Assembly: GCA_030446715.1 (NCBI GenBank)
Contig: JAUJMU010000001.1
Location: forward strand, 124,001-188,000
Source: Cytophagales bacterium
GTDB taxonomy: Bacteria > Bacteroidota > Bacteroidia > Cytophagales > 172606-1
Reading direction: 5' to 3'
DNA length: 64,000 bases
In this document: one piece after another, positions 1-64,000 of the stretch
Layout: every line of letters starts with the position of its first letter
How positions within the stretch are numbered: the first letter of the stretch is position 1
The notes under the pieces: generated by a model
Database searches by the model: none
Seen by the model: only the letters and a program-made list of their open reading frames with translations
What the model was told of the DNA's origin: nothing
Program-made: the position numbers and the translations under genes

Positions 1-98
1 GCCTTGATGAGTACATGGCGGTTGACCATGAGACGGGCGAATTAGTGGTCAACGGATGGTTTATAAAGAGCTTCACAGAGCCTCAACAGTACATTTAA
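1..98 (+). CDS. 3' end of a gene, probably phage structural protein
   Basis: An open frame enters from the left edge and stops at 96-98. Only the last 31 residues are visible (ending EPQQYI). They are too few to name a family. The assignment to a phage structural gene rests only on context: a strong terminator follows and a tape-measure gene lies 0.9 kb downstream on the same strand. Confidence 0.5.
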   Translation, partial: LDEYMAVDHETGELVVNGWFIKSFTEPQQYI

Positions 99-129
99 AG
101 GTGATTTGAATTAATAATAGGATTATTCG

Positions 130-165
130 CATTTCCCCGGTGGTTTCTGCCGGGGAAATGTTTTT
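130..165 (+). terminator. Rho-independent terminator
   Basis: A perfect 11-bp stem (130-140 with 150-160, loop of 9) is followed by TTTTT. It closes the transcription unit of the partial gene at the left edge. Confidence 0.85.
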
Positions 166-213
166 ACCCTCAACATCAAGACTTTAACTATAACATATAA
201 TACAGATACGATA

Positions 214-687
214 GTGAGATTAGTGGTGGGGATGACCGAAGACTCGGTTTTCCCCCTTTTTACAAACTGCAGCGGTTTTAAAGAGATCGAAAACAGTGCC
301 GTAAATGGCTCCGTAAGCCGCGCAGAGCTTACCAGGATAGCGAATCACTTCCTTTGTGGCCCCGAAGTAGGCGCGGCTATTAACAACGCCCTGTACGGCC
401 TTACAAACGCAAATAAGCACACCTTTACCCTTACCGGCGACCTTGCCAGCCTCAACCAGCCTAAAGAAACCTGGACACCTGAACAAGTGGTTAACCAACT
501 GGTGAGCAAGACTAAACAGGTAGCGGGAAAGGGCGGCGTAATTACGCGCAATGACCTGCTTACGGTTGCCTTTGATGCACGTACGCCTTTCAACGTCCGG
601 GCAAGGCTTCGGGGCGTGACAGAGGGAGCCAACGCGCATAAGATGGAGTTTTCCACCAGTGATTTTAAGCAGGCATTTAAACGGTAA
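214..687 (+). CDS. Hypothetical protein in prophage remnant (157 aa)
   Basis: Small soluble protein with no signal peptide or membrane segment. I do not recognise a family. The frame opens with GTG at 214; further GTG codons and an ATG at 232 are in frame, so the start is uncertain by up to six codons. It is the first gene after the terminator and is followed at 695 by a second small gene and then the tape-measure gene, all on one strand. That order suggests a tail-assembly or tail-completion protein, but this is inference from position only. Confidence 0.6.
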   Translation: MRLVVGMTEDSVFPLFTNCSGFKEIENSAVNGSVSRAELTRIANHFLCGPEVGAAINNALYGLTNANKHTFTLTGDLASLNQPKETWTPEQVVNQLVSKTKQVAGKGGVITRNDLLTVAFDARTPFNVRARLRGVTEGANAHKMEFSTSDFKQAFKR

Positions 688-694
688 CCGCAGC

Positions 695-940
695 ATGATT
701 AGACCATATACCGAGCAGGAGTTTACGGACGAGGTAGTGCGGCGTAGTACGCTTACGGACGGGCAATATTCCATCAACCTGGAACAGCTTCGGGAATTGT
801 GCTTTGATGTCAGGCTGACTGAGGAACAATACGGGCGGGCTATGAAACTAATAAGACAGGCCGACGCAGCAGAAATAGACCCTAACGGCGGCGTACAGCA
901 CTTTGAGGGCGGTTGGAGATACGAAAGGGTACACTATTAA
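695..940 (+). CDS. Small phage-associated protein (81 aa)
   Basis: The start is set at the ATG at 695, 7 nt after the upstream stop; the frame is open further upstream (to 659) but that would overlap the previous gene. The protein is acidic and soluble, beginning MIRPYTEQEF. It has no recognised domain. It sits immediately before the tape-measure gene, the position where tail-assembly chaperones often lie in tailed phages, but no slippery frameshift site was identified. Confidence 0.6.
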   Translation: MIRPYTEQEFTDEVVRRSTLTDGQYSINLEQLRELCFDVRLTEEQYGRAMKLIRQADAAEIDPNGGVQHFEGGWRYERVHY

Positions 941-953
941 CGAGCAATAGAAG

Positions 954-2576
954 ATGAGCGAAAGAGTTACTTTTACATTGGCATTAAACGACCTTGCAAG
1001 CGGTCAGCTAATGCAGTTTGCCAAAAACGGCCAAACGGTATTCGACAACCTTAATAAGCAGGCTAACGGCTTGCAGGACAAGGTAAAGGGCATAACCAGC
1101 ATAGGCAGCGGGATAACCGGAATTACCAGCATGGTTGGCGGCTTGGTGGGTGGTTTTGCCGCCTTTGACGGGATTAAGGGCATTGCTAAAATGGCAGTAG
1201 ACGCGGAGCAAACGCATATCGCATTTGAAACCATGCTAGGCAGTACGGCTAAGGCAACGGCGGCACTAAGCGACCTAAAGAAGTTCTCGGCTACCACTCC
1301 CTTTGAAAGCGACGAGGTTACAAAATCCGGACGTTCTTTGCTTGCCTACGGGTTCCAGGTGCAAGAACTATTGCCCAATCTAAAGGCAGTTGGAGACGTT
1401 GCGGCAGGCACACAAGTTCCGCTTACTGATTTGGCTAACATATTCGGTAAGGCAAGGGTAGCCGGGCGGCTGTATGCTGAGGATGTAAACCAGTTGACCG
1501 AACGCGGCGTACCGATCATTACCGAATTAGCCAAAGTGATGAATACGAGCGAGGGAGCCGTAAAGGGGTTGGTAGAAAAAGGGGCTATCGGTTTTCCTCA
1601 ATTACAGCAGGCGTTTGCCAATATGTCCGGTGAGGGTGGCAGGTTCTTTAACCTGATGGAAAAGCAATCTGCCTCCGTTGGCGGCAAATGGTCTACCCTA
1701 ATGGACTTGGTAAAGGAACGGGCGCTAGGGCTTGGTACTGACCTGTTGCCCGCTATGGGTGGCCTTGTTGACTTAGGCACGTCCATTATGAACAATATTG
1801 GCTACGTAAAAGGGCTGGCCGCGATTGCAGCAACCAGCACCGTTGCATGGTATGGCTATACCGGGGCAATGGCCGCTTACGCTGCCGTAACCAACGCGGG
1901 CGGAATAGCCGCATTCCTTTTGGCTCAGAAAACGGCCCTGTTAAACTTCGTTATGGGCCTGAATCCAATCGGGGCGGTAGTGATCGGACTGACCGCCTTT
2001 GCCGCCGCAATTTATACGGCTTATCAGAAATCCGAAGGATTCCGGGGTGCGGTTTGGGGCTTGTGGGAGGCGACAAAAACCGTGTTCGGCGGCATTGCCG
2101 ATCTGGGTAAAAACGTGTTTGGTGGCCTGTCGGATATTATTATAGGGGCATTTACGCTGGATAAAGGACAGGTAGAACGCGGCATGACGGGCCTAAAGGA
2201 TGCCTTTGCGGACTTTGGGGATAATGTCAAGGGAGCGTACACCATAGGCAACAAAATAGGTATTGCCAATTTTGCCAAAGATCAGACGGCAAAGGCAAGC
2301 GACACGGGCGGCAATACCGGCTTACTTGGGGTCAGCCTGCCGAAGCTACCGGGCGCGGCAAGTGGAGGCAAGGCGGGCGCTAGTGGCTTGGGTGCCGGGA
2401 TTGCAGGCGTACAAGGCAACGCCCAAAACCGAACCCTCAACATTAGCATACAAAGCCTGATGAGTGGGGATATAGTATTCCAGAATACCAACATTCAGGA
2501 AAGTTCCGCGAAGATCGCAGAGGCCGTAAACATTGCACTGGTAAAGGCTGTACGAGACTTCGAGATTGCGGCGTAA
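954..2576 (+). CDS. Phage tail tape measure protein
   Basis: 540 residues. The first ~270 residues match the tape-measure N-terminal domain pattern: a glycine/isoleucine-rich segment, then TTPFESDEV, a region around LTDLANIFGKARVAGRLY, and the ERGVPIITELAKVM stretch typical of the family. The middle (about 275-345) carries strongly hydrophobic helices, and the C-terminal third is Gly/Ala-rich linker ending in a short conserved tail. The role is to fix tail length and occupy the tail lumen. At 540 residues it is short for the family, implying a short tail or an internally deleted copy. No tail-tip, baseplate, lysis or integrase gene follows in the window, so the phage is incomplete here. Confidence 0.85.
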   Translation: MSERVTFTLALNDLASGQLMQFAKNGQTVFDNLNKQANGLQDKVKGITSIGSGITGITSMVGGLVGGFAAFDGIKGIAKMAVDAEQTHIAFETMLGSTAKATAALSDLKKFSATTPFESDEVTKSGRSLLAYGFQVQELLPNLKAVGDVAAGTQVPLTDLANIFGKARVAGRLYAEDVNQLTERGVPIITELAKVMNTSEGAVKGLVEKGAIGFPQLQQAFANMSGEGGRFFNLMEKQSASVGGKWSTLMDLVKERALGLGTDLLPAMGGLVDLGTSIMNNIGYVKGLAAIAATSTVAWYGYTGAMAAYAAVTNAGGIAAFLLAQKTALLNFVMGLNPIGAVVIGLTAFAAAIYTAYQKSEGFRGAVWGLWEATKTVFGGIADLGKNVFGGLSDIIIGAFTLDKGQVERGMTGLKDAFADFGDNVKGAYTIGNKIGIANFAKDQTAKASDTGGNTGLLGVSLPKLPGAASGGKAGASGLGAGIAGVQGNAQNRTLNISIQSLMSGDIVFQNTNIQESSAKIAEAVNIALVKAVRDFEIAA

Positions 2577-2603
2577 TTTGAGTAAAGAACCCAATTACAC
2601 CAG

Positions 2604-2632
2604 GAAGCCCGGAGAGATTCGGGCTTTCTGCT
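2604..2632 (+). terminator. Terminator-like hairpin after tape measure gene
   Basis: GAAGCCCG (2604-2611) pairs with CGGGCTTTC (2620-2628). The T-tract is poor. The hairpin lies 28 nt after the tape-measure stop and before a gene-free stretch of about 240 nt. Confidence 0.5.
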
Positions 2633-2858
2633 TCGCTAAAATTGTGGAGAGCAAAGCAGCCAATACCAGGAGGCGCGCACTTTTTATTACCTGAGTATGT
2701 GAAGCATAGCCCCCGGATTGGACACTATTTTGGTTGGCACTAATCTTGCAACTTTAAATTGTTGACTAAAAGTTATCAATGTACATTGCCGTTATTGCCA
2801 ACCAAAATGTGGATAACTTTTAACAAAAATTAAAAAATGTCGTATAATTACTGTTACT

Positions 2859-2867
2859 AAAGGAGGG
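2859..2867 (+). promoter_or_regulatory. Strong Shine-Dalgarno sequence
   Basis: AAAGGAGGG lies 4 nt before the ATG at 2872. Bacteroidota genes usually lack such strong Shine-Dalgarno sites, so this is atypical for the host and fits a mobile origin of the two-gene unit. Confidence 0.75.
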
Positions 2868-2871
2868 CATT

Positions 2872-3132
2872 ATGAGCATTAAGAGAAAAACAAGCAAAAC
2901 GCTTATCCCCTCATCGGCTCGGGCTTTTGTAACCGGCATGGGTAGTGTGTTTAATATTGCTGGTAACTATTATAATGACAACTGTTATTTAGGAGGGTTA
3001 GAGTCTGATGCAAATGCGATTAGCTCGGATTGGGCTATAATAGGACAAGACCTGGATTATAGTGTGTCCTGTGCAGTACAGGAACTTAAAACACTCAAAG
3101 ATAAGCAGTTGAGCTTAAATTTTAATGGATAA
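2872..3132 (+). CDS. Hypothetical protein (86 aa) paired with DUF2335 protein
   Basis: Small soluble protein starting MSIKRKTSKT, preceded by a strong Shine-Dalgarno site. No known domain. Its last 8 nt overlap the start of the DUF2335 gene at 3125, so the two are translationally coupled and probably act together. The upstream stretch 2577-2871 is AT-rich and probably holds the promoter, but no clear promoter box was seen. Confidence 0.65.
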   Translation: MSIKRKTSKTLIPSSARAFVTGMGSVFNIAGNYYNDNCYLGGLESDANAISSDWAIIGQDLDYSVSCAVQELKTLKDKQLSLNFNG

Positions 3133-3673
3133 GTCAAAGCCGATCCGAGATAATAAGCCAAAACCTAATGAAGCTTCGGGGGAAAATTCTTCCGAAGCTT
3201 TGTCTTTACCAAGAGAGCTACAAGAAATACTTCCAACCATCCCAGCAAATCAGCGTCCAAAATTGGTAGCGGGTTTGGAGAGGCTTATTATTGGAATAAG
3301 AACAACCTACAGCGGGCCTCTTCCCCCGGCCGATGCTATTAGAGAATATAATGAAACGATACCAAACGGAGGAGATCGACTGATGTCAATGGCTGAAAAC
3401 CAAATGGCCCATAGGCACCTAATGGAAAAAACGCAGACAAACAGATTGCTTAACCAAAGTGCAGCAGGTCAATACTTCGCACTTATAATAGCCCTCGTGG
3501 CTCTATTTTTTTCTTGGGACTTGGCTAAAAGTGGTCACGATGAGGTTGCGGGCGTAATTGGAGGAACAACCGTGCTTGGCCTAGTGTCTACGTTTATCTA
3601 TGGCAAATTTGCCCAGAGTAAAAGTTCCGACAATAAAGCCCCAAGTGATAAGAAAGGCGTAGAGAAGAAGTAA
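3125..3673 (+). CDS. DUF2335 family membrane protein
   Basis: 182 residues. The central part carries the DUF2335 signature: YSGPLPPADAIREYNETIPN followed by an MAENQMAHRHLME stretch and two hydrophobic segments (about 116-132 and 142-160). A charged Lys/Ser-rich tail follows. DUF2335 proteins are small two-helix membrane proteins of unknown biochemical function, often found in prophages and genomic islands. A holin-like or exclusion role is possible but nothing in the sequence proves it. The gene overlaps its upstream partner by 8 nt and is the last gene before tRNA-Val, at what may be the edge of the integrated element. Confidence 0.75.
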   Translation: MDKSKPIRDNKPKPNEASGENSSEALSLPRELQEILPTIPANQRPKLVAGLERLIIGIRTTYSGPLPPADAIREYNETIPNGGDRLMSMAENQMAHRHLMEKTQTNRLLNQSAAGQYFALIIALVALFFSWDLAKSGHDEVAGVIGGTTVLGLVSTFIYGKFAQSKSSDNKAPSDKKGVEKK

Positions 3674-3782
3674 AAGCACCTGTATATACAAATAAATTGA
3701 ATATTGGCAGGAGATCAACTAACTGGCGCTGCCCCTTTTTGGACACGTCGGTAAATTTGTCCACGATTCCGGGCACGAAAAC

Positions 3783-3826
3783 AAAAAACCCTCCCGTAAT
3801 TGCTTGATAATCAGGAGGGTTTATTT
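3783..3826 (-). terminator. Terminator downstream of tRNA-Val
   Basis: AAACCCTCC (3786-3794) pairs with GGAGGGTTT (3814-3822). Read on the minus strand it ends in a T6 run directly after the tRNA; it could also work on the plus strand. Confidence 0.8.
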
Positions 3827-3834
3827 ATGCTCAG

Positions 3835-3909
3835 TGGAACGTATAGGACTCGAACCTACGACCCCCGCCCTGTCAAGGCGATGCTCTGAACCAACTGAGC
3901 TAACGTTCC
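3835..3909 (-). tRNA. tRNA-Val (anticodon GAC)
   Basis: A complete cloverleaf is readable on the minus strand: acceptor GGAACGT/ACGTTCC, D arm GCTC/GAGC, anticodon stem TCGCC/GGCGG with loop TTGACAG (anticodon GAC, reading GUC valine codons), variable loop GGGTC and T arm GTAGG/CCTAT with loop TTCGAGT. The discriminator base is A and CCA is not encoded. The gene separates the prophage remnant from chromosomal genes, so it is a natural integration site, though I found no duplicated 3' segment within the window. Confidence 0.95.
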
Positions 3910-4011
3910 TTTTGTCTTACCTGACTGATTCCCGGCAATCTGCAGACTTCTTTGAGTCTGCAGGAGAAACCAGCGGGAAACAAAAGTACCTTTTTCCGGC
4001 CAGAAACCCAA

Positions 4012-5332
4012 TTATACCCCGGCAGTTACGGGCCTTCTTTTGCCCAGCATCCGCGTCAGGAAAAACAGCCCGACGGCAAAGAAAACTATCAGGGCAAAGA
4101 GGCTGTTGCGCATATTACCGGTGGCATCGGTGATGAGGCCGTAAGCCGCCGTCCCGAGTACCGTGCCGGTCTTTTCGGTAAACTCGTAGAAGCTGAAGTA
4201 GGAAGCGGTATCGGTCGTTTCGGGTAGCAGCTTGGAATACGTGGCCCGCGACATGCTCTGCAAGCCCCCCATGATCAGCCCGACCACTACCGCAAGGGCG
4301 TAAAACTGGCCGGCCGTGATCACGAAATAGGCGCCTACGCAGATAAAAATGCACAACACAAGCGCCACCGTCAGTGTCTTCAGGTTGCCGATTCTGGCCG
4401 AAATGCGGGTGAAGCCCCACGCCCCCACAATGGCAATCAGCTGAATCACCAGCAAAACGCCGATCAGGGCTCCTTCTTCCAGCCGCAGTTCCTGCGCCCC
4501 GAAGATACTGGCAAGGTACATGATCGTCTGGAAGCCCATGCTGTAGAAGAAGAAGCCCAGCAGAAAACTGGTCAGGTGCGACGTTCCGCATACTTCCCTG
4601 AACACTTTTCTCAATTCCTGAAAACCTTTGAACAGATAACCGGTATCGCCCGGATCACGGGCTACCGTGGTGCGGGCCGGCAGGTGCACAAAAGTGTAAA
4701 TGGAAAAACCAATCCACCAGATGCCAACCGACAGGAAAGACAGCCGGGCCGGCAGCGTGCCCGCATCTTCGCCTAAACCGAACCAGCCGGGCTTCTGGAT
4801 CAGCAGCAGATTCAGGATCAGCAGCAGCACGCTGCCGATATAGCCCATTGAGAATCCGCGGGCACTGATCCGGTCAAACTGGTCGGGTGTGGCAATCAGG
4901 GGCAGGTACGCGTTGTAAAACACCAGACTGCCCGCGTATCCGATGCTGGCTACCATAAAGCAAAGGATGCCCAGCGTGGTATTTTCTCCCGTAGCCCGGG
5001 GTGGTATTTACACCCCTAAAAAATAATAGCATTCCGCAGGCGACTTACCCCAGCCACACAAATGCCTGCATGAACGCCTTCTTGCGGTCACTTTAAGCGT
5101 CAATGCCTGAAAGCCGGGGCCACAGAAAACCGCCGAACAAAAACGACAGGGAGAGGGCGTAGGAGTAAACAACCGGGTTGTCTTTGGCAATGCCCAGAAT
5201 GCTGATGGATTTCGGAGCAACCGAACTGAAGTAGATCGGAAAAATTGCGGTCGTAATGGTCAGGTTGTAGGCTGAGTTGGCCCAGTCGTACATGCACCAG
5301 GCATTCACTACTTTCGGGTCGTTCTTTTCCAT
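4012..5332 (-). pseudogene. UMF1-family MFS transporter, disrupted
   Basis: The N-terminal piece (5332-5093, 79 aa) begins [20 protein letters not shown], the hallmark start of UMF1/ATG22-like MFS transporters. The C-terminal piece (4956-4012, 314 aa, about eight membrane helices) continues the same family in another frame. Between them, reading the first frame gives SGIDA, a TAA stop, DRKKAFMQAFVWLG, a second TAA stop, VACGMLLFF, then a frame change. The frame change coincides with a diverged 25-bp tandem duplication. A full protein would be about 430 residues. With two in-frame stops and one frameshift within about 110 nt it cannot make a complete transporter. Substrate unknown. Confidence 0.85.
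4970..5019. repeat. Diverged 25-bp tandem duplication in the UMF1 pseudogene
   Basis: 4970-4994 and 4995-5019 share 19 of 25 positions, with the core GTGGTATTT in both. A period of 25 (one more than a multiple of 3) accounts for the frameshift in the transporter gene. Confidence 0.65.
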
Positions 5333-5452
5333 GAAGAGGTTTGCTACCGTACAAGATTGTCAACTTTTTTGAAGTTGTCAAAAGTAATGGCATTAAAATA
5401 GCTGAGTACTCATCTCTGCTCAAGCCTTCCGGAAATCAAACCGTTATCCCTT

Positions 5453-5770
5453 GTGAATACAACCCTACGAAAAGTCCGGATCATCCTGCACTTTTACCGC
5501 AGCCTGATGGTGCCCAACGTGGCATTTTCGGTTATTTTGCTCGTTTTTTTGCACGTTTATCCGGAGTTCAGGGGTGGCCTGATGGAACTGCTCTGGTTTA
5601 AAGGTGCCTTCTTCGTCATTATTCTGGTATGCGTACATTTCCTGAGTGCCCACCAGTACTACTTTTACTACAACCTCGGGTGCAGCCGGAGGCTGTTATT
5701 CCCGCTGGCCTTTCTGGTGGACGTTTTGGTTTTCGTGCTTCTCTATCAAACCGTAAAACCGTGGTTATGA
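5453..5770 (+). CDS. Small multi-helix membrane protein (ABC partner)
   Basis: 105 residues starting at GTG 5453 with about three hydrophobic segments (roughly 18-36, 45-65, 80-100). The stop overlaps the start of the ABC ATPase gene in an ATGA junction (5767-5770), so the two are co-translated. It probably gives the membrane portion, or part of it, for the ATPase downstream. It is too small for a usual ABC permease subunit. No named family recognised. Confidence 0.65.
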   Translation: MNTTLRKVRIILHFYRSLMVPNVAFSVILLVFLHVYPEFRGGLMELLWFKGAFFVIILVCVHFLSAHQYYFYYNLGCSRRLLFPLAFLVDVLVFVLLYQTVKPWL

Positions 5771-6432
5771 AAGAAAACTGTCTGGAAGCAGATGGCATTC
5801 TGCTCTCCTATGATCACCGCAGCATCCTGAGCAACATCTATCTGAAGTGCCGGCACGGGGAAATTGTGGGGTTATTGGGCCGCAACGGTTGCGGTAAATC
5901 CAGTCTGCTCAAGATCATGTTTGGCGTACTACGCGGCGAGTGCCAGTCGGTTCGGGTGGATGGCAGGTACGTATACCCGGCCTACCGGCATTACCCAGGC
6001 ATCAAATTGTTGCCCCAGCATTCTTTTTTGCCGGAAGGTTTACGGGTGAAAGACGCTTATGGATTGTTTGCCGCGGGGAAAGGACATGAATCCGGGGCTG
6101 CACCCGAAATACAGCAACGCTGGAACATGGCAACAGGCGATCTTTCCGGCGGCGAAAAGAGGCTGATCGAGGTATTGCTGTTACTCGCTTCGGATGCTCA
6201 GTACCTGCTGCTCGACGAACCCTTTACGCACCTGGCTCCCGTGCAGATCGAACGACTCATCCAGATCCTCCAGACAAACCGCACCGGCAAAGGCATCATT
6301 TTGTCGGACCACCAGTACCGGTACGTGCTGCCCCTCTGCGACCAGATCGTACTGCTCCGCAATGGCCGTACCGTTGCAGTCAAAGATCCGCAGGAGCTGG
6401 TGGCGCTGGGTTATATCAATGAACTGGATTAA
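5767..6432 (+). CDS. ABC transporter ATP-binding protein
   Basis: 221 residues. Walker A GRNGCGKSS (about 38-46), signature LSGGEKR (about 128-134), Walker B YLLLDEP (about 152-158) and the H-loop in LSDHQY (about 188) are all present. The ATG at 5767 overlaps the stop of the small membrane protein, which fixes the start. It hydrolyses ATP to drive a small transporter with the upstream protein; the substrate is unknown. Confidence 0.85.
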   Translation: MKENCLEADGILLSYDHRSILSNIYLKCRHGEIVGLLGRNGCGKSSLLKIMFGVLRGECQSVRVDGRYVYPAYRHYPGIKLLPQHSFLPEGLRVKDAYGLFAAGKGHESGAAPEIQQRWNMATGDLSGGEKRLIEVLLLLASDAQYLLLDEPFTHLAPVQIERLIQILQTNRTGKGIILSDHQYRYVLPLCDQIVLLRNGRTVAVKDPQELVALGYINELD

Positions 6433-6482
6433 CCGCAGACCGGAGAAAGGGAGACCAGAAAAAATTGCGAATGACTAATCAA

Positions 6483-6520
6483 GAGCAGAACCCTCAGCCC
6501 CCAAAGTTCTGCTCCTCGGT
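6483..6520. terminator. Hairpin between convergent genes
   Basis: GAGCAGAAC (6483-6491) pairs perfectly with GTTCTGCTC (6506-6514). It lies between the convergent ABC ATPase and nucleosidase genes; the T-tract is weak on both strands. Confidence 0.5.
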
Positions 6521-6542
6521 TTCCTTTTCTCCAGTCTCTTTT

Positions 6543-7376
6543 CTACGGCATTTTAGCAATAATTGCCACGACCAGTGCCGCCGAATTACGGGCTGCCGTT
6601 TTGTAAAAACTGAGCATATCATTGCGGGCATTTTTATCGGCTTTATCGCTGAGGCTGCGGATGACCAGACAAGGCACTTTTTGCTGATAACACACCTGCG
6701 CCACGGCCGCGCCTTCCATCTCCGTAGCGTCCGCGTTGAAGACGGTACGCAACTGTTCCACTCTGGCCGCCGAAGAAATAAACTGGTCGCCGGTAACCAC
6801 GATCCCCGTTACTACCCGCGGAGCGGTACCGCCCGGTTGGGTAGGCTCCATCTTCACCTTTCCGGCTACGGCCTCCGCGTACACCAGCAGCAGCGAATCG
6901 GCCGGAAAAAAGGCAGGATTCATCCCATATGTAACTGCATTGCGCGTCTGACGGGTAGGCTTCCGGTCAAAGGTGACTGATTCGTAATCGTGGTGCGCCG
7001 TAGAACGGGCAATGACCAGGTCACCCGGGTTCAGATTTGGATTCACGCCACCGGCAATGCCGGTGAAGATTACAGATGAAGGGCGAAAGTGCATCAGGGC
7101 CAGGGTTGTAGTCATGGCGGCGTTTACCTTGCCAATGCCTGTCTGGGCTATTACTACGGATTTACCGTTGAGCCGGCCGCTGACAAAGCGGATACCGCCC
7201 ACCGTCTGCTCTTTTCGGTTCTGTACCGACTCCTGCAGGAATTTCACTTCCTCATCAAAAGCGCCGAGTATGGCGACCACCTTCTCGGCCGGACCGGGCC
7301 TGTTGTCAGCCGGCTGCGCACCAGCGGCAAATACGACTGCCAGAAATACAATAGCAATATGGAGTTGTTTTATCAT
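6543..7376 (-). CDS. Exported 5'-methylthioadenosine/S-adenosylhomocysteine nucleosidase
   Basis: 277 residues with an N-terminal signal peptide (about 1-20, ending AGAQ), then a complete MTA/SAH nucleosidase fold. Visible active-site elements are the Glu in GAFDEEV near the N-terminus, the substrate-binding EMEGAAVAQ and the catalytic Asp in RSLSDKAD. The enzyme cleaves methylthioadenosine or S-adenosylhomocysteine to adenine plus a thioribose derivative. The signal peptide would place it in the periplasm, unlike the usual cytosolic Pfs/MtnN. It lies 47 nt after the purine permease gene on the same strand, which suggests release of adenine outside and its import. Start chosen at the ATG that gives the signal peptide. 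Confidence 0.85.
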   Translation of the reverse strand: MIKQLHIAIVFLAVVFAAGAQPADNRPGPAEKVVAILGAFDEEVKFLQESVQNRKEQTVGGIRFVSGRLNGKSVVIAQTGIGKVNAAMTTTLALMHFRPSSVIFTGIAGGVNPNLNPGDLVIARSTAHHDYESVTFDRKPTRQTRNAVTYGMNPAFFPADSLLLVYAEAVAGKVKMEPTQPGGTAPRVVTGIVVTGDQFISSAARVEQLRTVFNADATEMEGAAVAQVCYQQKVPCLVIRSLSDKADKNARNDMLSFYKTAARNSAALVVAIIAKMP

Positions 7377-7423
7377 AGGAAGAGACAGTAATAATTCAGC
7401 AATTCAACTATATAGCCATACCC

Positions 7424-8731
7424 TCAATGCCCCTTCGCAAGTGCCAATATTGCAAAAGCATCAATCACCAGCAGGGCCGGTGACACGTCCTGTCGTTTGC
7501 CCGTGGCAAGTTTGATAACTGTCCAGCTCAGAAAACCCCAGATGATGCCCTGCGTGATGGAGTAGGTAAACGGAATCAGGATCATGGCCAGAAAGGCCGG
7601 TATGGCTTCGTCCAGCTGAGTCCACCCGATCCGGGCCACGGGGCGCATCATAAATACGCCCACCAGAATCAGTGCCGGGGCGGTGGCAATAGCGGGTATC
7701 ACCGAGAGCAGCGGTGAGAGGAACATGAACGGCAGAAACAGCACGGCCCCGGTAATGGCGGTCAGTCCGGTGCAGCCACCCTGCCCGATGCCCACCGCCG
7801 ACTCGATGTAGGCCGTGCCCGGACTGGTTCCCAGCAGCCCCGAAATGGTGGTGGCAAATGCATCCGTAAGCAGGGCCTGCTTCACATTGCGCGGCTCACC
7901 AGCATCGTCGTACAGGTTGGCCGCCTCAGCTACGCCCACAAAGGTGGAAAGGCTGTCAAACATATCCGTAAACACAAACGCAAAGATAACCGGCCACAGG
8001 GCAAACTGCAGCGATTCGAGCAGCGCCAGCTTCCCGATCAGGCTGAAATCCGGTGCCGCCAGCAGACCCTGCCAGTTCACCAGCGCCGAACTGCCCCAGA
8101 TTCGTCCGATGGGCACAGCCGCCAGCGTGGTGAAAATGATACCAATCACAATGCCGCCCGGAACCCTCTTCACCACCAGCACCGCCGTAACCAGCAATCC
8201 GGCAATAAAGGTCAGCGTAGCCGGGTCGCGGAGCAGCGGCGTGATACCAACCATTGTAGCCGGGTTGCCCACAATGAACCTGGCATTGGCAAAGCCGATC
8301 AGGGTAATGAATAATCCGATTCCGGCCGAAAGGGCGTAGCGGAGCGGCTTGGGAATGGCCCGCACAATGTACGTCCGGATGTTGAACACCGACAGCAGCA
8401 GAAATACCACACCCGCCCAGAATACGGCACCTAATGCTACTTCGGGGCTTATTCCCATTCCCTTTACGGCGGTAAAAGTAAAGAAGGCATTCAACCCCAT
8501 GCCAGGTGCCACCAGTATCGGGCTTTTGGCGTACAGGCCCATCATCAGGCTACTGAAGAAGGAAACCAGCACCGTTGCCGTAAGTACGCCGCTGAACGGC
8601 AAGCCCGCCTGACTCAGTATCGCCGGATTCACCACAATGATGTACATGGTGGCCAGAAAAGAAGAGATACCGGCAATGACCTCCGTACGGGTGGAAGAAG
8701 CCGGAGGGGCAGGAACGGGGTGGACAGACAT
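7424..8731 (-). CDS. NCS2-family purine permease (AzgA type)
   Basis: 435 residues, 12 or more hydrophobic helices, with the AzgA/PbuG-type motifs: TEVIAGISSFLATMYIIVVN near the N-terminus, APGMGLNAFF, FVFTDMFDSLSTFVGV and GTSPGTAYIESAVGI. It imports hypoxanthine, guanine or adenine with protons. The start is placed at the ATG at 8731; the frame is open for 44 further codons but that extension has no membrane-protein character. It is followed by the exported MTA/SAH nucleosidase gene, forming a likely purine-salvage operon. Confidence 0.85.
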   Translation of the reverse strand: MSVHPVPAPPASSTRTEVIAGISSFLATMYIIVVNPAILSQAGLPFSGVLTATVLVSFFSSLMMGLYAKSPILVAPGMGLNAFFTFTAVKGMGISPEVALGAVFWAGVVFLLLSVFNIRTYIVRAIPKPLRYALSAGIGLFITLIGFANARFIVGNPATMVGITPLLRDPATLTFIAGLLVTAVLVVKRVPGGIVIGIIFTTLAAVPIGRIWGSSALVNWQGLLAAPDFSLIGKLALLESLQFALWPVIFAFVFTDMFDSLSTFVGVAEAANLYDDAGEPRNVKQALLTDAFATTISGLLGTSPGTAYIESAVGIGQGGCTGLTAITGAVLFLPFMFLSPLLSVIPAIATAPALILVGVFMMRPVARIGWTQLDEAIPAFLAMILIPFTYSITQGIIWGFLSWTVIKLATGKRQDVSPALLVIDAFAILALAKGH

Positions 8732-9184
8732 GGTCTGAAAAGGATGCGTAGCGGATGAATCATAAGCCGGCCACACCCGATCAGGAGCAGCCGGCGGCAA
8801 CGGATGCAAGTAAACAAGAATATTACACTCTTGCACCATTGCCACGTGCTTACCTGATGGCACCGGCGGTGCAGTGACTGTGAAGCCCTGGTCACTGCAA
8901 AAAAGCCCTCATCCCGGTTCAATCACGGTATAACCCCGTCCTGACGAAAACCACAACCCTGCTTCCGTTCGTGCAGCCCCGGCAAGTGCTGCCTTTACCC
9001 CTAAAGCCCTGCTTGCTTTGATGAATATCTGCTTAATAATACAAGCAATTTATGGTGAGTAAGGTATGCGCCCGGAATGCAACCCCCTTTTCTTCATTTA
9101 CTGGTCAAATTTGTTGCTGGTCTGCCCCCAGAATTTATTGATCCGGATACCTGACCGACTACCAAATCTCAATCCCTTTCGTGT
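8732..9184. other. 453-nt gene-free divergent region with leader hairpin
   Basis: Lies between the divergent purine permease and sensor genes. A perfect 9-bp stem (8870-8878 with 8891-8899) sits about 140 nt upstream of the permease start. I could not recognise a purine or SAM riboswitch core. The rest shows no convincing coding frame or promoter box. Confidence 0.5.
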
Positions 9185-11308
9185 ATGGCAAACACAACAA
9201 ACGATTCGCTGGAAAAGCAGCTGAAACCATTTCTGACCCAAGTCAATCTCCGGGCCGATAAGATAATCGGAAACGCCCTGTGGGTGTATTTTGCCTTCGG
9301 ACTCTTTCTGGCACCCTTTTACGGGACCTGGATGGTGGCCCTGGGCGTAGGCTCCCTGTGCCTGCTGGCCTACTGGATACCCCGGCTGGCGCTGCCCCGC
9401 CACAGCCTGCACCGGTACGTGAGCAGCGGCGTACTGGCAGTTTTCATGGCCCAGTTCATTTACCAGATGCACGGAATGTTTGAAATGCACTTTATAGCAT
9501 TTGTAGGCTGCACCCTGCTGATTGTGTACCAGAGCTGGAAACTGCAACTGCCGCTCATCGTGCTGGTGATGGTGCACCATGCCTCCTTTGCCTACCTGCA
9601 GGCCACCGGTACGGAGGGCATCTACTTTACCCAGATGGACTACATGGATCTGCAGACGTTTCTGTTTCACGGTGTCCTGGCGGCCCTCATTGTCGGCATC
9701 TGCGGCATCTGGGGCTACCGGTTCCGCCGGCAAACGCTGAATGCGGCCGGCCAGCTTCACCTGTTCCGGCAGCAGACCGACAACATCAATAACAACATCC
9801 GCTTTGCGGAAGAAATCAGCCAGGGCAATCTGGATGTGAATTTTCAGGCAGACGAAAATGATACGCTGAGCAAGGCGTTGCTGAATATGCGGCAAAGCCT
9901 GCTGGTGGCCGGCGAACGGGAGAAGCAGGAAAAATTCAAAACCATTGGCCTGGCAGAAGTTAGCGAAATTCTGCGGGCCAACAACGATCTGCACCAGCTG
10001 GCCGACCGGGTCATTGTCAAACTGGTAAAATACATGAAAGCCAACCAGGGCGGCTTGTTCATTCTGCAAAACGAAGATTCGGCCCAGCCTTACCTCGAAC
10101 TGGCCGCCTGCTACGCCTTTGACCGCAAGAAGTACATGCAGAAAAATCTGCAGATCGGTGAGGGACTCGTAGGGCAGGCCGTGCTGGAAAGAGACGTAAT
10201 CTACCTCACCGAGGTGCCGCAAAACTATATTCAGATCACCTCCGGCCTCGGCGGGGCCAATCCGAGGAGCATCCTGATCGTGCCGCTGGTGCTGAATGAC
10301 AGGATCGAAGGTGCCCTTGAACTGGCTTCTTTCAACGAATTTCAACCTTTTGAGATTGAATTCATGCAGAAGCTGGGCGAAAGCATTGCGTCTACCATTG
10401 CCTCCGTGAAGATCAACGAACGGACCCGGCACCTGCTGCAGGATTCGCAGATACAGTCGGAGCAGATGCGGGCTCAGGAAGAAGAGATGCGGCAGAATAT
10501 GGAAGAACTGGCTGCTACCCAGGAAGAAATGCAGCGCAAAAATGCGGAGATGGAGAGCCAGACGGCCGCCATTGATTATGCCCTGGCTACCATTGAGTTC
10601 AATATGGACGGAACCATTATCCGGGTCAATGATAAATTCCTGTCCATTATGACGTACTCAGCCGACGAAGTCAGAGGCCGGCACCACCGGATCCTGGTGG
10701 ACCCTGAGTATGCCGCCTCAGAAGAGTATCACCGGTTCTGGCAAGAACTGGGAGAAGGAAAAATGCAGACCGGGGACTTTGTACGCCTGAACAAGCAGAA
10801 ACAAAAGGTCTGGCTGAAGGCTACTTACACGCCTGCTTTTGATGCACATGGTGAACCATACAAAGTGGTCAAGTTTGCCCATGATATCACCATTCAGAAG
10901 CAGATGGAACTGGAGATGAGTGAAAAAGCCGAAGCATTGCAGCAGATCAATGAACAGATGCAGCTTCAGGAGGAAGCTATGCACCTGAATCTGCAGCAGA
11001 TGCAGCAAAAACAGCAGGAAATGGAAGCACTGCTGCAAAAATCACGGGAGAATGAAGAAATGATGCAGGCTCAGGAGGAAATCATGAAGCAGAGTCTGGA
11101 GGAAATGAATGCCATTCAGGAGTCTCTGAGAGAAAAAGCCGAAGAAGTAGAACGTGTACGGAACGAAGAAAAAAGCCGGGCCGAAGCAATGGCCGAATCC
11201 CAGAAAAAGAGTATGGAAAAAACACTTCAGAAGCACCGGGAAAAAGAAGGTCAGCTGACAGCCGAAGTAGCCGCCCTGAAGCAGGAACTGGAGCAGCGGC
11301 GTAAGTGA
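9185..11308 (+). CDS. Membrane sensor protein with GAF and PAS domains and coiled coils
   Basis: 707 residues. About 1-180: multi-helix membrane domain with the histidine pattern MHGMFEMHF and MVHHASFAY, as seen in membrane sensor modules of some chemoreceptors. About 195-250: HAMP-like/coiled linker. About 260-400: GAF domain. About 405-460: coiled coil. About 465-570: PAS domain (FNMDGTIIRVNDKFL to KVVKFAHDIT). About 570-707: a long Glu/Gln-rich coiled coil. There is no kinase, GGDEF, EAL or methyl-accepting signalling tip, so it probably signals through a partner or scaffolds. The histidine-rich membrane part may bind metal or haem (inference). Confidence 0.75.
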   Translation: MANTTNDSLEKQLKPFLTQVNLRADKIIGNALWVYFAFGLFLAPFYGTWMVALGVGSLCLLAYWIPRLALPRHSLHRYVSSGVLAVFMAQFIYQMHGMFEMHFIAFVGCTLLIVYQSWKLQLPLIVLVMVHHASFAYLQATGTEGIYFTQMDYMDLQTFLFHGVLAALIVGICGIWGYRFRRQTLNAAGQLHLFRQQTDNINNNIRFAEEISQGNLDVNFQADENDTLSKALLNMRQSLLVAGEREKQEKFKTIGLAEVSEILRANNDLHQLADRVIVKLVKYMKANQGGLFILQNEDSAQPYLELAACYAFDRKKYMQKNLQIGEGLVGQAVLERDVIYLTEVPQNYIQITSGLGGANPRSILIVPLVLNDRIEGALELASFNEFQPFEIEFMQKLGESIASTIASVKINERTRHLLQDSQIQSEQMRAQEEEMRQNMEELAATQEEMQRKNAEMESQTAAIDYALATIEFNMDGTIIRVNDKFLSIMTYSADEVRGRHHRILVDPEYAASEEYHRFWQELGEGKMQTGDFVRLNKQKQKVWLKATYTPAFDAHGEPYKVVKFAHDITIQKQMELEMSEKAEALQQINEQMQLQEEAMHLNLQQMQQKQQEMEALLQKSRENEEMMQAQEEIMKQSLEEMNAIQESLREKAEEVERVRNEEKSRAEAMAESQKKSMEKTLQKHREKEGQLTAEVAALKQELEQRRK

Positions 11309-11311
11309 TTT

Positions 11312-11476
11312 TTGAGACTTTAGATTTTAGACGGGAGACAGAAGAGTCTGACGCTGAAAGAGCTGCCCGGCCGCGAGGTCGGGCAGCTCTTTTTTCCGCC
11401 GTAGCATTAACAGATCTTATCATCCGTTGCACAGTCTGGAGTCTCACATCCAACGTCTGAGGTCTTAAGTCTCCTT
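11312..11476. repeat. Degenerate GAGAC/GTCTC-type intergenic repeats
   Basis: 11312-11345 is purine-rich (gagactttagattttagac, then gggagacag), and 11429-11476 carries the opposite-strand version (gtctggagtctcacatccaa, then cgtctgaggtc). They flank a terminator between convergent genes. The same degenerate words recur at other gene ends in this window. Confidence 0.6.
11357..11396 (+). terminator. Rho-independent terminator
   Basis: AGAGCTGCCCG (11359-11369) pairs with CGGGCAGCTCT (11380-11390), followed by TTTTT. It ends the sensor gene. Confidence 0.85.
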
Positions 11477-12110
11477 TAAGGTAAGCCGGGTCAGTAACCG
11501 GCGCAGGCCTTCTGCCTCCTCCACCGAACGCATGGGCGGCAACTGCAGCCACGCCCTCCGCAGCTGGTTGATTTCTGTTAAATGTGGCTGCTCGTGCGGG
11601 CTCAGGCGGTGCCAGATGCAAACCACAATGGCCGTTTTCAGGGTGCTTGCCTTTACGCGGATGCTGAAAGGAGAATAACGCGCCGGGTGAATATGCGCGT
11701 AGCTACCCGGCACCTCACCCCAGCGCAGCACCCATTCTGACTGGTCAGAGAGCGTCACCAGCCGGTAACCGCCGGCGGTCTGCAACCAGCCGGCGTACGC
11801 ACCTGGCTCCAGCAGGTGATATTCCGACAGGTACCCGGCAACCCCTTCTGCAATGGCCGCGGGAAGCAAGGCACCGGTGTATACATCCATCTGCGAATTG
11901 CCAAGGGTGGTGAGCCGGGCGGCCACTTCCGGCATTACAGTTTCGCCCTGAAGTGCGTGTTCTTCAATAAATGTTCTGATCCATAAAAGGTGGTGCCCAT
12001 TTCCGCATCACGGCGTCGCCCCGGAGTGCGTGTTCTCCGATAAAAGATCTGATCCATAACAGGTGGTGCTTGAGCGGATGGAAAAGCACCGGTGGGTGAA
12101 CGGAGTCCAT
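11465..12110 (-). pseudogene. Conserved hypothetical gene disrupted by tandem duplication
   Basis: An intact 156-codon frame (11935-11465) begins MPEVAARLTT. Upstream, the minus strand codes for MDSVHPPVLFHPLKHHLLWI from an ATG at 12110, then RSFIGEHALRGDAVM, then runs out of frame. The segment coding HHLLWIRxFIxEHALxG is present twice with a 73-bp period, and the second copy reads in frame into MPEV. The ancestral protein therefore probably began at 12110 and had about 190 residues. Today a product could only start at 11935, missing about 35 residues. No function known; it contains a conserved-looking HIHPARYSP segment. Confidence 0.65.
11943..12068. repeat. Diverged tandem duplication, 53-bp copies, 73-bp period
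   Basis: 11943-11995 and 12016-12068 align over 53 nt with about nine differences (both start TCGCCC and end GGTGGTG). Similarity continues more weakly into the sequence between the copies, with a one-base gap. Confidence 0.85.
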
Positions 12111-12116
12111 AGATTT

Positions 12117-12701
12117 TCAAATCAACAGGGCCGGAACCATCAGTGTCAGCAGCAGAAACATAAGGGCGTGTATGTGCAGCATAAAGGTCAGATGCTCCAT
12201 GTCAATAATGCCGGGTTTGCCTCCCCCACCCCTGAAAGTCAGCACTGAATCTACCTTCCGGAACTCAGCCTCCGAAAGTCTGGCCTGCAAACTGCGTCTC
12301 ACCTCTGCCTTCACCGAGTCTGCCTGCGTGGTACTGCTTGCGGAAGCTTCCGGCAGGATAGGCGAAGCGCCCCCGATTCGGTTGACGGTCACCAGCGACA
12401 TTACTGAAAAATAGAGAAGGCTGATAAATAAATACAGCCGCAGCGGATGCATGTAGCGTACCCGCCGGCCAGCCACGAACTCGACCGTCAGGTAGCCGGG
12501 CCTGAGCAAAAAAGGGTAGATTGTTTTTACGAACCGGGAGTCGTACGAAAAAAAATCACTGATTACTTCAATGGCCAGCGTGCCAAACGAAGCCAGCTTG
12601 TCGGAATTACGCTGGCTGCACCGGGGGCAATAATCAAAGTCCGGCTCCAGCGGATAACCGCAGTTCTGGCACCGCGGGTTCTTGCGGAGGGTTTTGGGCA
12701 T
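12117..12701 (-). CDS. DUF3667 domain-containing membrane protein
   Basis: 194 residues. It starts with a zinc-ribbon-like pair of CxxC motifs (CQNCGYPLEPDFDYCPRC), followed by the DUF3667 core: FFSYDSRFVKTIYPFLLRPG, GRRVRYMHPLRLYLFIS and two membrane segments. Function of the family is unknown. The protein ends abruptly after a second hydrophobic segment (LLLTLMVPALLI), so it may be shorter at the C-terminus than relatives. The next gene on this strand originally started at 12110. Confidence 0.8.
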   Translation of the reverse strand: MPKTLRKNPRCQNCGYPLEPDFDYCPRCSQRNSDKLASFGTLAIEVISDFFSYDSRFVKTIYPFLLRPGYLTVEFVAGRRVRYMHPLRLYLFISLLYFSVMSLVTVNRIGGASPILPEASASSTTQADSVKAEVRRSLQARLSEAEFRKVDSVLTFRGGGGKPGIIDMEHLTFMLHIHALMFLLLTLMVPALLI

Positions 12702-12915
12702 ACTGGGGTAGGATGATAAATTTTAAATGCTGAATGTTAAATGAGAACCTGATCCTGAGTTGCGCCGGATTCATTGAGCATTATAAAAGTACATATTTAC
12801 GGATTGTCCGGAAACTGAAGGTGGGTAAGGTTTAGGCAAAAGTTAAGTCCTGCCGGGCCTGGTGAACTGGTTACCTTCGGGAAAAGAATAAAATCCCCAT
12901 TCCTTCTGTCTGGCT

Positions 12916-13938
12916 ATGAAATTCAACCGATACAAAAGAGCAGTATTACTCGGGTTTTTGCTCAATGCTGCCTTTGCGGGGCAGGCAGTGGCCCAGTCAG
13001 CGCCGGCTGCCGGCAAAAGTGATATCGAATACGATGCCGTCTCCGACGACCCCTACGACCTCAACAAGATGTGGCTCCATTTCTATCCGGTATACGCGGA
13101 TGGCTTTGCCACCAACTTCAATGTGGGATTCGGCGGACAGGCCAACTATTACCTCAAAAACAAGTTTGATTTCCGGCTTCATGCCCGTAAAACCTACACC
13201 AAAGGCACTGACTTCTCGCGCATCAACGGCGAAAGAAGAGCTTCTTCGGACAACCGGATGGAACCTTACAAGTACATTGAAGGCGGCGCTACCTATCACC
13301 TGCGCGACGAAGGCAGTGCCGGCGAAGCCAAAATCGTAGTGTACACCAAACGATATGCCGACAACAAATGGGCTTCCACCGTACCGGAATACATCCGCAT
13401 ACCGGCCAAAGTGCGCAAGATTACGGGCATCCGCCTGGGCGGCTACTACTGGGGCAGTTCCACCGACCTGGGCAGTGTGCTGGAAAAACAAAACCTGCAC
13501 CTCGTCAGCGCCGGCAACGACACCATCAGCCGGGTTGGCCTTTTCGGCAACGTACAGTCGGCCGGCATGTATCTGGGTGGTTCGCTGGGCCGCTTCCGCA
13601 ACGTGGTGGTGAAGCCAAAGAAATACGACGTGGCAGTCAATGATGTTCTCTTTACCGGCTACGCAGATATCATCTACGCCCCGTATGTACAACTGCAGAC
13701 CGTGCGGAAAAACGGCGCGGACTACTCAGTGGAAAATGTGAAGCTGCGGAACTTTGGCTTCCGGGCCGGTCTGGAAGGCATGTTCAACCGCGATTTCTCC
13801 TGGTCATACGGCGGCGAAATCGGTTACCGTCCCTCCTTGCAGAGCCGCGGCTTCTACGCTATGTTCAAGGTGGGTTTTGCTTTCGCCTCCAGGATGCAGC
13901 AGCAGCGGATGTCGTACAAGGCCGGCGGGGCTGAGTAA
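12916..13938 (+). CDS. Secreted/outer-membrane protein, unknown family
   Basis: 340 residues with a signal peptide (about 1-26, ending AVAQ). The mature part is rich in alternating aromatic/polar strands (for example NVGFGGQANYYL, GGYYWGSST, FRAGLEGMF) and ends with a strand-like FYAMFKVGFAFASR, consistent with a beta-barrel. No named family recognised. It stands alone on the plus strand. Confidence 0.65.
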   Translation: MKFNRYKRAVLLGFLLNAAFAGQAVAQSAPAAGKSDIEYDAVSDDPYDLNKMWLHFYPVYADGFATNFNVGFGGQANYYLKNKFDFRLHARKTYTKGTDFSRINGERRASSDNRMEPYKYIEGGATYHLRDEGSAGEAKIVVYTKRYADNKWASTVPEYIRIPAKVRKITGIRLGGYYWGSSTDLGSVLEKQNLHLVSAGNDTISRVGLFGNVQSAGMYLGGSLGRFRNVVVKPKKYDVAVNDVLFTGYADIIYAPYVQLQTVRKNGADYSVENVKLRNFGFRAGLEGMFNRDFSWSYGGEIGYRPSLQSRGFYAMFKVGFAFASRMQQQRMSYKAGGAE

Positions 13939-14289
13939 ACAGCAGCCGGCGGGACAGCGGGCAGCGTTTTGCCAATGAGCACCGGCCCGGGCAATTGATT
14001 CCCCGCTGCTTTCCCCTGTCTGATTGTTATGAGCAACTCTACAACGCCACCACGGACTGGCCCTGTGCTAAAAGCACTTCACTGACTGATCGGGCAGTGA
14101 TTCCATTGCGCAAAGAGCCGTCCACCAGACCTTTGAAGCGGTCAAACCCGGCCTTATTCCGGCTCAAACTCCAGATATTTACATGCCCTTGCAAAAGCGA
14201 TCAATTCTATGCCAAGTCAGACCCTGCCTCTTAACTAATGAGTTTGTAAATGGGTGGAAATGGGTGTATAATTGGGTGTCGGGGAAATT
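13939..14289. other. 351-nt region without an intact gene
   Basis: A minus-strand frame of about 50 codons ending at 14039-14041 (reading ...AGFDRFKGLVDGSLRNG...) looks protein-like and may be the tail of a decayed gene, but I cannot name it. Just before the Fic gene, TGGGTG occurs three times (14251-14278), a weak short repeat. Confidence 0.3.
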
Positions 14290-15339
14290 ATGCTCAATAC
14301 AACCACTTTACAAGTCAATCTGGAGTTCCTTAATCTAATCAGTGAAATTGATGAGTTTAAGGGTGCCTGGCGTACATTAGGGACTCTGGCACCAGAACGC
14401 CTGTCCGCTCTGCGCCGTGTAGCAACCATTGAAAGCATCGGCTCATCTACGCGGATTGAAGGCAGCAAGCTCTCTGACCGGGATATCGAACGCTTACTAT
14501 CCAACCTGGAAATCCAGTCATTTGCTACACGGGACGAGCAGGAAGTTGCTGGTTATGCCGCTGTAATGAATACGGTTTTCCGGGCATGGGAAGACATCCC
14601 TGTTACTGAAAATTACATCCAGCAGTTGCACGGGGACTTGCTGACCTACAGCGAAAAGGACACCTGGCACCGCGGACGATATAAAACTACCTCTAACTCC
14701 GTTGCCGCTTTTGACGCGGCAGGAAAACAAGTTGGAGTCGTTTTTGAAACGGCTACGCCTTTCGATACGCCTTTTCTAATGAGTGAACTGGTAGCTTGGT
14801 TGAACAAAGCCCGGGAAGAGCGGCGTTTGCACCCTGTATTGATTATAGGTGTGTTTGTTGTTGTCTTCCTAGAGATTCACCCGTTTCAGGACGGCAATGG
14901 CCGTCTTAGCCGTATTCTAACGACACTACTGCTGTTACAGGCTGGCTATGCCTATGTACCCTACAGCTCATTGGAAAGCGTCATTGAGCAGAATAAGGAA
15001 GCCTATTACCTGGCTCTGCGTCAAACACAAGGGACTATTCGCACTGACGCGCCCAACTGGCAGCCGTGGCTTGTTTTCTTCCTGCGGGCCATGCAACAGC
15101 AAAAGCAGTGTCTTGCCAGAAAGGTTGAACGCGAGAAGATTGTTCTTTCCAATTTGCCGGAACTCTCCGTGCAAATCCTTGAGCATGCTCGTGCTCATGG
15201 ACGTGTGACAATTGGGGAAATGATCCAATTGACCGGAGTTAGCCGCAACACCCTCAAAGATCACTTCCGCGCCTTGACAGAAAAGAACCATCTAATACAG
15301 CACGGTGGCGGACGGACCACTTGGTACAGCTTGCCTTAG
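14290..15339 (+). CDS. Fic family protein (AMPylase-type) with C-terminal HTH
   Basis: 349 residues from the ATG at 14290; the frame extends to a TTG at 14272, but that start is less likely. An N-terminal inhibitory motif SSTRIEG (S/T-xxx-E-G type) lies about residues 55-61. The Fic core motif EIHPFQDGNGRLSR lies about 195-210, with the catalytic His and the nucleotide-binding DGNGR. The C-terminal ~70 residues form a winged-helix-like domain (VTIGEMIQLTGVSRNTLKDH). Fic proteins transfer AMP or other nucleotides to target proteins; the inhibitory Glu keeps them off until relieved. It lies 70 nt before the Argonaute operon on the same strand, but its composition is closer to the core genome. 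Confidence 0.9.
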   Translation: MLNTTTLQVNLEFLNLISEIDEFKGAWRTLGTLAPERLSALRRVATIESIGSSTRIEGSKLSDRDIERLLSNLEIQSFATRDEQEVAGYAAVMNTVFRAWEDIPVTENYIQQLHGDLLTYSEKDTWHRGRYKTTSNSVAAFDAAGKQVGVVFETATPFDTPFLMSELVAWLNKAREERRLHPVLIIGVFVVVFLEIHPFQDGNGRLSRILTTLLLLQAGYAYVPYSSLESVIEQNKEAYYLALRQTQGTIRTDAPNWQPWLVFFLRAMQQQKQCLARKVEREKIVLSNLPELSVQILEHARAHGRVTIGEMIQLTGVSRNTLKDHFRALTEKNHLIQHGGGRTTWYSLP

Positions 15340-15409
15340 CCATTTTACATCAGTCACGACTGTGCAACGCATCGTTGACGACCTCAGTGATTCAAAGTAA
15401 ATTTAGTAT

Positions 15410-17641
15410 ATGAAATCCAACTTTTATCCTATTGCTTTTGACTTCGAAGAGTTTGATGTTCAGCGAATCCCTTTTCAAGAAGGTTTACTGTCACAGTTAA
15501 AACGGGTTCATAATGCTACCTACTCGTTCTTCCGCCGTGGGGATTTCATTTATATTTCGCCTGGTACACCAGATGCAGAACCACTAGGCCAAACCGTCCG
15601 TCTACGCATTCAAGAGCATCTTCATGTTGTAAGCTCATTAATTAAGCACGTATTTTTCCGCGCTGTCAAAGAGGCGCAACCTACGTTGCAGCCTGAATTT
15701 TATCCGTTTCGATTTGCTGCAAGACGTTCAGACTTTGATCTGGCGTGGAAGTATGTTCCGGATCATCTACGTAGAGTGCTAACTTTTAAACGTATTACTG
15801 AGGTGCAATTCCGTGAGCATGCAAATACAAATCAACGTTTAGTGTTTGGGGCACTTATAAACCATCAGTACAAATGGAATTTAAGTCGTAATTGTAAAGA
15901 GCTACTAGAAGCTGGCTTTAATGTAAGCAACAGAGAGGTGACAGGAACTCAATCACCTGACTATGCTGATGGCGTAGTAGCACCTGAAATTTCTCTACTT
16001 GGCAGAATACAAAAAGTAAATGGTAGCACAGCGGTAATTGATACTCATAATGGATTGGAAAATTACTCTCTTAAAGATTTGCATCTGCATAACTCTAGGG
16101 AAAATATCACTGCCTTTCTCAGATGGGCTATCGGTGAATCTCAGGCAGATCAAGTTTTACGAAGCATCAAGGATCGAGAAGCCCAGAAGCTGAAGCTTTC
16201 CGTAACAATGTCAGAAATCGAAGCTATGGGCCAATGGCTGAGTGGTTTGAACTATCACAATTTCGACTCCTTTGGCTTTCGTATTACACAAGACAATACT
16301 GTAGTTTCGCCCGCTAGTTTTTCATTGACAAAACCCAATCTTATATTTGATTTAAGCAAAACCAGGGTCCATTCGAAACCCTCAATCGGGCTAAATATGT
16401 ATGGCCCTTATAGCCGCTCTGCCGGATTTTCCGGGAATTCTCCGCGTATCTTGGTCATTTTTCATCGTCAACATGCGGGCGATTTTACCAGATTTCTAGC
16501 TCACTTACGCGATGGTGTGCCAGAGCACCAATGGTTTCCTAATGGTATGATTGGTAAGTACCGTTTAACTAATATGACGTTTCATATTGAGGAACTTACT
16601 AATTATTCTGTTGAGGAATATTTAGGTGCGATTGAGCGAGGTGTAGGTAAGCAAGATGCCGCTTTTGATCTGGCTATTATCGAAACTTCAGAAGATTTCC
16701 GGAGTTTGCAGAATACTGAAAATCCCTATTTTAGAGCAAAAGCCATGCTTTATATGCAGGGTACCACTGTACAATCTATCAAGCCTGATACAGTAAGATC
16801 ACCCACATATACAATTGACGGTATTGCTCTTCAGATATACGCCAAACTTGGAGGTACCCCTTGGACTGTTCCTGGTGATCAGAGTGTGGATCGGGAATTA
16901 GTAATTGGAATAGGTAGCACAATCTTACGGCAAGGCCAGTATGCTGGTGCCGCGCAGACACGTTATGTAGGAATTAGCACTTACTTTTCAGCTGATGGAA
17001 AATATCTCACAAACAGTCGCACACAAAATGTACCATATGAGCAATATTTTGATGAGTTACTACGGAACATCAAGTCAGCAATAGATCGTCTTTCTAATGA
17101 GTATAGCTGAAACGACGGTGACCGCGTCCGGCTTATATTCCATATTTTCAAACCGATTAAAAATATGGAAGCCGATGTAGTTAGTCGCCTTGTTAGCGAG
17201 TATCCTCAATATGATATTCGATTTGCATTTGTCACTTTAGTTGAACGCCACCCTTACATATTATATGACGAACACCAACAGGGTAATAACGGAAAGGGAG
17301 CTAATGTGCCCAGCCGAGGTTATGCGTTACCCATATCGACGCGTGAATGCCTGGTTCACTTATTAGGTAACCGGGAGGTACGAACGGCATGGCATGGTTC
17401 TCCTACCCCAGTATTAGTACGTATTCACGAGCAGTCTACATTCTTGGATTTACAGTACATCGTACAACAAGTTTTCAAGTTCAGTCGCTTATCTTTTAGG
17501 TCTTTTGGCCCAAGCTATACGCCAGCAACTCTTCTGTATGCCAACCTGCTTACAAGACAGTTGAAAGATTTACAAACCATGCCCGGTTGGAACTCTACAG
17601 TTGCTAGTACTCAGTTAAGGCAAAAAAAATGGTTTCTCTAG
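15410..17641 (+). pseudogene. Prokaryotic Argonaute (long, catalytically inactive), in-frame TGA
   Basis: The frame runs 566 codons to a TGA at 17108-17110, then continues open in the same frame (GDRVRLIFHIFKPIKN, MEADVV) to a natural Argonaute end KKWFL at 17641; total about 743 codons. N-terminal/L1/PAZ-like region about 1-330 (for example VVAPEISLLGRIQ). MID motif NPYFRAKAMLYMQGTTVQ about 442-460. PIWI: ALQIYAKLGGTPWTVP about 476-491 and ELVIGIGST. The first catalytic Asp is Gly here (IGIGS), and the later Asp position is FHIFKP instead of the HRDG type, so target cleavage is not expected. The TGA probably arose from TGG. AT-rich composition points to transfer. It could be reading-through, a sequencing error or a true pseudogene. 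Confidence 0.8.
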
Positions 17642-18484
17642 AGGCTCTGTCTGCTTACTTGATACCGCTGCGGGCTAATCCACTTACTAATTTCTTCCTT
17701 GATTTTCTGAACGATATACCGGGGTTGTCAGCTCCGGTACTTAATCCGTCAGATACTGACAGTGTTGTATGCAATTTATTAATATACGTGCAACAAAACG
17801 ACGTTGTTTCTGCAACCGCTTTGTATCAAAAATTCACTACCCGCCGAGTGAGGTCTGATCCAGAGTGGATACACAACGATTTTTTATTATTTGCCTTAGT
17901 CTGCACGGTAAGCAAGTTCCGATTGGATAGTCAATGGGTAAGACAAGTCCTTCTTTGTCGCCCCAATACGGACGTAATGCAGCGATTAATCAATAAGTCT
18001 TTTGAAAATTTATTGGCTGGTGATTATAATGCAAGTGAGGATTATCATCAAATCTCTGTGGTGTTCCAAATTGTAACTCAGCAAATTCAGCCCAATGACA
18101 CTAGGCTGAATCAAATGTTTGCTTGTTTTAGCTGCCCTATGGCGCACTTCATTTCCATACTTCGAGTCAGATTTCTTAAATATAATTTCATTAAGGGCAA
18201 TTCGTGCTACCTTTGAAGCGAAAGGACTCCTAAATCCAGAGCAACGATTTGTAACCGAGCAATTTGCGTCACGCTTTTTAACTCGAGTAAAGCTTATTAC
18301 TAAAATAATATCTGTTACAGTTTTTGCCTTAATGATTGGAGGACTTGCAATAAGTGCTGTATTCTTCGCAGATAATATCTGGGTCAAGAGAGTTTTAGCA
18401 GTACTATCAGCATTAGGTTTAGGGGCAAGTTTCTTTGCCGACATCCGCACCTGGCTTGCTTCACATATCGAAAAAAATGATTAA
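17629..18484 (+). pseudogene. pAgo-associated transmembrane effector, frameshifted
   Basis: The ATG at 17629 overlaps the last 13 nt of the Argonaute gene. The first frame (to 18216) is a soluble helical region of about 165 residues (starts MVSLEALSAYLIPLR). Near 18110-18125 the coding signal moves to another frame, which continues to 18484 with LRAIRATFEAKGLLN, then two C-terminal membrane helices (about LITKIISVTVFALMIGGL and VKRVLAVLSALGLGASFF). Intact length would be about 285 residues. Inactive long pAgos are known to pair with nuclease, SIR2 or membrane effectors that kill or arrest infected cells; this gene fits the membrane type. The frameshift may be real decay or an indel error. Confidence 0.65.
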
Positions 18485-18575
18485 GCGGTGCTGGGGTTAT
18501 AAGCATTGAAAAACAGTGAATAAATCAGCCATTTATACTTAGTCATAGAGGCTTTGCTCCACTAGCAATACCGTA

Positions 18576-18585
18576 TATACTCAAA
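18576..18585. repeat. Target-site duplication of the ISAs1 element (left copy)
   Basis: TATACTCAAA directly precedes the left inverted repeat; an identical copy follows the right inverted repeat at 19864-19873. Confidence 0.9.
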
Positions 18586-19863
18586 CAGGGCGATTTCATA
18601 AAAAGCTAAGCAGTTGAGAAACAGGCGAAAGCTTTTTGTAAGCAGAAGTTAAGTTCTTCTCTAAAAGCCTTAATATTTCCTTTGTTGTCTTGTTTTCGCA
18701 TCAGATTGAGGGCAATATTAATCACCGAAGCAATCATTCGGCTTCGGGCAGCATTGTTACAACGGATTTTGTCCTCTCCTAAGGTAACATCCCGAATGTA
18801 GTTATCGGCTTCCACTGACCAGTGATTTCTCACCCCATTAAATAAGCCTAGAGCCGAGTGTGCTCCAAGAGGTAAATTACTGATAAAACAGGCTCTTTCC
18901 TGACTTTGTTTGCCGTCTTTGAGGCGTAAACGCTCCCGGTCAATGACGATCAGCGATTGGATGGCAGTATCCTTCCAGCGCTCATCCAGCCAGTCTGCCT
19001 TCAATTCATAGCTTGTCGCCAGGCGTTTTTCTACCCGTCCATGAGCTTTATCCAGGCTTTCTAACGGATACTTTCCCGGCAGATGCTGCTGTACGTGTTC
19101 ACACCCGGCTAATAACTCAGCCTGATTGGCCTTGACTTGGGCTACATACGTGCCTTTTTTAGCTGCAATCGTTTCTAATAAGGCCGGATAAGTATGCAAC
19201 GCATCAAAGCTGTAGGCCTGGCTCAGCTGAGATTGCTGGGAAAAATACTGTTTTACCACCGTTTTTTCGGACTCTTTATCGCCTTGATAAAAACCGATGA
19301 TCTCACTTTGGGAATCGGTATGATTGACCAGGCGGACTACATTTTCGCCTCTTTTTTGCCCGCTTACCCCGTCAATCGTGCCTCGGAGTTCTTTCCCATC
19401 AATGGCTTGCCACTCTTGAGCCAGACCTGCTGCTTGAGCCAGACCTGCTGCTGGGGCAGATGCCCGGAGGGTAACGCCGAAATAGGCTTGATTGATTTGA
19501 CTGTAGCTTTGATAATCTACCCCGGCCAGTACCCGGCGTAACTGCGCATCGGAGATGGACCCTTTACCGGCATGTCCTGGCAGCAGGCTTAACTGCTCAT
19601 GTTCTTTCACCATCCGTCTTTGCACACTTGCCACATCTAAACGCGTTCCTGAACGTAACACTGCCAGCAGAAACCCCGTCAGCACGAAGGCTAAGTTATG
19701 GCGCTTGCCGCGATTGTCCCGCTGATCAGCTAAGTGCATTTGTATATACTCAAAATAGGATTTAACTTCCGTTTCAGTAGGGAGAGTGGTGTTCACTTGG
19801 TGGGGTTGCCTGGTCGTATCCTCCCAAAGTTCACCCTTTCCCTATTTTTATGAAATCGCCCTG
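18586..19863 (-). mobile_element. ISAs1-family insertion sequence
   Basis: 1278 bp, bounded by perfect 19-bp inverted repeats (CAGGGCGATTTCATAAAAA at 18586, and its complement ending at 19863). It is flanked by a 10-bp direct repeat TATACTCAAA. A single full-length transposase gene fills the element. The identical ends and target duplication imply a fairly recent insertion, just 3' of the pAgo operon. Confidence 0.95.
18606..19796 (-). CDS. ISAs1-family transposase
   Basis: 396 residues. Family motifs are AIDGKELRG (first catalytic Asp), SFDALHTYP (second Asp), and the C-terminal NHWSVEADNYIRDVTLGEDK with the third acidic residue region. An 18-bp tandem duplication (19415-19432 and 19433-19450) repeats the residues AGLAQ just before the first catalytic Asp, slightly lengthening the protein. 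The gene appears intact. Confidence 0.95.
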   Translation of the reverse strand: MNTTLPTETEVKSYFEYIQMHLADQRDNRGKRHNLAFVLTGFLLAVLRSGTRLDVASVQRRMVKEHEQLSLLPGHAGKGSISDAQLRRVLAGVDYQSYSQINQAYFGVTLRASAPAAGLAQAAGLAQEWQAIDGKELRGTIDGVSGQKRGENVVRLVNHTDSQSEIIGFYQGDKESEKTVVKQYFSQQSQLSQAYSFDALHTYPALLETIAAKKGTYVAQVKANQAELLAGCEHVQQHLPGKYPLESLDKAHGRVEKRLATSYELKADWLDERWKDTAIQSLIVIDRERLRLKDGKQSQERACFISNLPLGAHSALGLFNGVRNHWSVEADNYIRDVTLGEDKIRCNNAARSRMIASVINIALNLMRKQDNKGNIKAFREELNFCLQKAFACFSTA

Positions 19864-19873
19864 TATACTCAAA
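19864..19873. repeat. Target-site duplication of the ISAs1 element (right copy)
   Basis: TATACTCAAA, identical to 18576-18585. Confidence 0.9.
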
Positions 19874-19907
19874 AAAATATCTTTTTATGCGGCAAACCTA
19901 GTTAAAT

Positions 19908-20213
19908 TTAACGTGAACTATGGATTAGCGGGATAAAAACAGCGGGTTTGTGGTCAGGGAACTGTCAGGCAATCAAAGCACCGGCAATATGGGCAAGGGC
20001 GTTGCGGGGTTTACGGTGGCGGGTGTGTTCCGGGTCACATACTGTTACTGACAAGTTCGTACATATCTCCGGTTCACTCAGTTCCGGTATGCGGGTGGGA
20101 CGGCGGGCCTGACCCACCTGCCGCGACTGCTGATAGGCTTGAAACGACTTAAGCAGATCATCCACGTCAATAAACAACTCGATGAGTTTAATTTCGCTGA
20201 TTTGGACTTGCAT
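19908..20213 (-). pseudogene. IS982-type transposase remnant with internal deletion
   Basis: The minus strand starts MQVQISEIKLIELFIDVDDL and continues as an IS982-type N-terminus to about SEPEICT. It then jumps to sequence resembling the family's C-terminus (TRHRKPRNALAHIAGALIA), an in-frame TGA, and QFPDHKPAVFIPLIHSSR to a TAA at 19908-19910. The catalytic core is missing. It cannot encode an active transposase. Confidence 0.65.
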
Positions 20214-20316
20214 AAAGGGCGCTTGTAAGGGTTTTGTGTTTCAGGCGATACAAAACTACTTCATCTGGAGTTCTTTATGCCTTTTTTAAGCCTTTCCTGA
20301 TCCATAGTTCACGTTA
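19909..20316. mobile_element. Non-autonomous IS982-derived element (MITE-like)
   Basis: 408 bp bounded by perfect 17-bp inverted repeats (TAACGTGAACTATGGAT at 19909-19925 and its complement at 20300-20316). Inside is an internally deleted IS982-type transposase. No target duplication is visible. The right end lies 20 bp before the DMT transporter start codon, so it now supplies that gene's upstream sequence. Confidence 0.75.
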
Positions 20317-20336
20317 CCGTAGCTGCCCGGCTCCTT

Positions 20337-21251
20337 ATGCGCATAAAATCTCTTCAGTTGCCGCCCTGGGCCGGAGCCGTTATGGTGGGCGTGGCGGCAG
20401 TGTGCTTTTCGGCCAAGGCGATTATGATCAAACTGGCTTTCAATTACCAGGTAGATCCGCTGTCGCTGCTTTTCCTGCGCATGATCTTTTCGCTGCCTTT
20501 CTTTGTAGTGATTCTGCTGATCAGGCCGGGTAGCGGTGCCGGAAAGCTTACCATTACCGACTATTTCAAACTGGCTGCACTGGGCATATTGGGGTACTAC
20601 GCCTCCAGCCTGCTCGACTTTCTGGGGCTGCAATACGTAACGGCGGGGCTGGAACGGCTTATTCTGTTCGTGTATCCTACGCTGGTGGTGGTGCTGTCGT
20701 GGCTGATCTTCCGCAAACCCATCGGCAAGCGGGAGATGGCCGCTTTGCTGCTCACTTATGCGGGCATTGCCGTCGTATTCAGCCACGATGCCATCCGCCG
20801 GCAACCCAACATCCTGACTGGTGCCCTGCTGATTTTCGGCAGTGCCTTCACGTACGCTGTTTACCTGATCGGCAGCGGCCGGCTCATTCCCCGCTTCTGG
20901 GGCGGTTTCCTTACGGCGTACGCCATGACGGTGTCTGCCCTCTCGGTGATCATCCATTACCTGGTAGCCTCTCCCACTTCCGTGTGGCAGTATCCCGGTG
21001 AAGTGTTTGGCTACGGCCTTGCGTTAGCGGTTATTTCCACAGTCATACCTACCTTTCTGGTGTCGGCAGGCATCAAAGCCATTGGCGCCAGCCGGGCAGC
21101 TATCATTGCCAGTATCGGTCCGGTAGTTACCATCGTGCTGGGCTATTTTTTCTTGGGGGAAAAGATTACCCTGTACGAACTGGCGGGTACGGCGCTGGTG
21201 CTGACGGGGGTGCTGATGGTAGGCGGCCGGAAAAGAAAAACCGGCGGTTAA
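20337..21251 (+). CDS. EamA/DMT-family transporter
   Basis: 304 residues, ten predicted hydrophobic helices in two EamA repeats (about 12-145 and 160-295). Typical motifs are FLRMIFSLPFF after helix 2, the LGLQYVTAGLERLILFVYPT repeat and the C-terminal FFLGEKITLYELAGTALVLTG. Likely a metabolite or amino-acid exporter; substrate unknown. The ATG at 20337 lies 20 nt from a MITE-like element, which may have changed its expression. Confidence 0.85.
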   Translation: MRIKSLQLPPWAGAVMVGVAAVCFSAKAIMIKLAFNYQVDPLSLLFLRMIFSLPFFVVILLIRPGSGAGKLTITDYFKLAALGILGYYASSLLDFLGLQYVTAGLERLILFVYPTLVVVLSWLIFRKPIGKREMAALLLTYAGIAVVFSHDAIRRQPNILTGALLIFGSAFTYAVYLIGSGRLIPRFWGGFLTAYAMTVSALSVIIHYLVASPTSVWQYPGEVFGYGLALAVISTVIPTFLVSAGIKAIGASRAAIIASIGPVVTIVLGYFFLGEKITLYELAGTALVLTGVLMVGGRKRKTGG

Positions 21252-21361
21252 AGCGTAAGCGCAAAAGTGTTTTCTCTGCAAATGAATCTGCAATTCCGGC
21301 AGGGATTTTGCCAAGGTTTTAAAAATACATTTACATTGTAAACCCTTGCTCCACTACCGCC

Positions 21362-21994
21362 ATGAGAAAAACACTTTTAGCCCTGCTTATGCTCACCCTC
21401 GCCGGATCGGCCTGGGCGCAGCAGAAAAAGAACCGTGAGCCGTTTACGCTGGGTCCCAAAGCCGGGATCAACTACACCACGCTGATCAAGGACAACCGCG
21501 AAATCAATTCCGACTACCAGCTCGGCTACCATTTTGGGGGGTTTATGAGATTCAGCCCCGGTAAATTTTACATCCAGCCGGAGGTGCTCTTTACGGCCAG
21601 AAAGACCGACATTCAGGTGAACAATAACTCCGGCGGTTCGGTGCAGTCAGGCAACTACCGTGTTTCTTTCACCAACGTGGATGTGCCCCTGCTCTTCGGT
21701 ACGAAGCTGCTCGGCAACCGGACCAACTTCCGGGTATTTGCCGGCCCGATGGCATCATTCAACATCTCCGGGCGGGGACTGGAAAATATTTTTCAGGAAA
21801 ACAATTCTGCTCAGGATTATTACGAAAAGACCATCTGGGGCTTTCAGGCAGGTGCCGGCATTGACCTCGGTGCCCTTACTTTTGATGCCCGCTACGAGAG
21901 AGGCCTTACCGCCGCCGCTAACCTGGACCGGGCCGGCCTCGGCAAGCCTTCTACCGGTTTGTTCCAGTTTACACTGGGCATCAAACTGCTCTGA
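21362..21994 (+). CDS. Outer-membrane beta-barrel protein (PorT-like family)
   Basis: 210 residues with a signal peptide (about 1-20, ending AWAQ). The mature part follows the Bacteroidota outer-membrane barrel pattern: GPKAGINYTTL, YHFGGFMRF, FYIQPEVLFTARK, VDVPLLFGTKLL, FAGPMASF, and a C-terminal LFQFTLGIKLL strand. Probably a small barrel of eight strands; role unknown. Confidence 0.8.
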   Translation: MRKTLLALLMLTLAGSAWAQQKKNREPFTLGPKAGINYTTLIKDNREINSDYQLGYHFGGFMRFSPGKFYIQPEVLFTARKTDIQVNNNSGGSVQSGNYRVSFTNVDVPLLFGTKLLGNRTNFRVFAGPMASFNISGRGLENIFQENNSAQDYYEKTIWGFQAGAGIDLGALTFDARYERGLTAAANLDRAGLGKPSTGLFQFTLGIKLL

Positions 21995-22002
21995 GAAAGC
22001 GT

Positions 22003-22035
22003 TCAGATTTCAGACTGGAGACTTCAGATCAGATA
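22003..22035. repeat. Degenerate AGACT/GGAGAC-type intergenic repeat
   Basis: Purine-rich run (ttcagatttcagactggaga, then cttcagatcag) between the porin stop and its terminator, resembling those at 11.3, 44.7, 55.5 and 56.3 kb. Confidence 0.55.
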
Positions 22036-22078
22036 AAGAGAGGCCGCTGAATATTTCTTCAGCGGCCTCTCTTTTTGG
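22036..22078. terminator. Bidirectional terminator between porin gene and ftsZ
   Basis: A 14-bp stem (22037-22050 with 22059-22072) followed by CTTTTT on the plus strand and by TTTAT on the minus strand. It serves both converging genes. Confidence 0.85.
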
Positions 22079-22105
22079 GGTACCTAATACCCGATACCCA
22101 ATGCC

Positions 22106-23551
22106 TCAATCCACATTATCGTGCAGAAAGCGGTTGTTGCCGAGCAGCTGATCGTCGTCATCAAGGGTGTAGCGCGACACATTGCGTTCGGATGAAGGCG
22201 GTACTTCGCCCAGCCGGACACCTTTGCGGCGGTAGGCCGGTACGCTCATTTTCTCCTGATACTCATCCTGCGAGAGATTGCTGCTCAGGTTTTTCAGCTG
22301 CTGGCGGCGCTTGTCAAGGTCACGCTGACGGCGGTGGTTGTCTTCTTCGTAATTGGTGGCGTCTTCGTTTGGACGGTTGGGGTGGTTATCCCGGCCCACC
22401 GGCTCATTGCCATCCAGATTGAACACTACCTTGTTGGCTTCGGCAGGCGGGTAACTGCTCCGCTCTTCGTGCCGGTTGGTTTGGACGACTACCGGCTCAG
22501 GCTGCACCTGCTTGACTTGCTTGCCGCTTTCCAGATCCGTCACGCGGCGGTGCCGGAAATGGCCGTCTTCCGGATTATCGTTAAAGCCGGTGGCAATGAT
22601 GGTCACGCGCAGGAATGGCCCCAGCGTATCGTCAATCACGTCACCCGGAATCAGCTCGTCTACTTCGTCGCCCGTCCGTTCGTTGATGTAGCTGGTAATG
22701 ATGAGCTGTTCGCCCATCGTCATTTCCGCCTCGGAGCTGTAGAACATGGTCAGCAGGATCCGCTTGGCGCCGCGGATGTCGCGGTTGTTGAGCAGCGGTG
22801 AATTCAGGGCTTCCTCAATGGCCTTGCGGGCCCGGTTTTCACCCTGAGCCGTTGCCGATCCCATTACGGCTTGTCCGGCGTTCTTCATCACCTTCTTTAC
22901 ATCTTCAAAGTCAACGTTCACGTAGCCGGGCACGGTGATGATTTCGGCAATGGACTTGGCTGCATTGGTAAGTATATTATCAGCCTCGGCAAAGGCCTTG
23001 CGCTTGGGCAGATCGCCGTAGATGTCCTGCAGTTTATCGTTGAGAATGAGCAGTACGGTATCACAGTACTGTTTCAGTTCGTCAATTCCCCTGAAAGCAT
23101 TTTCTTTTTTGAGTCTTCCTTCGAAGCTGAACGGAGCCGTTACGATGGCCACGGTAAGCATGCCTTTTTCCTGAGCCACCCGGGCAATGACCGGTGCGGC
23201 TCCCGTGCCTGTGCCGCCACCCATACCAGCGGTGATAAACACCATCTTGATGTTGGGCGAGAACAATTCCCGGATTTCCTGTTCGCTTTCAAGGGCTGAA
23301 TCGCGGCCCCGTTCAGGGTTGGCTCCGGCACCGAGGCCTTCGGTAAGGGTAACACCTAAACGTACTTTATTGGGCACCGGGCTGGCATCAAGGGCCTGCC
23401 GGTCGGTGTTGCAGACCACGAACTCTACGTCGCGGATGCCCTGGTTGAACATGTGATTTACGGCATTGCTGCCACCTCCGCCCACACCGACGATCTTGAT
23501 GATGGACCGGTGCCTGTCGGGGAGTTCAAACTTGAAGGAGATTTCGGACAT
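22106..23551 (-). CDS. ftsZ: Cell division protein FtsZ
   Basis: 481 residues. GTP-binding: GVGGGGSNAVNHM (about 22-34), the tubulin signature GGGTGTGAAP (about 111-120), ELSPN-type and T7-loop region (NVDFEDVKKVM, about 212-222) with the catalytic acidic residues. A long variable Arg/Gln/Asn-rich linker follows, typical of Bacteroidota, and a C-terminal segment (RLGEVPP to the end) that would contact FtsA. It polymerises at midcell to form the Z ring. It is the last gene of murC-ftsQ-ftsA-ftsZ, 40 nt after ftsA. Confidence 0.98.
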   Translation of the reverse strand: MSEISFKFELPDRHRSIIKIVGVGGGGSNAVNHMFNQGIRDVEFVVCNTDRQALDASPVPNKVRLGVTLTEGLGAGANPERGRDSALESEQEIRELFSPNIKMVFITAGMGGGTGTGAAPVIARVAQEKGMLTVAIVTAPFSFEGRLKKENAFRGIDELKQYCDTVLLILNDKLQDIYGDLPKRKAFAEADNILTNAAKSIAEIITVPGYVNVDFEDVKKVMKNAGQAVMGSATAQGENRARKAIEEALNSPLLNNRDIRGAKRILLTMFYSSEAEMTMGEQLIITSYINERTGDEVDELIPGDVIDDTLGPFLRVTIIATGFNDNPEDGHFRHRRVTDLESGKQVKQVQPEPVVVQTNRHEERSSYPPAEANKVVFNLDGNEPVGRDNHPNRPNEDATNYEEDNHRRQRDLDKRRQQLKNLSSNLSQDEYQEKMSVPAYRRKGVRLGEVPPSSERNVSRYTLDDDDQLLGNNRFLHDNVD

Positions 23552-23591
23552 ATAATTCCTGGTCTGGTTGAAAAACTGGTCTGTTCAATGG

Positions 23592-24929
23592 TTAGTATTC
23601 CATACGGTCATCCATATCGTCGGACAGGAAGCGGCGCGTACGGTCAAGAATGGAATTGAAGAACTTGCCGCTGGGCTGCTCCCTTTCCTTGCGGGGAGGA
23701 GCCGGCGCAGCGGATGCCAATACGGGCTTTGCCTTCTGGTAATCGTTTTCCCGTTCGTCAATGGCCCGGAAGCCCGACATCACCAGCCCCACAGCAGTGG
23801 CATACATGGGTCCCTTTACGGATTCGGTCTGCGACCGGCCCATGTGCTGATTGGGATTACCGATCCGGGTGTGCATGCCGGTAGTCAGTTCAAACAATTC
23901 CCGCAGGTACTGCAGTTGTGATCCGCCGCCGGTGAGTACGATGCCGCCGGTCAGGCGGTCGTAGCCGGCCCGCGACAGCTCGGAGTAGATCATTTCCACG
24001 ATTTCCTCCATCCGGGCTTCGATGATATAAGCCAGATTCTTGATTGAAATCTCTTTCGGTGGCCGGCCCGGCAGCACGGGTATGGAGACTACTTCGTTCC
24101 AGCTTGCCGGCTCGGCAAGGGCAAGGCCGAAGCGGATTTTCAGCAGCTCGGCGTACTTGGTCTGGATGGTGCAGCCGTCTTCAATGTCGCGGGTAACAAT
24201 GTTGCCCCCGAATGGAATCACGGCGGTATGCCGGATAATGTTCTTGTGGAAAACGGCGATATCCGTCGTGTCGCCACCGATGTCTACTACCGCTACCCCG
24301 GCTTCTTTTTCTTCATCCATCAGCACGGCCATACCGGCCGCAATGGGTTCCTGCACCCGTTCATTGATTTTGAGCTGACCGCGTTTGCCAAGGAGCCGGT
24401 CGGCTTTCTCGATGCACTTCTGAATATTGGCAATTGCCGCAAAGGGTGCCGTAATTACGTGGAAGTCGCCTTCCAGCTTTACGCCGAGCATACCCACCGG
24501 ATCGTAAATGCCGTTGGCGTAGTCTACCGTGTAGTCCTGAGGTACTACGTGCAGGATCTGGTTGCCAACGGGTGGCTGAATGCGGAGCATGTCCTCGTTG
24601 AGGCGCATGACGTCCTCAACGGTGATTTCCTTATCAGCCGAAAGCCGGGTAAAACCGGTCCGTTCGCGGAGGCTGCGGATCTGCTGGCCGGATATACTTA
24701 CATTTACTTCTAAAATATTGACATTGGCCTGGGTTTCGGCTTCATTGACGGCTTTGACGATGGCATCTACCGTACGGTCAATGTTGGTGACCACGCCGCG
24801 TACGACGCCGCTGCAGGGAGCCTGTCCGAGGCCAAGGATTTCGAGCCGCCCGTATTCGTTCATCTTGCCTACTACCGCACATACCTTGGTGCTTCCGATA
24901 TCCAGTCCGACTACTATTTTTTCTTCCAT
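23592..24929 (-). CDS. ftsA: Cell division protein FtsA
   Basis: 445 residues of the actin/Hsp70 fold: VVGLDIGSTKVCAVVG at the N-terminus, the SHS2 subdomain (about 85-170), DIGGDTTDIAVF (about 218-229), and GGIVLTGGGSQL (about 333-344). The C-terminal tail is Pro/Lys-rich and ends FLSDDMDDRMEY; the usual amphipathic membrane helix probably lies around NSILDRTRRFLSD. It anchors FtsZ to the membrane. It starts 6 nt after ftsQ, so the two are co-translated. Confidence 0.97.
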   Translation of the reverse strand: MEEKIVVGLDIGSTKVCAVVGKMNEYGRLEILGLGQAPCSGVVRGVVTNIDRTVDAIVKAVNEAETQANVNILEVNVSISGQQIRSLRERTGFTRLSADKEITVEDVMRLNEDMLRIQPPVGNQILHVVPQDYTVDYANGIYDPVGMLGVKLEGDFHVITAPFAAIANIQKCIEKADRLLGKRGQLKINERVQEPIAAGMAVLMDEEKEAGVAVVDIGGDTTDIAVFHKNIIRHTAVIPFGGNIVTRDIEDGCTIQTKYAELLKIRFGLALAEPASWNEVVSIPVLPGRPPKEISIKNLAYIIEARMEEIVEMIYSELSRAGYDRLTGGIVLTGGGSQLQYLRELFELTTGMHTRIGNPNQHMGRSQTESVKGPMYATAVGLVMSGFRAIDERENDYQKAKPVLASAAPAPPRKEREQPSGKFFNSILDRTRRFLSDDMDDRMEY

Positions 24930-24935
24930 AAGAAA

Positions 24936-25709
24936 TTATTCGCAAATGATTTGATTCTCGTATGCTACATTCACCCGGCTATACCGGTTCCACCCCTTTA
25001 CGGGTAAAATCTGTTTATAAAACAGTCTGAGCTTTCCGAACTTTTTCCCGAAATCCGCAGCATCGCCAAACTCCACAACCTGACTGCCCACCTGCGGATG
25101 TATCCGGATATTGCCCGAAGGATTTACGGATAACTGAGCAACCTGTGCTTTCCAGAACTTATTGCTGTCAATGAAATGCAGGAGAGCGAAAAAATTCTTC
25201 CCCTCTTCGGATAAGTGCCAGTCCTTCTGCCCGATAAGCCTGTCTATCCACCGGCCCTCCAGCAGGACGACCCGGGCCGTAAACCGCTCCGACATAGGCA
25301 GAATGGTACCCTCTTCGCTGATATACTGATCAGGGGCAGCAGCGTGAATCAGGCGGGCAATGGGCCGGGCCTGCTCAATGGCTACATTCAATGCACCCGT
25401 AAGATCACTGTATACCTGGCACTCCCGGATAAATTTATTGCTTTTAATCCTCTTTTCAAGCTTTCGGATATCTATATTTTTGTAAGGAACCCCGATAATT
25501 TTCTCCGAGCCACTGTGGGTCATCAGTTCCTGTACATCGCTTTCATTGATAAAATACGTATCGTACGCATCCCGGATCTGAATGTTGATACCGGTACACG
25601 TTTTCCCGGCTTGTTTTTTTTCCACAAAACCGATCAGCACGAACAGCATCACCACCGTAAGGGCTGCTTTGATGCTTCGTTTGAGACGGAACTTTGGGAT
25701 CCAGGGCAT
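24936..25709 (-). CDS. ftsQ: Cell division protein FtsQ
   Basis: 257 residues with one N-terminal membrane helix (about 12-26, ALTVVMLFVLIGFV) after a basic cytoplasmic tail. Periplasmic POTRA-like and FtsQ domains follow (SGSEKIIGVPYKNIDI, REARPIA-like QARPIARLI, GGRWI-like LEGRWIDRL). It belongs to the divisome linking FtsA/Z with the septal synthases. Position between murC and ftsA supports the call, since Bacteroidota FtsQ is weakly conserved. Confidence 0.88.
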   Translation of the reverse strand: MPWIPKFRLKRSIKAALTVVMLFVLIGFVEKKQAGKTCTGINIQIRDAYDTYFINESDVQELMTHSGSEKIIGVPYKNIDIRKLEKRIKSNKFIRECQVYSDLTGALNVAIEQARPIARLIHAAAPDQYISEEGTILPMSERFTARVVLLEGRWIDRLIGQKDWHLSEEGKNFFALLHFIDSNKFWKAQVAQLSVNPSGNIRIHPQVGSQVVEFGDAADFGKKFGKLRLFYKQILPVKGWNRYSRVNVAYENQIICE

Positions 25710-25756
25710 GCTTTACAATTTACAAACAAGCGAATCAGCTGTCTTGAAATGTTCTG

Positions 25757-27151
25757 TTAATGTATTGATCCGGCTGCCGGAGCCAGCCAATCGCGGATCG
25801 GTTCCACGTACCGGTCAATATCGCCGGCGCCGATGGTGACCAGCACTTCCAGCGGCGTCTCCCGCAGCCGGTGCAGCAACTCGTTCTTAGGGCATAACGT
25901 CTTTTCGGCCATATTGGTCTTTTGGAAGATTATTTCTGACGTTATGCCGGGTATCGGAAGCTCACGCGCCGGGTAGATTTCCAGCAGAAAAAGCTGGTCG
26001 GCCAGCTCCAGGCTCCGGGCAAAACCTTCGGCAAAATCGCGGGTACGCGAGTAGAGATGCGGCTGAAACACAGCCGTTATCTTCCGGCCCGGGTACAATG
26101 CCCGCACCGACCGCAGAAACGCTTCGATTTCCGTAGGGTGGTGGGCGTAATCGTCAATGAAAATAATTTTATCGCCGGCCAGCACGTACTCAAAGCGACG
26201 CTTTACGCCCCTGAAGGAGGCAACCGCTTCCCGGATCACTTCTGCCTCCACGCCAAGGTGCAGGGCTACAGCCGTGGCAGCGGTGGCGTTCTCCACGTTA
26301 TGGAAGCCGGGCATCTGTAGCCGGAACCCTTCAATCAGTCCCGCGGGAGCAGCTACGTCAAACAAGAAAGAATGGCCCTCCTGCCGTACGTTCAGGGCCG
26401 AGAAGTGGGCCGGCTCTCCGCAGGCAAAATCCTTTACACCGGCACCGGCCGGCTCCAGCGGCAATCCTTTGCGCCGGAACAACTGCCCGCCCGGCTTGAT
26501 CTGGGCCACAAAATCGCGGAACGATTTTTTGAGTTCGTCGTGGGTGCCGTAGATATCCAGGTGGTCGGCGTCCATGGAAGTGACCACGGCTACATCGGGG
26601 TAAAGCGTCAGGAAAGACCGGTCGTATTCATCGGCCTCGGCCACCATGATGGGCTCGCCCTTGGCGGCATCGCCCAGCAGCAGATTGGTACCGTAGTTCT
26701 GCGTGATACCTCCCAGAAAAGCGGTGCAGTTAAGCCCTGCCTGGGTGAGTACGTGGGCAATCATGGACGAGGTAGTCGTCTTGCCGTGGGTACCGGCTAC
26801 GGCTACGGTGGTCAGGTTCCGGGTAAGCCTGCCCAGCACCTGCGAACGTTTCAGTACCCGGAAGTCATTGGCCCGGAAGTATGCCAGCTCCTGGTGGTCT
26901 TTGGGCACGGCCGGCGTATACACCACCAGCACTCCTTCCCCTGCGGTACGGAAGCCGTCCGGAATCTGCGCGACGGAGTCCTCAAAATGGACGGCAATGC
27001 CCTCCGCGGCAAGGGCATCGGTAAGCGGAGTGGAGGTGCGGTCGTATCCTGCCACGCGGCAGCCGTAGTGCCGGAACCAGCGGGCAAGGGCACTCATGCC
27101 GATTCCTCCGATTCCAGCAAAATAGACGTGCGTAAGCGTTTTCAGATTCAC
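25757..27151 (-). CDS. murC: UDP-N-acetylmuramate--L-alanine ligase MurC
   Basis: 464 residues. The N-terminal UDP-binding motif is YFAGIGGIGMSALARWF (about 9-25). The ATP-binding loop is VAGTHGKTTTSSMIAH (about 117-132). Central motifs EADEYDRSFL and SMDADHLDIYG, and the C-terminal YAHHPTEI and QPHLYSRTRDF, are all standard MurC. It adds L-alanine to UDP-MurNAc in peptidoglycan synthesis. It heads the block murC-ftsQ-ftsA-ftsZ. The genes normally upstream in the dcw cluster (murG, ftsW, murD and others) are not here. Confidence 0.97.
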   Translation of the reverse strand: MNLKTLTHVYFAGIGGIGMSALARWFRHYGCRVAGYDRTSTPLTDALAAEGIAVHFEDSVAQIPDGFRTAGEGVLVVYTPAVPKDHQELAYFRANDFRVLKRSQVLGRLTRNLTTVAVAGTHGKTTTSSMIAHVLTQAGLNCTAFLGGITQNYGTNLLLGDAAKGEPIMVAEADEYDRSFLTLYPDVAVVTSMDADHLDIYGTHDELKKSFRDFVAQIKPGGQLFRRKGLPLEPAGAGVKDFACGEPAHFSALNVRQEGHSFLFDVAAPAGLIEGFRLQMPGFHNVENATAATAVALHLGVEAEVIREAVASFRGVKRRFEYVLAGDKIIFIDDYAHHPTEIEAFLRSVRALYPGRKITAVFQPHLYSRTRDFAEGFARSLELADQLFLLEIYPARELPIPGITSEIIFQKTNMAEKTLCPKNELLHRLRETPLEVLVTIGAGDIDRYVEPIRDWLAPAAGSIH

Positions 27152-27303
27152 TGGCAGGCTGGTTTACTCCCGGTGCGAATTTAATTAATCGGTTTTAGCA
27201 AAAACGCGGCGTTTCTTACAATGTATTCTGGAATAGGTGCAAACGGGCTTTTGAGTTTTTACTTTTGCGGTAACGTGTTCTGAATAAAGGCCTTATAAAT
27301 AAA

Positions 27304-27330
27304 GAAGCGCGGGCTTACTCCCGCGCTAAA
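27304..27330 (-). terminator. Terminator after the two-domain hypothetical gene
   Basis: AGCGCGGG (27306-27313) pairs with CCCGCGCT (27320-27327). Read on the minus strand it is followed by a T-rich stretch (TTCTTTATTTAT), downstream of the stop at 27343. Confidence 0.7.
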
Positions 27331-27342
27331 ATTTTAATTTTT

Positions 27343-28239
27343 TTAAGGATGGTCGTTCAAACTGATGGAGTCGGTGTCCTCCCGCTCAGAAGTAAGCCAG
27401 TGTTCAGCGGAAATGCGGTCCTTAAAATACCGGATCGGTACGGAGTTGACCGAAAAAGAATCCATTCCGTGCACCAGCGTCTCGCATTCCGGTGCCACAA
27501 GGTCAGCTACTTTCAGCAAACCATTGCGCAGCAGGGCATCGCGGTTGGGTACGGGCGGCGCCCATACGGTGCCACTGTCGTCGGGTTCAATTTCAGACAG
27601 GTCGTTGAGCAGCGTAAATTCGGGACCGATCAGGCCGGCGATCCGGCCAATGTGGTTGTGCAGTTCCTGCACCTCGCGTACCTGTGACCACGGCTTCTTT
27701 ACCCGCATGTACAGGCGGTGATGCAGCCGGTCAGCCGTGAAGCTGAAAAGGTCATTGTCGGCGATCATGAACGGCGGCGGAGAGGATAAAAAACGATGCA
27801 CGAAGTCGTCGCTGGTTTGCGGAGCATGCGTATGAGGCACGGGCTCATCAGCCGGATCAGGATGGGTAATAATAACGGCATTGGTGTGGCGGTGGCCTTC
27901 TTCTTCCGGGTACCGGTGGTTGTCAGTGGCAGGAGCAGCATCCGGCTGCAGGCCTTTTTGCAGCAGGGTTTCGTCGGTTTCGCCACTGCCCCGGCGACCG
28001 TTTACGCCGGTGATGCGGTCCAGGGGAACGCTGCCTTCATCCAGCCGGACATAATCCATTCCGTTTTCGGCGTAAAGGTCATGTACCCGGCTGATGACCA
28101 GCATTTCCCGGCCCTGCCCATCGAGATAAGCAATTTCGCAGGTCTGGTTCTGGCTGCCGGCCTCTGTGAGCATATCATGAAAATTACTGCTGACCGGCCG
28201 GTATCCTCCGGGTGAGGATGCATTTTGTGGAGTGTTCAT
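27343..28239 (-). CDS. Two-domain protein, possible Rof-like plus STAS/SpoIIAA-like
   Basis: 298 residues, no signal peptide. About 30-82: CEIAYLDGQGREMLVISRV then VRLDEGSVPLDRITGVNG resembles the small Sm-like fold of Rho-binding antiterminators, but weakly. About 83-150: low-complexity, His/Pro/Glu-rich linker. About 155-290: a segment ending PIRYFKDRISAEHWL, similar to SpoIIAA-like/STAS domains. I am not certain of either assignment. The gene is monocistronic with its own terminator. Confidence 0.5.
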   Translation of the reverse strand: MNTPQNASSPGGYRPVSSNFHDMLTEAGSQNQTCEIAYLDGQGREMLVISRVHDLYAENGMDYVRLDEGSVPLDRITGVNGRRGSGETDETLLQKGLQPDAAPATDNHRYPEEEGHRHTNAVIITHPDPADEPVPHTHAPQTSDDFVHRFLSSPPPFMIADNDLFSFTADRLHHRLYMRVKKPWSQVREVQELHNHIGRIAGLIGPEFTLLNDLSEIEPDDSGTVWAPPVPNRDALLRNGLLKVADLVAPECETLVHGMDSFSVNSVPIRYFKDRISAEHWLTSEREDTDSISLNDHP

Positions 28240-28472
28240 GGCTGAGTGGGATATCGCTTTCCCGGTTGCTACGGGAAAATGGCCGTGATGGTTTAAAGTT
28301 GTGTTCGGGGTTGCCTGTATTACTTTGCCAATTGATTGGCTCTAAAGGGATACAATATTGCCCATAAACCATCTTTTACTCGACAGATATAGTAGGAAAT
28401 CTATATACAGGTTCTGAATATTTTACATATTTTCAAAAAATTTACAACCTCTCTTCTATTTTACTATTCTAC

Positions 28473-29650
28473 ATGTCCAAATTACTTCCAATTCACCCTT
28501 TCCCTGCCCGTATGGCACCCGAAATAGCATATGAAGCAATCAAAAATTTACCTGCAGGTTCTACTGTCTTAGATCCAATGCTCGGTTCTGGCACAACAGC
28601 CAAAATTGCTTCCTTAAATGGACATAGGTGCATTGGTTTTGACATTGATCCCTTATCAATCCTTATTTCTAAAGCTTGGAGTTCTTGTGTTCCTCAACAA
28701 CAGGTAATCAAGAGTATGTACAAAACTCTGGAATCAACAGTAAACCTGAAAAAGGATATTCACTTACCTTGGATTATTTGATGACGATCTGGAAACAAAG
28801 CGGTTCATTGATTACTGGTTTGCTCCCCAACAACGGGATGATCTGAGGAAGCTATCTTATCTAATAACAAATCATTCAGATCCCGGAATACAGATTATTT
28901 TAAAAGTTGCCCTTAGCAAATTGATTATTACTAAAGATAAGGGGCCTCATTAGCCCGCGACGTCTCACATGGCAAACCTCACAAAGTTCGAAGTGAAAAT
29001 GACTACAATGTAATTGACAACTTTGAAAAAGTAGTCACCCATATTACCAAGAAAGCCAACGTCAACGCGGCAATAGTGCCACAGATCGGTTTATGTGATG
29101 CACGTAGACTGGCTGATGTTGATAACGATTTAGTCGATTTAATAATCACCTCTCCTCCTTATCTTCATGCTGTTGAGTACATGAGGGGACACAAACTATC
29201 TCTTGTGTGGCTGGGTTACTCCTTAAAGGACCTGCGTAAGATCAAGGAAAGCACAATTGGCACGCCGATTCGTCCCACTGAAGATGCTGATATTTTAAAA
29301 CTCGATTGCTCCATGAAGTAGGTGAACTTCATCAGCTACCCCTGATAAAGCAAAAACATGTTTTAAAGTATGCTGTTGATTTATATGCCACTGTCAAAGA
29401 GTTTCACCGTGTACTTAGACAGGGTGGGAGGGCTACAGTGGTGATTGCAGATGCTTTCTCAAAAGGTGTTTTAGTCAAGAATACGCAGATATTAAAGAAC
29501 GCTGCTGAACTTAGTGGTCTCAGGTTACACCATGAGCAGCAAAGGCAAATCCTTGCCTCGAAGCGATACTTACCTCCTCCAACAGCATCATCAGGCAATG
29601 ACCTAGGTAAAAGGATGAAGACGGAGTCAGTTTTAACTTTTACCAAGTAA
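28473..29650 (+). pseudogene. DNA methyltransferase, multiply frameshifted
   Basis: The N-terminal frame (28473-28781) carries motif I, VLDPMLGSGTTAKIA (about 32-46), and the GFDIDPLSILIS acidic loop. Coding then moves to a second frame from about 28780 (DDDLETKRFIDYWF), to a third at the GGGG run 28941-28944 (SLARDVSHGKPHK), and holds through the catalytic SPPYLHAVEYM at about 29150. It shifts again near 29300-29320 and ends as KTESVLTFTK. Motif I precedes SPPY, and SPPY suggests an amino methyltransferase (N4-cytosine or N6-adenine). An intact protein would have about 390 residues. At least three indels break it. It is the first gene of the NurA-HerA operon. Confidence 0.8.
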
Positions 29651-29664
29651 AGCACTGTTCGGAG

Positions 29665-30294
29665 ATGGGATCAGCATCATATCGGGAACTAAGCTTACAT
29701 CAAAGGCTAATGGCTAGAGATGAGACAGCTACTATTGAACTTTCAGGACTATACTATTTCCAATTAATAGAACAGGTCATCAAAAAGTATGGGCGTGTTC
29801 TTACCGATGAGGACACAATCGCAAGCATTGTCGGAGATGTAATACTAGACTATGGAGCAAATCCACATAAATACAACCCTGACAAAAGCTCGCTTTACGG
29901 GTACTTAAAAATGGCCGTGGACGGGGATATCAAAAATTTGCTAAAAGGACAAACCAAAGGCAAGCGAAGGCTGAAATCAAAAAATATTGGTGGAAGTGTC
30001 GAACTTGACAGTCTATTCCGGAATAGTATAGTAAGAGAGGTAAATGACCCGGCTACAAACCTGATTACAACCGAGGATGAAGAGAGAAGTACCCGAGCCA
30101 TAGAAGCCCTTTTTCCCGATCCTGCTGATCGTGAATTGGTAAACCTTATGCGTTCAGGCACTCGAGAAACAGAACCTTATGCTATAGTACTTGAAATAAC
30201 ACATTTGTCTATAATAGATCAGAGGAAAAAAGTGAAACAACATAAAGACCGCATCAAAAAAAAGCTGTATAGGTTTCAAAGCCAATCTTCATAA
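29665..30294 (+). CDS. Sigma-70-like protein in the defence operon
   Basis: 209 residues. The N-terminal half resembles sigma region 2 (TIASIVGDVILDYGANPHKY, NPDKSSLYGYLKMAVDGDI). The C-terminal half resembles region 4 (LFPDPADRELVNLMRSGTRE, then VKQHKDRIKKKLYRF, the recognition-helix-like end). It could direct RNA polymerase to island promoters or act as a DNA-binding regulator. It starts 14 nt after the methyltransferase stop and is followed after 11 nt by the small protein gene. Confidence 0.6.
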   Translation: MGSASYRELSLHQRLMARDETATIELSGLYYFQLIEQVIKKYGRVLTDEDTIASIVGDVILDYGANPHKYNPDKSSLYGYLKMAVDGDIKNLLKGQTKGKRRLKSKNIGGSVELDSLFRNSIVREVNDPATNLITTEDEERSTRAIEALFPDPADRELVNLMRSGTRETEPYAIVLEITHLSIIDQRKKVKQHKDRIKKKLYRFQSQSS

Positions 30295-30305
30295 ATATCT
30301 TAAAA

Positions 30306-30668
30306 ATGAACAAGCGTACGCATTATAAAGAACTACTTATAAAAAAAGCATCCTTAAATAGGGAGTACTTAGCTTCTTACATTGAGCGGTATATGCAGTT
30401 CGAGAACATAGACAAGGAAAATATTAAATTACTCCTAGGGTGCTCAGAAGACAACTATTTCAAACTATGCGTCTGTTTGGCTCCGGAGTTAGAAGCAGAA
30501 GATTTTAAAGAGCGCATTGACAAAATTGCTGCCGCAACCTCTACCTCCTCACTGTCAATTATAAGAATATTGAAACGAGTAGATATGCTACAATCTATTG
30601 GTGACTCAGATGTTATGCTAATGGCAGCCCGAATGAAAGAGTCTAAAAATGAACGAGACGATGAATAA
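30306..30668 (+). CDS. Small regulator-like protein (120 aa) before the ImmA/IrrE protease
   Basis: 120 residues, soluble, helical. A segment LLLGCSEDNYFKLCVCLAP reads like a short helix-turn-helix-type region, and the C-terminus is charged (ESKNERDDE). I do not know the family. It lies between a sigma-like protein and an ImmA/IrrE protease with 11-nt gaps on each side. A plausible role is anti-sigma factor or repressor cleaved by the protease, by analogy with DdrO/IrrE and ImmR/ImmA; this is inference. Confidence 0.6.
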   Translation: MNKRTHYKELLIKKASLNREYLASYIERYMQFENIDKENIKLLLGCSEDNYFKLCVCLAPELEAEDFKERIDKIAAATSTSSLSIIRILKRVDMLQSIGDSDVMLMAARMKESKNERDDE

Positions 30669-30679
30669 AATATATCGTT

Positions 30680-31438
30680 GTGAAAACCATTTATGCAACG
30701 CCTTATATTATTGAGTTAGCAACAAGCTTTTGGAAGAAAGCGGGGGATATAAGTTCTTGGCCTCGTGATTTAGATCAAGCAGTTGCAGTTGCTCTACCAA
30801 TTGATGTAGTAAGTTTATCAAGATTAAGTACAAAGAAAATAGAAAAGTGGTTTCGCTCACGTAACTTTTCTTACCAACTTCTCGCTGATGATAAGCTTTT
30901 GCACGGTTTTATTATGATGAACCGGGGAAAGGGCTTCATATTCCTTAACGGAACTGACAGTAAAGAAGAAAGGCTTTTCACTCTTGCTCACGAAGTATCC
31001 CACTATATTATAGATTATCAGCAACCTCGCATTAAAGCCAGCAAGGTATTTGGAAAGCGTATTTTAGAAGTAGTAGATAGGCTTCGACCACCCACATCGC
31101 AGGAACAAGTAGACAGTGTCTTACTAGCCACAGAAATCAAACCTTATACCCACTTACTGGCAAAAGGCAGTAACTCCTACTGCAATGATTTGAAGATTTG
31201 GCAAGCAGAGGATAAGGCTGACGCATTAGCTTTCGAGCTATTAGCACCTTTTAACTCTGTTTATGCTGATCTGAAGGAGAAATCCGTTTCCTCATATAAA
31301 AACTGCTGTGCAGTTGCAGAACAGCTACTTATTAATAAATACGGTTTACCATCTTCTGTCACTTCATTGTATGCCCATTTTTTGGCACGCAGTATAACTG
31401 GTGGCCCTTCCGCATTAGAATCACTAGGATTAATATAA
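30680..31438 (+). CDS. ImmA/IrrE-family metallopeptidase
   Basis: 252 residues from a GTG at 30680 (no better ATG in frame). The zinc protease motif LAHEVSHYIIDY (HExxH, about 102-113) is intact, followed about 75 residues later by an acidic third-ligand region (AEDKADALAFELLAP). ImmA/IrrE enzymes cleave DNA-binding repressors in response to stress or mobile-element signals. The likely target is the 120-residue protein encoded just upstream (inference). Confidence 0.85.
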   Translation: MKTIYATPYIIELATSFWKKAGDISSWPRDLDQAVAVALPIDVVSLSRLSTKKIEKWFRSRNFSYQLLADDKLLHGFIMMNRGKGFIFLNGTDSKEERLFTLAHEVSHYIIDYQQPRIKASKVFGKRILEVVDRLRPPTSQEQVDSVLLATEIKPYTHLLAKGSNSYCNDLKIWQAEDKADALAFELLAPFNSVYADLKEKSVSSYKNCCAVAEQLLINKYGLPSSVTSLYAHFLARSITGGPSALESLGLI

Positions 31439-31502
31439 AAATTTGTATTGCCTGTCGAACTTGATTGACTTCTCCGGAATAGATTATTAAACAGTTTCTT
31501 TT

Positions 31503-32699
31503 ATGGAAGAAATAAACCAGCCACTGCCATATAGTAGCGAAATTGTACCTAATTCTATTAAGGGGCAAGAGTTGTCGTCACAACAGGAATATGAGAAAGC
31601 CATTGAAGCAGCTACGGACTTAGATACTTGGCATGATGGTGTTGACTTAATCAAGCTTTACCCAGAAATGAAAAAATGGGTAGAAGATGGGATTTACAAT
31701 GATGAACTGGGTGCCAAACAAATCAGGTCGGAGATCATTCCTATGATTGAGACTAGCCCTAATAGAATCGAATGTTCTGGGCTACACAAATTTGAGCCCT
31801 CTGATATTGAGAGAGCTCATCGTGGGTTATTGTTCAATGGTGGAGTTGAGGCATGCGATGGTACAATGGCATCGCATGATACACTTCCCTTGACTACTAC
31901 CCAAATCGGTGTTTGCATGGCTTCTTATCACGGACAACAAGGAAGTTTTGTACACCGCCTTTTTAGAAAAGATTTTAAAATTCGTGGTGAAGATCCAATG
32001 AATGAGGCTTTAGAGATGCTTAATCTGCGAAGTAAAAGAGATAGTATTGGATATAGCGAGCACGCGGGTAGAGGTATTATGGCTTATGCAGAACGAGCTC
32101 TGTTGTTAGAAAAATCAAAAGCAAGATGGCATATGGGACATGGTAGTCCTGTACCCTGGGAGTTGATGACGGGCTTTTGGGCAAGTAAGCGTGATATGAC
32201 TGATAAAGCATTGGATTTGATGAGGAGAATGATAAATCATAAACGCTTTGTTTATATACCAAGTGCGCCTAAAAAACTTGCTTTGTTATCATTTGGCAAC
32301 GCTCTCAAGCCCTTCGAATATCTAGTACTAACCACTTATGAGAAGGAATTAAACGATTTACTTGAAGATGGGCATATTCGTGACTCTTACATAAAAAAGA
32401 ATATGCAAGAATTTGTCAATGAAGTAGGCCCACAGATTGCTATTGGTGTTTACCGTGCGTCTCCTTTTTCTCCTCCTTTTGTTTACTATGCTCATCGAGA
32501 CAACATGCAGATCGCTGCGCTTATTGCAATGGCTGATAGTACTCTCCAGCAGCATAGAGGATTTCCAATGCTGATCGATATTGCCGATAAATTATGCCAA
32601 AGCTCATTTGGAGCAAACACTTTTAAATCAACTGTCCAGCAGGCTTATGCTGATGCAGGAAGACCATTCCAGTACTCGCCCGAACGAGACACTCGTTAA
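31503..32699 (+). CDS. NurA-type nuclease
   Basis: 398 residues. The NurA pattern is seen in a central GGVEACDGTMASHDTLPL stretch (about 119-136; the Asp of CDG is the predicted metal ligand), a VYRASPFSPPFVYY strand and a C-terminal segment with RDNMQIAALIAMADSTLQ and a closing QHRGFPMLIDIADKL, which in NurA holds the second part of the RNase H-like site. NurA works as a dimer with hexameric HerA to degrade DNA ends. It lies 41 nt before herA. Confidence 0.75.
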   Translation: MEEINQPLPYSSEIVPNSIKGQELSSQQEYEKAIEAATDLDTWHDGVDLIKLYPEMKKWVEDGIYNDELGAKQIRSEIIPMIETSPNRIECSGLHKFEPSDIERAHRGLLFNGGVEACDGTMASHDTLPLTTTQIGVCMASYHGQQGSFVHRLFRKDFKIRGEDPMNEALEMLNLRSKRDSIGYSEHAGRGIMAYAERALLLEKSKARWHMGHGSPVPWELMTGFWASKRDMTDKALDLMRRMINHKRFVYIPSAPKKLALLSFGNALKPFEYLVLTTYEKELNDLLEDGHIRDSYIKKNMQEFVNEVGPQIAIGVYRASPFSPPFVYYAHRDNMQIAALIAMADSTLQQHRGFPMLIDIADKLCQSSFGANTFKSTVQQAYADAGRPFQYSPERDTR

Positions 32700-32740
32700 G
32701 ACCCTAAAATAATAATCTCACAACAATAATTAATACTCCT

Positions 32741-34615
32741 ATGCAGCCAGACTTATTCTCTAACAATCCTGTCACGGAAAACGGTAAAAAGGAACCCATT
32801 GCCAAACCTCCTAGTGCAGAATTAAGGCAACAAATTGCCGAGCATATAGACGAAGGCGGAGGAGAACAAACAATTGACCCTGCGTTTGAAGGAGCCCACG
32901 GCACTACTATGTTTGACCTGCCTAATAGTGAAGATAATATTATAACAGTGTTACTTCCTCGCGAGCATATACAAAAACTTTCTTCTCAATCACTTGTAAG
33001 GATAGGCAGTCGCAGTTTAAATCATGGTGGAGATGGAAGAGAATATCGAGGGATAGTAATTGCTGGTCCTTTTCATGAACCGGACGGGTTAAGAGCGGAC
33101 ACTAACATGATCGTTATACCTACAATCAATGGAGCATTCTTCATGCCTAAATACCATGGGCGTGTCCAAGTTGAAATCATGGGAGAACTTAAAGCTGATG
33201 TTGTAATTGCTCCTCTTTTTCGCCCTTTACCTAATAGCCCCGTTTTTGCGCTTGATGAAGAGGAAACAAAAAAATTATTAAAAATCGACGGAGAAATGTT
33301 GCTTGGTCAAGCTGTAGGTCACAATAATATGGAAGTTTTTATACCGAGGCGAAAAGAAGTCATATCTAAACATATGGTTGTATTAGGGAATACCGGCGGT
33401 GGTAAATCAACAACTAATTCTGGTTTGATAAGCCAATTTCAAAAGCAAGATATAGCTACAATTGTCTTTGATACTGAAGGAGAATACACACACATCGATA
33501 AACCTACTGAAGATGAAATAATGATCGGTTTGTTAAAAAAGCAAGGTAAAAATCCTGAGAAGGTTTCTAATATTCATGTTTACCATCTAACTGGTAGAGA
33601 TACTAAAGCAGAGCCTCCCACTCCAATAAGTGCTTTCAAACTAAACTTTTCTAATCTGTCTCCTTATGCAGCAGCCGATATTTTGGATCTAAATGACACT
33701 CAGCGTGATCGCTTTTTTGACCTGTATGACTTAACCAAGTTTATTATAAAAACTACAGGAATATATCCAAAGGTTGATGACATAAAGGAAGCAAAAGAAG
33801 CCAGTAGTATTGACGAATTGGAAACCGGTTATCCAAAAATGACTTTATCGCTTTTAATCGATATGGTTGAGTTTGTTATTGCTTATCTGTCAAAAGATGA
33901 CTATGAACCTTTTAATAAGGTTCTACAGGATGTTCAAACAATCCGGATTATTAAAGAACGGCTTGATAAGATGAAGCCTGATTCAAAAGCAAGCTGGAAA
34001 GCTGTGAAAAATCGACTTTGGAGACTACACAAGCCTGGGATATTTGATCAAGCATCGTGTGCGGAGATTTCATACAAAGATTTATTACAGCCCGGAAAAG
34101 TATCTATTATTGACTTAAGCGATACTGATTCTACTATGATTAACAATTTAGTAATTGCTAATCTACTTCGAGGAATACAGTTAGAGCAAGATAGAGCTTA
34201 TGAGCAAGCTGTTAATGAAGGCAAAAGTCCTACTCCAGCAATGATTATTATTGAAGAAGCGCATGAATTTCTTCATAAGGACCGTATTGCAAAAATGGAT
34301 CACTTATTTCAACAAGTTGCACGTATAGCACGCAGGGGTCGTAAGCGCTGGTTAGGTCTTTTATTCTCCACTCAGTTGCCTCAGCATTTGCCTGATGAAG
34401 TGTTAGGGCTTGTTAACAATCACATACTTCATAAAATTAATGACGCTACTGTTGTAAGCAGGCTAAAAAAATCTATAGGAGGTATAGATGAAAGCTTATG
34501 GAATAAATTACCAAACTTGGCCTCTGGTCAAGCTATTGTGAACACAACACGAATGGCAAGATCTTTATTAGTAGCTATTAACCCAACACCTTGTAAGTTG
34601 TTAATGATCGAGTAA
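32741..34615 (+). CDS. HerA-type DNA translocase ATPase
   Basis: 624 residues. An N-terminal HAS-barrel-like region (about 60-170) precedes the ATPase core: Walker A VLGNTGGGKSTTNSG (about 212-226), Walker B AMIIIEEAHEFLH (about 498-510), and the sensor/arginine-finger region QVARIARRGRKRWLGLLFST then PDEVLGLVNNHILHKI. The C-terminal KLLMIE is typical of HerA. It forms a hexameric ring that feeds DNA to NurA. This is the last gene of the AT-rich operon that starts at 28473. Confidence 0.9.
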   Translation: MQPDLFSNNPVTENGKKEPIAKPPSAELRQQIAEHIDEGGGEQTIDPAFEGAHGTTMFDLPNSEDNIITVLLPREHIQKLSSQSLVRIGSRSLNHGGDGREYRGIVIAGPFHEPDGLRADTNMIVIPTINGAFFMPKYHGRVQVEIMGELKADVVIAPLFRPLPNSPVFALDEEETKKLLKIDGEMLLGQAVGHNNMEVFIPRRKEVISKHMVVLGNTGGGKSTTNSGLISQFQKQDIATIVFDTEGEYTHIDKPTEDEIMIGLLKKQGKNPEKVSNIHVYHLTGRDTKAEPPTPISAFKLNFSNLSPYAAADILDLNDTQRDRFFDLYDLTKFIIKTTGIYPKVDDIKEAKEASSIDELETGYPKMTLSLLIDMVEFVIAYLSKDDYEPFNKVLQDVQTIRIIKERLDKMKPDSKASWKAVKNRLWRLHKPGIFDQASCAEISYKDLLQPGKVSIIDLSDTDSTMINNLVIANLLRGIQLEQDRAYEQAVNEGKSPTPAMIIIEEAHEFLHKDRIAKMDHLFQQVARIARRGRKRWLGLLFSTQLPQHLPDEVLGLVNNHILHKINDATVVSRLKKSIGGIDESLWNKLPNLASGQAIVNTTRMARSLLVAINPTPCKLLMIE

Positions 34616-34677
34616 TTATCAGGAGTTCTTTGGTTTTTAGGTAGCAGAAGGACTCTATCTATTTTAAAAACAGTGTT

Positions 34678-34956
34678 ATGGATAATTTCGACCTTACCCT
34701 TGATTTCAGTCTTATCAGTGCTCCCGAGTTGAGTTCTATCCGGGTCAACCACACAGAGGTCAAATCCGTATTTGAGAACAAGAACTCCAGATACGAGGAT
34801 TTCGGAGACTTCAGGTTTGCAATAGGATACAGCAGTAAATCCAAATTTTTGTCTGTTGCATTTGATACCCAAACCGAAATCGCCGATATTAGGGTATTGA
34901 AAGTCTATCTGTCCCATGAAACCGAAATTCAGAAAATCTACTGCACCCCAGGCTGA
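34678..34956 (+). CDS. Small protein, possible BrnT-like toxin
   Basis: 92 residues. A His-x(4)-VKSVFEN region, RFAIGYSSKSKFLSVAFD, and a C-terminal DIRVLKVYLSHETEIQKIY together resemble BrnT/RelE-like small toxins (RNase fold), but weakly. A second small gene overlaps its end by 41 nt, as in many toxin-antitoxin pairs. It follows the HerA gene by 62 nt on the same strand. Confidence 0.45.
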   Translation: MDNFDLTLDFSLISAPELSSIRVNHTEVKSVFENKNSRYEDFGDFRFAIGYSSKSKFLSVAFDTQTEIADIRVLKVYLSHETEIQKIYCTPG

Positions 34957-35080
34957 AAATCCCCTCGAGGGATTAACCTCCGAACAGATCAGCCAGAAAG
35001 TACTTTCCCTTCACCGCAAGGAAAAGGTGATGAAGAGCAGTGAGTTTTGGTCGGGTTTACCCGGAAGGAAGAAAGAGTAA
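34916..35080 (+). CDS. Possible antitoxin (54 aa)
   Basis: A short frame starts MKPKFRKSTAPQAENPLEGL and ends SGLPGRKKE, highly basic with a helical middle (SEQISQKVLSLHRKEK). It overlaps the preceding toxin-like gene by 41 nt in a different frame. Size, charge and overlap suit an antitoxin; no family recognised. Confidence 0.45.
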   Translation: MKPKFRKSTAPQAENPLEGLTSEQISQKVLSLHRKEKVMKSSEFWSGLPGRKKE

Positions 35081-35134
35081 AGCCCCGATAACTGAATTCT
35101 GAAAGGCAACCGTCCGGCAACACTCATTGCCCGG

Positions 35135-36208
35135 CTACTCATCTGCCGGCCCGCACGAACCGGCCTCCAGCAGCGTCATAAACACCTGCTCTTCGTGCTG
35201 CAGGTCCGGGGATATCCCTTCCGGCACCTGCGCGGCAATCTGCGGCAGGCGGCCTTCGGAGTAGCTGTCCAGGATCGCCGGATGAATATAGTATTTGCGG
35301 CAGACGGTGGGCGTGTTGCCCAGTTTGGAAGCCACCAGCTTTACGGCCTGCACGATGTTTTTCTGCGCCTCTTTTTCCGTTTCGGGCACCGGTGCATCCA
35401 GCAGCTTGCGCAGGGCAATGGTGGAGCCGCCCCAGGTGCGGAAATCCTTGGCCGTAAGGTCAATGCCGGTAATCTCCCGGATGTAGGCGTTTACGTCTTC
35501 AGAATGCACCGGGCACCGCCGGCCGCCGGCATCAATGTACTGAAACAACTCGTAGCCGGGAATGTCGCGGCTTTGTTTCACGAGCCGGACCAGCTTCTTG
35601 TCGGTGATCTCGATTTCGTGACTCACATTCTTTTTGCCGGTGAAGCAGATTCTGAGGGTGTCGCCTTCGGTTTTTACGTGCCGGTCCCGCAGGGTGGTGA
35701 GGCCGTACGATTTGTTGGTCTGGGCGTAATACCGGTTGCCGACGCGGATGTAGGTGGTGTCGAGCAGGCTTACAATGGTAGCCAGTACTTTCTCTCGGGG
35801 GAAGCCGGCCCTGCGGATGTCGCTTTTGATGTGACCGCGCAGGCCGGGCAGTACAGTGCCCAGCAGATGCATTTTGTCGAACTTAGTGGCATTGCGGGCT
35901 GAGTGCCAGCTCTCGTGGTAACGGTACTGCTTCCGGCCGCGGCTGTCAATGCCGGTGGCCTGAATGTGTCCGTTGACAAGGGGGCAGATCCAGACTTCGT
36001 TCCAGGCCGGCGGAATCCGCAGCTTGTCTATGCGGGCCAGCACTTTTTCGTCCGTCAGGGCTTCACCGCCGGCTTTGACATACGTGAATTTGCCTCCCCG
36101 GGCCGGTTGCCGCCTGATGCCGGGGGCGAGATTGGATACGTACCGCAGCCCCGCTTCTCTGGCGTACAGTTCGGGGCTGGTCTTTTCTGCTTCTGACACG
36201 CTTGCCAT
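35135..36208 (-). CDS. DNA topoisomerase IB
   Basis: 357 residues of the poxvirus-type topoisomerase IB family. Seen: IPPAWNEVWICP and ATGIDSRGRKQYRYH (N-terminal domain), the catalytic-domain motifs KSYGLTTLRDRHV, FTGKKNVSHEIE, KDFRTWGGS, and the active-site Tyr in VCRKYYIHP (about 306-314). It relaxes supercoils through a 3'-phosphotyrosine intermediate. Monocistronic; unrelated to the island beside it. Confidence 0.95.
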   Translation of the reverse strand: MASVSEAEKTSPELYAREAGLRYVSNLAPGIRRQPARGGKFTYVKAGGEALTDEKVLARIDKLRIPPAWNEVWICPLVNGHIQATGIDSRGRKQYRYHESWHSARNATKFDKMHLLGTVLPGLRGHIKSDIRRAGFPREKVLATIVSLLDTTYIRVGNRYYAQTNKSYGLTTLRDRHVKTEGDTLRICFTGKKNVSHEIEITDKKLVRLVKQSRDIPGYELFQYIDAGGRRCPVHSEDVNAYIREITGIDLTAKDFRTWGGSTIALRKLLDAPVPETEKEAQKNIVQAVKLVASKLGNTPTVCRKYYIHPAILDSYSEGRLPQIAAQVPEGISPDLQHEEQVFMTLLEAGSCGPADE

Positions 36209-36311
36209 AAAATTGTGTTGCTGCTACTGTAGTCTCAGATCCGTTTTCTAAATTGGCATCAGATAGTATCAGTACCTACTGAGCGTGATACATACGTAAG
36301 AATATTCCTTT

Positions 36312-36932
36312 ATGGTTAAAGAATCAGGTAAAATCAGCGCCATTCTGTTTTTTATCCCTTTAGTGATCCTGCTGCTGACCGCCGGCTGCCGGCCGAAGAC
36401 TGAAGCTGTAACGGAAACCACTGCGGTAAGGGTTGATTCGCTGCAAGGTGTACTGACCACCCTCAATGATAGTGTAGACCTGACCTGGCAGGAAATGATG
36501 GCGTCGGATGCGCAGAAACTGCGGCACATTGACACGTTGCTCCAACGCATACGCAGCACCGGTCAGCATGATAAACTACTTTACGAGAGACTAACCCGGC
36601 TGCGGGCTTCACTGGCTACGAGGCAGTATAGCCGGCCGGAAGACCTCTCCTCCCGCCAGATTGACGCCTACGATGCGGCTACGGATTCGCTGATCAGCGG
36701 CGTAGGCCAGCTCTATGACCACCTTCCGCGGCCGGAGCGTTGCGAAAACTGTGCCTCCCTGAAGGACCGGATCCACGAAACCGACGAAGCCGTGCTGCCT
36801 TACCGCCTGCGGTATGACCGCCACGCCGAAGCCTATAACTCCTTCCTCAATCAGAACCAGACGGCGCTCCGGGACAATGATTCCCGGACGGATTCCCTCA
36901 ACCCAAAACCGCTTTTCCGGCTGGTAGAGTAG
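36312..36932 (+). CDS. Putative lipoprotein (206 aa)
   Basis: An N-terminal hydrophobic segment ends in the lipobox LLTAGC (Cys about 26). The mature part is helical and charged with no known domain; a CENCAS motif lies near residue 150. Probably anchored in the inner or outer membrane. Unknown function. Confidence 0.65.
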   Translation: MVKESGKISAILFFIPLVILLLTAGCRPKTEAVTETTAVRVDSLQGVLTTLNDSVDLTWQEMMASDAQKLRHIDTLLQRIRSTGQHDKLLYERLTRLRASLATRQYSRPEDLSSRQIDAYDAATDSLISGVGQLYDHLPRPERCENCASLKDRIHETDEAVLPYRLRYDRHAEAYNSFLNQNQTALRDNDSRTDSLNPKPLFRLVE

Positions 36933-37146
36933 TACGGTGAATACATTTTAATCCCGCTTTCCGGTAAAAGTGTACCCGCCGGTGTCTTTTTCGGGTAAAA
37001 CTTTCCCATTTTTATTCTGTTACACCCGCACCGATAGCAATCAGATTCTGCTCAAGTCCTGCTTTTCCAAAGAAAAACCTGATTTTTATTACCTGTGCAA
37101 TACAAGTTCTTTTTAATGTTAAAATTAATCTAGGAATAATAATAAT

Positions 37147-37170
37147 TGCAAATTAAAAACACTATTTTTG
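37147..37170 (+). promoter_or_regulatory. Bacteroidota-type promoter upstream of glutamate dehydrogenase gene
   Basis: TATTTTTG (37163-37170) fits the -7 consensus TAnnTTTG, and a TTG about 14 nt upstream (near 37146) may serve as the -33 element, though the spacing is short. It lies 39 nt before the start codon in an AT-rich stretch. Confidence 0.5.
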
Positions 37171-37209
37171 TATTCACGTTAAGAGAACTTAAACAAACTT
37201 TTCAGGCTG

Positions 37210-38490
37210 ATGGCCATGGCATACATAGAACCCGCGCCGATAAAAGATAAGAGTAACCCGCTCGAATCCATGATGTCCAGATTTGATCTGGCAGCGCAAC
37301 TCCTTGGGCTTGACGAACAGACTTATATGATACTCAAAGTGCCCGCCCGTCAGGTAATCGTAGGATTACCCGTTACGATGGACGACGGCACGATCCGGGT
37401 ATTTGAAGGCTACCGCGTAATCCACTCGACTATTCTCGGTCCCGGCAAAGGCGGCATCCGCTTCGACCCGGCCGTAAACCTGGACGAGGTACGGGCCCTG
37501 GCTGCATGGATGACCTGGAAATGCGCCGTGGTAGACATACCGTACGGCGGTGCCAAGGGCGGCGTTGCCTGTAACCCAAGGGCCATGTCGGCCGGTGAAA
37601 TGGAACGGCTCATGCGTGCCTATACCACGTCTATGCTCGATATATTCGGGCCCGACCGCGACATTCCTGCTCCGGACATGGGCACCGGCCCCCGCGAAAT
37701 GGCCTGGCTCATGGACGAATATTCCCGCGCCAAAGGCATGACCGTAAACGCCGTCGTTACCGGCAAGCCGCTGGTACTGGGCGGATCGCTGGGCCGCACC
37801 GAAGCCACTGGCCGCGGCGTGATGGTTTCGGCACTGGCAGCCATGGAAAAACTCAGAATCAACCCCTACAAAGCTTCCTGCGCAGTGCAGGGCTTCGGCA
37901 ACGTGGGCTCTCATACTGCCTCGCTGCTCCATGAAAGAGGCATCACGGTTACTGCGGTAAGTGATATCTCCGGCGCTTATTACAACGAGCGGGGCCTCGA
38001 CGTTGCGGAGGCAATCCGTTACCGCGATGCCAACAAAGGCTCACTGGAAGGCTACGCCAACGCCGAAAGAATTACCAACGAGGAGTTGCTGACGCTCAAA
38101 GTGGATGTACTGGTGCCGGCTGCCAAAGAAGACGTGATCACCCAGGCAAATGCCGCCGATATTCAGGCCCGCCTGATTGTGGAAGGCGCCAACGGCCCCA
38201 CTTCGGCCTCGGCTGATGCCATTATCAACGACAAAGGCATTCTGGTGGTACCCGACATTCTGGCCAATGCTGGTGGCGTAACCGTATCCTATTTCGAGTG
38301 GGTGCAGAACCGCCTCGGTTACAAATGGACCCACGAACGCGTGAACCGCCGCAGCGACCGGATTATGAAAGATGCTTTTGACCGCGTATACCAGGCTTCC
38401 CTGGAATACAAGGTGCCCATGCGGATTGCTGCTTACATTGTAGCGATGGACAAGGTAGCTAAAACTTATAAGTACCGCGGTGGTTATTAA
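37210..38490 (+). CDS. Glu/Leu/Phe/Val family glutamate dehydrogenase
   Basis: 426 residues. N-terminal substrate domain with GPGKGGIRFDP, WMTWKCAVVDIPYGGAKGG (two active-site Lys) and PAPDMGTG (catalytic Asp). C-terminal Rossmann domain with VQGFGNVGSHTA (about 222-233) and the end-region ILANAGGVTVSYFEWVQN. It interconverts glutamate with 2-oxoglutarate and ammonia using NAD(P). Start at the first ATG (37210); a second ATG is two codons in. A terminator follows. Confidence 0.95.
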   Translation: MAMAYIEPAPIKDKSNPLESMMSRFDLAAQLLGLDEQTYMILKVPARQVIVGLPVTMDDGTIRVFEGYRVIHSTILGPGKGGIRFDPAVNLDEVRALAAWMTWKCAVVDIPYGGAKGGVACNPRAMSAGEMERLMRAYTTSMLDIFGPDRDIPAPDMGTGPREMAWLMDEYSRAKGMTVNAVVTGKPLVLGGSLGRTEATGRGVMVSALAAMEKLRINPYKASCAVQGFGNVGSHTASLLHERGITVTAVSDISGAYYNERGLDVAEAIRYRDANKGSLEGYANAERITNEELLTLKVDVLVPAAKEDVITQANAADIQARLIVEGANGPTSASADAIINDKGILVVPDILANAGGVTVSYFEWVQNRLGYKWTHERVNRRSDRIMKDAFDRVYQASLEYKVPMRIAAYIVAMDKVAKTYKYRGGY

Positions 38491-38522
38491 CAAAGCCTGA
38501 TTATAAACATTGAAGAGACAAG

Positions 38523-38557
38523 AAACGCGGGCAGGGTTGTCCGCGTTTTTGTTTTAA
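38523..38557 (+). terminator. Rho-independent terminator
   Basis: AAACGCGG (38523-38530) pairs with CCGCGTTT (38541-38548), followed by TTGTTTT. It ends the glutamate dehydrogenase gene. Confidence 0.85.
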
Positions 38558-38627
38558 AAGGGCTTAGCCTTTTGTAATCCCGCTTTACTACTAACTTTGA
38601 AGGCCCAACCCCAATACGCTATACCGT

Positions 38628-39320
38628 ATGATTCACCGCGAAGGACACCGATTGCTGATTGTACTACTGATTCTGCTGGCTGCCGCCAATATTGCCATCT
38701 ATTACTACAGTCCGGCGAATACAGTCTATTTTAACGTATTTCTCACTTTCAGCGTCCTCCTGTACCTGTTGATCCTGCAGTTTTTCCGGAATCCTTACCG
38801 GAATACGCCCCTGCACACCCGGCACGTGATTGCGCCGGCCGACGGTAAGGTAGTTGTGATCGAGGAGACGGAAGAAACGGAATATTTCAATGACCGCCGC
38901 CGGCAGGTTTCTATTTTCATGTCGCCGGTGAATGTACACGTGAACCGCAATCCGGTGGAGGGCGTAGTAAAATATTTCAAGTACCACGCCGGGAAATACC
39001 TGGTGGCCTGGCACCCCAAATCCAGCACCGAAAACGAGAGAACTACAATTGTGATCCAGACGCCGGGTAAACTGGAAATTATGATGCGCCAGATTGCCGG
39101 CGCCCTTGCCAAGCGGATCGTCTGGTACGTGAAGGAAGGCCAGTCGGTGACTCAGGGAGAGGAATTCGGCTTTATCAAGTTTGGCTCCCGGGTAGATGTG
39201 TTTCTGCCGCTTGATGCCAAAGTGCTGGTAAACATCGGCGATAAGACGGTGGGCGGGGTAACCGTTATTGCTGATTTGCTGGAAGGGGATGGAGAGGACG
39301 CAGGTGTAAAAACTATCTGA
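38628..39320 (+). CDS. psd: Phosphatidylserine decarboxylase
   Basis: 230 residues of the short (archaeal/Bacteroidota) type: two N-terminal hydrophobic helices (about 8-26 and 33-50), FRNPYRNTPLHTRHVIAPAD, SIFMSPVNVHVNRNPVEG, and the self-cleavage site FIKFGSRVDV, where the Gly-Ser bond yields the pyruvoyl prosthetic group. It converts phosphatidylserine into phosphatidylethanolamine at the inner membrane. Confidence 0.92.
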   Translation: MIHREGHRLLIVLLILLAAANIAIYYYSPANTVYFNVFLTFSVLLYLLILQFFRNPYRNTPLHTRHVIAPADGKVVVIEETEETEYFNDRRRQVSIFMSPVNVHVNRNPVEGVVKYFKYHAGKYLVAWHPKSSTENERTTIVIQTPGKLEIMMRQIAGALAKRIVWYVKEGQSVTQGEEFGFIKFGSRVDVFLPLDAKVLVNIGDKTVGGVTVIADLLEGDGEDAGVKTI

Positions 39321-39421
39321 CTGACTCACTGAAAGTTGCTGCTCAGCAGAAATTTTTGGGTCTGCAATCCTTCTTCTGGTAATTGTCAAATGTGTATTTT
39401 CGGAGTTTTAATCGGGAATTT

Positions 39422-39691
39422 ATGTTTGATTACCTGGACTTGCCGCAACTCAAATACTGGCCGGATGCCTCCATTCTCCAGGCGGGCGATACGTTTACGG
39501 TAGCCAAACAGTACCTGAACACTCCTTTTGGTAAGATCTTTTACGTGGAAGTAGAAGTACGGGCCCGGCAGGTGGGTTGCCGGGTGTGGGTATCGCAACA
39601 CCCCCGCAAAGCCGAACTGTATATCATCGAACTGGAGAAAAAGTCCCGCTCCCAGCAGGACAAAAGCCCTCCCGACCGCCTCCGGAAATAA
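39422..39691 (+). CDS. Conserved hypothetical protein (89 aa)
   Basis: The ATG at 39422 gives MFDYLDLPQLKYWPDASILQ; the frame is open to a TTG at 39383, which is less likely. A soluble protein of mostly beta character with a Lys/Arg/Asp-rich tail. No family recognised. Separated by about 100 nt from psd. Confidence 0.55.
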   Translation: MFDYLDLPQLKYWPDASILQAGDTFTVAKQYLNTPFGKIFYVEVEVRARQVGCRVWVSQHPRKAELYIIELEKKSRSQQDKSPPDRLRK

Positions 39692-39800
39692 GTAGCTGCG
39701 CAACTTTAAATTGTGAATGCCAAAGTGATCATCTGACTGTCAGTTGTTTTGGATCAAAAAGTCAGAATCCAAAATGCCTGATTAATTTTGCCCGCTTACT

Positions 39801-39893
39801 TAATACCAGAATGGAACGGATGATGCGTATTATACGACGTGCTATATTGCTGTAAGTCAGAAACTAACCATACTAGCTATATAGCCATACAAC
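39801..39893. repeat. Dispersed repeat, copy A
   Basis: A segment of about 72 nt starting TAATACCAGAATGGAACGGA and containing TGATGCGTAT and ACGACGTG is repeated, inverted and about 80 percent alike, at 48462-48534. It continues with GCTATATAGCCATAC, a piece of which also occurs near 7409. Non-coding. Confidence 0.7.
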
Positions 39894-39919
39894 CATCATT
39901 TGGGTATTATTCAGCCCCC

Positions 39920-41599
39920 CTACAGCCTGATCAGTTTTACCGTATTTTGCCGGCCCGGTGAGGTGAGGCGGATCAGGTATAAGCCACGCGGCAGGGCTGC
40001 CGGCGGAATACTGATCCTGTTCTGCAAGGCTGGCGTGGCAATGCGCTGTTCGGCTACGGCCCGGCCGCTTGCATCGAACCATTGCAGGGTAAGCGGCTGA
40101 CCAAGGGCCTGCACATTTACCCAAAGCGTAACGATATCCTCCCCAACAACCGGATTAGGCGAGAAGTACCCCAGAGACTGATTCGGTTTCCGTTCCCGGT
40201 AGGCCAGTTCATATGCCCTGGCAAAATCCGGGATGCCGTAACCAAGCAGTGAGTCCGGCCGGTTTGCCTGGGTAGCCGACCGTTGCAGGTAGGAAATGAC
40301 CTCCATATTGGTCAGCTCCGGAAAAGCCTGCCACAAACCCGCCGCCAGTCCGGTGATGAGGGGCGCGGAGAAAGAGGTGCCATTGGAGGTACCGGTGCTG
40401 CCATCGGGTCGCCCCAGCACGGTACCCCGCCCCATGGCGGCCAGTTCCGGTTTGATCCTTCTGTCGGCGGAAGGCCCGACAGAACTGAAAGGCGCCAGAA
40501 GGCCACCCTGGTCCACTGCGCCTACCGCCAGTACGGAGTCACCATCGGCCGGTGCTGTGATGGTACGCCAGGCGTCATTGCCCTCATTGCCGGCGCTGGT
40601 CACTACCAGAATACCCGTGGCAGCCGCCATATCGGCCGCTCTCGTGCTAAAGGCAATCTGTCCGTTCATGTCCCGGGGCCGGTAGTCCGAGGCGGGGTTA
40701 TCAAAGATATTGTACCCTAAAGAGGAATTGATGATGTCTACCCCCGCACTGTCGGCAAACTCGGCTCCGATCAGCCAGTTTACTTCTTCGATCCGGTGTT
40801 CACTGCGGCTGTCTTCCGTGCGGAGCAGCCAGAAGCCCGCTTCGTAGGCAGGTCCCACCAGTGCCCCTGGCTGCAAGGCGGCAATGGCCGAGAGCACCTG
40901 CATGCCGTGCGCCTCGTTCTCGTATACGCTTTCCTCCCGGTCTACAAAATCATACGTTCCCAAGATGCGTCCTTCCGCAAACAGGTGACTGAAGAAAGGC
41001 AGGCGGTCAGCATTGCGGAACCCGCCGTCGAGTACGGCAATCTGCATGCCTCGACCGGTGTAGCCCTGCCGGTGCATCTTGTCCACTCCGAGCATATTCA
41101 GCTGGGTGCCCGACGGGCCGTAAGCGGGAACTGCGGTCTCAGTGGTCTGCCCTTCCTGACTGAAGGATTGTGCCTGCCGAACGTTTGGTTTTGGAGATTC
41201 TGACGGCAGGGCCTGCGATACGGTTTCCGCAGCAGACTCCGGCTTTACGAAGGGAAGTGTCCGCACCCGGCTCATGGCAGCGGCGTCACCTTCTACCAGG
41301 GCACCGTTCATCCAGCGGGAAGGGTACCACACCCGGGCACCGGCTGACCGGATAGCCTCCAGGTAAGCAGGGTTCACCGGCAGATCACGGACGGTGATGA
41401 CAATGCGCTGCTTCTGGCGGCGTTCAATAGCCCGGCCGGAGAGAAACTCCTGCGGACGGTTTACAGAATAGGGGGAATTGGCTTTGTCGGTGAATTGAAT
41501 AAAGTAGCGGGGATTCTGGGCAAGGGCAAAGGAGTGGATAAGGCAGAATAAAACCAACAGGTAAAGTCTTTTTCCGGATGTAGTAAATCCAGACTTCAT
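39920..41599 (-). CDS. T9SS-exported subtilisin-like serine protease
   Basis: 559 residues from the ATG at 41599 (an upstream ATG at 41626 would overlap the previous gene). Signal peptide about 9-27 (ends ALAQ). Catalytic triad of the S8 family: Asp in IAVLDGGF, His in NEAHGMQVLSAI, Ser in SNGTSFSAPLITG. The last ~75 residues (YFSPNPVVGEDIV to the end) form a type A T9SS sorting domain (FSPNP start, GLYLIRL near the end). Probably exported to the cell surface. The 20-nt overlap under the alternative start suggests coupling to the upstream lipoprotein gene. Confidence 0.9.
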   Translation of the reverse strand: MKSGFTTSGKRLYLLVLFCLIHSFALAQNPRYFIQFTDKANSPYSVNRPQEFLSGRAIERRQKQRIVITVRDLPVNPAYLEAIRSAGARVWYPSRWMNGALVEGDAAAMSRVRTLPFVKPESAAETVSQALPSESPKPNVRQAQSFSQEGQTTETAVPAYGPSGTQLNMLGVDKMHRQGYTGRGMQIAVLDGGFRNADRLPFFSHLFAEGRILGTYDFVDREESVYENEAHGMQVLSAIAALQPGALVGPAYEAGFWLLRTEDSRSEHRIEEVNWLIGAEFADSAGVDIINSSLGYNIFDNPASDYRPRDMNGQIAFSTRAADMAAATGILVVTSAGNEGNDAWRTITAPADGDSVLAVGAVDQGGLLAPFSSVGPSADRRIKPELAAMGRGTVLGRPDGSTGTSNGTSFSAPLITGLAAGLWQAFPELTNMEVISYLQRSATQANRPDSLLGYGIPDFARAYELAYRERKPNQSLGYFSPNPVVGEDIVTLWVNVQALGQPLTLQWFDASGRAVAEQRIATPALQNRISIPPAALPRGLYLIRLTSPGRQNTVKLIRL

Positions 41600-41606
41600 T
41601 GCAGTT

Positions 41607-42329
41607 TTATTCCATTCCATATTCACTCAGACGTTGAAGGTACCTGACCCCGAAATCAATCTGTCCCACTGACCGGCAGACAGAGCCCTGACTGGCACCG
41701 CAGTATTGTACCCAGTAACGTTCCTTCTGAATAAGACCCGCTTCGGGGGCAAATATCTCAATGCGCCGGTCGTTGCTGACCAGGTTGGAGTCATTATGCT
41801 GTATAACGGTCAGCGTACGGTCGAATGTACGGCCCAGTACCTGAAAAGATTTGCCAAGTTCCTGAATCTGAAACTCGTCGCGGCACACAGAGGCGTTTTC
41901 CCCGCAGTTGTTGAGGGCGTTGCCGTTCCAGGTGAGCTTTTCCTTCACCGGAAAAGATAACTTGATCAATGCCACATTGTTTTCGGTGCGGATGGCCCGG
42001 TTATCCTTTATGTTTGCGGTCCAGACGGAGTCCGGTGCGGCCGGCCACGGAGTCTGCGGATTCCGGCGGAAAAACCGGTGCAGGCGGTAAACCTTATCAC
42101 CGGATAAATCCGTAGAAGTATCGGCTATCACCTCCTTCAGCTGGTACCTCACCGTTGCCGGGGGCGCTGTCAGGGAATAGGTAGTCTGCTCTACCTCATA
42201 AATGGCATAATGTCCGGTTTGCAGGGGAAAGTAAATCTGTCCCAGTTTCTCCGGAGAAAGATTTACTTCGCGGGTATCGCACGACCATGCAATCAGCAGG
42301 CTGCTCAGGAGGAATATTATCTTACGCAT
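41607..42329 (-). CDS. Putative lipoprotein (240 aa)
   Basis: The N-terminus has a hydrophobic segment ending LLIAWSC (lipobox Cys about 17). The mature part has beta-rich repeats and several Cys (CGENASVC, CGASQGSVC) that may form disulfides. Unknown function. It lies directly upstream of the subtilase gene on the same strand, so the two may be one unit. Confidence 0.65.
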   Translation of the reverse strand: MRKIIFLLSSLLIAWSCDTREVNLSPEKLGQIYFPLQTGHYAIYEVEQTTYSLTAPPATVRYQLKEVIADTSTDLSGDKVYRLHRFFRRNPQTPWPAAPDSVWTANIKDNRAIRTENNVALIKLSFPVKEKLTWNGNALNNCGENASVCRDEFQIQELGKSFQVLGRTFDRTLTVIQHNDSNLVSNDRRIEIFAPEAGLIQKERYWVQYCGASQGSVCRSVGQIDFGVRYLQRLSEYGME

Positions 42330-42688
42330 ACATTATTTCCGGTTCCAAATCGCTAGATAAGGGTTATACCGCTCACGGCCGGAACAATGTAGCGCATTAT
42401 CTGAGCCGTATGATTTTTGTAATCTTTTGACCGCCGCCAGTGGCGTCAACGGGCGGCACCCGTTTATCCGGAGAGGCTGGAGCGGGTCAACATTTTATAA
42501 AAATAATCAGAAACTACTGAATATCCTCCAAGCCCGTATTCCTTTTGCACAAAAGTGATTCTGGTAACAATTTACCTTTTCCCGCATAACAGCACCGCTT
42601 TATTTTTCGTTGGCACCTGAAATTATACTAACTTGATCGTCACTATTCATTTTCTGACCCGCCTGGCAACCAATACCATCTGTAAAAA
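42330..42688. other. 359-nt gene-free divergent region
   Basis: Between the divergent lipoprotein and GH97 genes. It holds a GC-rich inverted pair (GCCGCC near 42430 and GGCGGC near 42453). No coding frame; promoters for both genes are expected here but not identified with confidence. Confidence 0.4.
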
Positions 42689-44701
42689 ATGATAAATCTG
42701 TTTTTGCGCCTGTCCTCTATCCGCACGGGCGTCGTGCTCCTGCTTGCCTCCTCACTGGCATCCTGTAACCGCGAAAACCCCGGCCAGACGTACACACTCC
42801 GCTCACCGGATAACCAGATCACGGTTACCGTCAAAGCCGGCAACGGCGGCCAGGCCGAGTACCAGGTAGCTTACAAGGACCAGCCGGTTATCTTGGATTC
42901 GCCCATCTCCATGACGCTGGCTGACGGCAAAAGTCCGGGCACCAAAACCGAGCTGGTTGATTATAAAACGACCAGTCAGAACCGGTCTTTGGTTCCGCTG
43001 TACGGGATCAGCGATTCGCTGCGGGATCAGTACAACGAACTCACCCTGAATTTCAAAGACAATTACTCCATCGTTTTCCGGGCATATAACGAAGGCATGG
43101 CTTACCGGTTTGTCACCCGGCTGCCGGGCGAAATTACGGTCAAATCGGAGGAAGTAAATATCAAACTGGCCGGCGACTACCCGGCATGGCTGCATCCGGT
43201 TGGCTTTGAAAGTTCCTCCGAGGAAAAGTACAGTTACCGTCCGGTGTCCCAATTCTCCGGCAGCGACACCGCCACCACCAGCCTGCCGGTGCTGCTTGAA
43301 GTGCCCAACGGCCCCCGGCTGGCTATTCTGGAGGCGGATCTGCTTGACTACGCCGGCCTGTACCTTGAAGCAGAAGGCAAGGACCAGCCGGTGCTGAAGG
43401 GTGTTTTGCCTGCTTACCCCAAACGCGTGGAACCAGGCGGCCACATGAATTTTAACCTTCGGGTGATGGAGCGGGAAGACTTTATTGCCCGTACCCAGGG
43501 CACCCGGTCGTTTCCGTGGCGGGTGATTGCCGTAGCTGCCGGGGACAGTGAACTGCTCACCAACCAGCTGGTCTACCTGCTGGCCTCCGAATCAAAGATC
43601 AGCGATACTTCGTGGATCAAGCCCGGCAAGGTATCCTGGGACTGGTGGAATTCGCTGAACCTCCAGGGTGTGCCGTTCAAGACCGGCTTCAATACCGATA
43701 CGTATAAGTACTACATTGATTTTGCGGCCCAGAACGGCATCGAATATGTAAACCTCGATGAAGGCTGGTCGGATCAGTTTGACCTGCTGAAGGTAACCAA
43801 TAAGCTGGACATGCCCGAGGTGATCCGGTACGCCAAGGAAAAAAATGTAGGCCTCATCCTGTGGTGCGTATGGCACACGCTGGATAAACAGATGATTCCG
43901 GCGCTGGACCAGTTCCAGAAGTGGGGCATTGCCGGACTGAAAGTAGACTTTATGGACCGCGACGATCAGATAATGGTCAATTTCTACGAAAGGCTGTTGC
44001 AGGAAGCCGCCAGGCGGAAAATGCTGGTCAACTACCACGGCTCCTACAAGCCCACCGGTTTGCAGCGCACCTACCCCAACAACATCAACCGGGAAGGCGT
44101 CAGGGGCCTTGAGTGGGACAAATGGCACGAGGAAGGCGCTACGCCGGAATACGCAGTTACGGTGCCATTTATCCGGATGGTGGCCGGCTCGATGGACTAC
44201 ACGCCCGGCGCCATGATCAACGCCAATAAGAAAGACTGGCGGCCCGTTGGCGACCGGCCGATGAGCAAGGGCACACGCTGCCAGCAACTGGCCATGTACG
44301 TGGTTTATTTTGCGCCCCTGCAAATGCTTGCCGATTCGCCGACCAATTACCAGCGGGAGCCGGAAGTGCTGGACTTCCTGAAAGCAGTACCTACCGTTTG
44401 GGACGAAACCAAGCCCCTACAGAACAAAGTCGGCGATTATGTGTCGGTGGCCCGCCGCAAAGGCAACATCTGGTACGCCGGCGCCATGACCGACTGGACG
44501 CCGAGAGAGCTGACCATCAGATTAGATTTTCTGGGTGAAGGAACCTATAGCGCGGAAATGTTTGAAGACGGCACCAACGCCGACCGCATCGGCAGCGACT
44601 ACCGCAAGCTGACCCGTCAGGTAACCCGCAACGATCAGATTACCGTGTCGATGGCCCCGGGCGGCGGCTGGGCGGCAAAATTCACGCCGTCGGCGAAATA
44701 G
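42689..44701 (+). CDS. Glycoside hydrolase family 97 (alpha-glycosidase), lipoprotein
   Basis: 670 residues. Lipobox LASSLASC (Cys about 26) for lipid anchoring in the envelope. N-terminal beta-sandwich (about 35-290) then a (beta/alpha)8 barrel: WDWWNSLNLQG, YVNLDEGWSDQ, LWCVWHTLDK, GLKVDFMDRDDQ and NREGVRGLEWDKWH. The Asp in KVDFMDRDD suits the retaining (alpha-galactosidase-type) subgroup rather than the inverting SusB alpha-glucosidase, though this is not certain. The C-terminal domain is beta-rich. It degrades alpha-linked oligosaccharides in the periplasm. No Sus transporter genes lie beside it. Confidence 0.9.
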   Translation: MINLFLRLSSIRTGVVLLLASSLASCNRENPGQTYTLRSPDNQITVTVKAGNGGQAEYQVAYKDQPVILDSPISMTLADGKSPGTKTELVDYKTTSQNRSLVPLYGISDSLRDQYNELTLNFKDNYSIVFRAYNEGMAYRFVTRLPGEITVKSEEVNIKLAGDYPAWLHPVGFESSSEEKYSYRPVSQFSGSDTATTSLPVLLEVPNGPRLAILEADLLDYAGLYLEAEGKDQPVLKGVLPAYPKRVEPGGHMNFNLRVMEREDFIARTQGTRSFPWRVIAVAAGDSELLTNQLVYLLASESKISDTSWIKPGKVSWDWWNSLNLQGVPFKTGFNTDTYKYYIDFAAQNGIEYVNLDEGWSDQFDLLKVTNKLDMPEVIRYAKEKNVGLILWCVWHTLDKQMIPALDQFQKWGIAGLKVDFMDRDDQIMVNFYERLLQEAARRKMLVNYHGSYKPTGLQRTYPNNINREGVRGLEWDKWHEEGATPEYAVTVPFIRMVAGSMDYTPGAMINANKKDWRPVGDRPMSKGTRCQQLAMYVVYFAPLQMLADSPTNYQREPEVLDFLKAVPTVWDETKPLQNKVGDYVSVARRKGNIWYAGAMTDWTPRELTIRLDFLGEGTYSAEMFEDGTNADRIGSDYRKLTRQVTRNDQITVSMAPGGGWAAKFTPSAK

Positions 44702-44768
44702 ACGGGAGATAACGCTTTCCCTGTCTTACATCTCCTGTCTGCCATCTTACATCTGCCATCTTACATCT
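44698..44768. repeat. Degenerate GACGGGAGA/TCTCCTGTCT repeats with a 14-bp tandem
   Basis: GACGGGAGAT directly after the GH97 stop, then TCTCCTGTCT, then a 14-bp tandem GCCATCTTACATCT (44741-44754 and 44755-44768). It resembles the words at other gene ends in this window; the opposite orientations could pair into a weak hairpin. Confidence 0.6.
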
Positions 44769-44779
44769 GCCTTTTGTTC

Positions 44780-44992
44780 CTACTGTTTTTTGGCCAGCAA
44801 AGGATCAGCGTTCTGATCGTTGTAGAACTGTTCTTCAGGAGTCTGGTCGGCGGGGCGTTTGGGCACATCGTCCGTGTCTTTGTTCTGCTTGCGCTGTTCC
44901 ATGGTAGTACCGGGCACTTGCTGACCCATTGCCCGGGTTTCTTCTGTCTGTTCTTTGTCTTTTTCCCCGTTATTTTTTTTATCCTCGTTCAT
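44780..44992 (-). CDS. Small acidic hydrophilic protein (70 aa)
   Basis: Very Asp/Glu/Lys/Gln-rich and probably disordered (begins MNEDKKNNGEKDKEQTEETR), with no membrane or secretion signal. Unknown function. Composition resembles small stress-related disordered proteins, but that is only a resemblance. Confidence 0.5.
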   Translation of the reverse strand: MNEDKKNNGEKDKEQTEETRAMGQQVPGTTMEQRKQNKDTDDVPKRPADQTPEEQFYNDQNADPLLAKKQ

Positions 44993-45044
44993 AACTTTCC
45001 CGATTAAGTGTCTTCTGCATGTACGGGCAGAAGGGAGGAAAAGT

Positions 45045-45644
45045 TTAAAACCTGCCGGGGATGTAGATTTGCAGGCCTACGCTCAGTCCCAGCCGGGAAT
45101 ATTTGTTCAGCTCGTCGCTGCGGAAGTAAGTATACCCCAGCTGCGACTCAAGGCCCACAAACTGGCTGATAAAATAAGCCATGCCCACTCCACCAAAAAG
45201 GGAATAAGAATCTTCCCGGCTGAGGCGTATCTCCTTCGAGCCATCCGAATAATTTTCCTTAACCCTGGTGCGGGAGAACTGATAATCTGTTCCCGCGTTC
45301 ACAAAAGGCCGGATGGCCGACTTGCCGAAATAGTACCTTACGAAAGGACCAATCCCGACGCGGTAGGTCAGCATCCTGTTTTCAGTCCGGACGCCGCCAG
45401 TACCCATATTCCGGGTAAAGTTGCTTTGCAAGCCTAGTGGCAGCCGGAGACCGACGGCGAAATTATCAGCTACGAAGTAGCCGGTCTGTGGCGACAGGGA
45501 AACATTGAAGATGCGGCTGGAAGACTGTACCGTATAATCAAGACCGGCACTGCCGCCCATCAGCCATGACCCTTGATCAGTTTGGGCAAGTACCGGGCAG
45601 AGCATCGGCAGGAATACCGGCAGCAGGAGCAGGGTCTTTTTCAT
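45045..45644 (-). CDS. Outer-membrane beta-barrel protein
   Basis: 199 residues from the ATG at 45644, chosen because it gives a signal peptide (about 1-21, ending PVLAQ); the frame is open further upstream. Strand pattern: GSWLMGGSAGLDY, GYFVADNFAVGLRLPL, VGIGPFVRYYF, IRPFVNAGTDYQFS, SLFGGVGMAYF, FVGLESQLGYTYF and GLSVGLQIYIPGRF. Porin family-like; function unknown. Confidence 0.8.
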   Translation of the reverse strand: MKKTLLLLPVFLPMLCPVLAQTDQGSWLMGGSAGLDYTVQSSSRIFNVSLSPQTGYFVADNFAVGLRLPLGLQSNFTRNMGTGGVRTENRMLTYRVGIGPFVRYYFGKSAIRPFVNAGTDYQFSRTRVKENYSDGSKEIRLSREDSYSLFGGVGMAYFISQFVGLESQLGYTYFRSDELNKYSRLGLSVGLQIYIPGRF

Positions 45645-45699
45645 GTTCAGGTAGTGATATTGCTGTTTTAAACGCAACCGTTTTCCGCAGGGACATAAA

Positions 45700-46110
45700 T
45701 CAGTCAACTACGGGAAAGAAAAATATGGCAATTCCAAAACTGAGCACCGCAAGCACAAAACCAAACATAAATACTGTATAGGAGATGCGCAGCAGTTTGT
45801 ACTTACGACCCAATACTTTGCCCTGAAAGTAGATATTGCGGGTCATGCTGCCATACAGGAATTCGCTGTCTGCCATCATTTCGCGTACTCCTTCCTCGTA
45901 ATCTTCAAGCGTCATGTTGTGGAAATTGCCAAAGAAAAGCAGATTTGTTCGTTTGGCCTGGACGTCCTCCCGGGTAAACCGGCCGCTGCTGACGTTGGGC
46001 CGGGTGGCCAGTACGGCAAATACAATCGTGATCAGGCAGACCATTGTAAGAATAACCGTGGGCACGATCAGGTTCGGAAACTCCTCAAACTTCCGGATCA
46101 GGATACTGAC
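45700..46110 (-). pseudogene. C-terminal half of a DUF5706 (Pycsar effector-like) gene
   Basis: The minus-strand frame from about 46110 to 45700 reads LIRKFEEFPNLIVPTVILTM, VFAVLATRPNVSSG, NMTLEDYEEGVREM and GRKYKLLRISYTVFMFGF, the two-helix membrane domain DUF5706 of Pycsar-type effectors. The N-terminal half (in relatives often an HD phosphohydrolase domain) is absent. Upstream sequence is the IS5 element, and the other side of that element carries no matching sequence. Confidence 0.7.
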
Positions 46111-46935
46111 CAGAATGGTGGTTGTCAAATCGCAAGGTATCATGTCCAAAGCAAAGCTCAGGTTTAAGCGTAAGCGTTTCACGCCACTGACCAATTCCCA
46201 ATGGGAAGTTATTGCAAAAATAGTGGATACGGGCAGAAAGCGGAAACATTCCTTACGGGCGGTAGTCAACGGGTTACTGAAGATTACCCGTACGGGTACC
46301 CAGTGGCGGAATCCGGAGGAGAAGCCCACACTCTATCCGGGCTGGGAAAGCTTGTATTATTACTTTCAGAAATGGCAAAAGCAAGGCGTATGGGGTGAGA
46401 CATCAGCTTCACTGGTGCAAAAGGAACAGGAAAGGCAAGGAAGATTACCGGAAGCATCTGCTGCAGCGGTGGATTCCCAAAGTGTAAAAAAAGGGAGTCT
46501 GATCAGCTTGCAAACCGGCATTGACGGCAATAAAAACGTGAATGGCCGCAAACGGCATCTGGCCGTGGACACCCTGGCACTACCCTTAGCCCTGCACGTA
46601 TCGGCTGCCAGTAAACCAGACGGACGAGAGGGCATTGAACTCTTATTGCAGTTAGACAAAGCTTCCTCCCGTCTGGCATTGATCCGGGCTGACCAGGCTT
46701 ACAAAGGGGATTTTACCACCTGTGCCGATTACTGTCACTGGCAGGCGGAGATCACCCAAAAGCCCGAAAGCGGGCAAGGATTCGTGCCGCAAACCGGCAG
46801 ATGGCAGGTAGAAAGAAGCTTTGCCTGGTTCAATTTCTTCAGAAGACTCAGCCGCGACTTCTCTGGCTTTCATGCAACTAGCCTTTATCGATATCATTCT
46901 GGCAAGATTACCAAATTAAATTCTTAAAAATACTC
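46105..46935 (+). mobile_element. IS5-family insertion sequence (ends approximate)
   Basis: The element contains one transposase gene and lies in the DUF5706 gene. CCAGAATG (46110-46117) recurs inverted at 46895-46902, and these could be parts of the terminal repeats, but the pairing beyond 8 bp is poor. No target duplication was found, so the borders are uncertain by tens of bases. Confidence 0.65.
46142..46927 (+). CDS. IS5-family transposase (C-terminus probably frameshifted)
   Basis: 261 residues from the ATG at 46142. N-terminal helix-turn-helix-like region (PLTNSQWEVIAKIV), then the DDE core: AAVDSQSVKKG (Asp), LIRADQAYKGDF (Asp) and QVERSFAWFNFFRRLSRDF (Glu, with Arg three before it). 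From about 46871 another frame reads MQLAFIDIILARLPN, which looks like the normal IS5 C-terminus, so a one-base indel there is likely. Confidence 0.85.
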   Translation: MSKAKLRFKRKRFTPLTNSQWEVIAKIVDTGRKRKHSLRAVVNGLLKITRTGTQWRNPEEKPTLYPGWESLYYYFQKWQKQGVWGETSASLVQKEQERQGRLPEASAAAVDSQSVKKGSLISLQTGIDGNKNVNGRKRHLAVDTLALPLALHVSAASKPDGREGIELLLQLDKASSRLALIRADQAYKGDFTTCADYCHWQAEITQKPESGQGFVPQTGRWQVERSFAWFNFFRRLSRDFSGFHATSLYRYHSGKITKLNS

Positions 46936-46937
46936 TT

Positions 46938-47425
46938 ATGCTCCTCCTCCTGCATACGGTTGCCTGCCAGAGCCAAAGCCGGTGCGGTGAGGAACTGTTT
47001 ATGGTGACGGAAGGAAGCAGTCTCAGCCTGACGCGTATCACGGCGGGCAATAAGCTGGTATTTGAATACGTCTGCCAGACGAAAACTTCCGCGAAACAAT
47101 TAAAGCCGGCCGGGGCAAAAGAGAAAGCATTCTGTTTGAAGCAGACGCGGGCAATCACGCGTTCTTTCTCGCTGACGAGCAGTTGCAGCGGGCAAACGCC
47201 AGAATTTCCCGCACCTGTTCCTGTCGGCCGGCCGGTTGGGAACGGCTCAGAGGCACCATCGAAGGCCGGCAGACGGCACCCGGTCAGTGGGAGGTGAAGA
47301 TAGATGTGGCGGCGGCAGATGCAGAAGGCCGGGAAGTGATCCGACCCGGAGTTCGGGCCTGTATAAGTTGTAATGCCGCAAAACGGATAAATCTGTATGA
47401 AAAAGACCGCTCTCCTGATTATTGA
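46938..47425 (+). pseudogene. Secreted hypothetical protein, frameshifted
   Basis: The first frame starts MLLLLHTVACQ, the end of a signal peptide, and reads CGEELFMVTEGSSLS to about 47075. Coding then moves to the frame DENFRETIKAGRGKRE and continues to a stop at 47425. The indel lies about 47076-47084. The 5' end abuts the IS5 element, so the true start may have been lost. It overlaps the hydrolase gene start by 29 nt. Unknown function. Confidence 0.6.
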
Positions 47426-47933
47426 CATGCAGGTGGGAGCTGCCCGCTGGGACGCACCGCCGTTTTTTGGCATGGACGATCTGATTGGGAGACTGAAAAG
47501 ACTGATCCAAAAGGCACCAACAGCTGGCGTACCGGTTTTTTATGCCCAGCACCACAACCCAAACGGATTTCCGGCCTATGGCAGCCCCGACTGGCAACTG
47601 ATTACCGAAACCGGCCCTCAGGTTGGCGAAGTGGTTATCCATAAATCCACGCCGGATGTATTTCTGAATACTTCCCTGCACGAACAGCTTCAGGCCGGCG
47701 GAACAGAGCGGCTGGTGATCGGAGGCATCCAAACGGCCGGCTGTGTGGATACTACCTGCCGCCGGGCATTTAGCCTTGGTTACGAAGTAGTTCTGGTAGA
47801 AGACGGTCACACGACTTTCGACTCTCCCCAACTGGCGGCGCGTCAGATTATCGCACATCACAACCATGTGATCTCAAACTGGTTCGGCAAAGTGATTCCG
47901 GCTGAAGAGATCAGCTTTCGGGCAGCGGAATAG
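47397..47933 (+). CDS. Cysteine hydrolase, isochorismatase-like superfamily
   Basis: 178 residues. The catalytic triad of the family is visible: Asp in LLIIDMQ (about 10), Lys in VIHKSTPDVF (about 85), and Cys in GGIQTAGCVDTTCRRA (about 119). It probably hydrolyses an amide (nicotinamidase-like) or vinyl ether; the substrate cannot be told. Start at ATG 47397. Confidence 0.88.
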   Translation: MKKTALLIIDMQVGAARWDAPPFFGMDDLIGRLKRLIQKAPTAGVPVFYAQHHNPNGFPAYGSPDWQLITETGPQVGEVVIHKSTPDVFLNTSLHEQLQAGGTERLVIGGIQTAGCVDTTCRRAFSLGYEVVLVEDGHTTFDSPQLAARQIIAHHNHVISNWFGKVIPAEEISFRAAE

Positions 47934-48025
47934 AAGGCGGCGGGCAGAGATTTTCAATAACCCCGTTACTGAACAGTCAGCCACCGGCTGTCCTTTGTCT
48001 TTTTCCGGGCCTTGGCCAGAACTTC

Positions 48026-48283
48026 TTATTTTTTTCCGGCAGAACGCCCCCGGAGGCACCATAAACACACTGGCGTTGAGCAGCAGCGCCGTACCCAGCT
48101 GGTTGCGGATAATGGGATCGCGGCGGGTACGGATGGATTCGGAGAGGGAAAAGTTAAAAGGCGTACGCACACCGGCTTCCAGACCAAACCACAGAAAATC
48201 ATAGATATCCCGTTCGTAATTGATCAGAAACCGCGCCTTGGTCCGCTGGAGGTACTGCAGGGATAACTGCACAATAACCGGAC
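48026..48283 (-). pseudogene. C-terminal fragment of an outer-membrane protein gene
   Basis: The minus frame from about 48283 reads VIVQLSLQYLQRTKARFLIN, then LWFGLEAGVRTPFNFSL and ALLLNASVFMVPP, a barrel-like C-terminus. A one-base shift in the CCCCC run at 48047-48051 would restore a short natural end (RGRSAGKK, stop 48026-48028). The upstream part of the gene is cut off by the MITE-like repeat at 48284. Confidence 0.6.
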
Positions 48284-48451
48284 CCCGATGGCGCGAAGCT
48301 CTGCTTCGTGCTTCTCATTTTCAAACCTCCGGTTTGTTGAAAGACAGTTCTTTTGTGCTTACTTGATATGTGCTCATAAATTGCCGCCGGACTGCACAGC
48401 CGCCGGAGGCGGGGAGGGTGAAAGCACGAAACAGAGCTTCGCGCCATCGGG
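48284..48451. repeat. MITE-like element with 30-bp inverted repeats
   Basis: CCCGATGGCGCGAAGCTCTG plus CTTCGTGCTT at 48284-48313 is the complement of 48422-48451 with one mismatch. The 168-bp element has no coding capacity and lies at the broken end of the outer-membrane gene. An inner palindrome AACCTCCGGTTT is also present. Confidence 0.85.
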
Positions 48452-48461
48452 TTATATGGCT

Positions 48462-48534
48462 GTATGATTAATTTATGATTTACAGCCATATACCACGTCG
48501 TAAATACGCATCATCGGTTTCATTTTGGTATTAA
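48462..48534. repeat. Dispersed repeat, copy B (inverted)
   Basis: Complement of the repeat at 39801-39893, about 80 percent alike over 72 nt. It lies beside the MITE-like element, between it and the subtilase terminator. Confidence 0.7.
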
Positions 48535-48536
48535 AG

Positions 48537-48568
48537 CAAAAAACCCGGGCCTTCCAGCCCGGGTTTTC
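48537..48568 (-). terminator. Terminator of the T9SS subtilase gene
   Basis: CCCGGGC (48544-48550) pairs with GCCCGGG (48557-48563) with A/T flanks extending the stem; on the minus strand it ends in a T6 run. Confidence 0.85.
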
Positions 48569-48587
48569 AAATCAAATGATACTGAAA

Positions 48588-51500
48588 TTACTTCTTCAGG
48601 ACCAGTTTCAGGGTATGTACATTGCCTTCCGAAATGAATCTGCCTACGTACACGCCGCTCGACAGGCTGCTGCCGTCCATTTCGAGGCGCAGCAGTTTAC
48701 CGCTTTCCACGTAGCCGGCAAACAGACGCTTCACCGTCACGCCCTGGGGCGAGCTTACTTCGTAAGTGGCGTAGCCGGATGATTCGGGTACGATGTCAAT
48801 GGTAACGCTCCGGCTGAACGGGTTGGGCCAGGCATTGACCTGCGCACCGGATACGGCTTCGCGGTCTTCAGCCGATACTCTGGCAGCAGCTGTACCGCAG
48901 GCACCCAGCGTAGCACCCTTCCTCAGCAGGTTGGCTACCCTACCCGGCGCAACGCACTGAGCGATGTCCTTGTTGCAAACCAGAACTTTCAGGTTATACG
49001 GGTTGTTGCCACAACGCACATTCACTACTCTTACGGTCACGCTGGCTGTACTGCTGATGCAGCCAGCTGCATCCGTAACCGTAACCGTGTAGGTGGTTGT
49101 GGTCTGCGGGCTCACCGCCGTAGTGGCCGTGGTGGCTCCGTTGCTCCACAGATAGGTATAAGGTTCCTTACCGGAAGTAACGGACCCCGTAAGCGTGGCA
49201 GTAGCCTCGGGTTCGTAGCCAAAGTACACAGTGCTCTTGTCGGTGGTTGCCGCGGCAACGGGCAGCGGGTTAACGGTGACCATTACCTGGTCTGTGCTTG
49301 AGCAACGGGTAACCGCATCGGCAACCGTAAGCGCGTAGGTTACGGTTCTTACGCGGTTTGTGGCATTGATCAGGTTAACAGTCGGATTTGCTGCTTTTGG
49401 ATCTGACAAGCCCTCCACCGGTGACCAGCTGTATTCCAGTCCATCCTCTGCGGCACTGCCGAGTACAGCAGACTGACCTGAGCAGATCGTCCGGGCGGGG
49501 CCGGCCACTGCTACCGGCGGTGGAGCCACCGTTACGTCTACCTTCTTCCGGACTGCCGTGGCACAACCGGCAGCCTTCACTTTCCAGTTGTAGAGGAAGT
49601 AGTAGAAGGCACTCTGGCCCTGGGCACCCTGGTTATTACCCGTAATGGACATTACACCGTCCAGCTTGTATGGGAATGTCACTGCGCCGTTGCTGTTGTT
49701 GCGGTATGCCTGTACACCACCACTGAAAGCAGACACCTGAAAGCCGTAATTCTTGCCGGCCTTTGGCACCAGAAGGTCAATGTCGTACTCTCTTACCCCG
49801 GCAGTCACCGGTATGACGCGGGAAGCGATAATGGAGTTGCTGGAGTCCTTATCCACAATGATCACCGTCATAGTGCCGGTTCCGGTCACATTAATGGTCG
49901 CTTTTTCCAGCACGAAGGGCACCTCAGCGTCAAAGTACATCCGGCCCCCGGTGAAGGCAGAAAAGCTGCCATCAGTGGTCGCACTGGGTGCACTAAGGGT
50001 ACCGTTCCGGTCATTGAGCCCTACGTAGTAACTGGCAGAGGCTGACAATACCGGTGTGTTGAAGGAAGGGCCGGTTGCCAGCAGTTTACCACCTGCGGAG
50101 GCATCGTACCAGTAAATTGCCCCGGATGAACTGGTGGCCTTCAGCGTGGTGCTCCCGGAAGCACTACAGATTACGGCATCACTTACCATCAGGTCCTCAG
50201 TGACCTGAGTAACGGCTACCTGAGCAGCAGTCACCTTGCCACATGCCTCATTGAGATATTCCACCGAGTAGTTCCCGGTTTCGGTGGCCGGATACGAAGC
50301 CAGATTGGCACCCGCAATGGCCACCCCGTCCCTGAACCATTGGTAGGCAATATTCTCTGTTACGTCAGACGACGCCAGTAATAAGGTGCTTACCGGTTGA
50401 CCGGCACAAAACTCGGTAGAAGAAGCAGCGGTTATCACGTACCACGACGGCAACCGGTTTATCTTCACGTTCACCGGTGCAGAAGTCTTGCTGCAGCCGT
50501 TGCCATTGGTCACCTGCAAAGTGTAGTTGCCAGCCACCGTAGCCGTCAGGCTGGCACTGGTAGCATTTGCAATAGCGGTACCGTTCAGGAACCACTGATA
50601 GGTCATGCCCTCGCCGCTGCCGGCACCGTTCAACACCACACTCTGGCCGAGGCACAGGTTGGTGGGGCCGGCCGGGGTAATTACTGCCGTAGCTTCAGGA
50701 GCATCAACTGCCTCTACAGCTACGCGGGAGCTGGGACAGCCCAATGCCTTCAGCTGGATATCATACAGGTAATAATAAGCTGCTACACCGGCAGAAGAAG
50801 AGGTGATGGACATTACCCCCGGTACAGTATAGGGATACGCATTCGGACTTGCTATCCCCGCATTGTTCCGGTAAATGGTAGCACCCTCGCCGTATTCAAT
50901 GCCTATCTGATAATTGCCCGGAGCCGGTACGGCCAGGTTCAGGTCGTACACTGCTCCCTGATCATTGGGGTCATTGGTCTGGGAACCGGGGCCGGGTACA
51001 GTACGGGTGGCAGTAACGTCAAGCGTAACGCTGGAAACCGGGTTTCCGGTGAGGGTTGATACCGTAAAGGTGATGGTTCCGGAGTTGCCAATGTATAGTC
51101 TTGCCTTCTCAAATACAAATGGTACCTGAGCCGTAAAGTTCACAGTCGGTCCGAACTGATTATATCCACCGCCACTGCCGGTAAACTCTTTGCTGCTAAG
51201 GCCTGCTTTGGCATTCAGTTCATTCAAAGCTCCGTAGTACGTATTATCAGTTGGCCTGACTGTGGTACTGGTGTTGTTACCGGCAGTAATCAGTTCGCCT
51301 CCTTCCGCTGCATCATACCAGAAAATGGTGCCGTTCCCCTGCCCTTTCAGGACCACCGGACCATTTCCGCAAACAGTGGCGGCCAACTCCGTCGGAGGAG
51401 CAGTGACGCCGCTCACCGAACGTTGGTCGGTCCGCTGGTTGTTGGCTTGATTGGCATCGCCGTCCAGGGAAACGCTGCTGGTAAATGTATAGGTTTCTCC

Positions 51501-53939
51501 GGCAAGTGCTTCGAAAGCGCCGGGTATTTTTACTATGGCTTCGCTCAGGGCCGGCAGCACGCGGGTGTAAGTAGCTGATAAAGTAGCCACTACCTGGCCA
51601 TTGCTCCGTGAAACAACTACCTGTACAGGAATATTGCCCTGGGCAGACGTGCCAAAGTTGCGCAGCGTTACAGCTATGCCCCCCTGATCCGCATTGGCGC
51701 AGATGCCGTTATCCGGAGATACCAGGCCAGTAATGCCCACGTCATTGCCGGGCAGTTCAAACCGTATGAGGTAATCCTGCGTTTCGCCTTTGCCGTAAGT
51801 GCCGCAGGCAGCCACTTCCGATGGGTCGCTTGTCTCAACGAGTACCACCCGCAGTCGCGCAATTTTACCGGGCTCAACGGTAGAAGGCACATTCACCGTA
51901 GTGTTGAAATCACCGGTACCACTGATTACATCCGAAAGGGCTACTTCTTCGTCAGCGTCGTCAAAATCATTATCGGCATTCCAGTCGATAAATACCTTGG
52001 CAATCTTATTGTTGTCAATTCCGCAGGTACCCAGCGAAAGCGACAGGGGGAGTGACTGTCCGATTTGCACACCGGTAGTGAATGAGGTGAAATCAGAATA
52101 GGAAGTGCAGCCCGCAGCGGGAGTATTGCTGATGGTGCCGAAAGAGAAACTATTAATCCGGGAGTCAGCATCGGAAGTGGCGGAGGAAGCACAAACTGCC
52201 TTGCCGCCGATGCCGCTGGCAATGATCGAATACGCCTGCGGGCCGCGGGCCAGAGTCCCTTTGTGGCTCACCGTGATCGTATACGTTTCACCCGGTACGG
52301 CATTGGCTAACAGTACCTGCTCTACGTTGTCACGGATATTGTCACCCATCGTAGCCGCAGAAGCGGGGCTTGCCGGGTTCAGTACCCAGGGCAGAAAGGA
52401 GTCAGTTCCTTTGGATACGCGCACGTCAAGATCGTTGACCAGTTTGATCGTCCGGTCGTTGAGGGCAGCAGAGGCCGTCCCTTCAGGGTCAGTCCAGGAG
52501 ATGGTGACTACCAGCGGACCGGCACCGGAAGCCGTTACCTGTATGGTTTCCGTTGCACCCTGGGCCAGCGTCTTTTCTTCCAGCAGATTTGTACCGGCGT
52601 TATTGGAAATCACCTGCGCGGCGCGGGAAGTGTTCACCAGACCCCAGCCGTAAATGTAATCCGGTCCGGGAGAGACACCGGCTTCGTCGGCTGAGTGGAT
52701 CGCCAGACCTTTCAGCGTGGCGGCCCGCATAAACTTGCCCCCGTTCAGGTCAGAGTAGTGCTCCTGAAGCAGGAACAGGGAACCCGAAACGTTGGGCGCA
52801 GACATAGAGGTACCACCAAATACGGCATAAGCATCATCGGCGGTGGCGATGGATGACAGCAGCCCTGCCCCATTACCCACTACGTCGGGCTTGATGCGGC
52901 CGTCGTCGGTAGGCCCCCAGGAGCTGAAGCTGGAAATCTTCACGTCGGAGGGTTGCTGATAGCTGCCGGGAATGGGCTGCACCGCGCCTACCGTCAGGAT
53001 GTTTTTGGCATTACCGTACGTGGAAATAATATCGTAGCCGTCGTTGTTACTGATGCCGGCGGGGCGGGGGCCGGCCGGAACCATTATACCCTGCCCGTTG
53101 AAGCGGGAATAGGGCTGCCCCACGGCCGGACCATTTTGGCTACGGTTGTTACCTGAAGCCTTGGCAATCAGGTGGTAAGGGTTGGTATAGGCAATCAGAT
53201 CCCAGTCGCGGGACTGGTCGCTGTATTGTCCGAATTTAAAATCTTCATTTTCGCCCGGGGCACCCCAGAACTCCCAGGTAGTGCCGTTCAACCGCCAGCC
53301 GGCAATGCTGCCGTAGGAGTGGTTGGAAATCAGCAGCCCGCCGGACGCAGCGGCCATCTCGGGTGTATCCGCATTAAAATCCCACGACTGGATGTTGGCC
53401 GCTTTGTGCGACATCCCTTTCGCCAGCGGATTTACGCCGGTAGCGATCATCGTACCAGCTACGTGCGTGGCGTGGTCACTCAGGGTCGTGCTGCCATCAC
53501 GGTTTACGGTGCGGCCGGCAAGTTCCTGGTGCGTACCGCGAAGGGCGCCACCGTCCCAGATGCCGAGCTTACCGGCAAGTGCGTGGCTGGAACCATCCAG
53601 GTTCAGGCCAAGTATGCCACCGGTCCAGAGTTCATTGGTCCGGATGGTAGCCGCCGCCCGGGTGTTGTTGTCAGTAATATAGTATTCCGGCAGTCCTCTT
53701 TCGTTAACGCCCTGCAGGGAAATCACCGTGCCGTCTGGGAGCACCTGGTCCACAGTCCAGTTTTTCTCTTTGGCCAGCTTCAGCGCTTTTTCGCGTTTTT
53801 CTTTGTATTTGATGCGGAGATCATCCGTTACCTGCTGTTTGTTTTTACCGCCGTTGCCGGGGGGTAGTTGCTGGGCGTGGCTCGTGATGCCTCCCGCCCA
53901 GCAGGAGAAGGCAATCGCCAGTAGTAGGACTTTTTTCAT
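48588..53939 (-). CDS. Large T9SS-exported subtilase with GEVED and Ig-like domains
   Basis: 1783 residues. Signal peptide about 1-22. Peptidase S8 domain: Asp129 (LGIWDGG), His156 (LSDHATHVAGT), Ser380 (FGGTSMSAPNVSG). A beta-sandwich then follows (about 450-580), a GEVED domain (about 640-725, FIDWNADNDFDDADEEVAL to QDYLIRF), a CARDB-like region (about 730-830), several Ig-like/PKD-type modules with QWF(R/L)(D/N)G signatures, and a final T9SS type A domain (NAWPNPFSRSVTIDI, ending LKLVLKK). The role is an extracellular protease, surface-anchored or released. A terminator lies after it; the start gives the signal peptide. Confidence 0.93.
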   Translation of the reverse strand: MKKVLLLAIAFSCWAGGITSHAQQLPPGNGGKNKQQVTDDLRIKYKEKREKALKLAKEKNWTVDQVLPDGTVISLQGVNERGLPEYYITDNNTRAAATIRTNELWTGGILGLNLDGSSHALAGKLGIWDGGALRGTHQELAGRTVNRDGSTTLSDHATHVAGTMIATGVNPLAKGMSHKAANIQSWDFNADTPEMAAASGGLLISNHSYGSIAGWRLNGTTWEFWGAPGENEDFKFGQYSDQSRDWDLIAYTNPYHLIAKASGNNRSQNGPAVGQPYSRFNGQGIMVPAGPRPAGISNNDGYDIISTYGNAKNILTVGAVQPIPGSYQQPSDVKISSFSSWGPTDDGRIKPDVVGNGAGLLSSIATADDAYAVFGGTSMSAPNVSGSLFLLQEHYSDLNGGKFMRAATLKGLAIHSADEAGVSPGPDYIYGWGLVNTSRAAQVISNNAGTNLLEEKTLAQGATETIQVTASGAGPLVVTISWTDPEGTASAALNDRTIKLVNDLDVRVSKGTDSFLPWVLNPASPASAATMGDNIRDNVEQVLLANAVPGETYTITVSHKGTLARGPQAYSIIASGIGGKAVCASSATSDADSRINSFSFGTISNTPAAGCTSYSDFTSFTTGVQIGQSLPLSLSLGTCGIDNNKIAKVFIDWNADNDFDDADEEVALSDVISGTGDFNTTVNVPSTVEPGKIARLRVVLVETSDPSEVAACGTYGKGETQDYLIRFELPGNDVGITGLVSPDNGICANADQGGIAVTLRNFGTSAQGNIPVQVVVSRSNGQVVATLSATYTRVLPALSEAIVKIPGAFEALAGETYTFTSSVSLDGDANQANNQRTDQRSVSGVTAPPTELAATVCGNGPVVLKGQGNGTIFWYDAAEGGELITAGNNTSTTVRPTDNTYYGALNELNAKAGLSSKEFTGSGGGYNQFGPTVNFTAQVPFVFEKARLYIGNSGTITFTVSTLTGNPVSSVTLDVTATRTVPGPGSQTNDPNDQGAVYDLNLAVPAPGNYQIGIEYGEGATIYRNNAGIASPNAYPYTVPGVMSITSSSAGVAAYYYLYDIQLKALGCPSSRVAVEAVDAPEATAVITPAGPTNLCLGQSVVLNGAGSGEGMTYQWFLNGTAIANATSASLTATVAGNYTLQVTNGNGCSKTSAPVNVKINRLPSWYVITAASSTEFCAGQPVSTLLLASSDVTENIAYQWFRDGVAIAGANLASYPATETGNYSVEYLNEACGKVTAAQVAVTQVTEDLMVSDAVICSASGSTTLKATSSSGAIYWYDASAGGKLLATGPSFNTPVLSASASYYVGLNDRNGTLSAPSATTDGSFSAFTGGRMYFDAEVPFVLEKATINVTGTGTMTVIIVDKDSSNSIIASRVIPVTAGVREYDIDLLVPKAGKNYGFQVSAFSGGVQAYRNNSNGAVTFPYKLDGVMSITGNNQGAQGQSAFYYFLYNWKVKAAGCATAVRKKVDVTVAPPPVAVAGPARTICSGQSAVLGSAAEDGLEYSWSPVEGLSDPKAANPTVNLINATNRVRTVTYALTVADAVTRCSSTDQVMVTVNPLPVAAATTDKSTVYFGYEPEATATLTGSVTSGKEPYTYLWSNGATTATTAVSPQTTTTYTVTVTDAAGCISSTASVTVRVVNVRCGNNPYNLKVLVCNKDIAQCVAPGRVANLLRKGATLGACGTAAARVSAEDREAVSGAQVNAWPNPFSRSVTIDIVPESSGYATYEVSSPQGVTVKRLFAGYVESGKLLRLEMDGSSLSSGVYVGRFISEGNVHTLKLVLKK

Positions 53940-54280
53940 GAAAGGATGGATTAGGAATTGGATTGGCTATCAGGAATAAAAAGGCAAAGCAGTATCAGCT
54001 TACTTCCCGCCGGAAGGCAAAAAGGCAGGTAAGGGAACAAAAAGGATAAATAAACAGGGATTAAACACGACGCACTTCAAGAGAGTGAGTACGTCCGGGA
54101 TGATTCTTCATCTGATGAGGATCCATCTTAGAATTAAACGGCAGTAGTATTTATTTAATCATGCGAAAGGATTAGATGCAGCCTGAATGAAAACCTCAAC
54201 CAAATAGTATTCGGCACTTATCATCGTTTATCAAATTTAAGAAAGTAGGGTAATATAAAAAGGAGATTTCCTTGGTTGTT
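53940..54280. other. Gene-free region upstream of the subtilase
   Basis: About 340 nt with no convincing coding frame, AT-rich toward 54150-54250. It should hold the promoter of the subtilase gene, but no clear TAnnTTTG box was assigned. Confidence 0.4.
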
Positions 54281-54325
54281 TGAAAAAAAAGCACATCCGG
54301 TTTCCAGATGTACTGGAAACCGGAT
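54281..54325 (-). terminator. Terminator of the mla-type operon
   Basis: ATCCGGTTTCCAG (54295-54307) pairs perfectly with CTGGAAACCGGAT (54313-54325); on the minus strand a T8 run follows (54283-54290 region). Confidence 0.85.
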
Positions 54326-54417
54326 AAAAAATCTAGCCAAAGTCCAACAAAAATCAGGACGATTTTCATGCTTCTGTGAACCTGTATTCTTAAAAAATTG
54401 CTGCTACTGGTTAAAAA

Positions 54418-55464
54418 TCAGCGTTTTTCCTCAATCTTTTTCACATCTGAGTGAATGTATATGTGCGTGGTATCACCCCGGTTTCCGTGGGCAGCTTCCG
54501 CGGCCCGGTCCTTCTTGCGGCCACCGGTCAGGAAGTTGAAGAACCAGCTCCGGTTCACTTTCTCGGTGGTACGGCCGAGGCTCTCGGCGGTGTACCTTAC
54601 ACGCAGCAGGGTTTCATCCACGTTGTCGGCCAGCAGGGTATCGGTAAGCAGGCGGCCAACGGTTCCCTGCCGGTTGTTGAGCTTGTGGCTGAAGTCTTCC
54701 AGTTCCCGGGCCACCCTTGCGGCCTTGTTGCCCGATGTCTGCAGGGTATCCATCAGTTGCGTAAAGTTAGTGGCCAGCTGGTCATCCATCACGAGGCGGC
54801 CCAGCGTGCCCTGTCCGCTCCGGATGCGGTTGCTCATGTGAGTAAAATCGCGGGTCAGGCCGGCTGCCGACTGCCCGGTCTGTTCCAGGCTGGTCATCAC
54901 CCGGGTGAACCGCTGGCCCATGCTGGTATCCGAAAGCAGCCTGCCCGCAACGCCCCGGCCGTTGCGCATGATCTGGCTGAGTTCGGCAAGGTTGGTCACC
55001 AGTTGCTCGGCCTTCTGGCCGGTATTGGTCAGGGTAGCCATCAGGGTTTCAATTTCTACCGGCTCTGCAGTGGCAATCTGGTCGTTGTCGGCGATGCCGG
55101 CTGTAGAGGCTCCGCCGCCTGATATTGTTACCACCTTATCGCCCATGATGCCTTCCGAACCAATGCTGGCTATGGCGTCTTTTTTGATGAACTGCGCGGC
55201 ATCCTCTTCAATGAGCAAAGTCACTTTCACGGCCGTATCGTTGAGCAGCGTGACTTGCTGCACCGTGCCTACGTTGATGCCAGAGAACCGTACACTGTTC
55301 CCCTGCTGGAGCCCGCTTACATTGTTGAATACAGCGTGAACGCGGGTGCGGGCACCGAACAGGTTTTGCCGGGCACCGATAAAATAAATGCCTGCAATCA
55401 TTATCATTAATCCGGCGGTTACAAATACGCCCACCTTTATCGTATGTTGAGTCTGTTTGTCCAT
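54418..55464 (-). CDS. MCE-domain protein (MlaD family)
   Basis: 348 residues. One N-terminal helix (about 10-29, VGVFVTAGLMIMIAGIYF), then an MCE domain (about 38-118, FNNVSGLQQGNSVRFSGINV, GSEGIMGDKVV) and a long helical coiled region with GRGVAGRLLSD/GQGTLGRLVMDD/RQGTVGRLLTD repeats. MCE proteins form rings that carry phospholipid between membranes. It follows the ATPase and permease genes in one operon. Confidence 0.9.
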   Translation of the reverse strand: MDKQTQHTIKVGVFVTAGLMIMIAGIYFIGARQNLFGARTRVHAVFNNVSGLQQGNSVRFSGINVGTVQQVTLLNDTAVKVTLLIEEDAAQFIKKDAIASIGSEGIMGDKVVTISGGGASTAGIADNDQIATAEPVEIETLMATLTNTGQKAEQLVTNLAELSQIMRNGRGVAGRLLSDTSMGQRFTRVMTSLEQTGQSAAGLTRDFTHMSNRIRSGQGTLGRLVMDDQLATNFTQLMDTLQTSGNKAARVARELEDFSHKLNNRQGTVGRLLTDTLLADNVDETLLRVRYTAESLGRTTEKVNRSWFFNFLTGGRKKDRAAEAAHGNRGDTTHIYIHSDVKKIEEKR

Positions 55465-55468
55465 TTTT

Positions 55469-55542
55469 TTAAGATTTTAGATGTGAGACCGGAGATGTGA
55501 GGCGGGAGAAGTCGCCTGAACGTTGCGTCTCCTGTCTGTTTT
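55469..55542. repeat. Degenerate GAGAC-type intergenic repeats
   Basis: AGATGTGAGACCGGAGATGT and GAGGCGGGAGAAG (55477-55510), then TGCGTCTCCTGTCTG (55523-55537) in the opposite sense, between the MlaD and MlaF genes. Confidence 0.6.
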
Positions 55543-56326
55543 ATTCAAAGTACGACCGGACCCACTCTTCGCCCGACGCTTCGAGTTCGTCGTAAGTGCC
55601 CTCGGCGCCAAAGCGGCCTTCGTTCAGAATTGCGATCCGGTTAGCCGTTATACGGGCACAAGGCATATCATGGGTAATGATTACCGAAGAAACCCCGAAA
55701 GTCTCGCGCATGTGCAGAATCAGTTCGCTGATTTCGCGGGAAGTAATGGCATCCAGACCCGTGGTTGGTTCGTCGTAAAGCACGATTTCGGGCTTCAGCA
55801 CCAGCGTACGCGCCAGGGCAATGCGTTTCTTCATGCCCCCCGACAGCTCGGCAGGCATTTTATGGATGGCCTCCAGCAGTCCTACGTGCTCCAGTACTTC
55901 GGCAATGGCGTCCTTCATCTCCCCCTTCGACATCGGATCGGGTTGGCGCCTGAGCGGAAACTCCAGATTCTCACGTACCGACATGGAGTCGTACAGCGCG
56001 CCGCCCTGAAACAGGAAGCCTACTTTGCGGCGGATTGCCATCCAGTCTTCCTCCCTGTCCAGCGCCATGATGTTCTGCCCCAGTACGCAGAGTTCTCCTT
56101 TGTCAGGGGGTATCAGCCCCACCAGGCATTTGATCAGTACGGATTTGCCCATGCCCGACCGCCCCAGCACCACCAGATTTTCACTCTTGTGCAGGTTAAA
56201 AGACAGGCCTTTCAGGATTTTGTTGCCGTCAAATGCTTTATGAATGTTATGCGCCTCAATCACCCGCGGGACACCGGTGTCCGTGCGTGGCTGCCGTTTG
56301 AAATATTTTGTTGCTGTTTCGCTCAT
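55541..56326 (-). CDS. ABC transporter ATP-binding protein (MlaF family)
   Basis: 261 residues. Walker A VLGRSGMGKSVL (about 53-64), Q-loop FLFQGGALYDSMSV, signature ELSGGMKKRIALAR (about 160-173) and Walker B IVLYDEPTTGLD (about 181-192) are intact. Powers lipid transport by MlaE and MlaD, encoded on either side. Confidence 0.92.
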   Translation of the reverse strand: MSETATKYFKRQPRTDTGVPRVIEAHNIHKAFDGNKILKGLSFNLHKSENLVVLGRSGMGKSVLIKCLVGLIPPDKGELCVLGQNIMALDREEDWMAIRRKVGFLFQGGALYDSMSVRENLEFPLRRQPDPMSKGEMKDAIAEVLEHVGLLEAIHKMPAELSGGMKKRIALARTLVLKPEIVLYDEPTTGLDAITSREISELILHMRETFGVSSVIITHDMPCARITANRIAILNEGRFGAEGTYDELEASGEEWVRSYFE

Positions 56327-56331
56327 ACGTG

Positions 56332-56429
56332 GTCAGACGTTAAATGGGAGACGTCAGACAGGAAACCGGAGATTGGCATTTGATTGTTATTCTTTTTGAT
56401 CTTATATCTCCAGTCTCCCGGCTGATGTC
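56332..56429. repeat. Degenerate GAGAC-type intergenic repeats
   Basis: TCAGACGTTAAATGGGAGAC and GTCAGACAGGAAACCGGAGA at 56332-56372, and ATCTCCAGTCTCCCGGCTGA at about 56406-56425 in the opposite sense, between the MlaF and MlaE genes. Confidence 0.6.
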
Positions 56430-57262
56430 TAGTAAAAGATCAGGTGGGTAATCTGCACGGCCACCAGGTCCATGATAAAGATCAGAAATGAGGCCGCCAC
56501 CACGGCTGAGTTGGCCGCCAGCCCCACACCGGCGGTGCCGCCCTGGGCATTGTAGCCCTTGTAACAGCCCACGATGCCGATGGCAAACCCGAACAGCACC
56601 GACTTGAACAGAGAGGAGAAAATATCGGGGAAGTCCGTAGCCGCGACCACCTTCTGCATGAACAACCGCATGGTCATATCACCCTCCAGATTCATGCCCA
56701 CCCACGCCCCGATCAGCCCGATACCATCCGCGTAGAACACGAGTATCGGCACCATCAGCGTAGTTGCCAGTACCCGGGTCACTACGGTGTAATTAAAGGC
56801 ATTGACGCCCGAAACGGCCATGGCATCCAGTTGCTCGGTTACTTTCATGGAACTGAGTTCGGCTCCGATCCCCGATCCCACCTTGCCCGCGCAGATCATG
56901 GCGGTCAGCACCGGCCCGATTTCCCGGATAATTGAAAAGCTTACCATAGCGGGGATGTAAAACTCGGCCCCGAATTCTACCATCGTAGGCCGGGCCTGCA
57001 GCGTGAGCACCAGCCCGATGATGAAGCCGGAAAGGCCCACCAGCGACAGCGAACGGACGCCCAGCTGGTATAGTTGATTCAGCGTTTCCTGCCATTCGAA
57101 GGGTGGCTTGAACAGATTGGTGAAGAACCGGCCCGTAAACTGCGCAAGGCCGCCAGCCGTGACAAAGAAGCCGGCCACCGACGAAGGCATCCAGCTCCAG
57201 GCAGTGCGGCTCTCCGTCAGCTGCTCCGGCGGAGAGTTTGTTTCTTTATTTCTATCTGACAT
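56429..57262 (-). CDS. MlaE-family lipid ABC permease
   Basis: 277 residues from the ATG at 57262; the frame is open far upstream but that part is not protein-like. Five or so hydrophobic helices with family motifs: SLVGLSGFIIGLVLTLQA, REIGPVLTAMICAGKVGSGI, and GCYKGYNAQGGTAGVG near the C-terminus. First gene of the operon permease-ATPase-MlaD that moves phospholipids across the envelope. Confidence 0.93.
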   Translation of the reverse strand: MSDRNKETNSPPEQLTESRTAWSWMPSSVAGFFVTAGGLAQFTGRFFTNLFKPPFEWQETLNQLYQLGVRSLSLVGLSGFIIGLVLTLQARPTMVEFGAEFYIPAMVSFSIIREIGPVLTAMICAGKVGSGIGAELSSMKVTEQLDAMAVSGVNAFNYTVVTRVLATTLMVPILVFYADGIGLIGAWVGMNLEGDMTMRLFMQKVVAATDFPDIFSSLFKSVLFGFAIGIVGCYKGYNAQGGTAGVGLAANSAVVAASFLIFIMDLVAVQITHLIFY

Positions 57263-57494
57263 AAAATGAGTACAAAAAAGAGGATAAAGTCTTGTACGGA
57301 AAACGGGGCAAGAGTTTTCACCAGGGAAGAGAGCAATGAGAAGCGGGAAGTGCGCCGTTCCCGGGTGACCGGAAGCAGCCGGGTAATTGACAGGCCGGAG
57401 GCCCTGCCGATAATCGTCACCCGGCCGGAGCCGGGCGGCTGCGGACGGTACCCAAAGGTCTGACAACGAGAAACGGATAACGAATAACCAACAA

Positions 57495-58790
57495 CTACCC
57501 TTCCTCTTCCTCCACCCGCACCAGCACTTTGTCAATCCGGTTGCCATCCATGTCGACAATCTCGAAGTGCATGCCGTTCCAGGAAAAGGTTTCGCCGGTT
57601 TTGGGAATCTGGCGGGCAATGTTGAAGATCAGTCCGCCAAGGGTGTGGAAGCCGGCCCGTTCTTCGGGGTCTATGTCGGGCAGCTCAAAGTAGGACACAA
57701 ACTCGTCAAACGGAATCAGGGCGTCGATCAGGTACGAACCGTCTTCCCGCTCCACAATTTCAGCATCCTCTTCCGCGGCTTCTTGCAGGTCGCCTACCAT
57801 GGCCTCAAAAAGGTCCTTCATGGAAACCAGGCCCTGCACGGTACCGAACTCATCCACCACCACGGCAATGCGGATTTTGTTGGCTTTAAACTGTTCAAGC
57901 ACCCGGAAGGCTTTCATGGTTTCAGGAATGAACAACGCCTTTTCTACCATGGCGTGCCAGTCTACCTGCTCATTCTGGAGGAGGGTCTGGAGGAATTTCT
58001 TGGTATTGATAATGCCGATCACATCATCCAGCGAGTTGCGGCAAACGGGAAAGTTGCTGTACTCCGACTGCAGAATGGTCTGCTTGATGCTTTCAAACTC
58101 GTCGTTGATGTCAATCCACTCCACGTCCAGCTTGTTGGTCATGATGGAACCGACGCGGCGGTCACTGAGGGCAAAAACGCGTTCCACGATGTCCTGCTCC
58201 ACTTCTTCAAACACGCCAAGGTTGGTGCCCTGGGCAATCAGTGAGGTTACCTCTTCTTCCGTCACGGCGGGCTCATCCGATGGTTTCAGCCGGAACAAGC
58301 GCAGCAGACCTTCCGTCGAGATGCTCAGCAGCCATACCAGCGGCGCGGTGATCTTCGAGATTACGTTCATGGGCCGTGCCATTACGGACGCAATGACTTC
58401 GGGATTATGCATGCCGAGCCGCTTGGGCACCAGTTCGCCCAGTACAAGGGAGAGGTAAGTGATAAAAAGAACGATCAGAAACACGGAAATGCCCTGGCTG
58501 TAGTTGTGGAGCTGCGGGATCCGGGCAATATGGGCGGCCAGCAGCTTCGACAGGTTGGCGCCGCTGAACACCCCCGTCAGGATGCCGATCAGGGTAATGC
58601 CGATCTGAACCGTGGAGAGAAAAGTATTGGGGGAATTGGCTAGTTCGAGGGCAGCTTCGGCTCCTTTGTTACCTTTCTGGGCTATGCTTTCCAGGCGCGA
58701 TTTCCGGGAGGAAACAATGGCTATTTCGGCCATTGAGAAGACTCCGTTGATGATCACTAAAAGAAGGATTATACCTATTTCCGAGCCCAT
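57495..58790 (-). CDS. CNNM/CorC-family membrane protein (HlyC/CorC)
   Basis: 431 residues from the ATG at 58790. N-terminal DUF21/CNNM membrane domain (about 1-185, IINGVFSMAEIAIVSSRKSR, VLGELVPKRLG), then two CBS domains (about 200-330) and a C-terminal CorC/HlyC domain (about 345-430, GGLIFNIARQIPKTGE). Linked to Mg2+/Co2+ transport or resistance. The 71 upstream codons in the same frame were rejected as start because they lack membrane-protein character. Confidence 0.93.
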   Translation of the reverse strand: MGSEIGIILLLVIINGVFSMAEIAIVSSRKSRLESIAQKGNKGAEAALELANSPNTFLSTVQIGITLIGILTGVFSGANLSKLLAAHIARIPQLHNYSQGISVFLIVLFITYLSLVLGELVPKRLGMHNPEVIASVMARPMNVISKITAPLVWLLSISTEGLLRLFRLKPSDEPAVTEEEVTSLIAQGTNLGVFEEVEQDIVERVFALSDRRVGSIMTNKLDVEWIDINDEFESIKQTILQSEYSNFPVCRNSLDDVIGIINTKKFLQTLLQNEQVDWHAMVEKALFIPETMKAFRVLEQFKANKIRIAVVVDEFGTVQGLVSMKDLFEAMVGDLQEAAEEDAEIVEREDGSYLIDALIPFDEFVSYFELPDIDPEERAGFHTLGGLIFNIARQIPKTGETFSWNGMHFEIVDMDGNRIDKVLVRVEEEEG

Positions 58791-59204
58791 GTGGGTTTTT
58801 AAACGTTGGCTTGCAGCGCAATATACTATAAAGGTGAAAATAAAGTTCGGATGATTCCGGTGGCGGCCGTTGTGCCGGCCCAGGCACCTGGACGGCGCTT
58901 GAAAAGCGGGCAGCCTTGCCAAAGGCAGTATTGGAATAATACCACAGTACACAGGACTGCCACCCCTATATGCAGCTCCTGATATTACACAGACTGCCCG
59001 CAATTCTCATGTAAGTTGGGTTACCTTATGCGAAGGTACTTTTACGAAAAACGGCTCACTAAAGTTGCCATTGCCTGTCACTTTTCGAACAAATTATTTG
59101 ATTTTTTGATGAAAATGAAGGGTTAACTGACAATTATGGGGTGGGCACTTGCAGGTTAAATGTCTATACAATTATTTCCAGAGTACTAAAACCAACCAGC
59201 ATGT
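58791..59204. other. 414-nt gene-free divergent region
   Basis: Between the divergent CorC-type gene and the secreted protein gene. No coding frame or clear hairpin; AT-rich segment 59085-59115 may hold a promoter. Confidence 0.4.
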
Positions 59205-61190
59205 ATGAAAAGTAACAAAAATTCACCAAAATCACTGTGTTCACCCCCCTCCCGCTCCGGACGCGGCGTCAGTCCGGTCAGATACAAGCAACTGGCAATT
59301 GTCCTAAATCTGATCTTGTGCAGCTGCTTTGGAGCACAGGCGCAGACGCCCTTTGTGACCGGTACCCGGACCGGCACCCTCCAGAACCAGGTTCCTTCCG
59401 ACAAGTGGCAGGAGCAGATCCTCAACCCCGACGGCAGCATCAACTGGGGCCAGTACAACTTCGTAGCTGCCAATTACAACCGCAGCGACATTCTCGATTA
59501 CCGGCTCGGACCGCGGTACAACTATTACCATTCCGGGGCCGGCAGCTTCCCTACGGCCCCTCAGACGGGCTCAGGCGGGTGGTTTCCCGGCCCTTATGAT
59601 TACGCCTCCACCGATCCGGCCCGCACCGACTGGCACCAGATGTCGGGCCAGCTGCTTTACGCACCGGATGCCGGCAACGACCCGGGCATGGCCCGGGCCC
59701 GCACCGGTACCACCATCTGCCTGTCCAATGGCCAGACGGTAAACGACCTCCGGATCGGCTGGACGCCCGACTACGGCAACTACTTCAACGAAAACCCCGA
59801 TGCTGCCACCCGGCAGGCGGCATGGCTGAGTGCTTCAGGCGGTAGCCTGCCCACACCGGCAATAGCCGTGGCACGGGCCAAATACATGGCCAGCATGTCG
59901 GGCATCAGCGTGTTCCGGAACGGAATTGTAGGCATTACCACCACCGGCAACGACCCCAACACCTGGAAGATCGACAACAATGATTACGGCACCTGGCGCA
60001 TTCAGCCCGAGTACCCGTTTGTGAAGCTGGCCAACGGCAAAGTGCCAACGGCCGTAGCCATGACCCTCAACCACGAGTTTGCCCTGGTGACTGTGTGGGA
60101 CACGATCAGCCGCAAGGGCCAGCTGGCCGTCATTTCCATCGAGAGCACCCTGCCCCGGGCCGACGCCTTCTACAGCGGCTCGCCTTACTACTGGGGTGTT
60201 CCGAATTACGGGCGGGTCAGCCGTCTGAAGCTGCTCGGGTACGTAGACCTGCCCGTAGCGGCGCCTACTTCAGTGCAGGCAACCGCTGATCTGGGCATTG
60301 CCATGGGCCGTACCGAAAACGGCGGCGACCAGGCCAGTGACCGGCCCGACTTCAGCCAGCAGGCTGAACGCGACCGGTGGTATAACTGGTCGGGCAACTA
60401 TTACCAGCAGACCTCCAAAGCCGGCTACGCAGTGATTGCCTCCCGGGCCGAAGACAAAGTGGTATTCGTAGACCTGCAGCCGCTGTATAGCTACCTGCGC
60501 GACATGATGTTTACGACTGCATCCAATTACTACGCTACCACCAGTACCGGCATGGGCGACAGCCAATGGCCGCATACGTTCAACCATGCACCGCAGCAAC
60601 GGCCGGTAGTAACGGCTAGCCTTCCCGTGCCGTCCCCAACGGCCGTGGCAGCCGGTTACCGCCGCGACGGTGCTTTCTTCTGGGACCAGAGCGATTACGA
60701 CGGCCACACTTTCGGCTCCACCGCCTACGTGGCTTCGATGGATGGCAGCCTGCGGTTGTTTGACGTGGGCATGCTCAATACCCACTCTTCGGGTACCAAG
60801 CCTGCCCCTTCCCTGACCCGTACGGTGACCATCGGCAAGAATCCAACCTTTATGGCCTACGGCGTGCAAGGTGGTCCTTCTACCAACAACCTGGTGATCA
60901 CCTGCCGGGGCGACCGGGCAGTGTACCAGGTCAGGCCGGATGGCAGCGTGGCACAGGTGCTGACAGACAGCCGCCTTCAGGATCCGGTAGCCGCCGAAGT
61001 CGCCTTCATGTGGCGCGGCTGCGGCGGGGTTGCTCTGGTATCGGTAATGGACTACAGCGGCAAGCAAGCGGTCAATTACGTAACCCGCCGGTACAACGGC
61101 TACAGCGGCACCGACACTGGTTTCCAGTTTGGCTTCGCCACTCCGGTACCGGGTATGCCTTTCATGTTTTCGGTAGCCGAGGTGTTGTAG
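59205..61190 (+). CDS. Secreted protein, unknown family (661 aa)
   Basis: The start is followed by a basic segment and a hydrophobic run (LAIVLNLILCSCFGAQAQ) ending about residue 47, a long signal peptide. The mature protein has repeated strand-turn blocks (VFRNGIVGITTTGNDPNTW, FALVTVWDTISRKGQLAVIS, GYAVIASRAEDKVVFVDL, TAYVASMDGSLRLFDVG) that suggest a beta-propeller. No T9SS sorting domain is visible at the C-terminus. It lies 138 nt before the PA14/ricin gene and may act with it on a surface polymer. Confidence 0.65.
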   Translation: MKSNKNSPKSLCSPPSRSGRGVSPVRYKQLAIVLNLILCSCFGAQAQTPFVTGTRTGTLQNQVPSDKWQEQILNPDGSINWGQYNFVAANYNRSDILDYRLGPRYNYYHSGAGSFPTAPQTGSGGWFPGPYDYASTDPARTDWHQMSGQLLYAPDAGNDPGMARARTGTTICLSNGQTVNDLRIGWTPDYGNYFNENPDAATRQAAWLSASGGSLPTPAIAVARAKYMASMSGISVFRNGIVGITTTGNDPNTWKIDNNDYGTWRIQPEYPFVKLANGKVPTAVAMTLNHEFALVTVWDTISRKGQLAVISIESTLPRADAFYSGSPYYWGVPNYGRVSRLKLLGYVDLPVAAPTSVQATADLGIAMGRTENGGDQASDRPDFSQQAERDRWYNWSGNYYQQTSKAGYAVIASRAEDKVVFVDLQPLYSYLRDMMFTTASNYYATTSTGMGDSQWPHTFNHAPQQRPVVTASLPVPSPTAVAAGYRRDGAFFWDQSDYDGHTFGSTAYVASMDGSLRLFDVGMLNTHSSGTKPAPSLTRTVTIGKNPTFMAYGVQGGPSTNNLVITCRGDRAVYQVRPDGSVAQVLTDSRLQDPVAAEVAFMWRGCGGVALVSVMDYSGKQAVNYVTRRYNGYSGTDTGFQFGFATPVPGMPFMFSVAEVL

Positions 61191-61328
61191 CTTCCGGCAG
61201 GCAGGTGTATTGAGACGGGAGATCTGAGACCCTGAGCCCTCCCTTAACCGCTCTAAGTGGATTCCACTACATCTCCTCTCTATTTGTCCATTCAGTTTCA
61301 ACCAACTATTGTCAATCATTCACCGGTA

Positions 61329-63118
61329 ATGAAAATCATAAATCTTTTTGATACTTCCCCTTCGCCTGCTTCGGGTGGAGGCAGAACAAGACAGGCTTTG
61401 CTGAGCCTGTTGTGCCTGCTACATCTCACCTTTGCCGCAGGCCAGACTACCTGGATGGGCATGACCTTCACGGTGGGCAGCACTCCCGTATCCATCAACT
61501 CGCTGGGCCGGCTGATGGCCCCCGGCAACTCGGCTTCGCATCAGCTGAAACTGGTGCAGGCCAGCGACGGAGAAGACGTGCCTGGCAGTGTCGTAAACCT
61601 TTCAATGGCCGGCGGCACGGTGGGTTCTTTTCAATATGCCTCTTTGCCGCGCACTGTAACGCTGCACCCCAATACCACCTACTACCTGGTGAGCAGCGAA
61701 ACCCAGGGGGCGACTCCTGGTACGGCGCTACCACCAGTGTATCTACTACTGAGGTAGCGGCCTGCAATGGCGGCGTATTCTGGGACGGAGGCGGCTGGAC
61801 CGTTCATGGCGGTTACAACAACATGTTTGTGCCGGTGAGCTTTACTTACGGTCCGCGTGACCCCGACAACGTCACGGACACCTCCAACGGCCTTGATTTT
61901 GCTTATTATGAGTTTAATACACTCTATAATCTGGGCGATCACTGGTGGCAGTACCTGCCGGAACTGAGTACCCTGTCGCCGCTGAGAACCGGCACCAAAT
62001 CAAACTTCGAAATTTCCGGCAACTCGCGTCCTGACAACTTCATCTTCCGCTTTACGGGCTACATTGATGTGCCGGCTACGGGTACTTATACCTTCTACAC
62101 TTTCGCCGACGATGCCTGCGACCTGTATATCGGCGGGGCGCTGGTGGTATTCAACAAATCGGTGCGTGAAGAGAGCGGCAAAATTGACCTGAAAGCTGGC
62201 AAACACGCCATCTCCGTCGTGTTCACCGAGTTACGCAGTGATCAGATTCTGCACCACGTCCGGTACGAAGGGCCGGGCGTAGTCAAACAGAACATTCCGG
62301 CCGGCCAGCTGCACCGCGGCGGTACCGTTTCTGCCGATCCGGCTCCGGTGGCAGCCGTTCCGGCAGAGCTAATGCAGCCGGCGCCAATCCCGGCTTCGGG
62401 AGGCTTCTCCGGTTTTTACCAGCTCACGGCAAAGCACAGTGGCAAAGTCGTTGACGTGGCCAACGAATCTACAGCCAACGGAGCCCGTGCATTCCAGTGG
62501 GTAAACAATGGTGGCCATAACCAGCACTGGTCGCTGCTGGACGCCGGCGACGGGTACTACCGGATCGTGGCCCGCCACAGTGGTAAATCTTTGAGTGTCA
62601 GCAACTCCATCGGCGAAACGCAGCAGTCCGACTACACCGGTGCCGATACCCAGAAGTGGCTGATAGAACCTGCCGGCGACGGATTCTATAAGCTTACCAA
62701 CAAAGGCACCGGGCGGGTACTCGACGTAGCGGGCATTTCTCAGGCCGACGGAGCCCGCATTCTCCAGTGGACCTACAACGGCGGCGACCATCAGAAGTGG
62801 CGGCTGGAACAGGTAAGCTCCGGTGCCAGAGCCGCGGCTGACAAGATGGACCCTGCTGCGTCTGACCCGCAGATTTTGATGTTCCCCAATCCGGCCACGG
62901 ACAAGGTACAGATCAACTACAATGCCGGGGCCGCCGGCAAGGGAAAGGTGACGGTATCCGATGCGGCTTCGCAGCAGGGTCTTACCCGCACCTACAGCCT
63001 GCAACCCGGCAGCAACGTACTCAACCTCGATGTAAGCAGCCTGAAAACGGGCATTTACTTCCTGCACTTTGCCGCTGACGGCAAGGAGGTAACCCGCAAG
63101 CTGGTGGTGGCGAAGTAA
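61329..63118 (+). pseudogene. T9SS protein with PA14 and ricin-type lectin domains, frameshifted
   Basis: The ATG at 61329 opens a frame with a signal peptide (ends TFAAGQ) to about 61706, where a GGGGG run (61706-61710) coincides with a frame change. Coding resumes as GDSWYGATTSVS and runs to 63118. Domains: PA14 (about 62030-62270, FRFTGYIDVPATGTYTFYTF), ricin-like QxW repeats (about 62400-62810, with HWSLLDAG, QKWLIEPAG, QKWRLEQ), and a T9SS sorting domain (LMFPNPATDKVQI, ending RKLVVAK). Intact length would be about 595 residues. A single added G would restore it, so this may be a sequencing indel rather than real decay. Confidence 0.75.
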
Positions 63119-63190
63119 GGCCAGCCATCCGCTGATTCAGGCGTCCGCGTCCGGGTCAGCGACCTGGTAAGAAAAATGGTGTACCTGAAA

Positions 63191-63225
63191 CAGCCCTGAC
63201 GCACCCTGTCAGGGCTGTTTTTTTT
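63191..63225 (+). terminator. Rho-independent terminator
   Basis: CAGCCCTGAC (63191-63200) pairs with GTCAGGGCTG (63208-63217), followed by T8. It ends the PA14/ricin gene. Confidence 0.9.
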
Positions 63226-63386
63226 GAAGATCCGCCTGACCTGTTGTTGTTTAACAGAAAAAGTCTTTTCAAAATACTTTCTGAGCAGGATCAGGCAAGG
63301 AAAATTCAATTTGTTTCGATCAGACGGGGCCTTTTTACGTATTCCTAAAGAAACAATATAATTTGTCAGACTTAAAAAAGAGTATC

Positions 63387-63917
63387 ATGAACCTGAAATC
63401 AATTAGTCTTTCGGCCATTGTCATATCATCCCTGGGCTTTTTCTCCTGTAACCGGACACCAGTCGCGGGTGCATACGGAACTGCCCAACCCTACGGAACG
63501 GGCCAGCCTTACGGCGTAAACCAGCCTTATGCTACAAATCAGGCCTACGGCAACACCACGCAAAGCACTGCCGTGGCCAATCTCAATACGGTAGAAACCC
63601 TTGACGCCGAAATAGACCGCCTGAAGAATGAGCGGCGGGAAATCAGGAACAGCCAGCAGGAAGACCGCATCAGCAACCGGGAGGCCCGTAATCTGCGCCG
63701 CGACAACAACACGCAGTTGAAAGCAGCCCGCAAACACCGGAGTGTGCTGAAAAGGGCACAGCGGCAGAGTAATCAGGCGGAAAGGGCCCGGCGGCAGGAA
63801 ATCCGCGCCCAGCGCCGGCTAGAACGGGCTCAGCGGAAAGCTGACCGGAAATCCCTGCAGTTGCAGCGGTCAAACCAGGACCTGCGGGATAATCGGATCA
63901 ACCGGAGCAATCAGTAG
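63387..63917 (+). CDS. Putative lipoprotein with PYG repeats and Arg/Gln-rich coil
   Basis: 176 residues from the ATG at 63387. The lipobox is SSLGFFSC (Cys about 21). Residues 28-60 hold a short repeat (QPYGTG, QPYGVN, QPYATN, QAYGN). The rest is an Arg/Gln/Glu-rich helical region (about 70-170) likely to form coiled coil. Very basic. Unknown function; perhaps nucleic-acid- or peptidoglycan-binding in the envelope. Confidence 0.6.
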   Translation: MNLKSISLSAIVISSLGFFSCNRTPVAGAYGTAQPYGTGQPYGVNQPYATNQAYGNTTQSTAVANLNTVETLDAEIDRLKNERREIRNSQQEDRISNREARNLRRDNNTQLKAARKHRSVLKRAQRQSNQAERARRQEIRAQRRLERAQRKADRKSLQLQRSNQDLRDNRINRSNQ

Positions 63918-64000
63918 AGGAAATCTGAACTTGCCGGTGCAGGTATATTTATCTTCTGGTGACTCAGGCAGAAGATGAATACACCTGCCTGTTTTCTCTT

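Follow-up and report, generated by a model that had tools for sequence, protein, structure and literature searches.

Short tandem-duplication mutations that lead to pseudogene formation are known in bacteria. Gene fission into complementary pieces is reported for the split cox2 gene of wasps (PMC9895450). We analysed a 64,000-nucleotide stretch of DNA from a Cytophagales bacterium (assembly GCA_030446715.1, contig JAUJMU010000001.1; hereafter, the window), in which a gene carrying a diverged tandem duplication invites comparison with both systems.

The tandem duplication and the split gene

The affected gene lies on the minus strand as the second of a gene pair, behind a gene of the DUF3667 family, and carries the duplication at its 5' end. 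A self-match scan and gapped self-alignment placed two copies head to tail on the minus strand with a period of 73 bp, copy 1 at approximately 12069–11998, sharing the frame of the original start, and copy 2 at approximately 11996–11924, in register with the gene body and shifted towards A+T. The 73-period duplication was absent from the Tandem Repeats Finder output at score 40, and its detection relied on the self-match scan, where it scored 45, compared with a best score of 18 in one of ten triplet-block shuffles of the window and lower scores in the other nine. The preliminary description of two copies of about 53 nucleotides with a period of 73 bp is thereby confirmed, and the duplication is real and well above the shuffles. 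The identity of about 83% given there was slightly too low for the 53-base cores (11943–11995 and 12016–12068), which differ at seven positions (87% identity); of the first 63 bases of the copies, 52 are identical (82.5%). An ungapped comparison over 75 bases gave 80% identity, and the gapped alignment comprises 73 columns with a single one-base gap, the missing base being in copy 1. Both copies encode HHLLWIRxFIxEHAL, as had been noted and as seen in the minus-strand translation. A 251-base query spanning the duplication had only one genomic match, a search of the source genome did not find a second copy of the gene, and a plasmid search returned no match.

The ATG at 12110, six bases past the DUF3667 stop codon, is the original start. 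Only 48 codons are open from this ATG before the stop at 11966–11964 (48-codon frame with its stop codon, 12110–11964, minus strand), in agreement with the earlier claim that a duplication with a period of 73 shifts the frame and breaks the gene start. The gene body of 156 codons runs from its first ATG at 11935 down to 11465 on the same strand, and its frame is closed upstream by an in-frame stop at 12010–12008. The two frames overlap from about 12007 to 11967 and jointly cover the complete ancestral protein. The original reading frame is disrupted, as in a pseudogene. The 156-codon frame starts after an invariant Lys-His-His, so that K-H-H is found in the separate 48-codon frame, and the body frame has only HH, which precedes its first ATG and lacks the K. 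In the window gene, the invariant residues K14, H15 and H16 and the body thus occupy different reading frames.

The gene family, its relatives and the partner gene

Proteins of about 180 residues make up the widespread family to which the gene belongs (loci L010–L074; window 11465–12110). Our Pfam and NCBIfam searches yielded no name for it, and no named family in Pfam, NCBIfam or PADLOC scored above cut-off with either the gene body or the ortholog. When public genomes were scanned with a pattern, 92 stretches were returned, 65 of which encode a relative; the full frame was read at every pattern match to count them. Among these 65 loci, L010, L017, L018 and L038 seem to be repeats of the genomes G001, G003, G006 and G055, and the L010 protein matches that of G001, a genome of the same genus as the source, at 100%. 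In the structure alignment A3, which took in 54 of the 65 loci, K14, H15 and H16 (L010 numbering) are invariant, together with D51, Y53, G55, D98, H115, H117, P118, R120, R127, N156 and R159, giving the family signature of an invariant KHH and HxHPxR. The window body belongs to this family by homology and by its invariant residues, and it keeps all 18 columns after its first ATG that are conserved in at least 90% of the other sequences.

Structure prediction for the G001 ortholog (L010) gave a confident fold (pLDDT 95). A PDB search with this structure produced no match as good as E 0.001, and among the matches listed the best re-aligned Z-score was 4.1 over 54 residues. The family profile gave only weak matches to solved structures, the best being a membrane protein binder at E 0.0068. 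DUF6972 (PF22319) was considered and rejected, as it matched one of the 54 members at E 0.01 and 16.7 bits against a Pfam cut-off of 27, and a likeness to RelE/ParE/HigB-type toxins (Z-scores of 2.4 to 3.0) was too weak to use.

All 65 relatives' loci, the same-genus ortholog included, contain KHH exactly once per stop-to-stop frame. In G001 the ortholog spans 185 codons in a single open frame, contains the segment once and is located directly behind a longer DUF3667 gene; the gene order is the same as in the window, and the gene beyond the pair is also common to both. G005 likewise has one in-frame KHH segment. Apart from the source genome, the gene was found in four of seven family genomes (G001, G003, G005 and G006), and there was no match in G002, G004 or G007, of which G002 is 75% and G007 72% complete. 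A wider search matched six of 59 relatives, the source genome being among the six. No ortholog with both segments in frame was found among the loci examined, and the single in-frame segment in all 65 is the reason why we take the duplication to be private to one lineage. The two copies are far closer to each other than either of them is to the G001 ortholog, which implies that the duplication postdates the split from G001. On the sample of sequences examined, it looks private to the source lineage. Among the titles listed in a literature search, none concerned such a case.

The upstream partner (12117–12701, minus strand; Pfam PF12412, E 5.3e-18) is shortened by internal deletions in comparison with its relatives. 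Its product has 194 amino acids, compared with 351 in G002 and 355 in G001, counted from the matching ATG, and the stop-to-stop DUF3667 frame of G002 (363 residues) aligns to the window only at residues 1–178 and 274–293. L162 and L164, whose longest frames are not DUF3667, were left out of this comparison. The window DUF3667 gene is still open, the internal deletions having preserved the frame. In G002, which belongs to the same genus, no relative of the second gene was found in the 921 bases beyond DUF3667 or elsewhere in the 75% complete genome.

The transporter gene and the genome-wide scan

The preliminary description drew attention to two genes within 8 kb that are broken by the same kind of duplication. 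The other one is an ATG22/MFS transporter gene (4012–5332, body 4012–4956, minus strand) about 7 kb from the 73-period duplication. It is open in relatives, with 448 amino acids in G004 and a single frame across the region in G001; the L159 row was left out of the first comparison, and the gene was re-examined separately. Relative to the intact G004 protein, the window gene switches frame at 5018–4986, overlapping a 25-base repeat at 4969–5018. A second broken gene at a repeat is accordingly real. A common cause for both genes is less supported: the match score of this repeat is only 15, and the transporter gene additionally has two in-frame stops. Matches of this strength with a period of 15–30 number six in the window, against none or one per shuffle (n = 20), so that the 25-base repeat is above chance, yet not alone in the window. 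The interpretation of a diverged duplication breaking a gene start stands for the 73-period case, where all 65 relatives are single-copy.

The genome-wide scan that had been proposed was carried out over 800 kb of the source genome for whole-unit duplications with a non-triplet period and a score of at least 24. It identified five duplications, including the 73-period one, and no general excess of frame-shifting tandem duplications was seen in these 800 kb. Two of the five consist of exact 55-base copies and have the appearance of assembly joins. These exact period-55 tandem duplications are located at G000:C18:306270–306381 and 736427–736536 (L090 and L131), and each shifts the reading frame, the second in a gene that we take to be a LolC/E-type permease. 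Being of equal length (55 bases), they are more suggestive of assembly joins at k = 55 than of biology. Another of the five has no open frame of 100 codons across the repeat; at G000:C18:121224–121357, a 44-base repeat in about three copies (78%) is crossed by no 100-codon open frame. Yet another is weak (67 bases, 72%) and extends only marginally into frames without established homology. The same scan over 400 kb each gave three duplications in G003 and none in G004, a rough comparison given their GC contents of 0.38 and 0.40 against 0.53 in the source genome.

Probable gene decay and competing explanations

It is demonstrated that the duplication exists, that the relatives examined lack it, that the frame is broken and that the partner gene is damaged. 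We consider it probable that a lineage-specific short tandem duplication broke the second gene of the cluster, and that this gene is decaying after the cluster began to lose function. In the DUF3667 two-gene cluster, the tandem duplication would have arisen close to the 5' end of the second member. Since copy 2 stays in register with the ortholog and copy 1 is shorter by a single base, the first unit probably measured 74 bases and arose by ordinary slippage or end joining. The protein would have lost, or been cut off from, its invariant KHH segment, and the break would have been tolerated because function was already being lost from the cluster, leaving the gene to decay. The lost interior of DUF3667 and the missing second gene in G002 make decay the simplest reading, and the broken transporter 7 kb away is counted in its favour. 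As gene decay, the locus would be one more ordinary case.

The composition of the copies complicates this picture. At all nine sites where the copies differ between G/C and A/T, copy 2 has A/T (two-sided sign test, 0.004). Its GC content is 0.41 and its third-position GC is 0.38, compared with a third-position GC of 0.71 in the body and 0.70 in an intact neighbour gene. Composition is as usual in copy 1 and in the body, and the A+T shift is confined to copy 2. Coding windows as low as copy 2 on both GC and third-position GC make up 0.3% of 6925 from 406 genes of like composition, and 1.2% at codons 15–35 of the same genes. The identification of copy 2 as the changed copy rests on composition, the only same-genus outgroup being too far and too GC-rich to settle it. 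The 18 conserved columns kept in the body, together with the A+T shift of copy 2 alone, resist the reading as a plain dead gene, and the unchanged third-position GC of the body beside that of copy 2 counts against plain decay. No stop interrupts the 156 codons of the body, an outcome that a neutral simulation at the divergence of the copies gives 17% of the time. The lean of the copy differences towards third positions, described below, likewise speaks against decay, although the amino-acid differences do not fall significantly short of expectation.

An unlikely alternative is that the duplication arose in frame, as a 75-base unit giving a tolerated 25-residue repeat, with the copies diverging while coding until recent single-base losses broke the frame. 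The differences between the copies do lean towards third positions (7 of 11, P = 0.039), with dN of 0.11, dS of 0.69 and a dN/dS of about 0.16, and the one-base gap in copy 1 and the intact body point in the same direction. This origin, however, requires a second, invisible loss at the junction and leaves the A+T drift of copy 2 alone unexplained, and the amino-acid differences between the copies (5, with 7.2 expected, P = 0.095) are not significantly few.

Decay must also be weighed against gene fission, which is about as unlikely as an in-frame origin. The products would be a 48-residue N-terminal peptide and the 156-residue body, co-translated from one transcript, with copy 2 as a spacer turning into a new translation start and evolving towards A+T. 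Both frames together spanning the whole ancestral protein, and a shift in composition restricted to copy 2 at nine of nine sites, would be consistent with such a split. With a start profile built from 313 genes and applied to the 20 bases before each ATG, the score before the ATG at 11935 is 0.04, compared with −7.2 at the equivalent place in copy 1. That score, however, reaches only the 19th percentile of the 313 starts, while lying at the 86th of 2530 internal ATGs, and the predicted folding at this ATG (−16.3) resembles internal sites (mean −16.7) rather than starts (mean −8.8). The pattern of copy 2 would fit a spacer or a half-made start, but it would fit drift equally. If both pieces were translated and needed, the locus would represent a one-step route to bacterial gene fission, caught mid-course with a translation start under construction.

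Quite improbable is the joining of copies from two diverged alleles or paralogs by misaligned recombination, with a divergence older than the break: the composition of copy 2 is unlike both flanks, as such an event might predict, but the body attached to it has normal composition, the genome contains no paralog and no donor is known. Programmed frameshifting, in which both frames would yield a single protein containing two copies of the segment, would make use of the frame overlap but is highly improbable, as no classical slippery site was seen there by eye, and none of the 65 relatives has the segment twice. An assembly or sequencing error is equally improbable: the same assembly contains the two exact 55-base duplications resembling joining artefacts, but copies 18% apart are unlike the products of such errors.

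With decay as the preferred reading, the most likely account is an old duplication, private to the lineage, that split a small conserved gene beside other damaged genes. As a mutation it is ordinary; its mild interest lies in the intact body and in the movement of copy 2 alone. The locus resembles bacterial tandem-duplication pseudogenes in its head-to-tail copies, non-triplet length, broken frame and damaged neighbours, and differs from them in that its copies are 18% apart and the downstream frame is still intact. Compared with the split cox2 of wasps, the first piece of the window gene has only 48 codons; the two share the feature that the coding information is kept, in the window gene in two frames.

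Follow-up and report, generated by a model that had tools for sequence, protein, structure and literature searches.

A NurA-HerA operon with its own ECF-like sigma factor and ImmA/IrrE-family metallopeptidase: a probable inducible anti-virus defence found in about a dozen phyla

Genes of the operon

The window analysed here is a stretch of 64,000 nucleotides from a Cytophagales bacterium (GCA_030446715.1, JAUJMU010000001.1:124001-188000). Between positions 28,473 and 34,615, counted from its first letter, lie six genes, all on the plus strand and separated by gaps of 14, 11, 11, 64 and 41 nt: a DNA methyltransferase (MTase), an ECF-like sigma factor (SIG), a small helix-turn-helix protein (SM), a metallopeptidase (IMM), a NurA-fold nuclease and a HerA ATPase. 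A first-pass annotation made from the sequence alone had proposed these six genes as a candidate new defence operon within an AT-rich block. Its spans and gaps proved exact, and the block has a GC content of 37-43% vs 50-60% in the flanks. The presence of six genes was confirmed only in part: SIG, SM, IMM, NurA and HerA are open over 5 kb with no frameshift, but the MTase is split by frameshifts that had been missed.

The MTase (28473..29650, + strand) is the pseudogene of an alpha-order amino-methyltransferase, with HPFPARM...DPMLGSGTT at motif X/I and TSPPY at motif IV, and its N-terminal piece matches Pfam N6_N4_Mtase at 4.7e-8. Its span of 1178 nt is no multiple of 3, and homology to the intact Fibrella protein reveals at least three frameshifts that carry the reading through frames 1, 2, 1 and 3 (pieces 28473-28781, ~28780-28953, ~28953-29321 and 29306-29650). 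No second MTase copy was found in the 6.4 Mb genome to which the window belongs; intact copies occur in relatives. Sequencing errors in an operon that is in fact intact are a possible, if somewhat unlikely, explanation: every frameshift falls within or next to a short homopolymer run and the homologous pieces contain no additional substitution-type stop, but errors of this kind would have left the other five operon genes free of frameshifts and the flanking housekeeping genes unbroken, with open reading frames of at least 100 amino acids covering 86% of the window. With its MTase broken, the operon in the window either represents an MTase-less form or is decaying.

SIG (29665..30294, + strand; 209 amino acids) is an ECF-like sigma factor with a region 2 and a C-terminus resembling region 4. 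The window protein alone has no Pfam match; Sigma70_r2 (PF04542) is detected in 23 of 42 family members, with a best value of 4.4e-10, and the best PDB match is the ECF factor RpoE (0.0014). The C-terminus would serve as region 4, and SIG is presumed to recognise a promoter. SM (30306..30668, + strand) is a small XRE-like protein of 120 amino acids and six helices. Six of its members match HTH_31, its fold matches to DdrO and CapH are weak and non-significant (E > 1), and the window copy has no match in PADLOC, Pfam or NCBIfam. An 'xAAR' motif close to the disordered C-terminus is shared by 41 of 42 members; in the window it is LMAAR (residues 105-109, codons 30618..30632, + strand) within a low-confidence C-terminal tail and is a candidate protease site. 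The protease in question may be the next gene product, IMM (30680..31438, + strand; 252 amino acids), an ImmA/IrrE-family metallopeptidase that matches Pfam Peptidase_M78 (2.5e-7) as well as IrrE and CapP. Its H104, E105, H108 and E177 are invariant, the first three within the HExxH motif. SM and IMM are neighbours in 44 of 45 loci, giving the layout of CapH-CapP, in which an XRE protein stands beside an HExxH metallopeptidase of this family.

The nuclease gene (31503..32699, + strand; 398 amino acids) had been called nurA as a guess from its position. Pfam and PDB sequence searches of 44 members returned no match, and the guess turned out to be right by fold: in a Foldseek search of the PDB, the ten best matches of the AlphaFold2 model (pLDDT 87.5, pTM 0.83) are all solved NurA chains, among them 2ygk at 3.6e-7. 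D119, E197 and D345 are invariant across the 44 members and H331 is conserved in 95%, so that the identity, on the strength of the predicted fold, is that of a NurA enzyme with an RNase H-like fold and catalytic Asp/Glu residues. HerA (32741..34615, + strand; 624 amino acids) is a DUF87 hexameric-translocase ATPase of the HerA/FtsK clade (Pfam DUF87, 1.3e-20), with Walker motifs (Walker A, TGGGKST) and a conserved IEEAHEF, as in the defence systems that pair HerA with a partner enzyme. No DUF4297 or SIR2 domain was matched by PADLOC or Pfam in its partner here, which folds as NurA.

Spread and neighbourhood of the operon

When 84,980 genomes were scanned using the NurA-like protein as query, 43 loci turned up, spread over about 12 phyla: Bacteroidota, KSB1, Acidobacteriota, Chloroflexota, Thermodesulfobacteriota, Nitrospirota, Pseudomonadota, Planctomycetota, Lindowbacteria, Actinomycetota, Bacillota and UASB270. 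In nearly all of them, SIG, SM, ImmA/IrrE, NurA and HerA follow in this order on one strand, an arrangement that, recurring in about 12 phyla, is far beyond chance. The first-pass annotation had allowed that its proposal would fall if these genes did not co-occur elsewhere, and the families do recur in the same order. Within the class, the operon is present in 2 of 395 genomes, the second being Fibrella rubiginis (L003/L020), where the six genes are in order with an intact MTase and a HerA interrupted by one in-frame stop. The operon is missing from both genomes of the same genus that were searched; these offer no exact empty site, the left flank being non-syntenic. All six genes are intact on an IMG/VR contig (L005), on which the MTase is convergent, and all six are also open in the Agaribacillus and Chloroploca loci (L007 and L047).

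The association was also read from the protease side. Among 301 Chloroflexota genomes, 17 strong protease matches were obtained, and NurA follows the protease in all 14 whose contig continues beyond it. The idea of SIG-SM-IMM as a promiscuous regulator serving many effectors was rejected, as NurA lies beside every readable strong protease match. The maximum-likelihood tree of NurA requires 14 phylum changes vs a minimum of 9, and several well-supported clades mix phyla, which suggests horizontal transfer without proving it. Plasmid carriage was considered and set aside: there was no NurA match, and the HerA matches were generic, C-terminal and under 32% identity. At the level of sequence comparison, the five core genes travel jointly across phyla, usually in the company of an amino-methyltransferase.

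Immediately after the operon, and on its strand, 11 of 45 loci have cas genes (L009, L010, L019, L021, L026, L027, L029, L033, L035, L041 and L045), beginning 2 nt past HerA in L027 and 4 nt past it in L021. Cas3, Cas1, Cas4-Cas1, Cas6 and Cas8 were confirmed in sampled loci, and no cas genes emerged upstream when shared neighbours were clustered. The cas genes were found by homology, and a simple repeat scan detected no CRISPR arrays within the fetched loci. Other neighbours include HsdR (L005), a TmtA-like gene (L046) and UvrD or AddB-like genes; an SbcD-like phosphoesterase lies near the operon in L018, beyond which no Mre11-Rad50 pair is present. The operons of Bacteroidota have housekeeping genes around them and are not part of a defence island.

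The earlier statement that this combination matches no named system held up. PADLOC 2.0.0 (2023) contains no matching system, its HerA, MTase and ImmA matches being generic, and none was found in the searchable literature, in which coverage of subscription journals and bioRxiv is thin. Pfam and NCBIfam likewise gave only generic names for HerA, MTase and ImmA, leaving NurA, SIG and SM of the window copy unmatched. MADS was rejected, as the mad1-mad8 set is absent and the generic mad2 (1.1e-5) and mad8 (5e-19) matches arise through the MTase and HerA folds; BREX-related systems were rejected since key genes are missing. The HerA systems described in PMC12839542 are based on PglZ and DUF6079 and differ from the gene set of the window. 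The lack of a name is not proof of novelty.

A two-block promoter-like element

The operon contains a recurrent two-block promoter-like element, TGTCGAACTT-N12-CGGAATA. Its first copy in the window, P1 (TGTCGAACTTGACAGTCTATTCCGGAATAG; 29997..30026, + strand), lies inside SIG, where a linker joins regions 2 and 4, about 280 nt before SM. The second, P2 (TGTCGAACTTGATTGACTTCTCCGGAATAG; 31453..31482, + strand), lies in the IMM-NurA gap, with 23 nt from the end of CGGAAT to the start of NurA. These two copies, at 29997 and 31453, are the only perfect ones in the entire genome. Of 58 loci, 47 have the element before nurA and 52 have it within the coding sequence of SIG; at a strict threshold there are 81 sites, 75 of them at the two expected positions, and reversed-sequence controls (1.8 Mb) gave 0 strong matches. 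The gene junctions are otherwise tight (median distances of -8, -4, 11 and 16.5 nt), with the IMM-NurA junction alone being long (median 74 nt). The linker that holds P1 is the part of SIG in which protein sequence is least constrained.

Comparison of the loci indicates that the SIG-internal element is conserved as DNA, since, of the five SIG wobble positions with the strongest conservation, four fall within it and since in L013, L015, L017 and L034 its spacer is one base longer, which shifts the reading frame of the second block. In addition, P1 and P2 vary together within a locus (one base, Fisher p 8e-5; spacing, Fisher p 0.003; permutation p < 2e-4), in tests from which near-duplicates were dropped and in which the correction for kinship is partial. 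A GTCGCAC variant, for example, is common to both sites in L010, L024, L028, L029, L046 and others.

Several loci place the element elsewhere. The IMM-NurA gap is 0 in L027, where the element lies in the NurA-HerA gap; in L018, elements precede HerA and the SbcD-like gene; L039 has one element before SIG; and in L041 the element lies about 45 nt before the start of Cas4-Cas1. A large genome-wide regulon was rejected on a search with the exact pattern, which found 27 matches in 29 genomes, about 4 of them outside the operon. Elements outside the operon were seen in L126, L136, L143 and L146, one of these being inside a cas8e gene.

The element is best read as a promoter for SIG, with P1 serving SM and IMM and P2 serving NurA and HerA. 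This reading draws on its non-palindromic sequence, its orientation, its -35/-10-like spacing and its tie to an operon that encodes an ECF-like sigma factor; SIG is the putative factor that would recognise this conserved, covarying motif at its two positions. Alternatively, the element could be an operator bound by SM as an XRE repressor rather than a promoter read by SIG. SM is indeed XRE-like, and DNA sites of repressors are common within genes. However, the element is not palindromic, and nearly all copies face the downstream gene, the one exception being a minus-strand site in L048 that itself has a gene on that strand ahead of it. Before nurA, moreover, it mostly lies 20-45 nt upstream with the spacing of -35 and -10 boxes, and its second block is TGTATA in L009 and L010. 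An operator is on these grounds unlikely, and the promoter reading is retained. The first-pass annotation had suggested that the sigma-like protein, the small protein and the ImmA/IrrE protein form a built-in induction switch, an idea that gains strong independent support from the promoter-like element and from the pairing of an XRE protein with an ImmA/IrrE peptidase.

Interpretation and comparison with known systems

The locus is best explained as a NurA-HerA immune system that is inducible and has spread by horizontal transfer, a reading given a probability of about two-thirds. The operon proposed at the outset is real and without a described match; its role in defence is deduced from its components and neighbours, as are cleavage and promoter use from the features given above. 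An inducible anti-virus defence, present in about a dozen phyla, is probable because a nuclease and a motor are combined with their own genetic switch and often stand beside CRISPR genes. In the proposed mechanism, RNA polymerase carrying SIG would read both elements, with P1 inside SIG driving SM and IMM and P2 driving nurA-herA, along with downstream cas or repair genes where these are present. SM would keep the circuit off by binding either SIG or DNA. When infection or DNA damage occurs, single-stranded DNA would probably activate IMM, as it does PprI and CapP (PMC10904395), and IMM would cleave SM near xAAR, freeing SIG and allowing NurA-HerA to accumulate; HerA would then translocate on DNA ends and feed them to NurA. 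A broader version, in which the operon is a self-contained mobile immune regulon whose dedicated sigma factor has a promoter of its circuit inside its own gene, switches on NurA-HerA from a second copy and has been extended to neighbouring CRISPR-Cas and repair genes, is evenly poised between true and false. The extension to neighbours is proposed on the basis of the cas genes that start 2-4 nt after HerA (L027 and L021) and of the element before Cas4-Cas1 (L041).

A related explanation assigns the same parts to DNA repair: ImmA/IrrE would sense single-stranded DNA, SIG would switch on NurA-HerA, and these would resect double-strand breaks as archaeal HerA-NurA does, making the locus a DNA-damage-inducible end-processing operon rather than an immune one. 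ImmA/IrrE-XRE pairs govern DNA repair in Deinococcus (PMC10904395), and some loci contain UvrD, an AddB-like nuclease or an element upstream of the SbcD-like phosphoesterase. Such helicase and repair-type neighbours would fit DNA repair as well. Nevertheless, a repair operon is decidedly improbable given the patchy spread across phyla, with 2 of 395 genomes in the class and phyla interspersed on the NurA tree, and given the DNA methyltransferase that adjoins 35 of 45 loci and the cas genes that immediately follow 11 of 45.

The first-pass annotation had also likened the methyltransferase and NurA-HerA to restriction-modification, a comparison for which the frequent adjacency of the two speaks. 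The MTase lies upstream and co-directional in 28 of the 45 loci, upstream and divergent in 4, downstream and convergent in 3 and is non-adjacent in 10, with a median MTase-SIG gap of 11 nt; its members share DPMxGSGTT followed by TSPPY, the conserved motifs of an amino-methyltransferase. Classical restriction-modification, with the MTase protecting a site and NurA-HerA degrading unmodified DNA, is highly improbable even so, because the MTase is missing beside those 10 loci and broken in the window while NurA and HerA are open; the genomes of L026, L034, L038, L041, L044 and L048 have no close MTase copy but only weak family matches; and no sequence-specific endonuclease family was matched in the operon by Pfam or PADLOC, the NurA fold being that of an end-acting nuclease in solved relatives. 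Relatives of the MTase occur in trans in the genomes of L029 and L045 and look like a different, HPFPAKF-type branch. A strict restriction-modification logic is thus doubtful. In the immune system favoured here, the likely role of the MTase is to mark self DNA or to tune the switch, and it is probably dispensable in some lineages.

If this reading is correct, a NurA-based effector would be added to the defences centred on HerA, and a defence system would be seen to bring its own sigma factor, going beyond a repressor alone. The two-block pattern would serve as a DNA signature for finding the system and for predicting which neighbours, including cas genes, are switched with it.

Among described systems, DUF4297-HerA and SIR2-HerA are alike in having a hexameric HerA translocase with an adjacent partner enzyme. 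DUF4297-HerA degrades DNA and stops phage, and its toxicity calls for tight control (PMC11291478). The partner in the window is instead a NurA-fold, RNase H-like enzyme, and the operon further includes a dedicated sigma-XRE-protease switch and, in many loci, an MTase. Archaeal HerA-NurA likewise places a NurA fold beside HerA (Foldseek 3.6e-7 to 2ygk and 2.3e-6 to Thermococcus kodakarensis HerA-NurA), whereas the type described here is bacterial and apparently horizontally mobile, is undetectable with the Pfam NurA model and has an SbcD-like gene only in L018. NurA and HerA are also listed as putative CRISPR auxiliary genes in the FLSHclust survey (PMC10910872). The legend in that survey places them near CRISPR and itself names no sigma factor, ImmA/IrrE or MTase, and the entry may overlap the CRISPR-linked members of the present family.

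On the regulatory side, CapH-CapP, which controls immune operons (PMC13373217), and DdrO-PprI(IrrE) share the small XRE protein beside an ImmA/IrrE peptidase, with overlapping genes. Here, in contrast, the pair follows a sigma factor, and a conserved, non-palindromic promoter-like element replaces the simple operator. The closest parallel for the sigma factor is DdvS, an ECF factor that governs a defence island in Myxococcus xanthus and switches anti-phage and CRISPR genes (PMC12288465). Unlike DdvS, SIG is encoded within the apparently mobile system itself, with its putative promoter inside its own gene and its control paired with a cytoplasmic protease.

Promoter-like elements beyond the operon

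Additional copies of the two-block promoter-like element, which mostly lies inside the sigma-like (SIG) coding sequence and before nurA, precede a Cas4-Cas1 gene at one operon locus (L041, position 12685) and an SbcD-like phosphoesterase gene at another (L018, position 12686). Given these placements, the proposed switch formed by SIG, the small XRE-like protein (SM) and ImmA/IrrE may extend to neighbouring genes. Distant from the operon in the L035 genome, an exact copy also occurs within a cas8e (Cse1) gene (L154, position 542), with cse2-like and cas7-like ORFs downstream; this copy may reflect chance or a regulon.

AT-rich sequence in the window

Immediately 3' of HerA, and within the AT-rich block, lie two overlapping small ORFs (34678-34956 and 34916-35080), neither of which matched a Pfam family; as a guess, they could be a toxin-antitoxin-like pair or passenger genes. 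A second AT-rich stretch (15001-19000, GC 0.41-0.45) is possibly another acquired block.

Variation among operon copies

In Fibrella rubiginis, the nearest same-order relative, HerA (L020 10188-12029, the same gene as L003 5806-7647) carries a single in-frame stop while the methyltransferase is intact, the reverse of the pattern in the window copy. The entire system is present in divergent form in genome G813 (L120 4656-11425), with NurA at 199 bits, HerA at 436 bits, weak ImmA/IrrE and SIG matches and a longer methyltransferase, and represents an outer branch of the family. In a Geodermatophilaceae genome, a single 617-aa ORF (L032 7026-8879) holds SM-like and ImmA/IrrE regions, possibly a repressor-protease fusion. 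A Mesorhizobium copy (L042 6548-12017) lacks SIG and SM, its methyltransferase being followed directly by ImmA/IrrE, NurA and HerA.

What the first reader, a model, noticed from the sequence alone, without database searches (positions are those of the whole stretch)
29665..31438. Sigma-like factor, small partner and metalloprotease as a switch
Three genes with 11-nt gaps encode a region 2/region 4 sigma-like protein, a 120-residue protein, and a protease with intact HExxH. ImmA/IrrE enzymes cut repressors (ImmR, DdrO). Here the middle protein may be an anti-sigma factor whose cleavage frees the sigma-like protein to turn on NurA-HerA.
Basis: inference. Interest (0 to 1): 0.75.

Follow-up and report, generated by a model that had tools for sequence, protein, structure and literature searches.

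The report
Private sigma switch for a defence cassette
A mobile bacterial cassette that looks like an anti-phage defence system carries its own sigma factor, a small partner and a protease, and the sigma factor's private start signal lies directly in front of the predicted DNA-destroying genes, so the cassette appears to have a built-in on-switch that is shared across at least ten bacterial phyla.

Summary
In detail: 209-, 120- and 252-aa genes with 11-nt gaps, the third with an intact AHEVSH. The 209-aa protein is an ECF-type sigma factor: 37 of 62 relatives hit Pfam Sigma70_r2, and its model matches solved sigma factors in both domains. The trio is intact in 61 of 65 related loci from at least ten phyla, always ahead of a conserved gene ("NurA") and herA. 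Sampling from the sigma side finds small+ImmA in 51 of 52 strong hits.

The decisive new evidence is a promoter-like element, GTCGAACTT-N13-GGAA. It sits between immA and the NurA-like gene (window 31454) and inside the sigma gene's disordered linker (29998). It is in 30 of 42 gaps against 0.03 in shuffles; in Myxococcota it lies ~60 bp upstream of sigma (26 of 26). The 6.4-Mb host genome has exactly these two copies. Elsewhere further copies precede cas, multi-ubiquitin and other defence-type genes.

Sigma control of NurA-like-herA is well supported. The middle protein as a protease-cleaved anti-sigma is plausible but unproven.

The parts
28473..29650 (+). Remains of a DNA methyltransferase gene: no single open frame (ORFs 28473-28781, 29076-29321, 29306-29650; the frame changes near 28775, 28945 and 29310)
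   Evidence: PF01555 4.7e-8 on the first piece; PADLOC MTase_II matches on all pieces; pieces match intact 393-417 aa methyltransferases of related loci
29665..30294 (+). ECF-type sigma factor, 209 aa (sigma2, disordered linker at residues 114-134, sigma4)
   Evidence: Sigma70_r2 in 37/62 relatives; PDB ECF sigmas by profile, best 8.7e-7; AF2 pLDDT 88.7; Foldseek and VIA matches are sigma factors
29998..30028 (+). Promoter-like element inside the sigma gene: GTCGAACTTGACAGTCTATTCCGGAATAGTA
   Evidence: in 30/62 sigma genes against 3.1 in synonymous-codon shuffles
30306..30668 (+). Small HTH-like partner protein, 120 aa; candidate anti-sigma factor and protease substrate
   Evidence: Conserved with sigma and ImmA; HTH_31 and other HTH families hit some relatives; AF2 pLDDT 89.3, helical
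30618..30632 (+). Codons of the conserved C-terminal tail motif (LMAAR; LLAARD in relatives), candidate cleavage or docking site
   Evidence: A107 and A108 invariant and R109 nearly so in 64 sequences; AARD present in 56/65; tail pLDDT about 60
30680..31438 (+). ImmA/IrrE-type (M78) metalloprotease, 252 aa, HExxH codons 30989-31003
   Evidence: PF06114 2.5e-7; HExxH in 63/63 family members
31454..31484 (+). Promoter-like element upstream of the NurA-like gene: GTCGAACTTGATTGACTTCTCCGGAATAGAT; GGAA ends 23 nt before the start codon
   Evidence: 30/42 equivalent gaps against 0.03 in shuffles
31503..32699 (+). Conserved 398-aa protein in the NurA position (putative nuclease partner of HerA; label unproven)
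   Evidence: Present wherever the contig reaches; mean column identity 51% over 16 members; no family match; hhalign probability 4.5 to NurA
32741..34615 (+). HerA/FtsK-type ATPase, 624 aa
   Evidence: PF01935 1.3e-20; PADLOC HerA 2.2e-27

Best explanation
The cassette is a horizontally acquired, probable anti-phage system with a dedicated transcription switch. The 209-aa protein is an ECF-type sigma factor that directs RNA polymerase to a private promoter, GTCGAACTT-N13-GGAA(t)A. One copy drives the NurA-like-herA effector pair; another, inside the sigma gene, can raise the level of the small protein and the protease. In the resting cell the small HTH-like protein holds the sigma factor inactive. 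A signal such as single-stranded DNA during infection activates the ImmA-type protease, which cuts the small protein at or near its conserved C-terminal AAR(D) motif; freed sigma then switches on the effectors, and in some genomes neighbouring defence genes. Shown: gene conservation, sigma fold, protease motif, and the conserved, oriented, cassette-private promoter element. Inferred: that sigma reads that element, that the small protein is an anti-sigma, cleavage at the tail, the trigger, and the anti-phage role.
For: Sigma identity. Conserved trio: 61/65 loci, order sigma-small-ImmA-NurA-like-herA; 51/52 when sampled from the sigma side, while ordinary ECF hits at 35-49 bits never have the neighbours. 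Promoter-like element: 30/42 immA-nurA gaps against 0.03 in shuffles; 30/62 sigma genes against 3.1 in synonymous shuffles. An unbiased dyad search of the region upstream of sigma, mostly Myxococcota, returned the same motif first; 26/26 Myxococcota loci have it there. The two copies in a locus agree at -35 position 5 (20/21) and at the first -10 base (37/38), as expected if one factor reads both. It is asymmetric, has fixed N13/14 spacing, lies on the strand of the downstream gene, usually 20-45 nt before the nurA start. Private: 2 copies in 6.4 Mb in the host genome, 3 of 3 in Daejeonella and 2 of 2 in three Thermogemmatispora-type genomes, all at the cassette. Protease-partner link: natural small-ImmA fusion in L089; AAR tail motif. 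DdrO, the IrrE/PprI substrate, is likewise cut in its C-terminal region before an Arg (L108-R109; PMC4374696), and ssDNA stimulates PprI and CapP (PMC10904395).
Against: No sigma-small or small-ImmA complex could be modelled here. The small protein has an HTH-like core, so DNA binding is possible, and Myxococcota have a cassette-private palindrome 55-56 bp upstream of the sigma promoter. No phage or expression data exist. The NurA label is unproven. The internal site is in the sigma CDS, so part of its conservation is protein-level (3.1 of 30 expected from synonymous shuffles). L068 lacks sigma next to small-ImmA, and L119 has a distant sigma with ImmA but no detectable small protein.
Confidence: 0.6

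Rival explanations
1. The small protein is a DNA-binding repressor of the ImmR/DdrO/CapH kind that shuts the cassette's basal promoter; ImmA destroys it on infection, sigma is then made and amplifies expression from its private promoter. The sigma factor is an amplifier, not the protein held in check.
For: Known ImmA/IrrE substrates are HTH repressors; HTH_31/HTH_3-type hits in some relatives; DdrO and CapH at Foldseek ranks 3-5, not significant; private palindrome TACCACC-N3-GAGGTA at a fixed 55-56 bp upstream of the sigma promoter in Myxococcota, about one per cassette genome-wide.
Against: The HTH-like core is neutral to acidic with mostly acidic residues at the DNA-facing start of the recognition-like helix; the palindrome was not found upstream of sigma in non-myxococcal loci.
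Confidence: 0.27
2. The sigma module is a timing circuit for establishment in a new host, like restriction-modification controller (C) proteins: methylation first, effectors only after sigma accumulates by feedback; infection is not sensed.
For: A methyltransferase accompanies the cassette in 29 of 65 loci; in Myxococcota sigma lies behind its own promoter; in the host genome the methyltransferase has no such element.
Against: It gives no role to a conserved protease; the window's methyltransferase is broken while switch and effectors are intact.
Confidence: 0.1
3. The GTCGAACTT-N13-GGAA element is an operator bound by the small HTH protein rather than a sigma promoter.
For: It sits in front of the effectors and the sigma gene, and the cassette encodes an HTH-like protein.
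Against: No dyad symmetry, fixed spacing, always on the strand of the downstream gene, AAC-containing -35-like half, start-codon distance typical of promoters.
Confidence: 0.05

Closest known systems
ImmA-ImmR (ICEBs1), IrrE/PprI-DdrO (Deinococcus), CapP-CapH (CBASS)
   Same: M78 metalloprotease encoded beside a small HTH-like protein; substrate DdrO is cut in its C-terminal region; ssDNA stimulates PprI and CapP (PMC4374696, PMC10904395)
   Different: Here the pair is always joined to an ECF sigma factor with a private promoter; the small protein has a non-basic HTH-like core and an AAR(D) tail
Type III-E CRISPR-Cas, whose protease cleaves a sigma factor inhibitor (introduction of PMC11291478)
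   Same: Protease-controlled sigma factor within a defence locus
   Different: There an RNA-programmed protease; here a standalone M78 metalloprotease, with NurA-like-HerA effectors and a promoter inside the sigma gene
DdvS ECF sigma of Myxococcus xanthus (PMC12288465)
   Same: ECF sigma controlling an anti-phage island, including CRISPR-Cas
   Different: As described there, DdvS controls CBASS-type and type III-B CRISPR genes, with no ImmA/NurA-like/HerA module mentioned; the present sigma travels with its targets across phyla
HerA-based defence systems (DUF4297-HerA, Sir2-HerA; HerA/FtsK capture systems, PMC10853773)
   Same: HerA ATPase with a partner protein, sometimes beside methyltransferases
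   Different: No sigma-ImmA switch was found described for them in the papers searched
Restriction-modification controller (C) proteins
   Same: Cassette-encoded regulator that times effector expression relative to methylation
   Different: C proteins are HTH activators (from established knowledge); this is a sigma factor with a protease

Membership tests
ECF sigma factors | Sigma70 region 2 by sequence | tested here: met
   37/62 relatives hit PF04542, best 1.3e-9; PDB profile hits 8.7e-7; window protein alone has no hit
ECF sigma factors | sigma2-linker-sigma4 architecture without region 3 | tested here: met
   AF2 model; alignments to sigmaE (1or7, 6jbq) and AlgU span residues 4-209; TIGR02937 sigma70-ECF spans residues 24-192 of a relative, 2e-10, just below its cut-off
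ECF sigma factors | Directs transcription from a specific -35/-10 promoter | tested here: inconclusive
   Conserved private bipartite element found; activity not assayed
ImmA/IrrE (M78) peptidases | M78 domain with HExxH | tested here: met
   PF06114 31 bits against cut-off 22; HExxH 63/63
ImmA/IrrE (M78) peptidases | Cleaves an adjacent HTH regulator | not testable with these tools
   Only a natural small-ImmA fusion (L089) and the conserved tail motif
ImmR/DdrO/CapH-type HTH repressors | XRE-type HTH DNA-binding domain | tested here: inconclusive
   HTH_31 in 15/64 relatives, best 9e-6; Foldseek E above 0.8; recognition-like helix not basic
Anti-sigma factors | Binds and inhibits the cognate sigma | not testable with these tools
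   Adjacency and co-conservation only
NurA nucleases | NurA domain (PF09376) | tested here: inconclusive
   No Pfam hit in 16 members; hhalign to 14 true NurA: probability 4.5, 29 columns around DGT/DGS
HerA helicases | HerA/DUF87 ATPase domain | tested here: met
   PF01935 1.3e-20, PF05872 1.5e-11
Known defence systems (PADLOC 2023, NCBIfam 2026) | Sigma, small and NurA-like proteins hit curated defence models | tested here: not met
   No hits for sigma, small or NurA-like window proteins; only HerA, generic MTase and M78 models

The most novel reading that the evidence does not exclude
A self-contained, mobile 'defence sigma' module: an M78 protease releases an ECF sigma factor by destroying a small HTH-fold partner, the sigma's private promoter is written into the sigma gene's own linker codons and in front of the effectors, and neighbouring defence systems (type I-C and Cas4-Cas1 CRISPR, multi-ubiquitin, DUF2130) have been wired into the same regulon by acquiring the promoter.
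Probability: 0.45. Interest if true: 0.9.

Novelty: new variant of a known kind. Interest (0 to 1): 0.8.

Why it matters
Far less is known about how defence systems are regulated than about how they act. A cassette-encoded sigma factor with a private, readable promoter makes that question testable: the promoter sequence reports the regulon directly, in any genome that carries the cassette, and it already points to CRISPR-Cas, ubiquitin-like and other genes that may be induced together with NurA-like-HerA. It would also extend the ImmA/IrrE protease principle from repressors to sigma control, and would offer an orthogonal sigma-promoter pair.

Tried and rejected
Viral contigs: four scans with sigma or ImmA alignments found no relative; plasmids: no sigma, ImmA or NurA-like hit. 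ImmA was chosen for the single genome scan because sigma patterns looked too narrow; the search alignment A5 contained two fragment rows written from my recollection of the family to widen the patterns, and every returned locus was confirmed by tblastn against the window protein, so no conclusion rests on those rows. A combined small+ImmA alignment on the natural fusion L089 was built to model the pair, but the small proteins were misaligned onto ImmA, so it was not folded. Reading the element as an operator was judged unlikely (asymmetry, orientation, spacing). A first count of Myxococcota upstream sites (20/37) was wrong because minus-strand loci were not turned; one search corrects it. PDB profile searches with the small and NurA-like proteins gave nothing significant. 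The Foldseek and VIA matches of the small protein to SRP and homeodomain helices are treated as common helical arrangements.

Full report
WHAT IS THERE. The three ORFs are exactly as described, with 11-nt gaps. The island is 39.4% G+C against 54-55% on both sides, so it was probably acquired horizontally. The left flank encodes cell-wall and division proteins on the other strand and the right flank resembles a type IB topoisomerase (my reading of the translations).

THE FIRST PROTEIN IS A SIGMA FACTOR. Alone it hits no Pfam family. With 61 relatives the case is clear: 37 of 62 members match Sigma70_r2, best E 1.3e-9, and the family profile finds ECF sigma factors in the PDB, best 8.7e-7. The AlphaFold2 model has two confident helical domains joined by a disordered linker (residues 114-134), mean pLDDT 88.7. 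The top structural matches are sigma factors: SigW region 2 at Z 11.7 (94 residues, 2.4 A), and alignments to sigmaE and AlgU spanning residues 4-209. An earlier two-sequence profile had already picked out ordinary ECF-like sigmas in Bacteroidota genomes.

THE TRIO IS A UNIT. A scan of one genome per species returned 66 loci. One (L096) is an unrelated ImmA. Of the other 65, 61 have sigma, small and ImmA intact and in order, followed by the NurA-like gene and herA wherever the contig continues. They include Bacteroidota, Chloroflexota, Planctomycetota, Myxococcota, Deinococcota, Acidobacteriota, Actinomycetota, Pseudomonadota, KSB1, Armatimonadota-type and Desulfobacterota-type records (titles). 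The exceptions are informative: L089 has the small protein fused to ImmA; L091 is a deletion that joins the sigma N-terminus to ImmA; L037 has a fragmented sigma; L068 lacks sigma. These loci were found through ImmA, so I repeated the test from the sigma side in whole genomes: 51 of 52 strong sigma hits have small and ImmA directly downstream, whereas ordinary ECF hits scoring 35-49 bits have neither. The methyltransferase is looser: the window's family is present in 29 of 65 loci, before, behind or opposite the core.

A PRIVATE PROMOTER. The gap between immA and the NurA-like gene carries GTCGAACTT-N13-GGAA, often followed by (T)A, in most loci. In gaps of at least 30 bp the count is 30 of 42, against a mean of 0.03 in dinucleotide shuffles. 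A second copy lies inside the sigma gene, in the codons of the disordered linker (VEL...GN/GKY): 30 of 62 genes against 3.1 (maximum 9) when synonymous codons are shuffled. In Myxococcota immA and the NurA-like gene nearly touch, so no gap promoter can exist. A dyad search without a preset motif, run upstream of sigma in mostly myxococcal loci, returned the same motif at the top. All 26 distinct Myxococcota loci have GTCGAACTC-N13-CGAA there, about 60 bp before the start codon, and 23 also have the internal copy. The two copies in a locus vary together: position 5 agrees in 20 of 21 pairs, permutation p about 0.001, and the first -10 base agrees in 37 of 38. These counts ignore shared ancestry, which inflates them, but the loci span many phyla at roughly 20-37% sigma identity to the window protein. 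The element is asymmetric, always on the strand of the gene it precedes, and usually 20-45 nt from the nurA start. ECF promoters are known for strict -35, -10 and spacer requirements, with -35 elements such as GGAAYA (PMC6411747); GTCGAACTT is of that type. In the window the copies are at 29998 and 31454, and they are the only two matches in the 6.4-Mb genome; other genomes show the same privacy. The methyltransferase has no copy in front of it, which fits constant modification and conditional effectors.

A WIDER REGULON. Extra copies mark other genes: cas5-cas8c-cas7 of a type I-C system in Calidithermus (L190; site 14531 lies near the end of cas3), a cas4-cas1 fusion in two Planctomycetota loci (L061, L080), a multi-ubiquitin gene in Daejeonella (L032), DUF2130 genes (L065, L082), and an AAA/SMC-type ATPase (L050). 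This was found by inspecting single matches and needs a systematic count.

THE SMALL PROTEIN. It is an all-helical domain (pLDDT 89.3) with a flexible tail. Some relatives hit HTH families, HTH_31 best at 9e-6. Structural matches are weak; DdrO and CapH, the substrates of IrrE and CapP, are at ranks 3-5 but not significant. Invariant residues are Cys57 and the Ala-Ala of an AAR(D) motif in the tail. In DdrO the protease cuts between Leu108 and Arg109, in a stretch conserved in all homologs (PMC4374696), and ssDNA promotes the cut for PprI and CapP (PMC10904395). By analogy the AAR(D) motif is my candidate cleavage or docking site. The HTH-like core is neutral to acidic, which leans towards protein binding, hence anti-sigma. 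Against that, Myxococcota have a palindrome TACCACC-N3-GAGGTA exactly 55-56 bp upstream of the sigma promoter in nearly all loci that carry that promoter; genome-wide it occurs about once per cassette. That looks like an operator, and the small protein is the cassette's only HTH candidate for it.

COMPARISON WITH KNOWN SYSTEMS. ImmA/IrrE enzymes control repressors. A protease that cleaves a sigma-factor inhibitor is known from type III-E CRISPR. An ECF sigma controlling a defence island is known from DdvS. I found no description of an M78 protease, small HTH-like protein and ECF sigma combined with NurA-like-HerA: PADLOC and NCBIfam have no models for the sigma, small or NurA-like proteins beyond the generic sigma70-ECF superfamily, and the papers searched gave none. 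Subscription papers and preprints could not be searched, so prior description cannot be excluded. I file it as a new variant of a known kind.

LIMITS. Nothing here shows transcription, cleavage, binding or phage resistance. The NurA identity is open. The window's methyltransferase is broken, so this particular copy may no longer work as a complete system.

Noticed in passing
window 28473-29650: The methyltransferase gene is broken (frame changes near 28775, 28945 and 29310) while the switch, NurA-like and herA genes are open; intact copies exist in related loci.
   Followed up: partly
window 28473-34615: Cassette G+C is 39.4% against 54-55% in the flanks, suggesting horizontal acquisition.
   Followed up: yes
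L190:14531 (Calidithermus), L061:12576, L080:12553: Copies of the sigma promoter element precede CRISPR-Cas genes (cas5-cas8c-cas7; cas4-cas1 fusions).
   Followed up: partly
L032:11843-12546: A copy of the element precedes a multi-ubiquitin gene (PF14452) directly behind herA in Daejeonella.
   Followed up: partly
L065:5497-6855, L082:3-774, L050:2649-5179, L089:7470-8869: Further copies point at DUF2130 genes, an AAA_23/SMC-type ATPase and an unassigned 449-aa gene beside the cassette.
   Followed up: partly
Myxococcota loci, e.g. L069, L130-L159: A palindrome TACCACC-N3-GAGGTA followed by AGACA lies 55-56 bp upstream of the sigma promoter and is nearly unique in each genome; possible operator.
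   Followed up: partly
L089:3189-4295: Natural fusion of the small protein to ImmA in a Mycobacterium MAG, with Ser in place of the otherwise invariant Cys.
   Followed up: partly
L091:7836-8585: A deletion joins the N-terminus of sigma to ImmA and removes the small protein, while NurA-like and herA remain.
   Followed up: no
L034:10077-11918, L068:4837-6759, L046:6413-8240: herA is split into two ORFs in several loci, as if the effector is often inactivated.
   Followed up: no
L086:6280-6714: A second, tandem copy of the small-protein gene has its own copy of the promoter element 72 bp upstream.
   Followed up: no
L119 (genome G801): A distant sigma relative (60 bits) sits with ImmA and a methyltransferase but no detectable small protein; possibly a sister system.
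   Followed up: no
small protein residues 46 and 57 (window 30441-30443, 30474-30476): Two conserved cysteines (53/64 and 64/64) flank the recognition-like helix; possible metal or redox sensing.
   Followed up: no
L069: The record is titled Comamonas, but its genome is grouped with Myxococcota in the whole-genome search and the locus is of the myxococcal type; probably mislabelled.
   Followed up: no
window 34678-34956: A 92-aa ORF of unknown kind follows herA before the flanking chromosomal genes resume.
   Followed up: no
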